Below are positions 1-53,284 of a stretch of DNA of 53,284 nucleotides, piece by piece. A program made the position numbers and the translations under genes. The notes below the pieces were generated by a model. It did not search any database and was not told the DNA's origin. It was given only the letters and a program-made list of their open reading frames with translations. Within the stretch, counting starts at the first letter, position 1; each line of letters starts with the position of its first letter. The DNA is from Bacteroidetes bacterium 37-13 (GTDB taxonomy: Bacteria; Bacteroidota; Bacteroidia; Chitinophagales; LD1): contig MKTC01000038.1 of the NCBI GenBank assembly GCA_001897535.1, forward strand, positions 1 to 53,284. The letters run 5' to 3'.

Positions 1-3000
1 CCATACAACTACTTATGGAGCAATGGCGGCACATCGAATAGTATATCAGATGTAGCAGGTACATATAGCTTAACAGTAACAGACGGCAACGGCTGTACAA
101 AAGTAAGTAGTGCAACGCTTACTCAGCCAGCTTCTGCATTAAGTATTATTGGTAGTAAAACAGATGTAACTTGTAATGGAGCAGCAAATGGTTCTATCAA
201 TGTGAATGTAATAGGAGGAGCAGTTCCATATAGCTATGCTTGGAGCAATGGAGCAGTTGTAAATTCTTTAAACGGGTTAAGCGCAGGCTCTTATACGGTT
301 ACAGTAACTGATGCAAATGGTTGTGTAGAAACTGAAACTTATGTAATTAGCGAACCTTCTGCATTGGTAACAAGTATTACAGGTACAAATGTTACATGTG
401 CAGGTGCTGCAAATGGTACTGTTGATTTCACAGTTTCTGGTGGCACATCACCATATACATTCGCTTGGAACAATTATGCTAATACTGAAGATTTGGCGAA
501 TGTTGGAGGTGGAACATATATTGTTGTTGTAACTGATGCAAATGGTTGCACAGCAAGAGAAACTTACACAGTTAGCGAACCTCAGCCTATTGTAATCAAC
601 GTAGTTACATTAACTAATGTAAATTGTAATGGTGATACAACCGGAGCTATTGATTTGAGTACGGTTGGTGGTACAACTCCATACTCATTTGCATGGTCAA
701 ATGGCGAAACAACTGAAGATATTTCAGGCTTAGTAGCTGGAAATTATTCAGTTACCGTAACTGACTTTAACGGATGTACAAAAGTTGGCACTTATGTAAT
801 TACACAACCTGCTATAATTCAAATTAGTGGTACAGTTAAAAATGTATCATGTGCTAATGCGTCTGATGGAGAAGTTAATCAATCGGTGATTGGTGGTATT
901 CTTCCATACACTTATGCTTGGAGCAATGGCGCTTCAACATTAAATGTTTCAGCTTTAAGTGGAGGAACATATACATTCACAGTTACCGATGGAAATGGCT
1001 GCACAGCTACTGCATCATATACTGTAACAGAGCCTCAGCCTCTGGCTTCAACCATTACAAAAGTAGATGTTGATTGCCCTGGTGCTGCAAATGGTTCAGC
1101 TTCTATAAGTGTAACCGGTGGAACTGCACCTTACACGTATTTATGGAATAATCTTACAATAAGTTCAAGCATTACAGGACTTAGTGGTGGAAAATACTAC
1201 GTGATTGTAAAAGATAAGAATAATTGCGAACTAAGCGACAGTGTTTTGATTGCAGAGCCACAACCTATTGTGATTACGCCAACTGTAACCAATGTATCTT
1301 GTAACAGCGGAAACAATGGTTCTGTAACTGTTGCAGTAACAGGAGGTACTTCAGGCTATACTTATGCTTGGAGCAATGGTGGCTCAACAGCAACAATTTC
1401 TAACTTAGTTGCAGGTCAATATACTTTAACGGTTACTGATGCAAACAACTGCACACAAACAATTTCAGTAAATGTAACTCAACCTGTGGTTCTTGCAGTT
1501 AGCGGAACTGCTGTTGATGTGCTTTGTAATGGAGCATCTAATGGAAAAGTAGATATTACAGTTATTGGCGGAACTATTCCATACACATTTGCATGGTCAA
1601 ACGGTGCAACTACCGAAGACTTAAATAATGTACCTGCCGGAGCATATAGTGTAACAGTAACTGATTTTGCAGGCTGTATTGCCAGCAGAAATGATACTGT
1701 AAAGGAACCAACACCTATTGTTTCTTCTGTTACATCAACGAATGTTACTTGTTTTGGTGCGAAAAATGGAACAGCTTCTGTTTCTGTTTCAGGCGGAACA
1801 GCTCCATACACTTATTTGTGGAGTACTTTCCAAGGAAGTCAAAATATTAGCAATTTGAACGGAGGTTTGTACATCGTAATTATTACAGATAACAACGGTT
1901 GCGAAAAACGTGATAGTGCCAATATTTTTGAACCACTTCCGCTTACTTTAACCACTACTGTAAACCAAATTACTTGCTTCAATGCAAATAACGGTTCAAT
2001 AGCAGTGAATGTAACAGGTGGAACACCTACTTACACTTATGCTTGGAGCAATGGCGCAACTTCTGCTTCTGTAACAGGTTTAGCTGGAGGAGTTTATGAA
2101 GTTACGGTAACTGATGTACAAGGTTGCACCGCAGTTACAAGTACTCAAATTATCAATCCTTCTCAACTAAATATCAATGCATTAGTAAGAACACCTAAAT
2201 GCTCTGGCGATAGCAATGGTGCAATTGATTTAATTGTTTCTGGTGGCACCCCTGCTTATCATTTCAATTGGAGTAATGGCGATACTATTGAAGATTTGAA
2301 TGGCTTAACTTCAGGAGTTTATGTGGTAACTGTTACCGATTCTAAAGGTTGTACCAAAGTTGATACAGTAGATGTATCTCAACCAAGTCCACTCTACCAA
2401 ACAGGTATTATTACAGATGTTACTTGCGCAGGAGCGAGCGATGGTGTAATTATCAATACTGCTTACGGTGGCACATTGCCTTACACTTATGAGTGGAATG
2501 ATGGCTCTGTAAACAAGGATAGAGGAAACTTATCTGGTGGTGCATATACAGTTACTGTAACCGATGGTAATGGTTGTGTGGCTACAGGGACTTACAATGT
2601 TGTAGAACCACTGCCTTTAACATTGTCGCTCGTAAAAACAGATATTGATTGCTATGGAGCAGCTACCGGAAAAGTTTCGGCTGTTGTAGGTGGTGGCACA
2701 TATCCTTATTACTACTTGTGGAGCAATTTTGATATTGATTCAGCAATTAACAATTTAGTTGCCGATAAATATTCAGTAGTAGTTACCGATAAGAATAACT
2801 GTAGAATTACAGATTCTATTACTGTAAATCAAAATACTCAAATTGTAATTACAGGTGTTGCGGTAGATGCAAAATGTAAAGGCATAGCCGATGGCAGCGT
2901 TACAATCTCTGTTACTGGCGGAAAAGGCAGTTATACTTACGCTTGGACAGGTGGTGCTACTACCCAAAACTTACAAAATGTTTTAGCAGGAACTTATACA

Positions 3001-3520
3001 GTTACTGTTACAGATAGTTTAGGTTGCAGCAGTACTGCTACGTTCACAGTTGGTGAGAAAACAAAACTTTCTACCAACATAAGTATTAGCAATCCAATTT
3101 GCTCTGGTGGTAGCACCGGATTTGCATCAGTATTTGTTTCTGGTGGAGCAGAGCCATACTCATTTAGTTGGAATACACAGCCAACTCAAAATGGAGCTAC
3201 TGCTACCCAATTAGCTGCTGGAAATTATGTGGTTTCAATTACCGATAACCAAGGTTGTGTTGCTTTAGATACTGCTGTTTTAGTTCAACCAACACCAATT
3301 ACGGTAACAGCAAATGTTCAAAATGCAAAATGCTCAAACACGGCTAATGGAAAAGTTACGGTTACGGCAACAGGTGGCAATCAACCATATATTTATGTGT
3401 TAAACGGCATTACGCAATCAACAAATGAGTTTTCGGGCTTAGCTCCGGGTACATATACATTGCTGGTGCGCGATGCAAATGGTTGCGAAGGAACAACAAC
3501 ATTCACAGTAACTGCGCCAA
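1..3520 (+). repeat. Array of about 16 SprB-type coding repeats
   Basis: Direct, degenerate repeats of roughly 220-240 bp within the surface-protein gene. The recurring elements at DNA level encode TWSNG/AWSNG and VTVTD-NGC blocks. Copies are clearly diverged from one another, so this is an old modular array, not a recent tandem expansion. A related array lies in the opposite orientation at 36950-39255. Confidence 0.85.
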
Positions 3521-4080
3521 ATGCAATATCTGTTGAATTAGTTACCGATAAGCAAATTATACTTGCCGGAATGGAAGCTCAACTAACAGCTATCACAACT
3601 TCAACCAAGAATGTAGTTTCTCATGTTTGGAGCCCGCTTGGTACATTTAACTTTAGCAACTGTGCCGACACTACAAATTGCAGCGACCCACGAGTTGCTC
3701 CGCTTTCTACCACAACTTATACTGTAGTAGTGATGGATGAAGATTCTTGTACCGCAAGCGATACCGTAACGGTAAAAGTTGCACATGATGAGTCTTCATT
3801 CTTCCCAACAGCATTTACACCTAACGGTGATGGATTAAACGACCGTTTTGAGTTTGATATTTTAGGTGCAATTGATGCAGATGTGAAAGTTTATGACCGT
3901 TGGGGTAATTTGATTTACACAAATGCCAGCCAGAAAAACGGTATTGGTTTGGGTCAAGGTTGGGACGGCACATTTAAAGGCGTTCCGGTAGAATTTGATA
4001 CTTATGTTTACATAATTAAAGTTCGATACTTTAATGGTGTTGAAAAAGATATGAAAGGAACAATAGCAGTGATGAAGTAA
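1..4080 (+). CDS. Giant SprB-repeat cell-surface protein with T9SS type B sorting domain (5' end outside window)
   Basis: The frame is open from the first base, so the gene begins upstream of the window and the in-frame ATG at 202 is not a real start. About 1359 residues are visible. They form some 16 degenerate repeats of 75-80 residues; each has a Cys near its start, then a GG-x-x-PYxYxWSNG core and a GxYxVTVTDxxGC end, matching the SprB repeat family of gliding/adhesion proteins. After the repeats comes a divergent Ig-like stretch and a CHU_C-type C-terminal domain starting around 3800 (PTAFTPNGDGLND, then YDRWGN, WDG). That domain is the signal for export by the type IX system and for surface attachment. 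Role inferred: a long adhesive filament. The ligand cannot be told. A terminator follows immediately. Confidence 0.93.
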   Translation, partial: PYNYLWSNGGTSNSISDVAGTYSLTVTDGNGCTKVSSATLTQPASALSIIGSKTDVTCNGAANGSINVNVIGGAVPYSYAWSNGAVVNSLNGLSAGSYTVTVTDANGCVETETYVISEPSALVTSITGTNVTCAGAANGTVDFTVSGGTSPYTFAWNNYANTEDLANVGGGTYIVVVTDANGCTARETYTVSEPQPIVINVVTLTNVNCNGDTTGAIDLSTVGGTTPYSFAWSNGETTEDISGLVAGNYSVTVTDFNGCTKVGTYVITQPAIIQISGTVKNVSCANASDGEVNQSVIGGILPYTYAWSNGASTLNVSALSGGTYTFTVTDGNGCTATASYTVTEPQPLASTITKVDVDCPGAANGSASISVTGGTAPYTYLWNNLTISSSITGLSGGKYYVIVKDKNNCELSDSVLIAEPQPIVITPTVTNVSCNSGNNGSVTVAVTGGTSGYTYAWSNGGSTATISNLVAGQYTLTVTDANNCTQTISVNVTQPVVLAVSGTAVDVLCNGASNGKVDITVIGGTIPYTFAWSNGATTEDLNNVPAGAYSVTVTDFAGCIASRNDTVKEPTPIVSSVTSTNVTCFGAKNGTASVSVSGGTAPYTYLWSTFQGSQNISNLNGGLYIVIITDNNGCEKRDSANIFEPLPLTLTTTVNQITCFNANNGSIAVNVTGGTPTYTYAWSNGATSASVTGLAGGVYEVTVTDVQGCTAVTSTQIINPSQLNINALVRTPKCSGDSNGAIDLIVSGGTPAYHFNWSNGDTIEDLNGLTSGVYVVTVTDSKGCTKVDTVDVSQPSPLYQTGIITDVTCAGASDGVIINTAYGGTLPYTYEWNDGSVNKDRGNLSGGAYTVTVTDGNGCVATGTYNVVEPLPLTLSLVKTDIDCYGAATGKVSAVVGGGTYPYYYLWSNFDIDSAINNLVADKYSVVVTDKNNCRITDSITVNQNTQIVITGVAVDAKCKGIADGSVTISVTGGKGSYTYAWTGGATTQNLQNVLAGTYTVTVTDSLGCSSTATFTVGEKTKLSTNISISNPICSGGSTGFASVFVSGGAEPYSFSWNTQPTQNGATATQLAAGNYVVSITDNQGCVALDTAVLVQPTPITVTANVQNAKCSNTANGKVTVTATGGNQPYIYVLNGITQSTNEFSGLAPGTYTLLVRDANGCEGTTTFTVTAPNAISVELVTDKQIILAGMEAQLTAITTSTKNVVSHVWSPLGTFNFSNCADTTNCSDPRVAPLSTTTYTVVVMDEDSCTASDTVTVKVAHDESSFFPTAFTPNGDGLNDRFEFDILGAIDADVKVYDRWGNLIYTNASQKNGIGLGQGWDGTFKGVPVEFDTYVYIIKVRYFNGVEKDMKGTIAVMK

Positions 4081-4103
4081 TTCCTATTGCTTTTAAATTT
4101 CAC

Positions 4104-4136
4104 AAGAGCCAAGCATCATGCTTGGCTCTTTTTTTT
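4104..4136 (+). terminator. Rho-independent terminator after the SprB-repeat gene
   Basis: A perfect 12-bp stem (4104-4115 with 4119-4130) closes a 3-nt loop and runs into a T tract at 4129-4136. It lies 24 bp after the stop codon of the adhesin gene and separates it from the MbnP-like gene. Confidence 0.9.
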
Positions 4137-4185
4137 ATCTGAGGCTAATCATAAACTATTAAGTTTTGGAGAGGTAGATTTGTGT

Positions 4186-4899
4186 ATGAAAATTTGGAAT
4201 CTCTCACTACTCTGCTTCTTGGTAGCAATGTTTTTTTATAGCTGCAAAAAAGATACTGAAATTGATGGAAACGTTCAACTATCAATTCAATATAAAGTGG
4301 ATAATTCCCTATTGCTTGCGGATACTTTTGCCTACCAAAGTCCCGCTGGTTATCAATATAAAATTACCAAATTGGAATATTTTATCTCTAATATTCAGTT
4401 AAAAGATATTTCGGGTAAACTACAGCAATTGGATACAGTGTTTTATGTGAATGCTTTGCAGTCTTCTACTAATTCAATTGTGTTGCCTAATATTCCAACA
4501 GGAAAATATACAGATTTGTATTTCAGTATCGGGCTCGATTCTTTGCACAATATTTCTAATTCGTTGAGCGGCTCGGTAGAAATGGAAAACATGGCTTGGC
4601 CTGATATGATGGGTGGCGGTTATCATTTCCTAAAGTTGGAAGGCAAGTATCTGAACAATGGAAAAGAAGAAGGCTTTGCCATTCACTTAGGAAAAAATAA
4701 GAATTTGGTAAATGTGCATTTAGCGCGAACGATTGAAGTTATGGTAAATACAAACACAACTTTTCCTCTTACCATGAATATAAATGAGTGGCTAAAAAAT
4801 CCAGAAACATACGATTTTGTTTTAGATGGAAGCTATTCAATGAGTAGCGATGCAGCGATGCACAAACTACAAAAAAATGGCAGCGATGTGTTTTATTAA
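4186..4899 (+). CDS. MbnP-like lipoprotein, putative copper-binding partner of the adjacent di-heme enzyme
   Basis: 237-residue lipoprotein: the signal peptide ends in a lipobox FYSC with the lipidated Cys at position 20. I start it at 4186, not at the in-frame ATG 4087, because only 4186 puts the signal peptide at the N-terminus and 4087 overlaps the preceding terminator. The body resembles the MbnP-like domain: YKITKLEYFISNIQL, a WPDMMGGGYHFLKLEGK block, and NINEWLKNP near the end. In the family, MbnP binds copper and a Trp is oxidised to kynurenine by the di-heme partner MbnH. Candidate tryptophans here are W138 and W202. The next gene, 12 bp downstream, is the matching di-heme peroxidase, which supports the call. 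Which Trp is modified, and whether copper is bound, is inference. Confidence 0.75.
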   Translation: MKIWNLSLLCFLVAMFFYSCKKDTEIDGNVQLSIQYKVDNSLLLADTFAYQSPAGYQYKITKLEYFISNIQLKDISGKLQQLDTVFYVNALQSSTNSIVLPNIPTGKYTDLYFSIGLDSLHNISNSLSGSVEMENMAWPDMMGGGYHFLKLEGKYLNNGKEEGFAIHLGKNKNLVNVHLARTIEVMVNTNTTFPLTMNINEWLKNPETYDFVLDGSYSMSSDAAMHKLQKNGSDVFY

Positions 4900-4911
4900 A
4901 ATAGAAGGAAT

Positions 4912-5928
4912 ATGCGTATAAAAGTTAGTGTTGCTTTGCTGCTTGCAGTTGTTGCATTTTTTTATTCTTGTAGAAAGCAAACGGTACAAGAAGAGCCGTA
5001 TATACAAACGCCCATCTCGTTGGCTATTCCACCGTATTTTCCTAAAATGAAAATACCTGAAGATAATCCAATGACTAAGGAACGATTGGCATTAGGCAGA
5101 AAACTTTATTACGACCCAATACTTTCTAACAATGGAAAATCTTGTTCGAGTTGCCATTATCAAGAAAATGGGTTTACAATAAATACTATGGTTGGCGGGA
5201 TACCGGTATTGCCGCATGTGAATTTAGGTTGGAGTAAAAATTTTCTTTGGAAAGGTGAAAAACATTATACTTTAGAAGAAATGATGCTATATGAAGTAAA
5301 TGAGTTTTTTGCTACAGATTTAAACAAGATAAATGCCGATGAAGAATATAAAAAACTCTTCAAACAAGCATTTGGAGTAAATAGTATTTCTTCAAAAGAA
5401 ATTGCGTATTCGCTTGCGCAGTTTTTCCGTTCCTTAATTTCAGGCAATTCAAAATTCGATAAGTATAGAAGAAGAGAGGTTGCTTTTACATCTGAAGAAC
5501 AGCGCGGTATGGAAATATTTTTTACCGAAAAAGGAGATTGTTTTCATTGCCACGGAATAATGCTTTTTACTGATAATTTGTTTCACAATAATGGATTAGA
5601 TAGCACATTTACCTATAGCAAAGGAAGATATGATTTTACTGGTTTAGCAGCAGATATTGGATTGTATAAAACACCTACATTGCGCAATGCTGCATTGCGG
5701 AAAAACTTTATGCACGATGGCAGATTTAAAACTTTAGAAGAAGTGATTGAGTTTTACAACAGCGGTGTGCAACAACAATCGCCCAATATTGATCCATTGA
5801 TGGTTTTGCCGCAAAAAGAATTTGGTTTGCAGCTAACTGAACAAGATAAGTACGATTTGTTACAGTTTTTGAAAGCACTTACCGATACTACTTTCACAAA
5901 TAATCCGGAATTTTCTAAGCCCCATTAG
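4912..5928 (+). CDS. Di-heme cytochrome c peroxidase family protein, MbnH/MauG-like
   Basis: 338 residues with a lipoprotein signal (FYSC, Cys20), so probably periplasmic and membrane-tethered. Two CxxCH heme c sites are seen: C78-C81-H82 and C210-C213-H214. A MHDGRF block follows in the C-terminal half, typical of the BCCP/MauG superfamily. It is co-directional with the MbnP-like gene and starts 12 bp after it, so the two are probably one transcript. Family knowledge: such enzymes either reduce peroxide or, like MauG and MbnH, oxidise Trp in a partner protein. The neighbour favours the second role, but an ordinary cytochrome c peroxidase cannot be excluded. Confidence 0.88.
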   Translation: MRIKVSVALLLAVVAFFYSCRKQTVQEEPYIQTPISLAIPPYFPKMKIPEDNPMTKERLALGRKLYYDPILSNNGKSCSSCHYQENGFTINTMVGGIPVLPHVNLGWSKNFLWKGEKHYTLEEMMLYEVNEFFATDLNKINADEEYKKLFKQAFGVNSISSKEIAYSLAQFFRSLISGNSKFDKYRRREVAFTSEEQRGMEIFFTEKGDCFHCHGIMLFTDNLFHNNGLDSTFTYSKGRYDFTGLAADIGLYKTPTLRNAALRKNFMHDGRFKTLEEVIEFYNSGVQQQSPNIDPLMVLPQKEFGLQLTEQDKYDLLQFLKALTDTTFTNNPEFSKPH

Positions 5929-5944
5929 CACCAGAAAAACTTTC

Positions 5945-5952
5945 TACTTTTG
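5945..5952 (+). promoter_or_regulatory. -7 promoter element before the Crp/Fnr gene
   Basis: TACTTTTG matches the Bacteroidota -7 consensus TAnnTTTG. No TTG is present at the expected 19-bp spacing, so this is a weak or activator-dependent candidate. It would give a leader of about 60 nt. Confidence 0.4.
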
Positions 5953-6016
5953 TTTATGACTACAGTCAGAAATTAAAAATACTTTTTCGGATAATTTAGC
6001 TTTCAAAACAAATACC

Positions 6017-6712
6017 ATGATAATCAATAAAAGAAGGGATTGCCAAACTTGCGGCATACGAAATGTTACAATTCTAAACAATGCAAGTTCAGTATTATTA
6101 GAAATAATAAATTCTAAAAAGTACTGTTTGAAGTATTTACGTGGAGAAGAAATAGTGAAGGAAGGAACTCCAATAGAAGGAGTTTATATTGTTTCTTCCG
6201 GCATTGTAAAAATCCACAAACAAGGAAGGCACGGCAGGCAATTTATCTTGCGCCTTGCCACAACAGGTTCAATTATCGGTTTGCCGATGGAGGAAAACCA
6301 AAAACATGATTTTACAGTTACCGCAGTTGAAGATTCAAATGTGTGCTTTGTAGAACATTCAGATTTTAAAGAAGCGCTTAGAAACTTTCCGGAGCTAAAG
6401 GATAAATTGTTAGAAGAGTTTAGCAGAGAGTTGAAAGAAACAGAACTCCGTGCCATTAGTTTAGCCCAATTAAGTGTACGCGAAAAAGTAGCAGAATCTA
6501 TACACTATTTAGCTAAAACCTACAAAATCAACAACCGTTCAGGATTTTATAGAGTAAATGTTGGAAGGCAAGATATTGCAGAGTTTACCGGAACCACCAA
6601 AGAACAAGTTTCAAAGTACTACGGAGAGTTTGAAAGCCTTGATATTATTGCAGCTAAAGGCAGATTGCTTCATGTTAAAAACATGGAAAAGTTAGAAGAA
6701 ATATTCCATTGA
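6017..6712 (+). CDS. Crp/Fnr family transcriptional regulator
   Basis: 231 residues. The N-terminal half is a cyclic-nucleotide-binding-like beta-roll (about 25-130; GTPIEGVYIVSSGIVKI). The C-terminal half is a winged helix with recognition region GRQDIAEFTGTTKEQVSKYY (about 190-210). Cysteines lie at 9, 12, 37 and 110. Cys9/Cys12 form a CxxC at the extreme N-terminus, reminiscent of Fnr-type Fe-S or redox sensing, but the third canonical N-terminal Cys is missing, so Fe-S binding is uncertain. Its own -7 element lies upstream and a strong terminator follows, so it is probably monocistronic. Location after a di-heme peroxidase would suit an oxygen/redox regulator (inference). Confidence 0.9.
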   Translation: MIINKRRDCQTCGIRNVTILNNASSVLLEIINSKKYCLKYLRGEEIVKEGTPIEGVYIVSSGIVKIHKQGRHGRQFILRLATTGSIIGLPMEENQKHDFTVTAVEDSNVCFVEHSDFKEALRNFPELKDKLLEEFSRELKETELRAISLAQLSVREKVAESIHYLAKTYKINNRSGFYRVNVGRQDIAEFTGTTKEQVSKYYGEFESLDIIAAKGRLLHVKNMEKLEEIFH

Positions 6713-6736
6713 TAATTTTTCTGCAAAAGGTATTTT

Positions 6737-6780
6737 GCCCTGGTTTGAAGTAAGGCTTTTGCTTCAAATCAGGGCTTTTT
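6737..6780 (+). terminator. Rho-independent terminator after the Crp/Fnr gene
   Basis: 14-bp stem with a single G:T wobble (6737-6750 with 6762-6775), an 11-nt loop, then five T residues. Confidence 0.9.
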
Positions 6781-6784
6781 GTTT

Positions 6785-7129
6785 TGCGTAAAGCACAATT
6801 GGCATGGCGAAATAATCTTAGAAAGCACGTATTTATTGACTTTTATGCAAATTGTACATTTTTCTAAACTGCTTTTGTATGAATTTTAGTACAAATTTTA
6901 GTTTAAGAGAAAGTGGTACTGCTAAACAAGAAAAAATATTTATAATAAATAATTTCAAAATAAAATAGTTCCAAGTTGCTTAAAATCAATAGTTTGTAAT
7001 TTAAATTGTTATTTAAAATGGATTTTTTTATTGCTTACCAAAAACTTTTTTAGGGCTAAATTCCAATTTTTAGAAAAATAACTAACTTTGGCATACACTT
7101 TGTGCCTATAAGAACAAAATGTTTTATCT
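6785..7129. other. Intergenic region, very AT-rich, no gene seen
   Basis: No credible ORF. It contains a small inverted repeat TTTGTA-N10-TACAAA around 6874-6895 that could be a regulator site but is too short to assign. It also has a -7-like TAACTTTG at 7083-7090 with only a weak -33 match (TTC in place of TTG), the likely promoter of the secreted protein starting at 7130. Confidence 0.5.
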
Positions 7130-9055
7130 ATGAAATCAATTTTACTATTCGCGAACTTAGTTTTACTAACATTTGTAGGCTTTTCGCAAGCACTAACCCC
7201 CAATTATACATTCTTTAATTCTGCTGATACGGTTTATGTGCAGCCGGGCGCGTTGCTATATATAGGCAACGATCCGGATAATGGCTCGTATGGCGATTTG
7301 GTAATACGAGGCGATTCTACAACACCAGGTCAAGGTGTGATATATAATGATGGTGTAATTTCTGTTACAGGTGATATGGTTTCGGGTGATACAATTGATG
7401 GTAAAAGCTATGGAAACCCAAAGCTAGATACCGTAAAAGGTGTCTTTTATTCTGTGCCACCAACAGATATTAAAGAAAGAATGGTTGTGTTTAATGGCGA
7501 TGATAATATGCAAATTATCAAAGGTTATTTAGATCAACCGGAAGCTTCTTTCTTTAATTTGGGAATTGATAAAGATGTGAACCAAAATGGAGCAAGTGTA
7601 ATTTTAGGTAACAATGCTCGTGTTCGTGGGTCAATTGTTTGGGATCCGGCTCAACCGGGCATCACATCTGCAACTTACGATGAAAGTAAAGCGCAAGCCA
7701 TGGCAGTAAACGGTGGTTATGTTCGTGGCGGCAAGTATGGTAGAATTAAAACTTTCCGCAATGGAAAAGATTACGAATTATATGTTTCTAATACGGCCCA
7801 AAATGCAATAGTAAACTATTCAACATTTGTGGTAAACGGTGCTGATGCATTAAAAATTGTGGAGAACCGTGGAGAGCAAGGCGTTGGTATTGGTGGTCTT
7901 TCTCGAGAAATAGGAAGTACTGGAATGGATTATGCTTTTCCTGTTGGTACTGGTCTTAGAGGCAACAATGGTGCGGTATTAAACTTTAGCAGTTTACCAC
8001 CAAGTAATTCAAAGAAAGTACGTGCTATGTTTGTTAATGTTGCTGATAGCTCAATGGGTACAATACATTACAGCCACTATACTGCAAGTTATGCATGTAA
8101 CGGTGGTAATCCACAGTGGTTTATATTTGATACATTTGTTACCGACCACGGCTATTGGAGCTTTGATGCAGATCAAAATAATCAGGCTTATTATCAATAT
8201 GTAATTAAGTCATTCCCGAATGGTTTAAGTGGATTTAGTTCAGGACTAATTACTAGCGGTAACAATATTCGCTTGCTTAAATATTCTGATGCTGTTGGCA
8301 ATAAGCCAATTGGAGATTGGACTCCTTACGCTCCTGGTATTGGTAGCGCAGATGCGAACTTAGTTGCTAATACTTTGTTTAGCGGTAACTTAAATGCTTG
8401 CTATAGCGATGCTCAAAGCGGTATTCCAGGCGGTCCTTATCAAGATTTTTCTCACTTTCAAATTGGAGGAAGCAACTCAAATGCTTTGCCTGTTGAATTA
8501 GTTTCTTTAAAAGCATACCCTGTTAATAATGAATATATTCGTGTAGATTGGGCAACAGCTACTGAATTGAATAACGACAAATTTGAAGTACTAAGAAGTG
8601 AAGACGGTGTGAACTTTGTGAAAGTAGGTGAAGTGAAAGGAAACGGAACAACTACAGATGCACACAGCTACGCATTTAACGATAAAAATGTGTTGCCAAA
8701 CGTTGTTTATTACTATCGTTTAAATCAAGTTGATTTAGATGGCACAGCATCTTTAACATATATTGTTTCTGCTGCAATTACCGGTTCCGACAATATTGTT
8801 ATCAGCGAATTTATTCCTAATCCTTCTCGTGGTGCAACTAAATTACTTATCACATCTCCAACTGATATCACTTTAAATGTTTCTATGTACAATGCTTTAG
8901 GTCAAGAATTGGAATCGTCTATAATCCACTTGCCAGCCGGTATTCAAACACCTTTTTCTGTTGATGCTTCTTTGCTTGCTTCTGGAAACTATATGGTTTC
9001 TTTGCGCAATGCCACTTTCTTTGCCTCTCGCAGATTGGTTGTTACTACCTACTAA
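7130..9055 (+). CDS. Secreted T9SS type A cargo protein of unknown function
   Basis: 641 residues. A signal peptide (about 1-20, ending FVGFSQA) is followed by an unrecognised beta-rich region with GDLVIRGDST and NARVRGSIVWDP, suggestive of a beta-solenoid or adhesin-like body. Around 445-550 there is a fibronectin-III-like piece (LPVELVSLKAYPVNN, VDWATATELNNDKFEV, YYYRLNQVDLDG) that commonly precedes T9SS signals. The last 75 residues are a type A sorting domain (NPSRGATKLLI, YNALGQEL, SGNYMVSL). The protein is therefore exported and either released or anchored at the cell surface. The substrate or ligand is not recognisable. It is flanked by an upstream AT-rich leader and a downstream terminator, so it is a single-gene unit. 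Confidence 0.85.
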   Translation: MKSILLFANLVLLTFVGFSQALTPNYTFFNSADTVYVQPGALLYIGNDPDNGSYGDLVIRGDSTTPGQGVIYNDGVISVTGDMVSGDTIDGKSYGNPKLDTVKGVFYSVPPTDIKERMVVFNGDDNMQIIKGYLDQPEASFFNLGIDKDVNQNGASVILGNNARVRGSIVWDPAQPGITSATYDESKAQAMAVNGGYVRGGKYGRIKTFRNGKDYELYVSNTAQNAIVNYSTFVVNGADALKIVENRGEQGVGIGGLSREIGSTGMDYAFPVGTGLRGNNGAVLNFSSLPPSNSKKVRAMFVNVADSSMGTIHYSHYTASYACNGGNPQWFIFDTFVTDHGYWSFDADQNNQAYYQYVIKSFPNGLSGFSSGLITSGNNIRLLKYSDAVGNKPIGDWTPYAPGIGSADANLVANTLFSGNLNACYSDAQSGIPGGPYQDFSHFQIGGSNSNALPVELVSLKAYPVNNEYIRVDWATATELNNDKFEVLRSEDGVNFVKVGEVKGNGTTTDAHSYAFNDKNVLPNVVYYYRLNQVDLDGTASLTYIVSAAITGSDNIVISEFIPNPSRGATKLLITSPTDITLNVSMYNALGQELESSIIHLPAGIQTPFSVDASLLASGNYMVSLRNATFFASRRLVVTTY

Positions 9056-9101
9056 AAATATTTTATCAATCATCTTGTACGCTTTTTTTAGTGTACGTTT
9101 A

Positions 9102-9138
9102 AAAATCGGTAAGGTTACATTCCTTACCGATTTTTTTT
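9102..9138 (+). terminator. Rho-independent terminator after the T9SS cargo gene
   Basis: 13-bp perfect stem (9102-9114 with 9122-9134), 7-nt loop and an eight-T tract. The A-rich 5' side means it could also act on the minus strand. The rest of 9139-9326 is AT-rich with no gene seen. Confidence 0.88.
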
Positions 9139-9326
9139 GTATTAGTTTCTATCTATTCTGTTTTGTCATTTTGTGAATGAAAAATGAGGTAAAAACAACA
9201 GTTTAGGTTTAACAAATTGTTTTCGTGTTCGTATTCATAATACGCTGATAAACAAAATAATACCCATTTAATAGTGATATAATTTCTTAAAAATATACCA
9301 TATATGGGAAAACTTTGGAAACTATT

Positions 9327-9357
9327 TTTGTTTTCTAAGTTCCCTTGTTTACATTCG
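9327..9357 (+). promoter_or_regulatory. Promoter of the TetR/RND efflux operon
   Basis: TTTG at 9327-9330, then exactly 19 bp, then TACATTCG at 9350-9357. This is one mismatch from the Bacteroidota TAnnTTTG -7 element. Transcription would begin near 9362, only about 5 nt before the ATG at 9367. The promoter lies inside the longer in-frame extension starting at 9304, so it decides in favour of the 9367 start. Confidence 0.6.
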
Positions 9358-9366
9358 CGCTCGCTT

Positions 9367-9993
9367 ATGAAAAGTTCAGAGAATTTAGTACTCCTTGAAA
9401 ACTTGCTTAAACATGCAGAAATGATGTTTATGAAGCAAGGCATAAAAGGACTTACTATGGACGATTTGGCTAAGGAAATGGGCATGAGCAAAAAAACTAT
9501 TTACGCGCTTATTCGCGACAAGGAGCACTTGGTGCAAGAGGTTATGAATTATTACGTAAAAAAGGAAGTGAAGACGGTTGAGCAAATAAGAAAGCAGGCG
9601 AAAAACCCGATTGAGGAAATGGTGCTTATTATGTCGCATGTTTTGCAAACAACAAAAGAGCTGAACCCACAAGTGCTTTTCGATATGCAAAAGCTTTACC
9701 CAAAGAGTTGGCAAATTTTTCATGATTATCGAAATGGCTACATCTTCAATTTTATCCATTCAAATATTGAAGCGGGAATTAAAAACGATTACTACCGAAG
9801 CGATATTGAAACGGACATAATCACTAAGTTTTATTTGGGTGCAATAAATGTAATTACAGACCAAGCGCTATTTCCAATTAAGCAATATTCGTTTGTGGCA
9901 TTGCTTCAAGCATATATACAATATCACTTACGTGCAATTGTTTCACAGAAAGGACTTCAGGAATTGTTACAATATAAAGACATTAAAGTTTAA
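9367..9993 (+). CDS. TetR/AcrR family transcriptional regulator
   Basis: 208 residues from the chosen ATG. The N-terminal helix-turn-helix is clear (MKQGIKGLTMDDLAKEMGMS, then KKTIYALIRDKEHLV), followed by an all-helical ligand/dimerisation domain typical of TetR proteins. The upstream in-frame ATG at 9304 is rejected because it would add 21 hydrophobic residues before the conserved start and would precede the likely promoter. It is the first gene of a four-gene same-strand cluster with the outer-membrane channel, adaptor and RND pump, so it is probably the local repressor, released by a pump substrate (inference from context). Confidence 0.92.
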   Translation: MKSSENLVLLENLLKHAEMMFMKQGIKGLTMDDLAKEMGMSKKTIYALIRDKEHLVQEVMNYYVKKEVKTVEQIRKQAKNPIEEMVLIMSHVLQTTKELNPQVLFDMQKLYPKSWQIFHDYRNGYIFNFIHSNIEAGIKNDYYRSDIETDIITKFYLGAINVITDQALFPIKQYSFVALLQAYIQYHLRAIVSQKGLQELLQYKDIKV

Positions 9994-10056
9994 AGATTTT
10001 TTATGCCACTTAAAAATATTACGCAGCTTAAAACGATTACAGCATATCAAAAAATC

Positions 10057-11511
10057 ATGATGAAGAATTTTACTTTGCTTTTAGCGTTATTGATTGGTAC
10101 TTTTTTGCAGGCGCAGCAAACAGATTTTGTAAAAACTTTCACGGTGGAAGAGGCAGTGCAGTACGCGATTTCAAACAACTTTGATGCTAAAAATTCTAAG
10201 TTAGATGTGGACAAAGCGCGTTGGAGAAATTGGGAAATAAAATCAATGGGTTTGCCAACACTTTCTGCCGCAGCGGAATACGATTATTATTTCAAGCAAC
10301 CTCAAATTCCTTCAATAGAAAAAATATTTAACGATCCCAATAGTATTACTACACAAGTGTTTGGATACTTAGCAATGAAAGATCCGAATATTCTTCAGAT
10401 GCTTTACAACTATTCAGTGAATAACAAAGACACAAAGATAAGTTTTGTGATGCCGCACAATTTTAATACATCACTTACATTAAGCCAGCTACTTTTAGAC
10501 GGCAGATATTTTATTGGGTTGAAGGCCACACGCGACTTTACAAAAGTAGCACGTTTGCAAAAAGATTTGAGCGACCAAGATATTCGCTACAATGTGATGA
10601 AGGCTTATTATCAAGCCCAAGCTGCAAAAGAAAGTAAGCAATACTTAGAAGAGGTGAAAGTGTTGGTAGAAAAAATTACAAGCGATACACGCAAAATTTA
10701 CAAAGAAGGCTTAACCGAAGAGCTTGATGTGAACCGTTTGGAGCTAACACTTAGCAATTTAGAAAGCCAATTAAACATTACCGAAAAAATGGCAACAGTG
10801 GCGCTTGCAAATTTGAAATTTCAGATGGGACTCGATTTAGGTAGCGAAATAATTCTTACCGATAAAATAAGCGATTTGCGCGCGAAAATGGATCCAAGTG
10901 TATTGCCTAATTTTGAGCCTTCAAAACGTATAGAATATCAATTACTGGAAACCGTTATTCGCGTTCGCCACTACGATACACAACAACGCAGAAGCGGACA
11001 TTTTCCATCGTTAGTTGGTTTTTTAAATTACGGTTGGCAGGCACAAGTAGATAAGTTTGGTAACTTTTTTAAAAGCCGCGAAGTGAGCTATCCTGATGGC
11101 GATGTGCGAAAGAAAAGCAATTGGTTTCAAACCGGTATAGTTGGGTTGAAATTATCTGTTCCAATTTTTGATAGCGGAAACAAAATGGCACAAACCCAAC
11201 AAGGCAAATTAGATGAGCAAAAAAGTAAAAATGATTTCGAGAAATTTAAGCAAGCAAGTGCCTTGCAGTTCCAAAGTTCACAAGCATTTTTTGCACAAGC
11301 ATTAAGCGAAGAGCAGTATTCACAAAAGAGTGTAGAACTAAGCCAAAAGATTTTTAATAAAACCAATATTAAGTTTAAAGAAGGCGTTGGCAATAGTTTT
11401 GAATTAGTTCAAGCACAGCAAGAGTTGATTCAAAATAGATTAAAGTTTATTCAAGCACAACTTAATTTACTTAATACAAAAGCAGATTTAGATAAAGCAG
11501 TAGGAAAGTAA
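10057..11511 (+). CDS. TolC-like outer membrane efflux channel
   Basis: About 484 residues starting at the MMKNFTLLLALL signal peptide. The in-frame ATG at 10003 would put 18 polar residues ahead of it and is rejected. The protein shows the duplicated outer-membrane-factor layout: long alpha-helical coiled coils such as YNVMKAYYQAQAAKESKQYL (about 180-260) and SQAFFAQALSEEQYSQKS, and the conserved NSFELVQAQQELIQNRLKF near the C-terminus. Family role: a trimeric channel that carries substrates from the RND/adaptor complex across the outer membrane. It is the second gene of the efflux operon. Confidence 0.92.
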   Translation: MMKNFTLLLALLIGTFLQAQQTDFVKTFTVEEAVQYAISNNFDAKNSKLDVDKARWRNWEIKSMGLPTLSAAAEYDYYFKQPQIPSIEKIFNDPNSITTQVFGYLAMKDPNILQMLYNYSVNNKDTKISFVMPHNFNTSLTLSQLLLDGRYFIGLKATRDFTKVARLQKDLSDQDIRYNVMKAYYQAQAAKESKQYLEEVKVLVEKITSDTRKIYKEGLTEELDVNRLELTLSNLESQLNITEKMATVALANLKFQMGLDLGSEIILTDKISDLRAKMDPSVLPNFEPSKRIEYQLLETVIRVRHYDTQQRRSGHFPSLVGFLNYGWQAQVDKFGNFFKSREVSYPDGDVRKKSNWFQTGIVGLKLSVPIFDSGNKMAQTQQGKLDEQKSKNDFEKFKQASALQFQSSQAFFAQALSEEQYSQKSVELSQKIFNKTNIKFKEGVGNSFELVQAQQELIQNRLKFIQAQLNLLNTKADLDKAVGK

Positions 11512-11564
11512 AACAAGAAAAAATAAACAGTAAATAATTCAAAAATAAACATTCAAAAAAATAG

Positions 11565-12716
11565 ATGAAAAAGCTACTTACCATTTGTGTTTCGGCTATA
11601 ATATTTTCGGTTATAGTAAGTGCCTGTGCAGGAGGTGAAGCGAAAGATTTAGCCTCAAAGAAAAAGCAACTAAGCGAAGCAAAAGCAAAGCTGAAAGAAC
11701 TTTCTACGAGCATTTCAACTCTCGAAACTGAAATATCGAAAATGGATACTTCTTTCCATGCGCAACAGAAAGTAAAATTGGTAAAAGGTGATACTTTAAA
11801 ACCTTCGTTATTTAAGCATTTTATTGAAGTACAAGGTTCGATTGATGCCGATGATAACGTGTTGGCAATAAACCAAATTCCGGGAATTGTTACGGCTATT
11901 TTCGTGAAACCGGGCGACCATGTTACCAAAGGTCAAATACTTGCCACTACCGATGGCTCTGCTTATGAAAGAGGTGTTGAAGGTTTGCAAACAGCTTTAA
12001 CTTTAGCCACTACTGCTTATGAAAAGCAAAAAAACCTTTGGGAGCAAAACATCGGAAGTGAAATACAGTTCTTACAGGCTAAAACCCAAAAAGAATCTTT
12101 GGAGAAGCAACTAAAAGCACAACAAGCACAATATGAAATGACAAAAATTAAATCGCCAATAAACGGAACGGTTGATGAAGTTCGTTTAAAATTAGGCGAT
12201 ATGGCAGCGCCAAGCCAAGCAATGCCCGGCATTAGAGTAATCAATACTTCAAAACTTACGCTTAAAGCGAAGTTGAGCGATTCTTACATTGGCAGAGTAA
12301 AACAAGGCGATTTAGTGAATGTGTTTTTTCCTGACATCAACAAAACTATTGAAACCAGAATTTCTTATGCCGGACAAGTAGTAAACCCAACCGGAAGAAC
12401 AATAAATGTGGAATCTAAAATTGATAATACTAAAGGCGAATACGCAGCAAACATGTTGGCTAAATTACTTATCAATGATGTGGTAATAAAGAATGCTTTA
12501 GTAGTGCCTACAAACATAGTTCAGCGCTCTGCTGATGGGCTTTATGTGTTAGTAGCTGCAAACGAAAATGGTGCAACAGTGGTTCAAAAAAGAAATGTGA
12601 AAGTAGGAGATGATTACAACGGAAAAACTGTAATTACAGATGGATTGAAGGAAGGAGATTTGGTCATCACTTTTGGATATAGCGAGTTAGTAGATGGTCA
12701 GCCAATTGCGTTCTAA
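11565..12716 (+). CDS. RND efflux periplasmic adaptor (membrane fusion protein, HlyD/AcrA type)
   Basis: 383 residues. A lipoprotein signal (VSACAGG) tethers it to the inner membrane. A coiled-coil hairpin is seen near residues 25-60 and again around 135-190. The split lipoyl half-motifs (GIVTAIFVKPGDHVTKGQIL and IKSPINGTVDEVRLKLGDM) and a C-terminal beta-barrel/membrane-proximal region complete the usual order. It bridges the inner-membrane pump and the TolC-like channel encoded on either side. Confidence 0.93.
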   Translation: MKKLLTICVSAIIFSVIVSACAGGEAKDLASKKKQLSEAKAKLKELSTSISTLETEISKMDTSFHAQQKVKLVKGDTLKPSLFKHFIEVQGSIDADDNVLAINQIPGIVTAIFVKPGDHVTKGQILATTDGSAYERGVEGLQTALTLATTAYEKQKNLWEQNIGSEIQFLQAKTQKESLEKQLKAQQAQYEMTKIKSPINGTVDEVRLKLGDMAAPSQAMPGIRVINTSKLTLKAKLSDSYIGRVKQGDLVNVFFPDINKTIETRISYAGQVVNPTGRTINVESKIDNTKGEYAANMLAKLLINDVVIKNALVVPTNIVQRSADGLYVLVAANENGATVVQKRNVKVGDDYNGKTVITDGLKEGDLVITFGYSELVDGQPIAF

Positions 12717-12774
12717 TTCAGGCAGAAAGTGCTTGAAAAAATCAATCCAAAATTAAATTTCTAAAGAAGAAGAA

Positions 12775-15700
12775 ATGAAAGCTGAACACTTAAAAGAATT
12801 AGGTTTTACCAGTTGGGCAATCAACAACCGAACTGCAATCTATGTATTCACTATACTAATTTCGTTGGTAGGTTTTAATACCTACAACGGCTTGCCGAAA
12901 GAATTATATCCTGATGTGGTAGTGCCAACAATTTCTGTAGCCACAATTTATCCCGGTGCTACACCTCAAGATATTGAAAACTTAATTACCAAGCCACTCG
13001 AAAAACAATTAAAATCTATCAATGGTATTAAGAAAATCACAAGCAATTCATTAAGCGATTTTTCCTTAATTGTTGCTGAGTTTAATACCAATTTAGACCC
13101 GGCAGTTTGTAAACAAAAAGTTACCGATGCCGTTGATAAAGGTAAGAAAGATTTACCTTCGGATTTAGATAACGATCCGCAAATTCAAGAGTTTGATATT
13201 TCTGAATTGCCGATTATGAACATCAACTTGGCTGGCGATTTGCCAATAGACCAAATTAAAGAGTTTGGAGAAGATTTAAAAGATAGAGTAGAAGCGCTAA
13301 AAGAAATTACTCGTGTAGATATTATTGGTGGTTTAACGCGCGAAATTCAAGTGAATGTGGACTTGTATAAAATGACAGCCGCTGGTATCACTTTTATGGA
13401 TATTGAAAACGCCATTAAGCGCGAAAACATGAATATAAGCGGTGGTGAAGTTCAAGTAGGAGAGTTGCGTAGAAATGTGCGTGTGCGTGGTGAGTTTCGC
13501 GACCCAAAACTTTTGGGCGATATCGTAATTCGCTCTTTTATGGGCAATACAGTTTTCTTAAAAGATATTGCAAAAATTGACGATGGTTTTAAAGAGCGCC
13601 AAGATTTTGCACGCTTAGATCACAAGCCTGTGGTTACGCTAAATGTTATTAAACGAAGTGGCGAAAACTTAATTAACGCAACTGACCAAATTTACAGCAT
13701 TATAGATGAGTTTAAAGCAACTCGTTTTCCGCAAGGTTTAAATGTAAAAGTTACGGGCGATACTTCTGATAATACCAGAATTCAACTACACGATTTGTTG
13801 AACACCGTAATTTTAGGCTTTACTTTTGTGGTATTTGTACTCATGTTTTTTATGGGTTTAACCAATGCGGTTTTTGTTGGTTTAAGCGTTCCACTTTCGT
13901 GCTTAGTTGCGTTTATGATTATGCCGGCTTTAGGTATGACGATGAATTTGATTGTGCTATTCTCTTTCCTTTTAGCCTTAGGAATTATTGTGGACGATGC
14001 CATTGTGGTTATTGAAAACACACACAGAATTTTCAATAAGTATGACTTCACTATTGATAAAGCCGCAAAGTATGCTGCAGGTGAAGTTTTCTTACCTGTG
14101 CTATCGGGAACACTTACCACGCTTGCGCCATTTGTGCCTCTACTTTTTTGGCCCGGAATAGTGGGTAAGTTCATGAAAAATTTACCGGTTACACTTATAA
14201 TAACTTTAGGTGCATCATTGTTTGTAGCCTTTGTAATGAATCCGGTTTTTGCCGCTTCATTTATGAAAAAAGATGAAGAAAATGCGACCTCAAAATTGAA
14301 AGATTACTACCGTATTATTATCGCTTTAGCAGTAGTTGCAATTATTGGTTTTGCCATTGGCAATTTCGGTGTAGGCAACCTTGCCATTTTCTTTATTCTG
14401 TTAGTGTTGCTTTATCACTTTGTGTTGTTTAAATCTATTATTATTTGGCAAACAAAAGTGTGGCCACGATTTATTGCAGCTTACAAATCTCTACTGCATG
14501 TTTTAATTGTAGGCAAAAGACCTGTAATGATTTTGGTAGGAACTTTTGTAACGTTAATCCTTAGTTGGGTAATTTTTATTGCATCAAAACCGGTGATACA
14601 ATTTTTCCCAAGTGGCGAACCGAACTTTGTGTTTGTATATACTTTATTGCCACAAGGAACAGATGCAAAATATACCGATAGCGTAACAGCGGAAATAGAG
14701 AAGCGAGTGTATAAAATTATCGGAGAAAATAATCCTGACGTAACTTCTGTAATTACAAACGTAGGTTTAGGTGCAGGCGATCCGCATAATCCTGATAGAG
14801 TACCTACGCCAAACAAATCTAAAGTTACAGTTGCATTTAAAAAGTATGCTGATAGAGAAGATCCGCACACCTCAAAATGGCTTACTGCCATTCGCGAGGA
14901 ATTTAAAAAGCGCGGAGTGGAAGGCGCTACCATTTCTGTGGAACCTGAGCAGCATGGACCTCCGGTTGGTAAACCAATTAATATCGAAATTTCTGGTGAT
15001 GAATATGATGTGTTAGAGCCTTTAAGCAAAAAAGTGAAAGCAGAAATTGAGAAAGCCGGAATACAAGGTATTGATGAATTGAAGAGCGATTTGCAAATAA
15101 GCAAGCCGGAAATTATTCTTGAAATTGATAGAGAAAAAGCTCAACGCGAAGGAATTTCTTTAGCACAAATTGCAGTAGAAATTCGTACAGCACTTTTTGG
15201 AAAAGAAGCAAGTAAATTCCGCGATGCTGAAGAAGATGCGCCAATCATGATTCGCTTAGATGAAAAGTATCGTAAAAAAGCTGAAGAGCTAATGAATATC
15301 AATATCTCATTCTTTGATATGACACTTGGGCAGTTTAAGCAAATTCCTGTTGCTTCATTAGCAAAATTGCATTACGATAACTCAATTAGCACCATCAATA
15401 GGAAAAACCAAAAACGTATTATCACTATTTCAAGTGATATTACCGAAGGCGCTTCAGCAAACGAAATCGTACCTAAAATTGAGCAGTTGGTTGCCGATAT
15501 GGATATTCCGGAAGGCTATAATGTAAAACTTACCGGAGAACAAGAGCAACAACAAGAAACGGGAAGCTTTTTAGGAATGGCTTTCTTGGGCGCATTAGCT
15601 TTGATGTTTTTAATTTTGGTTACGCAATTTAATAGTGTTGCAAAACCAGTAATTATTGCATCAACAGTATTGTTTTCACTTATTGGGGTAGCATTAGGAT

Positions 15701-16128
15701 TTTCAATTTTTAGAATGCCGTTTAGTGTGGTAATGACCGGAGTAGGTATTTTTGCTCTTGCAGGTATCGTAATTAGAAACGGTATTTTATTGATTGAATT
15801 TATAGATGAACTTAGAACTCGTGATTACGATGTAGTGGAAGCTGTGGTGGAAGGTGGCGCTATTAGAATGACTCCGGTTATCTTAACGGCATCGGCTGCT
15901 ATTCTTGGTTTAATTCCACTTGCGATTGGTTTAAATATTGACTTTTGGACACTCTTTAATGAGTTTGATCCTAAGTTTTACTTAGGTGGCGATAACGTTG
16001 CTTTCTGGGGACCTTTGGCGTGGACAATGGTATTTGGCTTAATTGTTGCAACTTTCTTAACCCTGTTGGTAGTGCCTTGTATTTATATATTGGGTTACAA
16101 TATAAAGCAGCGCTTCTCTAAACAGTAA
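12775..16128 (+). CDS. RND family efflux permease
   Basis: 1117 residues, slightly longer than AcrB-type pumps. The N-terminal transmembrane helix is followed by a porter domain (IYPGATPQDIENLITKPLEK). TM4 carries the proton-relay DD (LALGIIVDDAIVVIEN), and the second half repeats the fold (GIVIRNGILLIEFIDELR). Between the first and second transmembrane bundles (about 14300-14450) lie two extra strongly hydrophobic stretches not found in a standard 12-TM RND protein; these account for the length. As last gene of the TetR-TolC-adaptor cluster it should be a proton-driven exporter of drugs, solvents or lipid-like compounds. Substrate is unknown. A terminator follows. Confidence 0.93.
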   Translation: MKAEHLKELGFTSWAINNRTAIYVFTILISLVGFNTYNGLPKELYPDVVVPTISVATIYPGATPQDIENLITKPLEKQLKSINGIKKITSNSLSDFSLIVAEFNTNLDPAVCKQKVTDAVDKGKKDLPSDLDNDPQIQEFDISELPIMNINLAGDLPIDQIKEFGEDLKDRVEALKEITRVDIIGGLTREIQVNVDLYKMTAAGITFMDIENAIKRENMNISGGEVQVGELRRNVRVRGEFRDPKLLGDIVIRSFMGNTVFLKDIAKIDDGFKERQDFARLDHKPVVTLNVIKRSGENLINATDQIYSIIDEFKATRFPQGLNVKVTGDTSDNTRIQLHDLLNTVILGFTFVVFVLMFFMGLTNAVFVGLSVPLSCLVAFMIMPALGMTMNLIVLFSFLLALGIIVDDAIVVIENTHRIFNKYDFTIDKAAKYAAGEVFLPVLSGTLTTLAPFVPLLFWPGIVGKFMKNLPVTLIITLGASLFVAFVMNPVFAASFMKKDEENATSKLKDYYRIIIALAVVAIIGFAIGNFGVGNLAIFFILLVLLYHFVLFKSIIIWQTKVWPRFIAAYKSLLHVLIVGKRPVMILVGTFVTLILSWVIFIASKPVIQFFPSGEPNFVFVYTLLPQGTDAKYTDSVTAEIEKRVYKIIGENNPDVTSVITNVGLGAGDPHNPDRVPTPNKSKVTVAFKKYADREDPHTSKWLTAIREEFKKRGVEGATISVEPEQHGPPVGKPINIEISGDEYDVLEPLSKKVKAEIEKAGIQGIDELKSDLQISKPEIILEIDREKAQREGISLAQIAVEIRTALFGKEASKFRDAEEDAPIMIRLDEKYRKKAEELMNINISFFDMTLGQFKQIPVASLAKLHYDNSISTINRKNQKRIITISSDITEGASANEIVPKIEQLVADMDIPEGYNVKLTGEQEQQQETGSFLGMAFLGALALMFLILVTQFNSVAKPVIIASTVLFSLIGVALGFSIFRMPFSVVMTGVGIFALAGIVIRNGILLIEFIDELRTRDYDVVEAVVEGGAIRMTPVILTASAAILGLIPLAIGLNIDFWTLFNEFDPKFYLGGDNVAFWGPLAWTMVFGLIVATFLTLLVVPCIYILGYNIKQRFSKQ

Positions 16129-16158
16129 AGTATCTTCTAAACTATAAGTTGAAATTAC

Positions 16159-16192
16159 AAAGCAGGTTTTCTACATGAAACCTGCTTTTTTG
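16159..16192 (+). terminator. Rho-independent terminator of the RND operon
   Basis: 11-bp stem (16159-16169 with 16178-16188), 8-nt loop and a T tract, about 30 bp after the permease stop codon. Confidence 0.88.
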
Positions 16193-16253
16193 TTTATAGA
16201 ATTTTAGTTTCGGTTAGTCTATATTTTATTTATTTGCGCTAATAAATTTCAAT

Positions 16254-17045
16254 ATGAAGAAAATCTATATCGTTACTTTAGCTTTAGCGGCACTTAGTTT
16301 ACAAAGTTGTAAAAAAGGAGGGCTTAATTTATTTTCAATAGAAGACGATATTGCCTTAGGTAAACAAACACAACAAGAAATTGCAAACAATCCAACTGAG
16401 TATCCAATTTTAGACGAAGCTACTAACCAAGCAGCTTACAATTATTTATACACCATGCGCGATGCCATTTTGAACGGCTCAAGCGAGTTTCAGCATAAAA
16501 ATGATTTTGAGTGGAAACTTTATATCATTAAGCGCGATGATGTACAAAATGCTTTCTGTACTCCGGGTGGCTATATTTACGTTTACACAGGTTTGATGAA
16601 AACTTTAGATGATGCATCTTCTTTAGCTGGCGTAATGGGACACGAAATGGCTCATGCCGATAGAAGACATTCTACACAACAAATGACCGAAGTTTATGGA
16701 ATACAAACGCTTCTTTCTTTTATTGGAGGAAATGCGCAACAAATTGCAGAAATTGCAGGGCAGTTAATTTCATTAAAATTCAGTCGCAATCACGAAACAG
16801 AAGCGGATACTTATTCTGTAAAATACTTATGCCCAACTCGTTTTCGTGCTGATGGCGCTGCCGATTTTTTCAAAAAACTTGGAGGTAGCCAAGGTGTGCC
16901 TGAATTTATGAGCACACATCCGGATCCGGGAAATCGTATTTCAAATATTGAAAAACAAAAAACAGATTTGAATTGTAGCGATGCCGATAATTACACTCCG
17001 GGAGAAGATATAACCAACTACAATCAGCTAAAAGCTGCTATTTAA
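16254..17045 (+). CDS. M48 family zinc metalloprotease, lipoprotein
   Basis: 263 residues. The lipobox LQSC puts the lipidated Cys at 19, so the enzyme is periplasmic and membrane-tethered. Zinc motif HEMAH spans 130-134 and the third ligand is probably E181 (ETEAD). The C-terminal STHPDPGNRISNIEKQ motif is typical of the LoiP/YcaL/BepA-like M48 group. Family role: quality control of outer-membrane or periplasmic proteins. It stands alone between the RND terminator and a convergent minus-strand operon whose last gene ends 2 bp away, with no separate terminator visible. Confidence 0.93.
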   Translation: MKKIYIVTLALAALSLQSCKKGGLNLFSIEDDIALGKQTQQEIANNPTEYPILDEATNQAAYNYLYTMRDAILNGSSEFQHKNDFEWKLYIIKRDDVQNAFCTPGGYIYVYTGLMKTLDDASSLAGVMGHEMAHADRRHSTQQMTEVYGIQTLLSFIGGNAQQIAEIAGQLISLKFSRNHETEADTYSVKYLCPTRFRADGAADFFKKLGGSQGVPEFMSTHPDPGNRISNIEKQKTDLNCSDADNYTPGEDITNYNQLKAAI

Positions 17046-17047
17046 TT

Positions 17048-18115
17048 TTAGCTAAAAAGCGCTAAGAAATTGGGTGTATTTGCTTCTACTGAATAATGTG
17101 AAGCAATTTTTTGCTGGGCTTTTTTACCCATTTCACAACGCAAGTTTTCATTTTGCAAAAGTTGAAGAAGTGCTTCTTCCCATTCTTGTGGCGTTGAACA
17201 CAAAAAGCCGTTGATTCCATTGTTAATAATTTGTGTATTTACACCAACCGGAGAAGCGAGCGCGGGAATGCCTAAACTCATATATTGCAATGCTTTGAAG
17301 CCGCATTTGCCTCTGCTCCAATCATCATCGGTAAGTGGCATTATGCCAATGTGAAAGCGAAGTAAATCTTTGATTTCACTTTCTTTTTGCCACTGAATAA
17401 ACTCTATATTTTGTAAATCAATTTCAGGCTTTTTGTTTGAAATAATGACTATGCTAAAATTGATTTTAGATTGAAGTATTTGAAAAACCGGAATAATTTC
17501 ATTGATGTATTTTAATGTAGTATGTGTGCCTGTCCAACCAATTTTTATGGGTATTTCGCTTTGATTTTTTGTGCCACTGTGATAATTTTCTAAGTCAATT
17601 GTGGTTGGATTTACAATTGCATTTGGGTTAAACTGCCGAGCGTAATTGGCTAAAAATTCATTGCCGCAACTGCATTTGTAAGCCCATTTACAAATAGAAC
17701 CGGTTTTGCTGTGCCACTTCACAGAAGCTGCAATTTTATTGGCATTTGAAGTGTTTGGGAGCCAAACTGCATCATCAAAATCAAATATTATTTTCTTCTT
17801 AAAAACGTTTGCAATTAGCCATTCAAAAACCGGTGGACCTATCGGACTTGCTTCGCGGTGGATAAATACATAATCGTATGCCGAAAGAGAAAAAAGTTGT
17901 GCAAATCTTCGCGCAAAACCTTTTAGTATTCCTGATATTTTTTTTAAAGTATAGCCCGGCTTGTAGAGTATATTCCAAGTAGTTTTATCTATGAAACTTT
18001 GTACAGAAAAGGTATGTCCGTTTTGCGTAAGTTTATCAAAATATTGTTCGAAGCGAAAGCGTTGAGATGGCGCTTCTTGCAGCGGATAAGGAACGAGAAA
18101 TAAAATACGACTCAC
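17048..18115 (-). CDS. Glycosyltransferase family 4-like protein
   Basis: 355 residues with a GT-B layout. The N-terminal half contains an acceptor-side domain (FIHREASPIGPPVFEWL, IIFDFDDAVWLPNTS). The C-terminal half has a nucleotide-sugar-binding domain (IKIGWTGTHTTLKYI, RGKCGFKALQYMSLGIPALA, ASPVGVNTQIINNGINGFLC). The E/K catalytic pattern of GT4 is replaced by a KCGFKALQYM block, a known variant. The start is GTG, overlapping by one base the TAG stop of the upstream PPK2 gene (TAGTG), so translation is probably coupled. Likely role: adding a sugar to a surface polysaccharide or glycolipid; the acceptor is unknown. Confidence 0.86.
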   Translation of the reverse strand: MSRILFLVPYPLQEAPSQRFRFEQYFDKLTQNGHTFSVQSFIDKTTWNILYKPGYTLKKISGILKGFARRFAQLFSLSAYDYVFIHREASPIGPPVFEWLIANVFKKKIIFDFDDAVWLPNTSNANKIAASVKWHSKTGSICKWAYKCSCGNEFLANYARQFNPNAIVNPTTIDLENYHSGTKNQSEIPIKIGWTGTHTTLKYINEIIPVFQILQSKINFSIVIISNKKPEIDLQNIEFIQWQKESEIKDLLRFHIGIMPLTDDDWSRGKCGFKALQYMSLGIPALASPVGVNTQIINNGINGFLCSTPQEWEEALLQLLQNENLRCEMGKKAQQKIASHYSVEANTPNFLALFS

Positions 18116-18903
18116 TACTTTTTCTTTACACTTTTAGCTCCGGCTGCTTGCGGTAAATTTGAATTTTCAACTTTTGGATATGCCATTTTCAAACTTTCTA
18201 AAGTGGCAACTATTTTTTCAGCAATCAATAGTTCTTTATACCAGTTTTGGTCTGAAGGAATAATATTCCAAGCAACTTTGTCGCAATTCTCAAACACATC
18301 TTCATAAGCATTCATATAATTATTCCAAAGCTTTCTTTCTTCAAAATCTTGTTGGTTGTATTTCCAGTTTTTGGTCGGGTCGGTTAAGCGTTCATTTAGG
18401 CGCTCTAATTGTTCTTCGGGTGAAATATGCAGATAAAATTTAAGCACTGTTGTTCCGCTTTGTTCTAAAAGTTTTTCAAAGGCATTGATGTGTTCAAATC
18501 TTTGCTTTACCACAGTTTCATCTATCCATTTGTGTACGCGCTGTATCAACACATCTTCGTAATGCGAACGGTTGAAAATGTGTATCATGCCTTTCTCCGG
18601 AACCACTTGGTGTAGCCTCCAAAGAAAATCGTGTTTCATTTCTATTTCAGTAGGCTTTTTAAAAGAAAAAACTTTACAACCTGCCGGGTTTACCGCTCCA
18701 AAAACTTTTTTTATAGCCCCGTCTTTTCCTGATGCGTCCATGCCTTGTAGAATTACCAGAAGAGAGTGCTTGCCTTCAGCATAAAGTACATTTTGGAGTT
18801 CCTCTATTTTGGTTTGCAATTTCAGGAGTTTTGCTTTTGCGTTTTCCTTTTTTAGATTCTTTGGAGCACGTGTGTTTATTTGACTCAGATTAACTTTCGG
18901 CAT
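18115..18903 (-). CDS. Polyphosphate kinase 2 family protein
   Basis: 262 residues. The Walker A loop GMDASGKDG is at 54-62 and the lid/Walker B region NRSHYED at 111-117. The order of these motifs and the length match single-domain PPK2 enzymes, which use polyphosphate to phosphorylate nucleoside mono- or diphosphates. Class (I, II or III) cannot be fixed by eye. It is the first gene of a two-gene operon with the glycosyltransferase. A -7 element TAGCTTTG lies about 20 bp upstream of the start. Confidence 0.92.
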   Translation of the reverse strand: MPKVNLSQINTRAPKNLKKENAKAKLLKLQTKIEELQNVLYAEGKHSLLVILQGMDASGKDGAIKKVFGAVNPAGCKVFSFKKPTEIEMKHDFLWRLHQVVPEKGMIHIFNRSHYEDVLIQRVHKWIDETVVKQRFEHINAFEKLLEQSGTTVLKFYLHISPEEQLERLNERLTDPTKNWKYNQQDFEERKLWNNYMNAYEDVFENCDKVAWNIIPSDQNWYKELLIAEKIVATLESLKMAYPKVENSNLPQAAGAKSVKKK

Positions 18904-18923
18904 ATAGTTGTCTTAATTGCGTA

Positions 18924-18931
18924 CAAAGCTA
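18924..18931 (-). promoter_or_regulatory. -7 element for the PPK2 operon
   Basis: On the minus strand this reads TAGCTTTG, an exact TAnnTTTG match. No TTG is found at 19-bp spacing (the nearest is 14 bp away), so it is a partial promoter only. It lies in a divergent 122-bp intergenic region. Confidence 0.4.
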
Positions 18932-18994
18932 AGTTAAAAAAACTTCAACTGTTTTTTATTTAGAAACCAAAACAAAAAACATCGGAACTAAATG

Positions 18995-19002
18995 TAATTT
19001 TG
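18995..19002 (+). promoter_or_regulatory. -7 element for the T9SS surface protein at 19026
   Basis: TAATTTTG is an exact match to TAnnTTTG, placed 23 bp before the ATG. No -33 TTG is seen at the usual distance. Confidence 0.4.
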
Positions 19003-19025
19003 CAGCCGCTTTTTAAAATAAATAC

Positions 19026-21296
19026 ATGGTTCGTAAATTATTGTTGCTTTTCTTAACGCTATTTTTTGTTCAAGGATTGTTTGCACAACTTGTTTTAAAC
19101 GAAGTTTCGCAAGGTACAACAGGAAATAGAGAATATGTAGAATTTGTGGTGGTTGGCACGCCAACTTGCACGAATAATTGTGTGGATTTACGCAACTGGA
19201 TTATTGATGATAATAATGGTTTTCATGCTACCGGAAGCGGTACGGGAATTGCTGCGGGCTGCTTACGTTTTAGAAATATTGCGCAGTGGGCTTGCGTGCC
19301 GTATGGAAGCATTATTTTAATCTACAACGAATTAGATAAGAACAATGCAATTACTTTAGCTGATGACCCAACTGACTCGAATAATGATAAAGTTTATATC
19401 ATTCCGGGAAATTCTTCTGTGTTAGAAGGAAATGCAAACTATCCTTCTGTTATTGACGGTCCGTCTTATACCGGATTTCCATTTTCTTCTCCCGGCACTT
19501 GGAGTACAGTTTTAATGGGAAATGGTGATGATGCTTTTCATTCAGTTAATCCCGCAAATTTAAGTACTTCATCTTTTGCTTTAGGTTGGGGAAATAATAC
19601 GGCAAACGTAGATATTTATTTTAGCGGGAGCGCCAGTGGAAAAGTATTTTACAATGGCAATGGAACCAATACTAATCCTTCATTACAGTCAAATTGGATT
19701 TCGGCAAATGTTGGCGGCACAGAAACTCCGGGCTTGCCCAATACTATGGCAAACGGCACTTGGATAAATTCTTTGCGAAGTCAATCTACAACCAACACCC
19801 CAGTTTATACCAATCAATTTGCTTGCATTTTAAATGGTGGAAGTATAGTGCTTGGCGGGCAACCGCGCACCACAGCAGGCGTTTACAACGATACGCTTAC
19901 TTCTGTAAATGGCTGCGATAGTATTGTATCAACCACACTAAAAGTTTCTACGCCAATTACTGTTCCGTTTGCTGCTCCTCCGGCTTGTGATAGCTTTATG
20001 TATCAAGGCATGGTTTTTAAGCGCGACACGGTGTTGAATGATACCTTGCTCACTTCGCTTGGCTGCGATAGTGTTTATATTTCTGCCACAATATCGGTGA
20101 AGCAATCTAAGCGCGATACCGTAAACGTGTGCATCAATTCCGGGGGAAGTTATTTTGCAGGTGGTACGAACCAAACTGCATCAGGTACTTATTTTGATAC
20201 TTATACCGCGGTAAATGGCTGCGATAGTGTGAAGACAACTATTTTAGATGTGATTTCGATAAACAACACAACAAATACTTTGGCAGGCTGCGATTCTGTG
20301 GTGTTTAAAAGCATCACTTACAAAACGCCCGCAACAGTTTTAGATACTATTCGAAATGGGCAAGGTTGTATTACACAAATCACGGCTACAAACATTTTAA
20401 TTAAAAGCAAGAGTATTGATACTGTTGAAGTTTGTATCAACACCGGAAGCAGCTATTTTGCCGGAGGTGCACAACAAACCACTTCAGGTATTTACCAAGA
20501 TATTTTTCAAAATATTGGTGGTTGCGATAGTGTAATTTTTACTGATTTAACTGTGGTGAATTTGAATGTTACGAACCAAAATTTTGATGGCTGCGATTCA
20601 ATTTCAGTAAATGGAAAAGTATATTTCCAAAGTATTCAATTTGCAGATACAGTGCGCAACTTAGCAGGTTGTATTACCGATATTTCAAACTATAATATCA
20701 CAGTTGGAAATACTACTTATCAAACCGTTTCAGCATGTATAAACCCAGGTGGAAGTTATGTTGCCGGTGGCGCAGCACAAACTACTTCTGGTGTTTATAT
20801 TGATACTATTACAAGCAGCGGAAGTTGCAATACTTACAAAACTACTTATCTTACTTTAATCACACCAGTTTCTGATACTTTGCCAGCAATTGAAGCAACA
20901 GATTCATACGACTTGAATGGCGTAACTTATTATGCCGATACGGTTTTCCAAACAGCAATACCTTCTGTACAAGGTTGCGATAGTTTGTTTAGTTTTCAGC
21001 CATTAAATATTACAAAATCATTGCCGTTTGATGTGTTTTTGCCAACGGCATTTTCACCGAATGGCGATGGTGTGAATGATATTTTAAAACCAATTTATGG
21101 TAGGAATGTGATGATTGTAGAATTTAAAATATACAATCGCTGGGGCGAATTGGTTTACAACGGCACAAGCGGCTGGGACGGTTACTTTAAAACACATCTA
21201 CAACCAACAGGCGTTTATGTTTATAGCTTGCAAGCACAGGAAAAAAACACTAAGAAAACTAAATTCCTAACAGGGAATTTTACGTTAGTACTTTAA
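19026..21296 (+). CDS. Secreted surface protein with lamin-tail-like domain, Cys-Asp repeats and T9SS type B sorting domain
   Basis: 756 residues with a signal peptide (to about residue 20, VQGLFAQ). The next 170 residues resemble a lamin-tail domain (LVLNEVSQGTTGNREYVEF, VDLRNWIIDD). Three longer internal repeats then follow, marked by SYFAGG/SYVAGG-x4-TxSGxY (about 20140, 20450, 20750) and interleaved with GCDS blocks. The C-terminus is a CHU_C type B domain (PTAFSPNGDGVND, YNRWGELVY, GWDGYF), so the protein is exported by the type IX system. Lamin-tail domains in bacterial secreted proteins often accompany nucleases or adhesins, but no catalytic domain is visible here. Function unknown; structural or adhesive role inferred. 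Confidence 0.88.
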   Translation: MVRKLLLLFLTLFFVQGLFAQLVLNEVSQGTTGNREYVEFVVVGTPTCTNNCVDLRNWIIDDNNGFHATGSGTGIAAGCLRFRNIAQWACVPYGSIILIYNELDKNNAITLADDPTDSNNDKVYIIPGNSSVLEGNANYPSVIDGPSYTGFPFSSPGTWSTVLMGNGDDAFHSVNPANLSTSSFALGWGNNTANVDIYFSGSASGKVFYNGNGTNTNPSLQSNWISANVGGTETPGLPNTMANGTWINSLRSQSTTNTPVYTNQFACILNGGSIVLGGQPRTTAGVYNDTLTSVNGCDSIVSTTLKVSTPITVPFAAPPACDSFMYQGMVFKRDTVLNDTLLTSLGCDSVYISATISVKQSKRDTVNVCINSGGSYFAGGTNQTASGTYFDTYTAVNGCDSVKTTILDVISINNTTNTLAGCDSVVFKSITYKTPATVLDTIRNGQGCITQITATNILIKSKSIDTVEVCINTGSSYFAGGAQQTTSGIYQDIFQNIGGCDSVIFTDLTVVNLNVTNQNFDGCDSISVNGKVYFQSIQFADTVRNLAGCITDISNYNITVGNTTYQTVSACINPGGSYVAGGAAQTTSGVYIDTITSSGSCNTYKTTYLTLITPVSDTLPAIEATDSYDLNGVTYYADTVFQTAIPSVQGCDSLFSFQPLNITKSLPFDVFLPTAFSPNGDGVNDILKPIYGRNVMIVEFKIYNRWGELVYNGTSGWDGYFKTHLQPTGVYVYSLQAQEKNTKKTKFLTGNFTLVL

Positions 21297-21298
21297 TA

Positions 21299-21499
21299 CT
21301 ATTGCAAACTGCATTTGGTATTTTTAGAAATAATTTGGCGATCGCCTTCAATGCCGGCACATGCTTGTTTAGCTACTTTCTGCGAAGAATTTTGTACATC
21401 AACGGTATAGCCATCGGTGCAAGAGCAGCGATTTTGTGTGCAAGAATTTAATGTAAATGCAATTATGGAAAAAATAAATGCGGTGTAGATTATTTTCAT
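21299..21499 (-). CDS. Small cysteine-rich lipoprotein, hypothetical
   Basis: 66 residues: a signal peptide ending in lipobox LNSC (Cys20), then a short body with Cys at 25, 27, 47 and 63. The clean lipoprotein signal and ATG support a real gene despite its size. It ends 2 bp from the convergent T9SS gene. No family recognised. Confidence 0.65.
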   Translation of the reverse strand: MKIIYTAFIFSIIAFTLNSCTQNRCSCTDGYTVDVQNSSQKVAKQACAGIEGDRQIISKNTKCSLQ

Positions 21500-21571
21500 A
21501 ATGCCAAAACTAAATTTCTTGAATGAAAAGTAAAATTGTTTTTATCTGAAACGAGAAGATATTGATGATTG

Positions 21572-21913
21572 CTAAACTTTTGCACGCAGTTTCACGGCAG
21601 TACCGCTGGCAGTAACCATCAACATGCTTTGCCCTACAGTTTCGTAATCTAAATCAACGCCAATTACGGCATCTGCACCTAACTGAATAGCTTGGGATTT
21701 CATTTCTTCTATTGCAGTGTCTTTTGCTTCTCTTAAAACACTTTCATAAGAGCCGGAACGTCCGCCAACAATATCGCGGATGCCAGCGAAGAAATCTTTA
21801 AAAATATTAGCGCCAATCACAGTTTCGCCCGTTACAATACCTTTGTATTCTTCAATTTCAAGTGTTGGGTGCTGAAAAGAACTCGTGGTGGTGAGAATGA
21901 ATTTGTTACTCAT
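21572..21913 (-). CDS. YbjQ/UPF0145 family protein
   Basis: 113 residues from the ATG at 21913. A longer in-frame version reaching 22069 would run into the tRNA gene and add a non-conserved 52-residue stretch, so it is rejected. The family pattern is clear: [20 protein letters not shown], then [24 protein letters not shown] and [14 protein letters not shown]. Length matches the usual 105-115. The family is described as putative heavy-metal-binding and forms ring-shaped oligomers in structures; the cellular role is poorly known. Confidence 0.92.
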
Positions 21914-22037
21914 GAAATTTGTAATTTGAAAGTGAAGATAAATGAAATGAAAATAAAGTGGAAACACTAATAGGAACAAGCCATAAATGCAAAACGCCCA
22001 AACTATTGATACACAATGATTTGAGCGTTTAAGGTTG

Positions 22038-22110
22038 TGGTTTGGGAGGGAATTGAACCCCCGACACAAGGATTTTCAGTCCTTTGCTCTACCAACTGAG
22101 CTACCAAACC
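22038..22110 (-). tRNA. tRNA-Phe (GAA)
   Basis: Full cloverleaf on the minus strand: 7-bp acceptor GGTTTGG/CCAAACC with discriminator A, a D arm with AGTTGGTA loop, 5-bp anticodon stem AAGGA/TCCTT enclosing CTGAAAA (anticodon GAA), a 5-nt variable loop, and a T arm with TTCAATT loop (one G:T pair in the stem). The 3' CCA is not encoded. Confidence 0.96.
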
Positions 22111-22191
22111 AAATAAAAAGAACTTTGTATGTTTTCTAAAAAACGGAACGCGAATATAAAATGGTTTTGCACTCTTGCAAAAAAAAGATTT

Positions 22192-22980
22192 TTATTTTCT
22201 GCCTTTATAGTATTCTGCAAACGGTTTTAATTCGTTGGTATTTATCCAATCTACACCTGAATTTAGTAGTTGTTTCCATACTCCGTAATTATCCGGAGCC
22301 CCATAAAACCTAAGTGTTTTGCCGCTTTTATGAACGGCAGCTACTAATTTGTTTAAAGTTTTAAGTTCCTCTTTTGGCATTTTTCCTGCACCATTCCATA
22401 CAAAATATTTATTCCACGGTTCGCTGATACGTGGCACTAATACTGGAGAAATAGACTGTGCGGTGTCGCCCATTCCACCATCTACAGTGGCAATGCGAAT
22501 GCTGTCGGCTAAAATTGTATTGCGTGGAGCACCTCCGGTAATAAGCAGCGTAAGTACTCCTTTATGAATAAGGCTATCGCCTTGCCATTGGCAAAAATAT
22601 TTTTTATACGGCTCTATATATTCTTTTAAACGATGGTAAGCGCTATCCCGTTGGTTTTTTAGTTCCACCATAAGTGTTACCGGAATAGAATCGTTATCAT
22701 AAACCTTACCCCTGTTTTTTTTAATACTTTCTATTATTGGCGAAAGATATTGTGCATCAATAGTAGGTTTTTTATTCAACCCTAATTTTATGTGAGAAAC
22801 CACTAAGGAATTGTTGTGCAGCCACACGTCAATTTCTATACTTTGGTAGCCGTATTTTAGCGCATCTAAAAGAGGCTTTTTTTGTTGGTAATCATTATGC
22901 GAATGTCCGCTATAAATTTGCGTAAAGCTCGAAAGCGAAACGAATAATAGAAAAGTAAGAAATAGAAGTTGCTTCAACAT
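22192..22980 (-). CDS. Secreted PLC/glycerophosphodiesterase-like TIM-barrel protein (AIM6-like)
   Basis: 262 residues with a signal peptide (to about 20, LSSFTQ). The first motif after it, YSGHSHNDYQQKKPLLDALK, carries the HxHNDY start typical of AIM6/GDPD-like phosphodiesterases. YQSIEIDVWLHNNSLVVSH gives the ExD metal-site pair and a second His. The C-terminal GVDWINTNEL matches the last barrel strand. Likely a periplasmic or secreted phosphodiesterase acting on phospholipid head groups or related esters; substrate not known. It is the last gene of a probable DUF4290-murA-this operon, 20 bp after murA. Confidence 0.82.
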   Translation of the reverse strand: MLKQLLFLTFLLFVSLSSFTQIYSGHSHNDYQQKKPLLDALKYGYQSIEIDVWLHNNSLVVSHIKLGLNKKPTIDAQYLSPIIESIKKNRGKVYDNDSIPVTLMVELKNQRDSAYHRLKEYIEPYKKYFCQWQGDSLIHKGVLTLLITGGAPRNTILADSIRIATVDGGMGDTAQSISPVLVPRISEPWNKYFVWNGAGKMPKEELKTLNKLVAAVHKSGKTLRFYGAPDNYGVWKQLLNSGVDWINTNELKPFAEYYKGRK

Positions 22981-23000
22981 TTTTGCGGTATCAACGTGAA

Positions 23001-24308
23001 TTATATTCGTTTAATTTCTGCGCCAATTGTGTTTAACCTTCCATCAATATTTTGGTAGCCGCGATCTATTTGGTCTATGTTGTGAATGGTAGATTTTCCT
23101 TCTGCACTCATGGCTGCAATTAGGAGCGAAACTCCCGCACGAATATCGGGAGAGGTCATTGAAATGCCACGGAGTTTGTAAGTTCGGTCTATACCAATAA
23201 CTGAAGCACGGTGCGGATCGCACAGAATTATTTGTGCGCCCATATCAATAAGTTTATCGGTAAAAAACAAGCGGCTTTCAAACATTTTTTGATGGATAAG
23301 CACACTACCTTTTGCTTGTGTGGCAACTACTAAAACAATTGAAAGCAGATCGGGTGTAAAAAGCGGCCAAGGGCCATCGGCAATAGTTAAAATTGAGCCG
23401 TCAATAAATCGCTGTATTTCATATCGCTCTTGTGCCGGAACATGAATATCATCTCCTTCAACACGAATATCAATTCCAAGTTTCTCAAACACAGGAATGA
23501 TATTTCCGAGCATATCAATTCTGCAATTTTTAATTTTAATATCGCTTTGTGTCATGGCTGCTAAGCCAATAAAGGAGCCAATTTCAATCATGTCGGGCAA
23601 CATAGTGTGTTCTGTGCCATGCAGCGATTCTACTCCTTCAATTTGCAGTAAATTTGAACCTACGCCACTTATTTTTGCACCCATTCTGTTGAGCATGGTG
23701 CAAAGTTGTTGCAAATACGGCTCGCAGGCTGCATTAAAAAGTGTTGTTTTACCTTTTGCCATCACAGCCGTCATTACAATGTTTGCAGTTCCGGTTACTG
23801 ATGGTTCATCTAATAAAATATACTTGCCTGTTAGGTTTGAAGCTTCAACACTGTAAAAACTTTCGTTGCTGTCGTAATTAAATTTTGCGCCTAATTTTTC
23901 AAAGCCAAGAAAGTGCGTGTCTAATCTGCGTCTGCCGATTTTATCACCTCCGGGTTTTGGTAAATAGGCTTTTTTAAACCTTGCAAGCAGTGGACCCATT
24001 ATCATGGTTGAACCTCTGAGTGCGCCACCTTTCTTTTTATAGGTATCTGTTTTAATGTATTCAAGGTCAATTGAATCGGCTTGAAAAGTGTAAGTGTCAG
24101 TTGAAAGTTGTTCTACTTTTACGCCAAAATCTTTTAGAATATCAATTAGCGCCAGCACATCTCGAATGGCAGGAATATTTTTTATGGTAACTTTTTCTGG
24201 TGTAAGCAAAACGGCACAAAGTATTTGCAGTGCTTCATTTTTTGCACCTTGTGGCGTTAATTCTCCATTTAGTTTTTTGCCTCCGGTAACTTCAAATGCA
24301 TTTGGCAT
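23001..24308 (-). CDS. murA: UDP-N-acetylglucosamine 1-carboxyvinyltransferase
   Basis: 435 residues, full length. It catalyses the first committed step of peptidoglycan synthesis, enolpyruvyl transfer from PEP to UDP-GlcNAc. The substrate-binding KNEALQ block sits at 23-28. The catalytic loop reads PGGDKIG with Asp122 where E. coli MurA has Cys115, the residue alkylated by fosfomycin; Asp enzymes are active but drug-insensitive. C-terminal DIRAGVSLLIAAMSAEGKS and IDRGYQNIDGRL are typical. It lies downstream of a DUF4290 gene with a 147-bp gap. Confidence 0.97.
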   Translation of the reverse strand: MPNAFEVTGGKKLNGELTPQGAKNEALQILCAVLLTPEKVTIKNIPAIRDVLALIDILKDFGVKVEQLSTDTYTFQADSIDLEYIKTDTYKKKGGALRGSTMIMGPLLARFKKAYLPKPGGDKIGRRRLDTHFLGFEKLGAKFNYDSNESFYSVEASNLTGKYILLDEPSVTGTANIVMTAVMAKGKTTLFNAACEPYLQQLCTMLNRMGAKISGVGSNLLQIEGVESLHGTEHTMLPDMIEIGSFIGLAAMTQSDIKIKNCRIDMLGNIIPVFEKLGIDIRVEGDDIHVPAQERYEIQRFIDGSILTIADGPWPLFTPDLLSIVLVVATQAKGSVLIHQKMFESRLFFTDKLIDMGAQIILCDPHRASVIGIDRTYKLRGISMTSPDIRAGVSLLIAAMSAEGKSTIHNIDQIDRGYQNIDGRLNTIGAEIKRI

Positions 24309-24455
24309 AGCTGTGGATTTTTTTGTTTGAAGGTAAATTTATTTGAATTGTTGAATAGTGAACCAAATTGCCTTATTGATGTTATGCTACAATTAAAAAT
24401 TATGTGTTGAACAATAGACAAAAGGCATACTCAAATCACAGTATTCAGCTACATG

Positions 24456-25103
24456 TTATTGTGGCTTCTTGAAAAACTTCTTTTTGTTTTTAAACTTTTT
24501 GTTTTTGCTGCCTCCGTTTCTATTATTGTTGTTTTGCTGCGGCTGCGGTTTGTACCCACCACGCGAAAGTAAGTTGATATTTGCCTCGCGGTCTAAGCTC
24601 AAAGCGCCACCGCTTAATAGGCGTAAATCGTCTTTGATTACATCTTCATTAGCACTTTCTTTATTCCAATTTTGGTACACCAATTTCATATAATTTCCGA
24701 TGGTGTGTGCTAATCCATCGCGCTTTTCAATATCATCTGTTTCAAGTGCTTTTTTTACCAATGTTTCTACGTGTTTGCCATAGTGTTTAAAGCGTATTTT
24801 GCTCTTAGGATAAGGCATTGGAGTTGGCTTGCGCGTAAGTTCTTCTTTGGTTTTTTTCGGGTATGGCGAATCAACATCTAATTGGTAATTGCTCATTACA
24901 AAAAGGTGATCCCAAAGCTTGTGTTTAAAGTCTTCTACATTGCGCAGATGAGGATTTAATTGCCCCATCAATTCAATTATTTCGTTGGCAAAACGGTTGC
25001 GCTCTTCGCGGTCTTCAATTTGCATTGCGCGTGCCACAATTCGTTGTACGTGTCTGCCATATTCACGAATAATTAAGTGCTCGCGCGAAGTGTTGTAAAA
25101 CAT
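24456..25103 (-). CDS. DUF4290 family protein
   Basis: 215 residues. The helical core contains YGRHVQRIVARAMQIEDREE, then RFANEIIELMGQLNPHLRN, and a second YGKHVETLVKKAL, suggesting an internal duplication. The last 30 residues are an Asn/Lys-rich basic tail (KNKKFKNKKKFFKKPQ). I recognise it as the Bacteroidota-specific DUF4290 family, often found next to murA as here. The function is not known; the basic tail suggests nucleic-acid or membrane contact (inference). Confidence 0.85.
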   Translation of the reverse strand: MFYNTSREHLIIREYGRHVQRIVARAMQIEDREERNRFANEIIELMGQLNPHLRNVEDFKHKLWDHLFVMSNYQLDVDSPYPKKTKEELTRKPTPMPYPKSKIRFKHYGKHVETLVKKALETDDIEKRDGLAHTIGNYMKLVYQNWNKESANEDVIKDDLRLLSGGALSLDREANINLLSRGGYKPQPQQNNNNRNGGSKNKKFKNKKKFFKKPQ

Positions 25104-25290
25104 ATTTTTAGTTTAAAATTTTGATAAAAATTTGAGCCGATTTTTTTAATTAGAAAAAAAATGGTTTATGAAAAACAATTCTCGAAGCAGAAAGAAACAA
25201 AGATAAAGGAAGGAGATTATCTATTTCTATAGCCAAATTGCAATGTAAAGATGAAATGATTTTTTAAAAATGCAAGTAAATATTTTCGAT

Positions 25291-26931
25291 TTACTCGTTT
25301 CGCTTTTTCAGGAAAACATAACCGTTTTTTCTTCCGATTTCATCAGCATTTATCCATGTTTTCACTTCTTCTAATCGGTTTATTTTTGTAACAACATATT
25401 GTGTGGCATCAGGAGGATAACTTGAAATTGGTTTTTGTTTTCCATAAAAAAGTGGCGCATAACTTTTAAAACCTAATGCTTCAATTCTGCAATTTTCATT
25501 TTGCTTTTCAACTAAAAAATCAATGAGCGCACCTTGTGAATAACGCTCAATTCGAGGTGCAAACCAAACTAAATTTAGCTGCACAAAAATGGCTGTGGTG
25601 AAAAGCAAAAGCGCAATTGCTTGCTTTAGTTTCTGCATTAAAAATAACGAGATAGATGCAATGAATAATATACCAAAAATTACTGCCGGAATAAAATCCA
25701 TTTTACTCCAATATACAGCAGCATTCAGCGCTTCACTCACAAAATCTGCCTTTGCAAAAGGTTGAATTTTGTACATTTTATTACCAATAACAGGAATTAC
25801 AATTAGCACTGCAAGTAAAAGAAGAGAAACAACAGAAATGGCTAAAATTACTCTGCCTTTAAACTTCACTCTACCCTCCATCACTTTTTCTAAGTAGTAG
25901 GCACCAAAAAATGTAATAGGGAAAAAGGCAAGCGATGAGTAGTGAACGATTTTAGTTTGCACAATAGTAAATACTACTAATACTACACCTAAAAGTGCAA
26001 ACATCCATCGCCTGAAAGTGTCTTGTTCAAAGCCATCGCTCTTTACGTTTTTAAAGCCCGCAATAGCAAAAATTGAAGCAGGAAAGCAACCAAAAAGCAA
26101 TACCACAAAATGATAATACCAAGGGCCACCGTGTCCGGCATCGTTTGTGGTGAGTAAGCGAATTTGATATTCAAAAAATGGTTTGATAAACTTCAATCCG
26201 TCTTGTTTCATTTCTATGCCAATCCACAAGAAGATAATTACAAAAAGCCAAAATAGCCACAAGAAAAAATGGCTGATACCAACGGCAAATTTTCCTCTAT
26301 TCCAAATAAAGACTGTGAGTGTAGTAAGTACAATAAGTAAAATAGCCACAGGGCCTTTTGTGAGCACTGCCAAACCTGTGAAAAGTGCTGATAGAATAAT
26401 GAACCAGCGGTGTTTCCAACGAAATGTTTTGCGGTCGTCAAATTCGTTTTTAAAAGAAATTAAATAGATAAAATATAATCCTAAGAAAATAAAGAGATTG
26501 AAGAATGGATCTATAATTCCACTTTTAAAATAAAACTGAGGCAGGAGAGAAGCGCAAAAAAGCAGCGACCAATAAGTTGCTAAACGACCAGAATAAAGTC
26601 TTCTGCCAATTGTCCACACAATTAACACGGTTAACACTCCGCAAACTGCATTCGGAAAGCGTGCTGCATATTCATTCACACCCCAAATTTTCATGCTTAG
26701 TGCTTGCAGCCAAATAAAGAATGGTGGTTTTTCATGGAATAATTCAAAGTTGATTTGCACCATGCGCCAGTTATCAGTAACAAGCATTTCGCGGGCACTT
26801 TCTGCAAAGTTTATTTCGTCCCAATCGAATAAATGTACATTACCTAAAAACGGAAAAAACAAAAGCCCTGCAAACACTACTAAGAAGAAGCGTGTAGGAA
26901 ATTCCAATAAGCTTTTAAGTAGTGCTTTCAA
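25291..26931 (-). CDS. ArnT/PMT-like integral membrane glycosyltransferase
   Basis: 546 residues with about 11-12 hydrophobic segments. The first periplasmic loop has the GT-C acidic motif (HLFDWDEINFAESAREML) followed by HEKPPFFIWLQ, as in ArnT and related lipid-linked-sugar transferases. The start is TTG at 26931, overlapping the TGA of the PAP2 gene (TTGA), so translation is probably coupled; no better ATG keeps the first TM helix. Family role: transfer of a sugar from a polyprenyl-phosphate donor to lipid A or another envelope acceptor. The operon partners (PAP2 phosphatase, LptF/G permease) favour a lipid A/LPS role (inference). Confidence 0.87.
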   Translation of the reverse strand: MKALLKSLLEFPTRFFLVVFAGLLFFPFLGNVHLFDWDEINFAESAREMLVTDNWRMVQINFELFHEKPPFFIWLQALSMKIWGVNEYAARFPNAVCGVLTVLIVWTIGRRLYSGRLATYWSLLFCASLLPQFYFKSGIIDPFFNLFIFLGLYFIYLISFKNEFDDRKTFRWKHRWFIILSALFTGLAVLTKGPVAILLIVLTTLTVFIWNRGKFAVGISHFFLWLFWLFVIIFLWIGIEMKQDGLKFIKPFFEYQIRLLTTNDAGHGGPWYYHFVVLLFGCFPASIFAIAGFKNVKSDGFEQDTFRRWMFALLGVVLVVFTIVQTKIVHYSSLAFFPITFFGAYYLEKVMEGRVKFKGRVILAISVVSLLLLAVLIVIPVIGNKMYKIQPFAKADFVSEALNAAVYWSKMDFIPAVIFGILFIASISLFLMQKLKQAIALLLFTTAIFVQLNLVWFAPRIERYSQGALIDFLVEKQNENCRIEALGFKSYAPLFYGKQKPISSYPPDATQYVVTKINRLEEVKTWINADEIGRKNGYVFLKKRNE

Positions 26932-27548
26932 TTTTTTTGCGGTGAAGTTAATTTAGAAAAATAAAAGTGGGTACTCCATGCAATAATTGCGCCTAATAAA
27001 ATACCTGCAACAACATCACTTAAAAAATGATGCAGCAAATACATACGCGAAATACCAATGAGAATGGCTAAAGAAAAGAGCAAAATTCGCTGCCATTTTT
27101 TTTCGGTGTAAAAGGAATAAATGGCAAGCAAACAGAAAGCTGCGGTAGTGTGTCCCGAAGGAAAACTAAAGTGATACAACGGTTGTGTAAATTCAATTAA
27201 ACGCAACTGATGCGTGTGTTCAAAATAAAGTCGAGGGCGAAAATTATCTTCTAAAATTACACGCTTTAAAAGTTGAACTACAAGTGCTGTAACAGAAAGT
27301 GCAATTGCAGATTCAAAAAATGCTTTCTTGCCTTTTAGGTACCAAAGCAGCAGAATAAGAACTATGATAAGTGGAAATTCAACCGAGTGAGTAAAAGTTG
27401 CAAAAAAATAATCTAAAACAATGTTGTTGTGGTTATTAAAGAACAAAGATTCATCGCCCTTGTGTATTAGCGTAAGAACCGTACTGCCAATTATAGCAAG
27501 CACTGCACTCCAAAGCACAAAATCAGGAATTTTTAATTTGGATTTCAT
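26928..27548 (-). CDS. PAP2-family membrane phosphatase
   Basis: 206 residues with about 5-6 transmembrane segments. The three PAP2 motifs are present: KRVILEDNFRPR, FPSGHTT and SRMYLLHHFLSDV. It overlaps the LptF/G stop by 4 bp (ATGA) and is itself overlapped by the transferase start. Possible roles are a lipid A phosphatase (LpxE/LpxF type) or undecaprenyl-pyrophosphate phosphatase. The company of an LPS permease and an ArnT-like enzyme favours lipid A, but sequence alone does not decide. Confidence 0.9.
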   Translation of the reverse strand: MKSKLKIPDFVLWSAVLAIIGSTVLTLIHKGDESLFFNNHNNIVLDYFFATFTHSVEFPLIIVLILLLWYLKGKKAFFESAIALSVTALVVQLLKRVILEDNFRPRLYFEHTHQLRLIEFTQPLYHFSFPSGHTTAAFCLLAIYSFYTEKKWQRILLFSLAILIGISRMYLLHHFLSDVVAGILLGAIIAWSTHFYFSKLTSPQKN

Positions 27549-28960
27549 TTCTTAAACCTGAAAATTTTCTTGTAAAAATCTACTGAAAGTATGCGTGAAT
27601 CGCCTGTTGCTTTGAGTGTGAGGAATAAGCCAATAGGTAATAAAATAAAGGTACTCAACCACATTCCGGTGAAGATGGTAAGTATTTCGCGTTCCCCTAA
27701 TTTTTCACCAATCATACTGCTCACGTGATATAAAATGAAAAATAAAACGGCATAAAATAAAGGCCAGCCTAAACCACCTTTTCTAATAATAGAACCTAAA
27801 GGTGCGCCAACAAAAAAGAGTACTACACAAGCAACAGAGAGCGTAAACTTTCTATAAATTTCAATCATTATTTCGTTTGTGCTGCGATCTTTTGCCCGTA
27901 ACTGGCTTATGGTTACGGTGGTGTAGTTTTTTATGCTTCGCGCGTTGCCGATGGCACTTTCAAGTATGGCTTCGCGCACTTGTTTTGGTTGCTTTTTCAC
28001 TAAATCATCAAAGGTGGAATTTTGCACGCTTGTTGTACTATGTTTTAAAGTATCCAATCCAAATTTGTAAAAATTAAAATAGGGTTTCATGTAATCTCGG
28101 AGCTGTGTTTTTAGATTTTTTCTTTCAATTTCCACAGTATCTTTTTGCTCTACCAACTGCCCAAGCGAAAGCATTTGTTTTAAATCGCGGAAGTAATTTT
28201 CATCAGTTCTCGAAAGTTTAAATTGGCTTAAATCGAAACGCTTTTCATAGGTTGAAAATGCCGAACGATACATTTGATAAGAATTGGAATCTGCACTTTT
28301 TGGGGCAATTTCTTTGTATTGTTTTCCGTTTTTGAGTGAAAGTGTAAGCACTAATTTTTCTTCATCTTGAATTATTTTTCCCTCTTTGGCAACAATTACG
28401 TGGTCGCTTCCTTGCCCACTAGAATGGTCGAAAACTGTGATGCCATAAAGGTTGTCGCCATCTTCGCTTTTGTTTTCTGCTCGAATGGCATAACCTTCAA
28501 TTCCGCTATAAAATATACCTGGCTTGAGTGCTACTGATGGTTTTAAATGCCGAATATCGTAGAGCAGCGAGCTAAATTTTAAATTGGTGAGTGGCAGTAA
28601 ATAATTAGAGAAAAAGAGCGCAGAAATTCCAATTACAACGGAAGTAAAAAACAGTGGTCGCATAAAGCGCAAGAGCGAAATTCCTGCTGCTTTTGTAGCG
28701 GTAATTTCGAGGTGTTCGCCAAAACTTCCCATTGTCATAATAGAAGCTAAAAGAACGGCTAAAGGCAATGCCAACGGTACAAAGCGGCTGCTAGCGTAAA
28801 AAAGTAGTTCTGCTAAAACCCAAGGGCTAATTCCTTTGCCAACTAAATCATCAACATATTTCCATAAAAACTGCATTACCAGCACAAACAGCGCAATGCA
28901 GAAAGTGAGAATAAACGGGCCAATAAATTGCGTAATTACCAAACGGTCTAAGCGCTTCAT
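27545..28960 (-). CDS. LptF/LptG family LPS-export permease
   Basis: 471 residues, YjgP/YjgQ family. An N-terminal pair of TM helices (VITQFIGPFILTFCIALFVL) is followed by a large periplasmic beta-jellyroll region (about 130-340) and a C-terminal TM cluster (VACVVLFFVGAPLGSIIRKG). Family role: membrane subunit of the ABC machine that extracts LPS from the inner membrane. It heads a three-gene operon joined by 4-bp overlaps. Longer than the E. coli proteins (about 360) because the central region carries a coiled insertion around 240-330. Confidence 0.9.
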   Translation of the reverse strand: MKRLDRLVITQFIGPFILTFCIALFVLVMQFLWKYVDDLVGKGISPWVLAELLFYASSRFVPLALPLAVLLASIMTMGSFGEHLEITATKAAGISLLRFMRPLFFTSVVIGISALFFSNYLLPLTNLKFSSLLYDIRHLKPSVALKPGIFYSGIEGYAIRAENKSEDGDNLYGITVFDHSSGQGSDHVIVAKEGKIIQDEEKLVLTLSLKNGKQYKEIAPKSADSNSYQMYRSAFSTYEKRFDLSQFKLSRTDENYFRDLKQMLSLGQLVEQKDTVEIERKNLKTQLRDYMKPYFNFYKFGLDTLKHSTTSVQNSTFDDLVKKQPKQVREAILESAIGNARSIKNYTTVTISQLRAKDRSTNEIMIEIYRKFTLSVACVVLFFVGAPLGSIIRKGGLGWPLFYAVLFFILYHVSSMIGEKLGEREILTIFTGMWLSTFILLPIGLFLTLKATGDSRILSVDFYKKIFRFKK

Positions 28961-29074
28961 TTGCGGCTAAAATAGTTATTGGCAACTTACATGCAATGCA
29001 AATTTAAGTGAAGAAAAAATTATGCGATTGCGAAAGTATGTTTACTATATAATCTATAATTCGTTTATTAAGTT

Positions 29075-30010
29075 TTAAAAATTATACTGTCCGCTGGCAA
29101 AGGTTTTTTCAATGCCGGTTTTTAAGTCGGTCATTTCTCTGCCTAAAAGTGCTTTCATTTTTGTAATATCCGGTTTACGCCTTACCATATCACCTTCTTG
29201 TAGTGGCGGTAGATGCACAATTTCAGATTTAGAGTTGGTAATAGTAATAATCGTTTTTGCGAGGTCAATAATTTTAATCTCGTTGTCGTTACCAATATTT
29301 ACGGTATCGTTTATGTGTTTGTTGTGGTAAAACGCATTTACGCAAGCTCCAATATTATCATCTTTATAGCAGAAAGTTCTTGTTTGTGAACCATCGCCAT
29401 AAATGGTAATCGGCTTATTATTTACAGCTGCGTTAATAAATCGGCTCATCACAAAATCTGTACTTTGCTTTGGACCGTAGGTATTAAAGAAGCGGAAAAT
29501 AGTATAATCTAAACCATATTCTTGGTGGTAGCTGCGCAAAAATGCTTCACCCACATTTTTTACAACGGCATAGGGCAAACGCGAGTTTAAAGGTGTTGTC
29601 ATTTCATTTTGCGGATGCTCAAATGGTTCTCCATAAACTTCAGATGAAGAAGAAAAAAACACTCTTCTCACTCCGGTGTTTTTGCTAATATCAAGTACAT
29701 ATCTTATTCCTTGAATATCGTTGATTACACTCACCGGATTGTGCAAAGTACGCTGCACGCCAACTACCGCTGCGTAATGAAAAACGTAATCAAATTTATG
29801 GCTTGTCATTACATCGCTAATGTTGCGATAATCATTGCAGTCGCATTTTATGAATTTCCAATTGCCGGTGTTTGCTTCTGGCAATCTGGCTTTATTTCCA
29901 GTTGAAAGGTTATCTACAATCACCACATAGTTATCAGGGTTTTCAATAAGCTTATCTACTAAACAACTGCCTACAAAACCCGCACCTCCTGTAACTAAAA
30001 TTTTAATCAT
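29075..30010 (-). CDS. NAD-dependent epimerase/dehydratase (extended SDR), nucleotide-sugar modifying
   Basis: 311 residues. The Rossmann GGAGFVG motif is at 8-14 and the acidic residue after strand 2 (VDNLSTG) indicates NAD(H). The catalytic pair is Y147 and K151 (YAVVK), with SSSEVYGEP before it. Family members act as UDP-sugar 4-epimerases, dTDP-glucose 4,6-dehydratases or UDP-glucuronate decarboxylases; the exact reaction is not fixed by motif. It lies 14 bp after the RmlA gene, so the pair probably supplies an activated sugar for surface polysaccharide. Confidence 0.9.
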   Translation of the reverse strand: MIKILVTGGAGFVGSCLVDKLIENPDNYVVIVDNLSTGNKARLPEANTGNWKFIKCDCNDYRNISDVMTSHKFDYVFHYAAVVGVQRTLHNPVSVINDIQGIRYVLDISKNTGVRRVFFSSSSEVYGEPFEHPQNEMTTPLNSRLPYAVVKNVGEAFLRSYHQEYGLDYTIFRFFNTYGPKQSTDFVMSRFINAAVNNKPITIYGDGSQTRTFCYKDDNIGACVNAFYHNKHINDTVNIGNDNEIKIIDLAKTIITITNSKSEIVHLPPLQEGDMVRRKPDITKMKALLGREMTDLKTGIEKTFASGQYNF

Positions 30011-30024
30011 TGTTCTAAATTTAT

Positions 30025-30885
<861 letters not shown>

Positions 30886-30907
30886 TTTATATAGTAAATG
30901 TTTGTTC

Positions 30908-31816
30908 TTAAAGTTTAATTCCCGGATCAGGTATAGAAGCTAATTTATCTTGCAGACCTTTTATTTTTTCATTTTGCTTATCTATTTCAGATTGAAGGGC
31001 ATCTTTATCGCCTTTTAATTTGCCTTGTGTGCGTTCTTCATTTCTTATGCTTGCATTACAATTATCAATTTCTTTAGCCATTTTTTCTTTCTGTTTGTAA
31101 AGATTCGATTTGTCTTTTTCTAAACCTTTTAAAGTTTTTTGGGCAACTTTCTTTTCATCGCCTAAAGCGTTTGCAAGTTTTAATATTACATCTTTTTGTT
31201 GGGCAAGTTGTCCGTTTTTAAGGTCAATTTCACGTTCAATTCTTTTAATTTCCGCTTCATTCTTTTCAATTTTGCGTTGGCTTTCCGAAGCAGATTTTAC
31301 ACTTTTATCAAAAGTGCCTTGCAGCGACTTCATGTTTTTTTCTTGTTCTTTCAAAACTTTATCTTCGGTACTTATCTCTGCTTTTACTTGGTCTATTTTT
31401 ACCAAGTTGGCAAAATCGAATAAGTATTTTTTAATGGCAAGAATTTTGTCAGGATTAGTAGAGTCGCCACCTGCAAACACATCGTTTTCGGAGAAAAAGG
31501 TTGTCATACGAACTCCTTTTATGGTTTCTAGCATTGTAGCATATATATAAAATGGAGAGGCAGAAATATTTCTATCCACTGCACCAATCATTGTCCATTC
31601 CCCTTTATTGTTTTGAATTTTCTCTTTTGAGCCACGAACCACATATTTCCCCCACAAGGTTTCAATATCTTTTAACTTAGAGCCAGGCAGGTCAAAAGAA
31701 AATGAAGGCTCTATACCTTTGGTCATTTGTTTAGGCTCAATAGTAAATTCAGTAGTTTGTAAAAAAGCTGTTTGGCTAACAACTACTAATAATAGAAGAG
31801 TGAGAAAACTGCGCAT
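30908..31816 (-). CDS. Exported coiled-coil protein, hypothetical
   Basis: 302 residues: a signal peptide (to about 19), a globular domain of roughly 120 residues ([19 protein letters not shown]), then a continuous heptad-rich coiled coil from about 140 to 295 with many Lys/Glu. No family recognised. It is the first gene of a likely three-gene minus-strand unit (22 bp before rfbA) and is divergent from the ribosomal operon, sharing its 162-bp upstream region. Could be a periplasmic scaffold; function unknown. Confidence 0.7.
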
Positions 31817-31907
31817 TTTAATTATATATTTTAAAGATTAAAGTGCAAAAGAAATAAACCTTTCCACAATGGAAAGTGGAAATAAAAAGAAATTTTTGCC
31901 TTACCTC

Positions 31908-31937
31908 TTGCAACAACGCTTTCAAATACTATCTTTG
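31908..31937 (+). promoter_or_regulatory. Strong promoter of the rpsC ribosomal operon
   Basis: TTG at 31908-31910, exactly 19 bp, then TATCTTTG at 31930-31937. This is a full match to the Bacteroidota housekeeping promoter (TTG-N19-TAnnTTTG). The transcript would start near 31943, giving a leader of about 36 nt before rpsC. The promoter shows that this ribosomal fragment is a self-standing operon. Confidence 0.75.
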
Positions 31938-31978
31938 CAGCCCTTTTGTAAGAAATATATTTAGAAAAACAATAGTAC

Positions 31979-32725
31979 ATGGGTCAGAAAACCAATCCAA
32001 TAGCCAATAGATTAGGCATCATCCGCGGATGGGAGAGCAATTGGTATGCAGGAAAAGATGCGTCTTTAAAACTAATTGAAGACGAAAAAATCCGTACATA
32101 TTTAAAAGCACGTATCAATAAAGGAGGAATTTCTAAAATAACAATAGAAAGAACTTTGAACCGTGTTACGGTAACTATTCACACTTCACGCCCGGGAATT
32201 ATTATCGGCCGCGGAGGAAATGAAGTAGATAAAATTAAAGAAGAAATAAAAATAATTACCGGCAGAGATGTTCAAATCAATATTTCTGAAATTCGCAGAC
32301 CGGAATTAGATGCAGCTATTGTGGGCGAAACTATCGCTAAGCAATTAGAAGCAAGAATAAACTACCGCAGAGCCGTTAAAATGGCTATTGCTTCAGCCAT
32401 GAGAATGGGCGCAGAAGGAATAAAAGTGCGTGTGAGCGGAAGAATTGGAGGTGCAGAAATTGCACGTAGCGAAGAGTACAAACAAGGAAGAGTGCCTTTG
32501 CATACTTGGAGAGCGGATATTGACTATGCTTTAAGCGAAGCCTTAACAGTGTATGGCAAATTAGGAATTAAAGTGTGGGTATGCCGCGGTGAAGTTTATG
32601 GTAAAAGAGATTTATCTCTTGCTGCTGCAAACACACAAGAAGGAGGCGGAAGAGAAGAGCGCAAACAACATCACCCAAGAAGAGGCGGTGCCGGAAATAA
32701 CCGTAGTCGCGGAGAAAGAAAATAA
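31979..32725 (+). CDS. rpsC: 30S ribosomal protein S3
   Basis: 248 residues. The KH domain is clear ([20 protein letters not shown]), as is the C-terminal S3 domain ([32 protein letters not shown]). The last 30 residues form a basic, Gly/Arg-rich tail longer than in E. coli. It binds the head of the small subunit at the mRNA entry. First gene of the operon; the usual upstream neighbours rpsJ to rplV are absent. Confidence 0.98.
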
Positions 32726-32753
32726 AATTAAGAACGTAACTTATTAGAGTATC

Positions 32754-33191
32754 ATGTTATTACCTAAAAGAACAAAATATCGCAAAACGCAGAAAGGACG
32801 CAATAAAGGCATCGCTTCCCGTGGATTTTCAATTTCATTCGGAACTTATGCACTTAAAAGTTTAGAATCTGCACACGTTACTAATAAACAAATCGAAGCA
32901 GCGCGTGTAGCTGTAACTCGTTTTATGAAACGTGAAGGAAAAGTTTGGATTCGTATTTTTCCAGATAAAGTAATTACTCGCAAGCCACTTGAAGTAAGGA
33001 TGGGTAAAGGTAAAGGTAATCCGGAAGGTTGGGCAGCAGTTGTGAAACCGGGAACAATCCTTTTTGAATGCGATGGAGTGCCACGTGAAGTAGCTGTAGA
33101 AGCAATGCACTTAGCAGCTCAAAAATTACCTGTAAAAACTAAATTTATCACTGCACACGATGCCGTTGAAATGGTAGCAGTTGGAAAATAA
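32754..33191 (+). CDS. rplP: 50S ribosomal protein L16
   Basis: 145 residues, standard length. It starts [15 protein letters not shown] and has the conserved [17 protein letters not shown] loop near the tRNA-binding region. It lies 28 bp after rpsC, the normal order. Confidence 0.98.
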
Positions 33192-33217
33192 ATTGAACAA
33201 AGTTTAAAAATTAAGCG

Positions 33218-33427
33218 ATGGGAGTAAATAAAAAAGCTAGTCAAACCGACATTAAGCAATACGTTACTGAAGATTTAGTAGCTAAGATTAGCGAAGAGAA
33301 ACAAGCTTTGCAACGTGCTAAATTCACGCATGCAATAACTACTTTAGATAATCCGGCAGGCATTACCGCTAAGCGCAAACATATTGCCCGCTTATTAACA
33401 GAATTGAATAACAGGAAAAAAGCCTAA
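33218..33427 (+). CDS. rpmC: 50S ribosomal protein L29
   Basis: 69 residues, two-helix protein with the conserved C-terminal [20 protein letters not shown]. Located as expected between rplP and rpsQ. It sits near the peptide exit tunnel. Confidence 0.96.
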
Positions 33428-33432
33428 GCAAA

Positions 33433-33687
33433 ATGGAACGTAATCTCAGAAAAGAACGTGTGGGCATTGTTACCAGCGATAAAATGGATAAAACCATTAC
33501 AGTTGCGATTGAAAAGCGTGTAAAGCACCCATTGTACGGTAAGTTCGTGAAGCAAACTAAAAAGTTTAAAGTTCACGATGAAAAAAATGACGCTAAAGCT
33601 GGCGATACCGTAAAAATTATGGAAACACGCCCTTTAAGTAAAACTAAATGCTGGCGTTTGCTAGAAGTAGTAGAAAGAGCTAAATAA
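33433..33687 (+). CDS. rpsQ: 30S ribosomal protein S17
   Basis: 84 residues with the characteristic [20 protein letters not shown] and [18 protein letters not shown]. An OB-fold primary 16S rRNA binder. It begins 5 bp after rpmC. Confidence 0.97.
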
Positions 33688-33719
33688 CATTAACTATAAC
33701 CAATAAATAAAGTTGCAAA

Positions 33720-34088
33720 ATGTTACAACAAGAAAGCCGTGCACTAGTGGCAGATAATAGCGGTGCTAAAGAAGTACTTGTAATCAGAGTACTTGGAGGT
33801 ACCAGAAGACGCTATGCAGGAATAGGTGATAAAGTAGTGGTAACGGTAAAGAAAGCCTTACCAACAGGTGGCGTGAAAAAAAGTGCCAAAAGTAAAGCAG
33901 TAGTGGTTAGAACATCTAAACATTTACGCAGAAAAGATGGTTCTTATATTCGCTTTGACGATAATGCTGTGGTATTGTTAAACAACCAAGACGAACCACG
34001 CGGCACTCGTATTTTCGGACCAGTAGCGCGCGAACTTCGCGATAAAGGATATATGAAAATTGTTTCCTTAGCTCCTGAAGTATTATAA
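33720..34088 (+). CDS. rplN: 50S ribosomal protein L14
   Basis: 122 residues, standard length, with [39 protein letters not shown] and [15 protein letters not shown] all conserved. It forms part of the intersubunit bridge. Confidence 0.98.
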
Positions 34089-34107
34089 AATTAGTAGTTT
34101 TAAGAAT

Positions 34108-34416
34108 ATGAAATTGCATGTAAAAAAAGGCGACACCGTTCAAGTGCTTGCCGGAGACGACAAAGGAAAACAAGGTAGAATTACCAAAGTTGACCACAAA
34201 GAAAGCCGTGTGTTTATTGAAGGTATCAACCTGCAAACAAAGCACACTAAGCCAAATGCGCAAAATCCAAATGGAGGAATTGTAAAGAGCGAAGGTTCTG
34301 TACATATTTCTAATGTAGCTTTACTAAGCGAAGGCAAACCTACACGTATCGGACGTAAAGAAGTAGGAGGCAAAACAGTTCGCTTTAGCAAAAAAACAGG
34401 CAAAGTTTTAGATTAA
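34108..34416 (+). CDS. rplX: 50S ribosomal protein L24
   Basis: 102 residues, KOW motif near the start ([19 protein letters not shown]), then [19 protein letters not shown]. An assembly initiator. In most bacteria rplE follows; here the next gene, 24 bp later, is rpsD. Confidence 0.97.
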
Positions 34417-34440
34417 ACAAAAAAGTAAAAGAATTATACA

Positions 34441-35046
34441 ATGGCTCGCTATACAGGACCAAAAACAAAGATTGCCCGTAAATTCGGTGATGCAATTTTC
34501 GGGTTTGATAAGAACTTTGAAAAAAGAAGCTACCCTCCGGGACAGCATGGAGTTTCTAAAAGACGTAAAACACAAAGTGAATACTCAATTCAGCTTGTTG
34601 AAAAGCAAAAAGCTAAATACACTTACGGTTTATTGGAGCGCCAGTTCAGAAAGTTGTTTGAAAAAGCAGCTCGCAAGAAAGGTGTTACGGGTGAAAACTT
34701 GCTTAAATTCTTAGAAGCTCGTTTAGATAATACAGTTTACCGCTTAGGATTTTCAGCAAGCAGAATGCAAGCTCGTCAGTTAGTTTCGCATAAGCACGTT
34801 ACAGTAAATGGTGAAGTAGTAAACATTCCTTCATTCCAATTAAAACCGGGTGATAAGGTTGCTTTACGTGAGCGCAGCAAAAACTTAGATGTAGTTCAAA
34901 CTGCCATGAGTGGACGTTCTAAGAAATTCTCTTGGTTGGTTTTAGATGAAAAAGCAGTTGAAGGTACTTTCTTAGATTTTCCTGAAAGAGACCAGATTCC
35001 GGAAAATATCAACGAACAATTAATCGTAGAATTGTATTCTAAATAA
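34441..35046 (+). CDS. rpsD: 30S ribosomal protein S4
   Basis: 201 residues. N-terminal [10 protein letters not shown] and an S4 RNA-binding domain with [20 protein letters not shown] and [15 protein letters not shown]. It lacks the N-terminal zinc-binding Cys cluster (C- form). S4 nucleates 30S assembly and often represses its own operon. It normally sits far downstream in the alpha operon (rpsM-rpsK-rpsD-rpoA-rplQ); here it follows rplX directly and closes the transcript. Confidence 0.98.
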
Positions 35047-35067
35047 TAATATTCTATATCTTATTTC

Positions 35068-35096
35068 AAGCCGCTTTATTATGAGCGGCTTTTTTA
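35068..35096 (+). terminator. Rho-independent terminator of the ribosomal operon
   Basis: 8-bp GC-rich stem (35068-35075 with 35084-35091), 8-nt loop and a T tract to 35096, 22 bp after the rpsD stop. Confidence 0.88.
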
Positions 35097-35147
35097 TTTT
35101 TATGCAATGCTATTTTTATTTCTTCGCCTTGAAATGCTCGCATACTT

Positions 35148-36161
35148 ATGAATGAAATTTCAAAAAAGAAACTTATTTTTCCTGTTGGGAATCTGCTTTT
35201 AGATTATTTAAAAAACTACGATAGAACAATTGTACTTCCTATTTCGTATCAGCAGCTTACACAGTACCAACAGAGTTTTCCGCTACGCGATAAAAAAGGA
35301 AAAGATACACTCTGGGAATGTGCTTTATATGCAGATTCGGAAGCAGCTTTTATTCATGATGGACTAAAAAAAATGTACAGCATTCTAAAAACAGAAGGTG
35401 TGCAAACGGTTCACGAGCATTTGAATGTGGAGCGCGTTGATTTTTGTACTTTTGGCAATAGCAATCCATTTAGAATAAAAATTGTAAATAACTACAACGA
35501 CAATTACGATTATTTTTATGTGAAACAGGCTGATGCTTCGCGCATTTATGGCTTGGAGTTGGAGCATATTTTATCGCCTTCGAGAATTAATTTTTACGTG
35601 AATGAAAAAACATTGCTCGAAGAGCACATTGCAGGTATTCCGGGCGACCAGTTTATTGAAAGTAATTTAAGCAATGAAAGTTTTAGCAAAACACGTATTG
35701 CAAAAGAATTTGTGAAGTTTAACGAGCGCTGCTTGGTGCGCCTTTTAGGCGATATGCGAGCCTATAATTATGTGTTTGATATTACACCCGATTTTGAAGA
35801 AGTGCAGTTCCGTATTCGTGCCATAGACTTTGATCAACAGAGCTACGAAGGTAGGCGAAATTTGTACATGCCGCAGTTCTTTAAAGAAAATAATGCTTTG
35901 GTAGAATTGGTAATGAAATTGTTGAATGCTGATACGATTAAACAATATCAACTGGAAGAAAGAACACTCATCAAACGCAGAATTTCCTCTTCAAAACATC
36001 GTTTGGATAAACTGCTTAAAGTGATGAAACAAGACCATATTTCTACACCAGAAAAAGTAGCACAACTAAAACAAGAACTTGTTCAATTTTACAACGATTC
36101 TCGCTTTGAAAAATGCACCACTATGGGCGAAGTTTTAGAGCAAAGTTTAGCTATTGCTTAG
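35148..36161 (+). CDS. Uncharacterised protein with protein-kinase-like catalytic motifs
   Basis: 337 residues, no signal peptide, so cytoplasmic. I do not recognise a named family. The motif order resembles the kinase fold: a Lys in a beta strand (YFYVKQAD, K126) after a variable N-lobe; a helix with acidic residues (GLELEHIL, E138); EEHIAGIPGDQF (159-169), as in the hinge of small-molecule kinases; GDMRAYNYV with D202 and N207 at the exact D-x4-N spacing of a catalytic loop; and AIDFDQ with D227 as the metal-binding Asp (DFD for DFG). A helical tail follows. A phosphotransferase acting on protein or small molecule is a reasoned guess; it could also be a pseudokinase. It lies 50 bp after the ribosomal terminator and converges with the SprB giant. 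Confidence 0.6.
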   Translation: MNEISKKKLIFPVGNLLLDYLKNYDRTIVLPISYQQLTQYQQSFPLRDKKGKDTLWECALYADSEAAFIHDGLKKMYSILKTEGVQTVHEHLNVERVDFCTFGNSNPFRIKIVNNYNDNYDYFYVKQADASRIYGLELEHILSPSRINFYVNEKTLLEEHIAGIPGDQFIESNLSNESFSKTRIAKEFVKFNERCLVRLLGDMRAYNYVFDITPDFEEVQFRIRAIDFDQQSYEGRRNLYMPQFFKENNALVELVMKLLNADTIKQYQLEERTLIKRRISSSKHRLDKLLKVMKQDHISTPEKVAQLKQELVQFYNDSRFEKCTTMGEVLEQSLAIA

Positions 36162-36168
36162 CGCAAAT

Positions 36169-39100
36169 TTATCTTACCAAGGTAATTGTTCCCTTTCTAA
36201 ATACTTCTTTATCATCTAAATAAATTAGCTGTAAAGTGTAAGTGAAAATATCAGGATTTTGCAACACACCTTTGTAAGTTCCATTCCAAGAATCGTATTG
36301 ATTGGTAGATTCAAAAACCTTTTCGCCCCAGCGGTTAAATATTTTCAAACTAAAATCACGAATGCCGTAGCCGTAAATTTCAAAAACATCGTTTACACCA
36401 TCACCATTTGGTGTAAATAAATTTGGCACAAAAGGTGTAAGATTATTTACTACAGTAATACGCACAGAAGAAGATGCCACGCAATTTTTATTGTAGTTTA
36501 TGGTGAGTTTGTACTCGTTTTCAGATTTGTAAGGCTGGGCAACCGGGTCGTAGCAATCAGCACAACTTAAACCTGCTGAAGGAGACCAAACATATTCATT
36601 TACTGCATCATTAGCGTAAGGCTTTAGTTTTCCATAAAGCTGTATTTTATCACCTAAAGAAATGGTGGTGTCATCAGGCACAATATCCACGCTTGCAGGC
36701 AATGGAGAAGGCACGGTAATAAAGAAAGTAGTATCGCAACCAAAGTTATTTACTGCGTGAATTTTATGTGGCCCGGCACTTAATTTATCAAAAATTCCGG
36801 TTGTTGAATAAGTGCTGTTATCATCTAAAGAAAACCTGTAAGGAGAATTGAAAGCCGTTAAGCCATACACTTTTATACCGCCATCTTTGTATTCTGTACC
36901 AAAGCAAGAAGTAGAATCAGGATACGCTGCATAAACATCAATTGGCGGAGAACTTACATTTGCTAATGTGCTTGCAGTGCAGCCGTTGCCATCGGTAATT
37001 ACAACAGAGTACGAAGCCGGTGCTAAATTAAATGCTGTATCACCCGAAATTGTATTGTAGTTTACACCATCTGCGGTATATTTAATTACATAAGTGCCAG
37101 CGCCTCCAACTCCTGCAACTGCAATCTTCCCATCGCCTGTTCCTACACAAGATTCCGGAATGCCAACTGCTGTTACTTGAAGCAAACTTGGCTGGCTCAC
37201 TACACGGCTAAAAGTAGTGGTGCAACCTGCCGCATCGGTAACTGTGCAAGCATAAGCATTGGCAATTAAATTAGAGATTACTTGTGTTGAAGCGCCATTG
37301 TCCCAAACGTAGGTGTAAGGTGCAGTTCCACCCGAAGCATTCGCATCAATGCTTCCGTTGCTTCCTAAGAAACAAAACACATCTGTAACAATTGGATTAA
37401 CAACAACCGGTACCGGTTCGGTAACAGAAATTGTTGCAGTTTTTGTGCAGTTGTTTCCATCAGTAACTGTTACAGTGTAGGTAATATTTGCTGAAAGATT
37501 AGCTGCTGTATCTGTTGTGCTGCCGCTGCTCCATACAAAGGTGAAAGTTCCCACGCCACCGCTTGCCGTAACGAAGGCTTTTCCATCGCTTCCGCCACCG
37601 CAAGTTACATTGTTTGCCACTTGTGTTTGTAAAGTAATGGCGGTTGGTTCGGTAATGGTGAAATTGTCATTTATGGTGCAGCCATTATTATCAGTAACAG
37701 TTACGGCATAGCTGCCTGCCAACAAATTTGTTTGTGCAGGTTGGTTCAGCAGTCCACCGCTCCAAGCGTAAGTGTAGCTTGGTGTTCCGCCCGAAACATT
37801 TGTAGCAATAGACCCTGTGCCTGCGCCATTGCAAAGTACGTTTACTACTGTTGCCGCTTGTGCAAAAACCAAAGCACTTGGTTCAGAAATTGAATAGTTT
37901 GCGGTATCGGTACAGCCATTCGCATCGGTTACAGTAACAGAATAATTGCCAACAGTTAAGTTGCTGTTTAATGCGTTGTTGTTTCCTGCATTATTGCTCC
38001 ATGTGTAGCTATAGTTTGGCGTTCCTCCGCTTGTAGTAGCAGTAATTGTTCCATTGTTCCCTCCAGAGCAACTTACATTTGTAAGTGTAGCTTGCCCTAA
38101 AACAACTTTAGTTGGTTCTGTGAGTGTGAAAGATACCGAGCCGGTGCAGCCATTTTGGTTGGTAGCTGTTACGGTGTAAGTTCCGGCAATTAAACTTGAA
38201 ATTGTAGCACCGCTACCGCCATTGCTCCATGCGTAAGTATAAGGAACTGCGGCAGGAGTGGCGCTTGCTGTAATTTGTCCATCATTGCCGCCAAAGCATT
38301 TCACGTTGGTGGTTACTCCGGTTACAGTTATCTGTTGCGGTTGGGTTACTGTAGCAGAATCTATTGCAGAGCAAAGGCTATCGTCTGTTACGGTTACTCG
38401 ATATGTTCCGGCAGTTAAATTTGAAATTTGATTTGTGCCTCCACCATTGCTCCAAGCATAAGTGTATGGCGGCATTCCACCTGTTGGGTTTGCTGTTACA
38501 TTTCCATTGTTTCCGCCAAAACAAGTTGTATTGGTTATAGTGAAAGGATTAAATGAAATACCATTTGCAGGTTGTGTGAGCGTATTACTTTGTGTAGCAG
38601 TACAGCCATTCTGGTCTGTTACGGTAGTGGTATAACTTGTTGCAGGAATATTGTTAGCAGTAGTATTATTTAAAGTAGTATTATGACTCCAGCTATAAGA
38701 ATAAGTTCCTGTTCCTCCACTCACTGAAACCGTTATAGAGCCATCGCTTCCGTTTCTGCAACGAATATTTTTTGTAACAGCAGCGGCAAAAGTTAATGCT
38801 GTTGGTTCAGTTAAAGTATAGCTTCCGGTTGCTGTACAGTTTTTAGAATCTGTAACGGTGAGTTGATACGTTCCGGCAATTAAATTTTGTATAGTGTCCT
38901 TATTGGCATTTGCAGGATTCCAAGTGTAAGAATAGCCCGGAGTTCCACCAGTTGCTTGTACAGAAATTATTCCTGAATTTCCACCATTGCAGAGTACGTT
39001 CTTAAGTGATTGCTGCGAAACGGTGAGCTGTGTTGGTTGTGTAACGGTGTAGCTTCCGGTAGCAGTGCAACCTTTAGCATCGGTTACGGTAACAGAATAA

Positions 39101-42030
39101 GTTCCGGCAACTAAATTGCTTTGTGTTGCTACGTTTCCTGCACTATTGCTCCAAGTGTAAGATAGTGTTCCGGTGCCACCAGAAGTATTTGTAGAAACTG
39201 AGCCATCGCTGCCACTAAAACAAGAAACATTTGTACCGTTTACAGTTACAGAAGGTGGATTGATGCTTACTGTAACCGTATCGCGTGCTTGGCAGCCACT
39301 ACTGGTAGCCACTACAATATAAGAAGTGGTGCTGCTTGGGTTGGCTTTTGGATTGGCGATGCTGGCATTATCTAATGTACCCGTAGGCGACCAACTGTAA
39401 GTTACAGCACCCAAATTGCCGCTTGGCGTAGCATTTAATTGTGCTGTACCTCCGGAACAAATAATGGTATCATTTCCTGTTTTTACTTTTAAAGAAGTAT
39501 CAACAGAAACGGTAACCACATCAGAGCCAACACAGCCTTTGTTGTAAACGTTTATGGTATAAGATTGCGTATAAATAGGATTAGCGGTTGGACTTAGCGC
39601 AGTTCTGTTTGAAACAGCATTTACACCAACATTCGGCACCCAAGATAATGAATCGTAGCCTTGAGTTCCTTTTAAAAATCGCGTATTAGGGCGTTGAGTG
39701 GTAGCAGTTCCACCGGTATTACCACATTGGTTTGTATTGCCGCTGGAATATACAGAGCTATTGTATGTTGTTGGCGTAATCCTTGCTTTGTTATTAGCAT
39801 TTCCATTGGTAGAATTTGCCCAGCAAACATCAACAATTATATTGCTTTGGCCGTCCCAATCGAACCAATTAGTAAGGTTGTGTAAATTTAATCCGGTAAT
39901 AGGTGTATTTAATGGTACATAGCTTACAGGACCAAATACGGTTTGCAAACTGGTATTTGAAAATTGGTTTAATATACTATCATTGGTACAAGCCATTTTT
40001 ATAGTGAAGTTCTCTAAAGAAGCATTACTATTAAATTGCCCGATAAAAAAGCCTAATGCAGTAATTCTTCCGCCTGAACCTAAAGCTGCCACCAATTCAC
40101 TGGCACGATATAAGTATTGGTTTCGTGTACTTTGTACAAAGTTTCCATAAACAGTAGGTGCACTCACCGGATTTCCACTTTGTAAATTAGTTGCAGTGCC
40201 CACATCTCCGGTAAGTACAGTAGAACCGGTGCCTAATAAACTATTGTTGATACCACAGTTTTTAGGTTCAAAAATAAAGCTGAGTGTAGTTGGCTGCCCG
40301 GGGCAAATAAGTGCCGGTGTAGCTGTTGCTTTTACTGATGGTCCTTGCCCCACCACACCAATTAAAACAGTATCTGTTGCAGAACAACCGGCACTGTTTT
40401 TTGCGGTTACAGTATAGCGTGTAGTAATGTTTGGTGAAGCAATAGGGGTAGCAATATTTGGGTTGTTTAAAGCTGTTGCAGGAGTCCATGTATAGGTATA
40501 ACTGCCTGGTACGGAAGGTACAGCGGTAAGCCGAGTACTTTGGCTGCCACAAATTACAGTATCGCGCTGCGCATCTACCGTAAAGTTGGTATTGTTTACG
40601 GTTACGCGTCCGGTTGCAGTAGAGCTGCAGCCATTTAGTGTGTAGGTAACTGTGTAATTGGTTGAAATAGCCGGAGTAACACTAATACTTGCTGAAGTTT
40701 GCCCGCCTGGAGTCCATGCGTATGTTCCTCCAGTGATGGCTGGTGTTGCAGTAAGCACAGCTTGTGTGCCACTTCCTGCGCAAATAGTATCGTTGTTTAC
40801 AGTTACAGTAGAGCCTTGCGCTACCACAATAGTTTTAGATGCCACACTCACACAACCAGATGCAGAAGTTGCGGTGAGCGAAACCAAATAATTACCCGGA
40901 GTAGAAAAAGTTTTTGCCGGTGGATTTTGTACACCTGAAGTTGTTCCATCGCCAAAATCCCAACTGTAAGTAACGCCCTGAATACTTGTGTTGGTAAAAG
41001 TAGTGGTTACACTACCACAGCCTATTGTATCAGAAGCGGTGAACCTTGCCAAAGGAGCCATTTCAAAAGTACTTCCTGTAAAATCGAAAGTGATAGAACA
41101 ATTACTTGCAGCAGTATATTGGTCTATGTATATTACATAAGTATTGCCTGCTGTTACATTCGCTCCTGCACAAATTTCTGCTGCAACTGTTCCTGGAGGA
41201 GTAGTTGTGCAGCCGACATCGCTGCCTCCAACTCCGCCTTGCATACCTTGTGCAGATGTGATAGATGGAGTAAAAAATCCTCCGGTATAGTTATAATTAC
41301 ATTTTACTACTGAGCCCGGGCATCGATTGGTAATATCGTAAACTGCCCAGTCAAACTCAGTAGTGTTGGCATTGGTAGTGCAGTTGGGAGTTGCTTTCCA
41401 ATTGAGCAAACCACTTACGCCAACTGTAAATTTGTAAATAATAGGGCGTTGCAAAGGGCTTGCAAAGCAAGGTGGGTTAAATCCATTTGAACCTGCGCCA
41501 ATAGATGTAGTAAAGCTATTTTTGTTACACAATAATTCTGCGGTAGAGCAATCCTTTCCGCCAACGGGAGGCTGCTGTATAGAAGTTACACATAATTCAA
41601 AACTTCCTCCGCTATTGCTATTTGATGAAACAGAAATATATACTTTTTTACCCGGAGTAAATACCCAATTATCAGTAACTGTTCCTCCCGGAGTAGCAGC
41701 GGCATTGCAAATACTAATTAAGCCTTCGCAGGAATCGGAGCGCAATGCAACGGTTAGGTTTTGTGCAGCAGGTGAGCCAATGGGGCGCACGGTAACTGTA
41801 TTGTTAGAGCCTGTAGCTACAAATGCAAACCACACTTCTGCCGAGCCGGATACTTCACAATTTTGAACATAAATTCCATCATCGGTAGCACCTGTAAGTG
41901 TGCCGGTTACGCAGACATTTCCATTTGCAGGAATATTTATTGTAGTAGCATTAACGCAATCGTCATTTACAGGCTGAGCTAAAGCTACAGCAGACAACAA
42001 CACTAAAAATATACCGAATATCTTTTTCAT
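36169..42030 (-). CDS. Giant secreted adhesin with PKD and SprB repeats and T9SS type B sorting domain
   Basis: 1953 residues. A signal peptide ends AVALAQ. It is followed by beta-sandwich domains with paired Cys (about 20-300), a PKD domain (about 325-400; YSWDFGDGTTSG), Ig-like TYAWTPGGQ and YTWTPATALNNPN modules, and a C-type lectin-like or adhesin domain (about 590-800). Then come roughly ten SprB repeats (GG-xx-YxYxWSNG, GTYxVTVTDxxGC) and a CHU_C type B sorting domain (PNLFTPNGDGVND, FNRWGEKVFE, WNGTYKG). It is exported by the type IX system and attached to the surface. It begins 1 bp after a small exported-protein gene, so the two are probably co-transcribed. Adhesion or gliding role inferred from the family. 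Confidence 0.93.
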   Translation of the reverse strand: MKKIFGIFLVLLSAVALAQPVNDDCVNATTINIPANGNVCVTGTLTGATDDGIYVQNCEVSGSAEVWFAFVATGSNNTVTVRPIGSPAAQNLTVALRSDSCEGLISICNAAATPGGTVTDNWVFTPGKKVYISVSSNSNSGGSFELCVTSIQQPPVGGKDCSTAELLCNKNSFTTSIGAGSNGFNPPCFASPLQRPIIYKFTVGVSGLLNWKATPNCTTNANTTEFDWAVYDITNRCPGSVVKCNYNYTGGFFTPSITSAQGMQGGVGGSDVGCTTTPPGTVAAEICAGANVTAGNTYVIYIDQYTAASNCSITFDFTGSTFEMAPLARFTASDTIGCGSVTTTFTNTSIQGVTYSWDFGDGTTSGVQNPPAKTFSTPGNYLVSLTATSASGCVSVASKTIVVAQGSTVTVNNDTICAGSGTQAVLTATPAITGGTYAWTPGGQTSASISVTPAISTNYTVTYTLNGCSSTATGRVTVNNTNFTVDAQRDTVICGSQSTRLTAVPSVPGSYTYTWTPATALNNPNIATPIASPNITTRYTVTAKNSAGCSATDTVLIGVVGQGPSVKATATPALICPGQPTTLSFIFEPKNCGINNSLLGTGSTVLTGDVGTATNLQSGNPVSAPTVYGNFVQSTRNQYLYRASELVAALGSGGRITALGFFIGQFNSNASLENFTIKMACTNDSILNQFSNTSLQTVFGPVSYVPLNTPITGLNLHNLTNWFDWDGQSNIIVDVCWANSTNGNANNKARITPTTYNSSVYSSGNTNQCGNTGGTATTQRPNTRFLKGTQGYDSLSWVPNVGVNAVSNRTALSPTANPIYTQSYTINVYNKGCVGSDVVTVSVDTSLKVKTGNDTIICSGGTAQLNATPSGNLGAVTYSWSPTGTLDNASIANPKANPSSTTSYIVVATSSGCQARDTVTVSINPPSVTVNGTNVSCFSGSDGSVSTNTSGGTGTLSYTWSNSAGNVATQSNLVAGTYSVTVTDAKGCTATGSYTVTQPTQLTVSQQSLKNVLCNGGNSGIISVQATGGTPGYSYTWNPANANKDTIQNLIAGTYQLTVTDSKNCTATGSYTLTEPTALTFAAAVTKNIRCRNGSDGSITVSVSGGTGTYSYSWSHNTTLNNTTANNIPATSYTTTVTDQNGCTATQSNTLTQPANGISFNPFTITNTTCFGGNNGNVTANPTGGMPPYTYAWSNGGGTNQISNLTAGTYRVTVTDDSLCSAIDSATVTQPQQITVTGVTTNVKCFGGNDGQITASATPAAVPYTYAWSNGGSGATISSLIAGTYTVTATNQNGCTGSVSFTLTEPTKVVLGQATLTNVSCSGGNNGTITATTSGGTPNYSYTWSNNAGNNNALNSNLTVGNYSVTVTDANGCTDTANYSISEPSALVFAQAATVVNVLCNGAGTGSIATNVSGGTPSYTYAWSGGLLNQPAQTNLLAGSYAVTVTDNNGCTINDNFTITEPTAITLQTQVANNVTCGGGSDGKAFVTASGGVGTFTFVWSSGSTTDTAANLSANITYTVTVTDGNNCTKTATISVTEPVPVVVNPIVTDVFCFLGSNGSIDANASGGTAPYTYVWDNGASTQVISNLIANAYACTVTDAAGCTTTFSRVVSQPSLLQVTAVGIPESCVGTGDGKIAVAGVGGAGTYVIKYTADGVNYNTISGDTAFNLAPASYSVVITDGNGCTASTLANVSSPPIDVYAAYPDSTSCFGTEYKDGGIKVYGLTAFNSPYRFSLDDNSTYSTTGIFDKLSAGPHKIHAVNNFGCDTTFFITVPSPLPASVDIVPDDTTISLGDKIQLYGKLKPYANDAVNEYVWSPSAGLSCADCYDPVAQPYKSENEYKLTINYNKNCVASSSVRITVVNNLTPFVPNLFTPNGDGVNDVFEIYGYGIRDFSLKIFNRWGEKVFESTNQYDSWNGTYKGVLQNPDIFTYTLQLIYLDDKEVFRKGTITLVR
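36950..39255 (-). repeat. Array of about 10 SprB-type coding repeats
   Basis: Degenerate direct repeats of 210-240 bp inside the giant gene, each encoding an NVxCxGGxxG entry, a YxYxWSNG core and a VTVTDxxGC exit. Opposite in orientation to the array at 1-3520. Copies are too diverged for long perfect DNA identity. Confidence 0.8.
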
Positions 42031-42031
42031 T

Positions 42032-42319
42032 CTACTTTGTTGCCTTGGGCTCTTGGTTTACAATTTGCGATGAAGGGTAAATTACTAAAACAACTTCGCT
42101 CGAAAGTTGAATTACATTTTGCTTATCAGCCAAACGATTCTTTTCAATTATTACTGAAAGGTTGGACGGTAATTCATAAACACGTTGTTGTGCGAGAATA
42201 GAAAATGTACCTTTTAGTTTTTCTAATTTTTCAGTTTCGTTCAAAGGTTTTGTTTGTTCCTGTGCCGAAGCAAAGGATACTCCCAAAACTACTAACAATG
42301 CAAGTAAGTTCTTCTTCAT
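42032..42319 (-). CDS. Small exported protein, hypothetical
   Basis: 95 residues from the ATG at 42319, which places a clean signal peptide (MKKNLLALLVVLGVSFASAQ) at the N-terminus. The longer version from 42424 puts 35 polar residues ahead of it and is rejected. The mature part is about 75 residues with no recognised domain. It ends 1 bp before the start of the giant adhesin, so it may be a co-expressed partner. Confidence 0.65.
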   Translation of the reverse strand: MKKNLLALLVVLGVSFASAQEQTKPLNETEKLEKLKGTFSILAQQRVYELPSNLSVIIEKNRLADKQNVIQLSSEVVLVIYPSSQIVNQEPKATK

Positions 42320-42453
42320 GTTTTGTTCTATAAAACGGGGCGTAATATCGTATAGATGAATGGTTTCTACAAATGGTGGGTTTTTAATCTCTAAATTTTT
42401 ATTCACGCTGGTTGGTTTTTGCACAAATTTTCAACAAAAGCCGTGCGAAGTTC

Positions 42454-42461
42454 TATTTTTG
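42454..42461 (+). promoter_or_regulatory. -7 element before mfd
   Basis: TATTTTTG is an exact TAnnTTTG match. The -33 position has only a partial match. The leader would be about 65 nt. Confidence 0.4.
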
Positions 42462-42531
42462 CGCTTTAATTCTTGCACTCGTCTGCTTTCGATAACAAGA
42501 TAGCGGCAGAGTGCCTTTTGAGTTTTAATAC

Positions 42532-45500
42532 ATGAATAATATTAACGATATACTTGGTGCTTACAAACAGCATCCTCAAATTCTTAAAATTGCTTTTGCA
42601 CTTCAAGCGCAACAAGCTTCCAATCTATTTGCAAAAGGAATGGTTGGCGCAATGGATACTTTTGTTGCTTCGGGTGTTTTTTTTAATTCTGCCGCAAGCC
42701 ACTTTTTTATTTTAAATGATAAAGAAGAGGCTGCTTATTTTTTAAATAATCTACAATCGCTACTACCCAAAAAAGATGTTTTATTTTTCCCTGATTCGTT
42801 TAAGCGTCCACAGCAATTAGAAGAATTGAACAACAACAATGTGTTGCTGCGAACTGAAACGATTAACCGCATCACTAATCCAAACAGCAGAGCAGAATTA
42901 GTGGTAACTTATCCCGAAGCATTGTTTGAAAAAGTAGTGAAAGCCGAAGAGCTGAACAAGCAAACACTTCACATGAAAACGGGCGAAAAATTTGATGTGG
43001 ATTTTGCCATAGATTTACTGGTAGAATTTGAATTTGAGCGAGTGGATTTTGTGTATGAACCGGGACAGTTTAGTATTCGCGGTGGCATAGTAGATATTTT
43101 TTCTTTTGGCAACGAATTTCCATACAGAATAGAACTTTTTGGAAAGGAAATAGAAAGCATCAGAACATTCGATCCTGCTTCTCAACTTTCGCAAAAAAAC
43201 ATTAGCAGTATTAGCATTGTTCCGAATATCCAAACGCATTTTACTAACGAGAAAAAAACTTCTGTGTTTGAGGCGCTGCCTGCAAATACAGTAATTTGGA
43301 TTAAAAATGGACAAAGCATTTTTGATACACTCGGAACACTTATGAATAAGGCTGAAATACTTTCAAAAAAAGATATTTCTGCTCTTAGCGAAAACAATCC
43401 TTTGCGCGAAGGCACGCCCGAAGAAGTATTTCTTACATCGGCAGATTTTACCAACGGAATAAAGAATTTTCATTTAATAGAATTTGGGAAAACTTCTTAC
43501 TTTAAAGCAGAAGAAGTATTTGAATTTAATGCGCAGCCACAACCTTCTTTCAATAAGAATTTCAACTTGCTTATTGATACATTAAAGCAGAACACTTTAA
43601 ACGAAACGGCAAATTTTATTTTTGCTGAAAATGCAAAGCAAATCGAACGGTTCTATGCCATTTTTGAAGATCTGAAAGCTAATGTTCAGTTCACTCCAAT
43701 TTATTCCGGCATCAGTGAAGGTTTTGTAGATTCAGATTCAAAAATTGCTTGCTACACCGACCATCAAATTTTTAACCGATACCACAAATACAACTTGCGA
43801 CAAGGTTTTTCGGGCGATAAAGCCATGTTGATGAAAACAATTCGGGAGCTAAAGGCAGGAGATTTTGTTACGCATATCGATCATGGTGTTGGAGTATATT
43901 CCGGTTTAGAAAAAATTGAAATAAACGGTCAAGCACAAGAAGCAGTTCGCTTAATTTATGCGGGAAACGATATACTTTATGTAGGTATTCAATCGCTACA
44001 TAAAATTTCAAAGTATGTGGGGAAAGAAGGACAGCCACCGCGTGTAAATAAACTGGGAACCGATACGTGGGCAAACCTGAAAAAGAAGACTAAAAAGAAG
44101 ATAAAAGAAATTGCTTTCGACCTTATTCAGCTTTATGCAAAACGCAGAACAGCAAAAGGATTTCAGTTTTCGCCCGATGGCTACATGCAAAATGAATTGG
44201 AAGCAAGTTTTATTTATGAAGACACACCAGACCAAGCAAAAGCTGCAGAAGATGTAAAGCGCGATATGCAATCGCTTCATCCAATGGATAGATTGGTTTG
44301 CGGAGATGTGGGATTTGGAAAAACAGAAGTGGCTGTGCGCGCTGCATTTAAAGCCGCTTGCGATGGAAAACAAGTTGCCGTGTTAGTGCCTACCACTATT
44401 TTAGCACTTCAACATTACAAAACATTTAAGGAGCGGTTAAGCGAATTTCCAATAGAAATTGATTATATAAACCGATTTAAAACAGCGAAAGAAAAAACAG
44501 AAACACTCAAGCGTTTGCAAGAAGGAAAAACAAATATAATTATTGGCACACACGCTATAATTGGCAAGCGTGTAAAGTTTAAGGATTTAGGTTTATTGGT
44601 TATTGATGAAGAGCAAAAATTTGGCGTTGGTGTGAAGGAAACTTTGAAGGAACTGAAAGCCAATATTGATTCGCTAACGCTCACTGCTACGCCAATTCCA
44701 CGCACTTTGCAGTTTAGCATGATGGGCGCGCGCGACTTGAGCATTATCAATACGCCACCGCCAAATAGGCAAGGTGTGGTTACGGAAGTTCACCCTTTAG
44801 ATCCTGACGTAATTCGCGAAGCTATAGAGCGCGAAATTTATCGTGGTGGGCAAGTATTCTTTGTACACAACAGAGTAAAAGATATTGCTGAAGTAAAATT
44901 GATGTTGCAAAAAATTGTTCCTAAAGTAGATATTGCCGTAGCACACGGACAAATGGAAGGTGAGCAATTGGAAGATGTAATTATGCGCTTCATCAATAGA
45001 GAATTTGATGTGTTGCTAAGCACTAATATTATCGAGAGCGGAATTGATATTCAAAATGCAAATACTATAATAATAAACAATGCGCACCAGTTTGGATTAA
45101 GCGATTTGCACCAATTGCGCGGTAGAGTTGGCAGAAGCAACAAACAAGCGTTTTGCTATTTGTTTGCACCACCAATGAGCACACTTTCTAAAGAGTCGAA
45201 ACAGCGCTTAAAAACCATTGAAGAATTTAGCGAATTGGGCAGTGGATTTAATATTGCCATGCGCGATTTAGATATTCGCGGAGCAGGAAATTTATTAGGT
45301 GGTGAACAAAGCGGTTTTATTGCTGAAATTGGAATGGAAGTTTACCAAAAAATTTTAGATGAAGCTGTACGGGAATTGAAGGAAACCGACTTTAAAGATT
45401 TGTATAAAGAAGAACTTGACCGCACACTTGAATACACCCGCGATTGCGCTATCGAAACCGATTTGGAAATGCTTATTCCTGATGAATATGTAAAAAGCAA

Positions 45501-45927
45501 TAGTGAAAGAATGTTGCTCTATCGCGATTTAAATGAAGTGAAAGACGAAGTAGGATTAGAGAAGTTTAAGACTCAGTTAGCAGATAGATTTGGCAAAGTT
45601 CCAACGCAGGTTTTAGAACTTTTTAATGCCGTGCGAATGAAATGGATTGCAACTCATTTGGGGTTAGAACGTATAATTCTTAAAAACAAACAACTAAGAT
45701 GTTACTTTATAGAAAACCAAAGCGCAACGTTTTATTCATCGCAGACTTTCTCTAAAATTCTTGCCTATGTGCAGCAATATAAAACTGGAATGTATCTACG
45801 CGAAACTGAAAAATATTTAGTACTGAATATTGATCATGTATCGTCAATAAAAGCAGCGATGGAGCAACTAAAATTAGTGCAAAATTTTGCAGCAAAAAAA
45901 CAAGATTCATCTGTTGCAGCATCATAA
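42532..45927 (+). CDS. mfd: Transcription-repair coupling factor
   Basis: 1131 residues, full length. Mfd removes stalled RNA polymerase at DNA lesions and recruits UvrA. The UvrB-like N-terminal module is seen at about 1-350. A CarD-like RNA polymerase-interacting domain lies near 445-500 (GDFVTHIDHGVGVYSGLEKI). The SF2 translocase follows with Walker A GDVGFGKTE (about 590), DEEQ box (about 692), TATPIPRTL, and the RecG-like SDLHQLRGRVGRS. The C-terminal TRCF domain spans about 960-1085. Starts at the ATG 42532 in a divergent region. Confidence 0.97.
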   Translation: MNNINDILGAYKQHPQILKIAFALQAQQASNLFAKGMVGAMDTFVASGVFFNSAASHFFILNDKEEAAYFLNNLQSLLPKKDVLFFPDSFKRPQQLEELNNNNVLLRTETINRITNPNSRAELVVTYPEALFEKVVKAEELNKQTLHMKTGEKFDVDFAIDLLVEFEFERVDFVYEPGQFSIRGGIVDIFSFGNEFPYRIELFGKEIESIRTFDPASQLSQKNISSISIVPNIQTHFTNEKKTSVFEALPANTVIWIKNGQSIFDTLGTLMNKAEILSKKDISALSENNPLREGTPEEVFLTSADFTNGIKNFHLIEFGKTSYFKAEEVFEFNAQPQPSFNKNFNLLIDTLKQNTLNETANFIFAENAKQIERFYAIFEDLKANVQFTPIYSGISEGFVDSDSKIACYTDHQIFNRYHKYNLRQGFSGDKAMLMKTIRELKAGDFVTHIDHGVGVYSGLEKIEINGQAQEAVRLIYAGNDILYVGIQSLHKISKYVGKEGQPPRVNKLGTDTWANLKKKTKKKIKEIAFDLIQLYAKRRTAKGFQFSPDGYMQNELEASFIYEDTPDQAKAAEDVKRDMQSLHPMDRLVCGDVGFGKTEVAVRAAFKAACDGKQVAVLVPTTILALQHYKTFKERLSEFPIEIDYINRFKTAKEKTETLKRLQEGKTNIIIGTHAIIGKRVKFKDLGLLVIDEEQKFGVGVKETLKELKANIDSLTLTATPIPRTLQFSMMGARDLSIINTPPPNRQGVVTEVHPLDPDVIREAIEREIYRGGQVFFVHNRVKDIAEVKLMLQKIVPKVDIAVAHGQMEGEQLEDVIMRFINREFDVLLSTNIIESGIDIQNANTIIINNAHQFGLSDLHQLRGRVGRSNKQAFCYLFAPPMSTLSKESKQRLKTIEEFSELGSGFNIAMRDLDIRGAGNLLGGEQSGFIAEIGMEVYQKILDEAVRELKETDFKDLYKEELDRTLEYTRDCAIETDLEMLIPDEYVKSNSERMLLYRDLNEVKDEVGLEKFKTQLADRFGKVPTQVLELFNAVRMKWIATHLGLERIILKNKQLRCYFIENQSATFYSSQTFSKILAYVQQYKTGMYLRETEKYLVLNIDHVSSIKAAMEQLKLVQNFAAKKQDSSVAAS

Positions 45928-45949
45928 AATTATATACTAAATTGCAGCT

Positions 45950-46621
45950 ATGATTTACTGGCAAGAAATACTAATAAGATTGCTTTTAGCATCGTTTTTT
46001 GGCGCACTCATTGGTATAGAGCGTGAACGGAAAGATTGGGCTGCCGGATTGCGCACACACATGATGGTTTGTGTTGGAGCATGTTTAATTATGCTTGTTT
46101 CGGCATTTGGCTTTAGCGATATTTTAGGAACAAAAGATGTAACCTTAGATCCCTCGCGTATAGCGGCACAAGTGGTAAGCGGTATAGGTTTTATTGGTGC
46201 CGGTGCTATCCTTTTTGTAAAAGGAGGAATTATTCGTGGCTTAACCACTGCCGCAGGTTTGTGGACAGTTGCTGCCATTGGGCTTGCCACCGGAAGCGGT
46301 ATGTATTTTGCTGCTGCAGCAACCACGTTTATTGCCTTGGTAATCCTTTTGGGGTTGCAACCGATAGAGCGAAGATTATTTAAGAAATTCAGACACATGC
46401 AGCTAAGAATTATTGCCGATACGGATACGAATCATGCTGAATTACTTAAGAAATTATTGAACAACGAAAATTTAAAAGTTCAGTCATTTAGTCTTGAAAA
46501 AGAAGATGGGAATTTTGTATTTCAGTTGAGTGTGGAAAATGTAGATGTAAGCAAATTAGATGTAATAGTAAAGCTGCTAAAAGATGAACAAACAATTAAA
46601 GATGTGTTCTGGACACAATAA
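45950..46621 (+). CDS. MgtC/SapB family membrane protein
   Basis: 223 residues. About five N-terminal TM segments carry the family signature (FFGALIGIERERKDWAAGLR, IGFIGAGAILF, GLTTAAGLWTVAAIGLATG). A C-terminal cytosolic ACT-like domain follows (about 145-223). Family members are linked to magnesium limitation, membrane potential and virulence, but the role in this group is not established. It begins 22 bp after mfd and may be read from the same transcript. Confidence 0.93.
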   Translation: MIYWQEILIRLLLASFFGALIGIERERKDWAAGLRTHMMVCVGACLIMLVSAFGFSDILGTKDVTLDPSRIAAQVVSGIGFIGAGAILFVKGGIIRGLTTAAGLWTVAAIGLATGSGMYFAAAATTFIALVILLGLQPIERRLFKKFRHMQLRIIADTDTNHAELLKKLLNNENLKVQSFSLEKEDGNFVFQLSVENVDVSKLDVIVKLLKDEQTIKDVFWTQ

Positions 46622-46722
46622 ATAAAAATTACTTTTTCATATAATAGCAAAGCTGTTTTTACTATTTCGTAATGAACAAAAAAATTAGCTGTGTAAACCT
46701 TACTTTAAGCTGCTGCGGCTTG

Positions 46723-46730
46723 TATTTTTG
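46723..46730 (+). promoter_or_regulatory. -7 element before the U32 gene
   Basis: TATTTTTG matches TAnnTTTG exactly and lies 37 bp before the ATG at 46768. No TTG at the usual upstream spacing. Confidence 0.35.
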
Positions 46731-46767
46731 CAGTTTGCAAAACCCTTTGCGGTTACAATAGTTAGTC

Positions 46768-48009
46768 ATGAAAAAATCGAAGTTAGAAATAATGGCTCCC
46801 GCAGGCTCATGGGAAGCAATGATGGCAGCAATTAAAGCAGGAGCAGATTCTATTTATTTTGGTATTGAGCAATTAAATATGCGTGCACGCTCTACCAACA
46901 ATTTCTTTTTAAGCGATTTGAAGAAAATAGCTGAAACCTGTGCCGCTCACGATGTAAAATCATATCTTACTTTAAACACGATTATTTACGATCATGATAT
47001 TTCGCTGATGCGCAAAATTGTAGATGAAGCAAAAGCATCAGGAATTACTGCAATTATCGCCAGCGATTTAGCAGTTTTAAATTATAGTCGTAAGCAAAAA
47101 ATGCCGGTGCATATTTCAACACAAGCAAATGTTACCAATATAGAAACCATAGAGTTTTTTGCCGACTATGCCGATGTAATGGTGATGTCGCGCGAACTTA
47201 CTTTGCAGCAAGTAACCAATATTACCCAAAAAATTGAGCGCAGAAACATTGTAGGGCCTTCCGGAGAGCCAATTCGCATCGAAATTTTTGGACATGGCGC
47301 TTTGTGCATGGCAGTTTCAGGAAAATGCTATATAAGTTTACACACGCACAACGCTTCGGCAAACCGTGGCGCTTGCATACAAAATTGCAGGCGCAGCTAT
47401 GTGGTTACAGATAAAGAAGAAGGACACGAATTAGAGATTGATAACGAATACATCATGTCGGCAAAAGATCTTTGTACTATTGATTTTTTAGATAAAATAA
47501 TTGAAGCAGGAGTTAGTGTTTTAAAAATTGAAGGGCGCGGACGCTCGGCAGAATATGTTTACACCACCACCAAGTGCTATCGCGAAGCAGCCGAAGCCAT
47601 TGCCGAAGGAACTTACACAGAAGAGAAAATAAATAGCTGGATGAAATCGCTCGAAACCGTTTTCAATCGCGGGTTTTGGGACGGCTACTATTTGGGTAGA
47701 AAAATTGGCGAATGGAGTAGCGTTTATGGTTCAGCAGCAACCATGAAAAAAGTTTACTTAGGAAAAGGAAGTAAGTATTACGATAAAATTGGAGTGGCAG
47801 AATTTATTATCGAAGCGCAAGCACTCAATGCCGGAGACGAAATAATTATTACCGGACCCACAACCGGTTATGTTGAAGCAACTATAGAAGAAATACGTGT
47901 AGATAATTCCACAGTTGAAGCAGCCGGCAAAGGCAGTTTGGTTTCTTTTAAATTGAGCGAAAAAATCCGCCCTTCCGATAAGCTATATAAAAAGATTTCT
48001 GCTAATTAA
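46768..48009 (+). CDS. U32 family protein, probably TrhP-like (tRNA uridine hydroxylation)
   Basis: 413 residues. A TIM-barrel-like N-terminal region begins MAPAGSWEAMMAAIKAGADS, followed by YFGIEQLNMRARSTNNF. The four-Cys cluster typical of U32 proteins lies at C180, C187, C203 and C207 (HGALCMAVSGKCYIS, GACIQNCRRSY). In related U32 proteins these four Cys bind a 4Fe-4S cluster. The name peptidase is historical; the YegQ/TrhP branch works with prephenate-derived donors to make 5-hydroxyuridine in tRNA, and RlhA acts on 23S rRNA. TrhP is the best guess, RlhA is an alternative. A ferredoxin gene follows 4 bp later. Confidence 0.82.
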   Translation: MKKSKLEIMAPAGSWEAMMAAIKAGADSIYFGIEQLNMRARSTNNFFLSDLKKIAETCAAHDVKSYLTLNTIIYDHDISLMRKIVDEAKASGITAIIASDLAVLNYSRKQKMPVHISTQANVTNIETIEFFADYADVMVMSRELTLQQVTNITQKIERRNIVGPSGEPIRIEIFGHGALCMAVSGKCYISLHTHNASANRGACIQNCRRSYVVTDKEEGHELEIDNEYIMSAKDLCTIDFLDKIIEAGVSVLKIEGRGRSAEYVYTTTKCYREAAEAIAEGTYTEEKINSWMKSLETVFNRGFWDGYYLGRKIGEWSSVYGSAATMKKVYLGKGSKYYDKIGVAEFIIEAQALNAGDEIIITGPTTGYVEATIEEIRVDNSTVEAAGKGSLVSFKLSEKIRPSDKLYKKISAN

Positions 48010-48013
48010 AACC

Positions 48014-48241
48014 ATGGTGCAAATTATTCAATACCGCAATAAATGTATTGGCTGCAATGCTTGTGTAGAAGCAGCTCCGCATCGTTGGGTAATGTCAAAA
48101 AAAGATGGCAAGTGTATATTGGTAGGAGGGAAGCAAAAGAAAGATTTGTTTATTGCACATGTTCCGGATTTTGAGTTAGAAGAAAACCAAAAAGCCGCAG
48201 AAGCTTGCCCTGTAAATATTATTCAGGTGAAGAAAATTTAA
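48014..48241 (+). CDS. Single-cluster 4Fe-4S ferredoxin
   Basis: 75 residues. Cys ligands C11, C14 and C17 (CIGCNAC) and a distant C65 followed by Pro (EACPVN) fit one 4Fe-4S cluster; a fifth Cys lies at 34. Starts 4 bp after the U32 gene, so translation is probably coupled and the ferredoxin is a good candidate for the electron donor or cluster partner of that enzyme (inference). Confidence 0.9.
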   Translation: MVQIIQYRNKCIGCNACVEAAPHRWVMSKKDGKCILVGGKQKKDLFIAHVPDFELEENQKAAEACPVNIIQVKKI

Positions 48242-48462
48242 CCCCGATTGTATATTTTAAAAAGAAACTAATTGGGCGTTTCCACAAACTTTAGCCGTGC
48301 AAAAATGGAAAAGGCTTAACAGCAAAGGGGGTAGCCCGTGTGTACTTTTGAACGCAGCAGCACATCAACAAAGGTGGGGTTTTGTATTCGAGAAAATCAG
48401 CGACTTCTGTGGATGCGAAGAGGTAAGCATCTTCATGTTTTCTTCTCAAATTCAACTCAATA
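48242..48462. other. Intergenic region with no supportable gene
   Basis: Two opposing short open frames of about 65 codons lie here, but neither shows a signal peptide, motif or promoter that would support it. Together with the pseudogene that follows, this makes about 800 bp without an intact gene. Confidence 0.5.
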
Positions 48463-48946
48463 TCAAGGTAAAGAATTGCCAAGCCAATTCAGATTAAAGC
48501 TGTTTTGATTGTGGTTTCCATCTTCGCATCGTGGCAGGTAAACACCAATAGTTTTATACTCAAAATATTTTAATGGATACTCGTTTGAAAGAACTAATAA
48601 GAAAAGCCCTAAATCGTCTGTTCTTTTTGTTAGCGCGTTTTTTGGTGTGAGCCTCAAATCAAATTTTGCGATGGATGAACCACAGTTGTCTGCAAATCCT
48701 ATTTCTCCTTCTATTGACAACTCTGTACTATTAGAATCTACCTAAACTGCTTTATTCTAAGTGATTTTTTCTTTGTTGCATTTGATTGAGTATGCAGTAT
48801 TGAGTTTTTTTACTTTGGAAGAAATGGTTTTGGTTATGAACTTATCATTTGATTTTTTTTAGTCCATCGGCTTCCTGTGCAATTAAGGTACAGGTTGAAA
48901 AAATGAGTAGCGATAAGCAGAGGTTAATGTATTTATTCACGAGCAT
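48463..48946 (-). pseudogene. Decayed gene for a small secreted protein
   Basis: On the minus strand an ATG at 48946 opens a clear signal peptide (MLVNKYINLCLSLLIFSTCT, then LIAQ). The frame stops at 48847-48845, just after an 8-A run (48860-48853). Dropping one A restores the frame, which then reads on through KKSNDKFITK to two in-frame TAG codons (48759-48757 and 48744-48742). It continues in the same frame as 85 further codons (SIEGEIGFADNC, then KYFEYKTIGVYLPRCEDG) to a TGA at 48463. One frameshift plus two stops in an otherwise coherent secreted protein of about 160 residues argues for a pseudogene. Family not recognised. Sequencing error at the homopolymer could explain the shift but not both stops. 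Confidence 0.7.
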
Positions 48947-49004
48947 GATTTTATGAACTTTGTACAAAGATTGGTAAAGATAATAAGCAACTTAGTAAAG
49001 AAAA

Positions 49005-49035
49005 TTTGCTATTGCCGAATATGCTTTCAACTTTG
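49005..49035 (+). promoter_or_regulatory. Promoter of the M1 peptidase-barrel gene
   Basis: TTTG at 49005-49008, 19 bp, then CAACTTTG at 49028-49035 (one mismatch to TAnnTTTG). Transcription would start near 49041, after the in-frame ATG at 49040. This supports 49061 as the true start, with a leader of about 20 nt. Confidence 0.55.
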
Positions 49036-49060
49036 TTGAATGTTTCAAAGTTTTACAAAA

Positions 49061-52000
49061 ATGCGTGCGGCTTTGCTTTTGATATTGGCTTCTTTTTGTG
49101 CATTAAGCGTAAGTGCGCAAACTGCCGAGTATCGCTCTGCTTTAAACAAAATGTATTGGAAAAATAAGTTGCCATATCTTGGTTATTGGCAGCAAGATGT
49201 TCACTATAAAATTGATGCTAATATTGATGAAACAACAGATATAATCACCGGAAGCGAAACACTTGTTTATTACAACAATTCCCCCGATACATTACATGAA
49301 TTGTTTTTTCATCTTTACCAAAATGCTTTTCAGCCCGAAAGCTATTTGCACTATCTGCAAGAAGCAAACGGTGTGAATCCCACTTATGGAAAGTACGAAG
49401 CAAGCAAGCAGGGAATTACAATCGAAAAAATTCAAATTTCAGATAACCCAGCTATTGAACTTAAAACAGAAGTAGATAATACAATTTTAAAAGTAAAGCT
49501 TCCAACAGATTTACTGCCAAATGATTCAATAAAACTCAATATAAATTTTAGAACATTTTACGAACGCGGAAGCACGCGCAGGCGCATGAAAATGTACGAT
49601 GCCTGGGGTTTTAAACACTACAATGGCTGCCAGTGGTATCCTAAAGTTTGTGTTTATGATGCATACAGCGGTTGGAATACCGACCAGCATTTGAATCGCG
49701 AGTTTTATGGCAACTTTGGAACTTTTGAAGTAGCACTCACATTTGCTTCAAACTATATTGTAGAAGCAACCGGAGTATTATTGAATGAAAGTGAAATGCT
49801 TCCGGATTCTTTAAAGCAAAAACTCCAAATTTCAAATTTTAAAAATAAAAAATGGAATGAAACTCCGAGTGTAATAATCCCATACAAAAAAGGAGAAACC
49901 AAAACCTGGAAATATCGCGCAATCAATGTGCACGATTTTGCTTTTACTGCCGATCCAACTTATCGCATTGCCGATACTTCTATTTTGCTCTCAAACGGAA
50001 ATAAAGTACAATGTGTTGCTATTGCACAAGAGCCACATTGCAGCGGTTGGCAAAATGCAGCAAGCTATTGCGCTAAAATAATAGGCACTTTCAGCCGAGA
50101 TTTTGGGAATTACGAATATCCTAAAATGGTAGTTGCCGATGCAGCCGATGGCATGGAATACCCGATGCTTACTTTAGATGGTGGCAGCGACCCGGGTTAT
50201 CGCGGTTTGTTGGTTCACGAAGTTGGACATAATTGGTTTTACGGCATGTTGGGAAATAATGAAACTTATCGCCCAATTTTAGATGAAGGATTCACGCAGT
50301 TTCTTACTATTTGGGGGTTAGAAAAAATTGATAATACAGATACTACAATTTATGAATGGAACAAAATTAAGAACCGCTATTTGCGCCACTTCACGGAGCC
50401 GCAAAATATTCGTGATAGAAATGCTTATTTAAGTTACTTGTCTGATGCGCTTCGCTACAACGATGAGCAGTTAAATACGCACAGCGACCATTTTCATGGA
50501 GCGCTTGGGCAAGGTGGCGGCTACAAACACGTGTATGTAAAAACCGCAACCATGCTCTATAATTTGCAATATGTGTTGGGCGATTCACTCTTTTTGGCAG
50601 CCATGCAGCACTATGTAAATACATGGAAAATGGCACATCCTTACCCAAACGACTTTCGCAATGCAATTATTCGCTTCACCAAACAAGATTTGAATTGGTT
50701 TTTTGATGAATGGATGGAAACAACTCAAAACATTGATTACAAAATTAAATTGGTGAAGAAAGGCGATATAACGAATGAATATAAAATTACCTTTAAGAGA
50801 AAAGGCAGAATGCAAATGCCAATTGATTTTAGTGTGAAGGCCAAGAATGGCAAAACCTACAATTATTATATTCCAAACACTTGGTTTGAAAAGAAAGATA
50901 CTTCTACAACCGTGTTACCGCGTTGGATTGGTTGGGATAAGCTAAAACCAACTTATACCGCAACGGTGAATATTCCTTCAGGTATTAAAAATGTAATTAT
51001 TGACCCAAGTGAAAGATTGGCGGATATAAATATGCTGGATAATCGCTTGCGCGGTAATGTAGAGTTTCGTTTCGATTCCAGAATATTTCCGCTTTCATCA
51101 TGGAAAAAATATAGAATTTGGATGCGCCCCGATATTTGGTGGAATGCTTATGATGGCTTTAAGTTGGGCATTCATCTACACGGAAATTACATGAATGTGA
51201 AACACAATTTTGCATTTTCTGCTTGGGTGAATACGCATTTGGCACAAGGCGGAGAAAAGTTCTTTCCACAATCGCAGAAAACGAAAGCAGGCTGGTTTTC
51301 GTACCGATTTGATTATAGCACAGCAATAGATAAACTAATGAAAGATGCTACATTTTATTTTAGTTCGCGCTGGTTAGATGGCTACGAAATGTATAGAACC
51401 GGTATTCAAAAGCAACTGCCTAAAAACTTTAGTTTAGATGTGAACCTAAAAGCCTTTACACGCAATCGTTTAGCTTGGCGAAATTACTTAATCTATAAAG
51501 ATGAATGGAGTACTATTTGGGATAATAATAAAAGCTTTAATGCAAGCATAAATATTACGGCAAACTTCCGCTATTACAAACCAAAGAGCTCAGGAGAAAT
51601 AAGAGCAACGCTGCGCAGTGCTACACTTTTCAACAGCTTCAATTATCACTATTTAGAAGTTGAACATACCAACACCACTGTTTTATGGCGCTTAGATTTT
51701 CGCAATAGATTTTACGGTAGAATTGGCACAGGAAATAATTTGCCAAATGAAAGTGCATTGTATTTTTCTGGTGCAAATGCAGAAGAAATGATGGAAAATA
51801 AATATGTGCGGGCGCAAGGCTTTTTTCCTCCACAGTGGATAGGAAGTTATGGTACACAAACCAATCATTTTCATTATGGTGGCGGTTTAAATTTGCGCGG
51901 TTATAGCGGCTATTTAATTCCTGAAAAAGATAATTCAGGCAAAATTGGCTTTGCTTATCGCGGCAATAGCGGCTGGGCTGTGAATACAGAATTAGATTTT

Positions 52001-52297
52001 GCCAAAATTGTTCAGATTAAGAAGAATAAACTAAAGGAATGGTTTTCTCTTAGCACCTATTTGTTTGCCGATGCAGGAATGATGTATTACACCAATGCAA
52101 GTGGAGAAAATCAATTCTCTCAGTTGCGTGCTGATGCAGGTGTTGGTGCAGCATTAACTATTAAGAAGTGGGGTGTTTTGCAAGGAGTAAAACCGCTTAC
52201 GCTTCGCTTCGATATTCCATTTTATTTAAGCCATGCACCGGCTACAGAAAACAATGTGCAATGGCGCTTTGTGGTGGGAATAAATAGAGCGTTTTAA
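49061..52297 (+). CDS. M1 metallopeptidase fused to a C-terminal Omp85-like beta-barrel
   Basis: 1078 residues from 49061, where the signal peptide MRAALLLILASFCALSVSAQ begins; 49040 is also in frame but lies at or before the likely transcription start. Residues 25-660 are an M1 aminopeptidase: N-terminal beta domain, substrate motif variant DGMEYP, zinc motif HEVGH (386-390) with the following downstream Glu in DEGFTQF, then a beta-sandwich. From about 675 the sequence turns into alternating amphipathic strands rich in Trp and Tyr. It carries GGGLNLRGY at 940-948, about 133 residues from the end, then NTELDF, FADAGMMY, ADAGVGAAL and PLTLRFDIPF, and it ends in Phe. This order matches Omp85/BamA-type barrels, whose RGF/RGY motif lies at a similar distance from the C-terminus. 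I infer an outer-membrane-anchored peptidase. Confidence 0.85.
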   Translation: MRAALLLILASFCALSVSAQTAEYRSALNKMYWKNKLPYLGYWQQDVHYKIDANIDETTDIITGSETLVYYNNSPDTLHELFFHLYQNAFQPESYLHYLQEANGVNPTYGKYEASKQGITIEKIQISDNPAIELKTEVDNTILKVKLPTDLLPNDSIKLNINFRTFYERGSTRRRMKMYDAWGFKHYNGCQWYPKVCVYDAYSGWNTDQHLNREFYGNFGTFEVALTFASNYIVEATGVLLNESEMLPDSLKQKLQISNFKNKKWNETPSVIIPYKKGETKTWKYRAINVHDFAFTADPTYRIADTSILLSNGNKVQCVAIAQEPHCSGWQNAASYCAKIIGTFSRDFGNYEYPKMVVADAADGMEYPMLTLDGGSDPGYRGLLVHEVGHNWFYGMLGNNETYRPILDEGFTQFLTIWGLEKIDNTDTTIYEWNKIKNRYLRHFTEPQNIRDRNAYLSYLSDALRYNDEQLNTHSDHFHGALGQGGGYKHVYVKTATMLYNLQYVLGDSLFLAAMQHYVNTWKMAHPYPNDFRNAIIRFTKQDLNWFFDEWMETTQNIDYKIKLVKKGDITNEYKITFKRKGRMQMPIDFSVKAKNGKTYNYYIPNTWFEKKDTSTTVLPRWIGWDKLKPTYTATVNIPSGIKNVIIDPSERLADINMLDNRLRGNVEFRFDSRIFPLSSWKKYRIWMRPDIWWNAYDGFKLGIHLHGNYMNVKHNFAFSAWVNTHLAQGGEKFFPQSQKTKAGWFSYRFDYSTAIDKLMKDATFYFSSRWLDGYEMYRTGIQKQLPKNFSLDVNLKAFTRNRLAWRNYLIYKDEWSTIWDNNKSFNASINITANFRYYKPKSSGEIRATLRSATLFNSFNYHYLEVEHTNTTVLWRLDFRNRFYGRIGTGNNLPNESALYFSGANAEEMMENKYVRAQGFFPPQWIGSYGTQTNHFHYGGGLNLRGYSGYLIPEKDNSGKIGFAYRGNSGWAVNTELDFAKIVQIKKNKLKEWFSLSTYLFADAGMMYYTNASGENQFSQLRADAGVGAALTIKKWGVLQGVKPLTLRFDIPFYLSHAPATENNVQWRFVVGINRAF

Positions 52298-52331
52298 ACT
52301 GGAATATGCCCGAAAAATGAAATAGCTGAAT

Positions 52332-52363
52332 AAAAAAAAGAGGCTCTCGAGCCTCTTTTTTTT
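52332..52363. terminator. Bidirectional terminator between convergent genes
   Basis: A near-perfect palindrome: an A tract, GAGGCTC, a 2-nt centre, GAGCCTC, then a T tract. It can stop transcripts of both the M1 gene (plus) and the collagen-like gene (minus). Confidence 0.88.
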
Positions 52364-52380
52364 ATATTAGATTTTAGGTC

Positions 52381-53284
52381 TTAATATTCTATAGCTGTAA
52401 TTGTTCTATGAGAGTAATCCGGTGCTGTAGCTGGTTCGCAGTAAATAGTTCTTTCTACTATTCCAGTACGCATCCACTGCAATGTAAGCGTATGTGAAAC
52501 ACCAGTACTTACTGTAACGGATTTTGAGAAAGACAAGTTCCATCTAGTTACAACAGATGAATACCACCCATCTACATCTTGTCCTACAGTACCAGTGCCT
52601 CCAATTGATACTCCATCAAGCAAAACTCTTGCATAAACATTTTGTTGTACATCAGCATTGGTTGGATCGGAACGCCCTGACATAGTAAATGAAACTAAAA
52701 TGTTTGATTTGGTTGGTGTAAAGGTTAAGCTTAAACCTGTATTGGTATAAGTTGTTGAGTTCATACTAATATTAGTAGTGCCTGTTGCTGAGTATATATT
52801 AGTAGAAGTTCCAGTTGGACCTTGTGGTCCTTGTGGCCCGATTGCACCAGCAGGTCCTTGAGCACCTTGCAGTCCTGTTGGCCCTGTAACACCATTAGCT
52901 CCGGCAGGTCCTTGTGGCCCAGTTGGTCCTGTAACTCCAGCACCTGTAGGTCCTTGAGCACCTTGCGGTCCAGTAGCACCATCAACACCATTAGCTCCGG
53001 CAGGTCCTTGTGGCCCAGTTGGTCCTGTAACTCCAGCACCTGTAGGTCCTTGAGCGCCTTGCGGTCCAGTAGCACCATCAACGCCATTAGCTCCGGCAGG
53101 TCCTTGTGGCCCTGTAGGTCCTGTAACTCCAGCACCTGTAGGTCCTTGAGCACCTTGCGGTCCAGTAGCACCATCAAGACCATTAGCTCCGGCAGGTCCT
53201 TGTGGTCCAGTTGGTCCTGTAACTCCAGCACCTGTAGGTCCTTGAGCACCTTGCGGTCCAGTAGCACCATCAACGCCATTAGCT
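52381..53284 (-). CDS. Collagen-like (Gly-X-Y) repeat protein with C-terminal head domain (5' end outside window)
   Basis: The frame enters from the right edge and runs to the TAA at 52383-52381, giving 300 visible residues. The first 158 or so are Gly-X-Y triplets ([20 protein letters not shown]) built from a 32-residue unit. The last 140 residues are a beta-rich domain ([20 protein letters not shown], then [13 protein letters not shown]), similar in feel to the trimeric heads that cap bacterial and phage collagen-like stalks; exact family not recognised. The longest open frame over 52761-53279 is an out-of-phase reading of the same repeat. No T9SS sorting domain is present at the C-terminus, and no signal is visible because the N-terminus is outside. 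Probable surface stalk or fibre. Confidence 0.87.
52901..53284 (-). repeat. Four tandem 96-bp repeats encoding collagen-like units
   Basis: Head-to-tail units at 52901-52996, 52997-53092, 53093-53188 and 53189-53284, near-identical with a few substitutions. A more degenerate copy precedes them. Each 32-codon unit is not a multiple of three residues: it carries one short step (PTGAGVTG), so the Gly-X-Y register is interrupted once per unit. Confidence 0.93.

Follow-up and report, generated by a model that had tools for sequence, protein, structure and literature searches.

An M1 metallopeptidase fused to a predicted Omp85-type outer-membrane barrel is widespread in Bacteroidota

To our knowledge, few fusions of an enzyme to an Omp85 barrel have been described, the best studied being PlpD (type Vd). 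The topology initially considered for PlpD was self-secretion or surface display (PMC4104836, PMC11116518), but its enzyme domain has since been located to the periplasm by experiment (PMC11116518). By the definition given in PMC11116518, an Omp85 protein includes at least one POTRA domain, whereas PMC4104836 counts POTRA-less subfamilies within Omp85, uses the term 'Omp85-metalloproteases' and discusses periplasmic quality control versus translocation. The motifs of the family have been defined as (V/I)RG(Y/F) at the tip of loop L6 and (F/G)xDxG on strand 13; the RGY-type motif of L6, FxDxG and a glutamate on strand 12, which in CdiB serves as the partner of the arginine, are associated with function in other members of the family (PMC7644211). 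DxxG on strand 1 is the motif of TpsB proteins, and CdiB has two periplasmic POTRA domains (PMC7644211).

We analysed a window of 53,284 nucleotides, contig MKTC01000038.1 of Bacteroidetes bacterium 37-13, in which one open reading frame encodes, in a single chain, a leader, an M1 metallopeptidase and a barrel with Omp85 hallmarks (Table 1). The start at 49061 (Met8), preferred in an earlier note on this DNA, is likelier than that at 49040, since Met8 shows a conservation of 90% or more across the 64-row alignment described below. The leader reads as a putative Sec-type signal peptide, in which no lipobox was seen on reading the sequence, and AlphaFold2 models residues 2–25 as a helix with low pLDDT. 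The neighbouring genes in the window are mfd, a mgtC-like gene and a U32 peptidase gene, and those at the loci of relatives are rlmH-, nadC-, yihY/BrkB- or dprA-like. With the commonest neighbour cluster present at just 16 of 81 loci, assignment to a pathway through gene neighbours was dropped; no conserved partner gene was found among the neighbours of the 81 loci.

Table 1. Features of the fusion gene and its product; residues are counted from the start at 49040.
Feature	Residues	Position	Strand	Basis or remark
Whole ORF	1–1085	49040..52297	+	1085 codons before the stop, stop included in the range; 1078 aa from 49061
Putative Sec-type signal peptide (MRAALLLILASFCALSVSA)	8–26	49061..49117	+	Sequence reading
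M1 N-terminal beta domain and catalytic domain	49–566	49184..50737	+	Pfam, VIA-align
DGMEYP, at the M1 GxMEN position	370–375	50147..50164	+	64/64 alignment rows, partly by construction
HEVGH zinc-binding motif	393–397	50216..50230	+	Sequence, relatives
Third zinc ligand, Glu416	416	50285..50287	+	Eighteen residues past HEVGH; alignment, relatives
Tyr499-x-Lys501, likely catalytic tyrosine	499–501	50534..50542	+	64/64 rows
All-beta domain, six strands	567–655	50738..51004	+	DSSP of the full model
Fusion joint IDPSERLADI	654–663	50999..51028	+	Ends of barrel-less relatives
Predicted 16-stranded Omp85-type barrel	691–1085	51110..52294	+	Two AlphaFold2 models, two fold searches
Loop L6, joining strands 11 and 12	901–976	51740..51967	+	DSSP of the models
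GGGLNLRGY, (V/I)RG(Y/F)-type motif of L6	947–955	51878..51904	+	Arg953 in 64/64
Glu984 on strand 12, possible additional partner of Arg953	984	51989..51991	+	64/64
FADAG, (F/G)xDxG motif	1009–1013	52064..52078	+	F, D and G each 64/64
Terminal Phe1085	1085	52292..52294	+	63/64

The fusion is widespread in Bacteroidota. A scan with the patterns DGMEYPM and DLNWFFD yielded at least 556 confirmed relatives, and in all of the best 80 named loci, taken with no motif filter, a single ORF matches both the M1 and the barrel profile; the same C-terminal extension, for which a survey of M1 homologues had been proposed, is found in 62 or more of the 198 genomes of the order. Cultured carriers of the gene include Taibaiella soli R1-15 and T. 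helva F-4. The 64-row alignment consists of the window protein and 63 of these 80 loci, the other 17 being cut, incomplete at the start, near-duplicates or failing a filter for HExxH-X18-E, DGMEYP and an ORF of at least 700 aa, so that the occurrence of both motifs in 64/64 rows is partly by construction.

In the N-terminal half, Pfam Peptidase_M1 matches residues 390–558 (E 3.4e-11), and NCBIfam gives weak M1 matches far below cut-off. VIA-align of the whole model returns M1 structures alone (Z 25.9–28.2 across the best 50 rows), which is why the barrel was folded and searched separately. The HExxH-X18-E zinc site is found in the window protein and in all 80 best loci. GxMEN is the exopeptidase motif of peptidase family M1; the corresponding position here reads GMEY, with Met and Glu retained and Tyr in place of Asn, and exopeptidase specificity is therefore not fixed by the motif. 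GMEY occurs in 80/80 loci and DGMEYP in 75/80, counts to be read with the search in mind, as DGMEYPM was among the scan patterns and the loci were found partly by GMEY; the counts of the other motifs were not favoured in this way. Tyr499 is presumably the catalytic tyrosine, by comparison with M1 enzymes. The description of this half as a canonical M1 enzyme holds for HEVGH and the downstream Glu416, but not for the position at which GxMEN was expected.

The all-beta domain that follows is, on the model, likely the small beta-sandwich of M1 enzymes, and it lies within the range (residues 50–660) aligned by VIA-align to the two-domain M1 of Deinococcus. This is the sole extra domain between enzyme and barrel, and as it is all-beta, a POTRA domain at this place was rejected: the full AlphaFold2 model has no alpha/beta domain from residue 566 to strand 1 at residue 691, in agreement with the earlier note, which had seen no POTRA between the two halves. 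From the beta-sandwich to strand 1 the full model shows a linker of about 35 residues. The joint is conserved among relatives and has fair to high confidence in the model, and it coincides with natural protein ends: the C-termini of the barrel-less M1 relatives L051–L054 lie near IDPSERLADI, and among the matches listed, those to barrel-less M1 relatives stop mostly at profile positions 654–671.

For the C-terminal half, AlphaFold2 gave a confident two-domain model of the full-length protein (pLDDT 87.2, pTM 0.83) and a similar result for the barrel folded alone (pLDDT 89.0, pTM 0.85); the closeness of the two pTM values suggests a fixed arrangement of the M1 part relative to the barrel. Both models have the same 16 strands between residues 691 and 1083. 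All of the best 50 Foldseek rows for the barrel are BamA or TamA entries, with moderate scores (query-normalised TM 0.39–0.51, rmsd 7.2–15.8), and 49 of the best 50 VIA-align rows are titled BamA, TamA or SAM; the remaining one, 5ayw, is titled merely 'Structure of a membrane complex' and is a BAM complex. The top VIA-align row is Deinococcus BamA (Z 20.6, rmsd 4.1, 297 residues); a SAM chain from fungal mitochondria scores Z 20.1 and Flavobacterium johnsoniae BamA Z 19.0, with identities of 9–17% across the best 50 rows. Strand amphipathicity separates the halves weakly (mean difference 0.96 for the barrel versus 0.71 for M1). The strand number and the fold matches to BamA, TamA and Sam50 bear out the barrel proposed in the earlier note, and an ordinary soluble M1 C-terminal domain without barrel topology, which that note had named as the contrary outcome, is rejected by structure prediction, both models containing a barrel. 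That Pfam shows M1 alone and that the NCBIfam M1 matches are weak would also fit a common soluble M1 peptidase, or two genes joined erroneously in assembly; nevertheless, with the fusion in 80/80 best loci and in no fewer than 62 of the 198 genomes from the order, and with a barrel confidently predicted in two models, this explanation is extremely improbable and was rejected.

At the level of sequence, support for the Omp85 assignment is weak. Pfam hmmscan at E up to 1 detected Omp85 in 0/64 barrels. In a search of its own genome, PF01103 matches the fusion gene at E 9.3e-4 and 19.2 bits (cut-off 24 bits); weak matches of this profile can arise by chance, given that at E up to 1 it finds matches in 8 of 14 control genomes, including that of the archaeon Sulfolobus. 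When the barrel profile was compared by hhalign with 23 Omp85 barrels only, chosen by an RGF/RGY pattern from 30 PF01103-search loci of related genomes, the probability was 93.9 over 76 columns, and no PDB chain was matched by sequence search with the barrel profile at E up to 10. The genome has two further genes matched by PF01103, with open frames of 903 and 801 aa, and the fusion protein is for that reason probably not its main insertase. It also has a second long M1 protein (L168), compared by way of an alignment of 23 proteins of its kind; the C-terminal 373 columns match neither the fusion barrel nor Omp85 (hhalign probability 4.2 and 5.1, respectively).

The hallmarks named in the earlier note, that is, GGGLNLRGY, the ADAG patterns, PLTLRFDIP and the terminal Phe, were all located in the ORF. 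LRGY, at residues 952–955, begins 134 residues before the C-terminal end, and an LRGY-type motif in L6 is present in 80/80 loci, 79 by pattern and the last (L135) reading PGGLNLRGY. FADAG lies on strand 13 of the full model (residues 1002–1018), and FxDxG is found in 79/80 loci, the exception (L131) ending at a contig edge. RADAGVG follows at 1030–1036 and PLTLRFDIPF at 1052–1061. Glu984 possibly pairs with Arg953, as judged from the equivalent pair in CdiB. LRGY has Leu where the definition has Val or Ile, and the BamA of F. johnsoniae likewise carries LRGY (PMC12611786). Strand 1 reads YRIWMRPDIWWN, without the DxxG of TpsB proteins (FhaC/CdiB), and as the model also lacks a POTRA domain, a TpsB-type secretion barrel was rejected; the 'two-partner-in-one' architecture named in the earlier note is not supported as a mechanism, for want of the same two features. 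FhaC and CdiB chains do not appear among the best 50 Foldseek or VIA-align rows, which by itself excludes nothing.

Taken together, the protein is probably an outer-membrane-anchored periplasmic M1 aminopeptidase, with an activity predicted from the M1 half and a predicted topology. It would be exported by Sec, and the C-terminal barrel would, judging from its fold, insert into the outer membrane. With an even strand count and this order of elements, the N-terminal domain would face the periplasm, so that the M1 domain would sit at the periplasmic mouth of the barrel, in the position of the BamA POTRA domains. L6 would close the lumen through a lock between Arg953 and Asp1011, both in motifs that are present in the sequence. 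Peptides might then be trimmed on the periplasmic face of the outer membrane, candidate substrates being peptides imported by outer-membrane transporters and fragments of failed outer-membrane proteins.

We favour this periplasmic placement over surface display because the enzyme domain of PlpD is periplasmic by experiment (PMC11116518). Self-secretion of the type Vd kind, in which the barrel would export the M1 domain through the outer membrane and leave the peptidase surface-bound or released, follows the topology first proposed for PlpD (PMC4104836, PMC11116518), and the linker before strand 1 could conceivably thread the pore. However, that topology was superseded for PlpD itself (PMC11116518), the joint is conserved and modelled with fair to high confidence, POTRA and the TpsB DxxG are both absent, and the cargo, a folded domain some 630 residues long, would need to cross a barrel plugged by L6; we regard self-secretion as quite improbable.

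Natural variants of the fusion bear on what the barrel does. Barrel-less M1 relatives ending at the joint, known from two large families within the order, nest among fused relatives, suggesting that they arose by loss of the barrel. Conversely, stand-alone barrels exist: among 21 barrel ORFs (20 loci of other families), 20 stand alone and one is fused, with RGY in 21/21 and FxDxG in 16/21. The notion that they result from gene splitting, with an M1 gene next to them, was rejected, since at 19/19 loci no M1 gene was found within about 5 kb (M1 profile, E up to 1e-3). Retention of the motifs in stand-alone barrels suggests that the barrel is useful without the enzyme and speaks for a barrel that works as an Omp85 translocase or insertase, with M1, in the stead of POTRA and occupying its position in the chain, receiving and perhaps trimming a client polypeptide; the fusion too retains the LRGY of L6, FxDxG and Glu984, which a mere anchor might have lost. 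Against this stand the want of a known client and of a conserved partner gene in the neighbourhoods, the barrel-less relatives, which suggest that the barrel is dispensable for the enzyme, and the finding of RGY by simple pattern search in merely 3 of 14 more distant fused relatives. A working translocase or insertase therefore appears unlikely. Its more specific form, in which M1 as a client-receiving domain catches polypeptides and trims them N-terminally while the barrel inserts or translocates them, all in one chain, seems similarly unlikely.

The anchored periplasmic peptidase that we prefer resembles soluble M1 enzymes (Thermoplasma F3, the two-domain M1 of Deinococcus, LTA4H and ERAP/APN) in its N-terminal, catalytic and small beta-sandwich domains and in its zinc site. 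APN and ERAP have an alpha-helical C-terminal domain; here, by contrast, an Omp85-type barrel follows the beta-sandwich. With BamA, TamA and Sam50 the protein shares the barrel fold, the RGY motif of L6 and FxDxG, but it carries an enzyme domain and no POTRA. PF00149 is a metallophosphoesterase family. It is this domain, not M1, that forms the N-terminal part of the 'Metallo' subfamily of Heinz and Lithgow (2014). Like 'noNterm' in the same article, that subfamily has a barrel of Omp85 type but no POTRA, 'Metallo' with and 'noNterm' without a metallo-enzyme at the N-terminus; the stand-alone barrels described here resemble 'noNterm' (PMC4104836). The main text of that article contains none of PF01433, 'zinc', 'aminopeptidase' and 'peptidase', and no M1–Omp85 fusion was found in the literature searched, preprints and most subscription journals being outside its scope. 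Lacking POTRA, the fusion protein belongs to Omp85 only under the broader definition of PMC4104836.

As barrel-less M1 proteins, stand-alone barrels and the fusion all occur naturally, what each half contributes can be tested, and the fusion can inform what Omp85 barrels do without POTRA domains. The closest parallel is PlpD and the other PL-Omp85 proteins, in which a hydrolase likewise precedes a C-terminal Omp85 barrel. There, however, the enzyme is a patatin lipase separated from the barrel by one POTRA, whereas here Pfam and the fold show M1 and no patatin domain, and the zinc peptidase is joined to the barrel without POTRA. The fusion thus adds to the enzyme–Omp85 proteins a POTRA-less peptidase version that is widespread in Bacteroidota and whose barrel is invisible to Pfam.

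The gene appears to encode, in one chain, an M1 peptidase and a C-terminal Omp85-type barrel, as the earlier note had proposed (table; residues are numbered on the 1085-codon form). Conservation of Met8, at 90% or more in the 64 rows of our alignment (the protein and 63 of its 80 best relatives, partly chosen by HExxH-X18-E and DGMEYP), makes the second ATG, at 49061, a likelier start than that at 49040 and so favours the start given in the note. Judged by eye from the sequence, a hydrophobic Sec-type leader probably ends near Ala26. When the protein was scanned against Pfam, Peptidase_M1 (residues 390-558, E 3.4e-11) was the sole match; NCBIfam gave two weak aminopeptidase N matches far below the cut-off and one chance match, and the M1 matches among PDB sequences were also weak. 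The full-chain model matched M1 structures with VIA-align Z of 25.9-28.2 among the 50 matches listed, the best being Thermoplasma F3 (Z 28.2, rmsd 2.9 over 462), and a two-domain Deinococcus M1 aligned over residues 50-660 (Z 27.2). An M1 fold is predicted around the HEVGH motif and downstream Glu from which the note had recognized the enzyme. Tyr499 and Lys501 are each found in 64/64 rows. We infer that this half is enzymatically active. Searching for the patterns DGMEYPM and DLNWFFD yielded at least 556 confirmed relatives, the best 80 of which were kept; without further filter, all 80 have HExxH-X18-E, and, with DGMEYPM among the search patterns, GMEY occurs in 80 and DGMEYP in 75.

Coordinates of the gene, the zinc ligands and the predicted barrel strands
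Feature	Position	Strand	Extent or basis
ORF	49040-52297	+	1085 codons
Zinc ligands	HEVGH 393-397 and Glu416	+	sequence, 64-row alignment
Barrel strands 1-8	691-702, 706-717, 721-731, 753-762, 770-779, 782-793, 797-808, 834-847		model
Barrel strands 9-16	850-861, 868-882, 885-900, 977-986, 1002-1018, 1030-1041, 1053-1063, 1078-1083		model

AlphaFold2 modelled the full chain from the 64-row alignment with pLDDT 87.2 and pTM 0.83, and the barrel alone with 89.0 and 0.85, the strands of the two models agreeing. This prediction, which the note had recommended, has 16 barrel strands, not counting two-residue-scale pieces within loops (961-963, 969-971 and 1024-1026). All 50 Foldseek matches listed for the barrel model are BamA or TamA entries (best E 1.3e-9), and 49 of the 50 VIA-align matches listed (Z 18.0-20.6) are titled BamA, TamA or SAM; the remaining one, 5ayw (‘Structure of a membrane complex’), is presumably a BAM complex. 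The long loop 901-976 between predicted strands 11 and 12, taken as L6, carries GGGLNLRGY, and strand 13 carries FADAG. The signature motifs described as essential in PMC7644211 are (V/I)RG(Y/F) at the L6 tip and (F/G)xDxG on strand 13, connected through a salt bridge between Arg and Asp in which, in CdiB, a Glu on strand 12 also takes part; LRGY is also present in Flavobacterium johnsoniae BamA (PMC12611786). Arg953, Asp1011 and Glu984 are each invariant (64/64 rows), and an LRGY-type motif and FxDxG occur in 80 and 79 of the best 80 loci, respectively.

Support from sequence for the Omp85 assignment is weaker than that from the predicted fold. The gene scored 19.2 bits against PF01103, below the cut-off of 24 (E 9.3e-4 when one genome is searched), and the same loose search gave matches in 8/14 control genomes, one an archaeon. 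In hhalign, with Omp85 as the sole barrel kind compared, the barrel profile aligned to 23 Omp85 barrels of related genomes with a probability of 93.9 over 76 columns. The profile matched no chain among PDB sequences (E up to 10), and hmmscan against Pfam (E up to 1) found Omp85 in 0/64 barrels, so that Pfam-based annotation would show an M1 peptidase only.

In line with the note, to which no POTRA was evident in the sequence, the model shows none. What separates residue 566 from strand 1 is a single all-beta domain (567-655) plus a short strand (674-678), coil and a helical turn. Strand 1, which reads YRIWMRPDIWWN, lacks the TpsB DxxG motif. The superfamily marks given in PMC11116518 include at least one POTRA, and the classification in PMC4104836 counts POTRA-less subfamilies; we use ‘Omp85 superfamily’ in the wider sense, POTRA-less kinds included.

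The survey for this C-terminal extension proposed in the note showed the fusion to be widespread. M1 and barrel share one ORF in all of the best 80 loci, and among 198 genomes from the order, counting its own, at least 62 have a match that reaches the profile end. Matches extend to residue 1061 or beyond in 46/60 relatives. These comprise 29/29 that share the genus or family, with the match split over separate contigs in G007, G015, G027 and G029 and truncated at 1061 in G016, and 17/30 from other families of the order. As labelled, nearly all of the best 80 loci are from Bacteroidota MAGs or single cells; two are from isolates (Taibaiella soli and T. helva), and two MAGs labelled Azovibrio restrictus (L080) and Phycisphaerales (L111) are perhaps misassigned bins. 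On these grounds the genome that carries the present gene probably also belongs to the Bacteroidota.

The gene adjoins a collagen-like Gly-X-Y repeat protein (52381-53284, minus strand, cut by the contig end), and collagen-like ORFs adjoin it in loci L014 and L019 too. In L100 and L136, rlmH-like, nadC-like and YihY/BrkB-like genes precede the fusion gene; the BrkB cluster is found in 16/81 loci, and similar upstream ORF clusters occur in other loci.

The barrel profile matches 53/296 genomes of the phylum, own genome included. Its best 30 matches include 28 stand-alone frames, 400-465 residues long and mostly from family f43, with some from f41. Among 20 regions examined, one has a fused gene and 19 have stand-alone barrels, with no M1 gene near them in 19/19; the 21 barrel frames have RGY in 21 and FxDxG in 16. 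One region carries two barrel genes in tandem (L234:4969-7654, minus strand). In another (L222:4063-10980), the only one scanned for domains, the row is greA, NUDIX, barrel, acetate kinase, caspase-like (Peptidase_C14), EamA transporter and phosphotransacetylase; several other loci of L218-L236 have ORFs of similar sizes.

At least 54 M1 frames of 614-723 residues end their match near the joint (residues 654-663), all from families f17 or f20 among the matches listed, as are the 15 genomes of the order listed without a barrel match; four f20 genomes (G411, G444, G476 and G482) have the full-length form. A tree built from 52 M1 domains places its four barrel-less rows among fused rows, suggesting that the fusion is older and the barrel was lost, a reading subject to long branches, skewed composition and the midpoint root. 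The clade of these four and five fused rows has support 99/97, the next larger clade 100/99 and the barrel-less clade only 92/63. Also limiting this reading, several of the fused rows match the barrel profile only in part. RGY was found by pattern in 3/14 distant fused relatives. The own genome encodes a second long M1 protein (L168, contig C16, 985-1009 aa), whose C-terminal part matched neither the subject barrel nor Omp85 by profile; related genomes also encode proteins like it, which group in a separate clade.

Given the even strand number and Omp85 topology, the N-terminal enzyme would lie in the periplasm. PlpD was first held to be self-secreting, but its enzyme domain was later shown to be kept in the periplasm (PMC11116518), the side on which we place the M1 domain. 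The full model has nearly the same pTM as the barrel alone, suggesting that the two parts may be held in a fixed arrangement. Omp85 topology, the PlpD precedent and pTM lead us to favour a periplasmic peptidase anchored in the outer membrane; the retained lid motifs would also allow a functional Omp85 machine in which the peptidase takes the place of POTRA. PMC4104836 sorts the superfamily into ten kinds, including patatin-like, noNterm and ‘Metallo’, the last named Omp85-metalloproteases with a domain given as PF00149; neither ‘peptidase’ nor PF01433 appears in its main text. Compared with the Metallo kind as described there, the present protein has an M1 domain instead of PF00149 on the Omp85 barrel. 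We take PF00149 to be a phosphoesterase family, not M1. A non-exhaustive literature search found no M1-Omp85 fusion, and we therefore consider the M1 version new among enzyme-Omp85 proteins, of which PlpD and the Metallo kind were already known.
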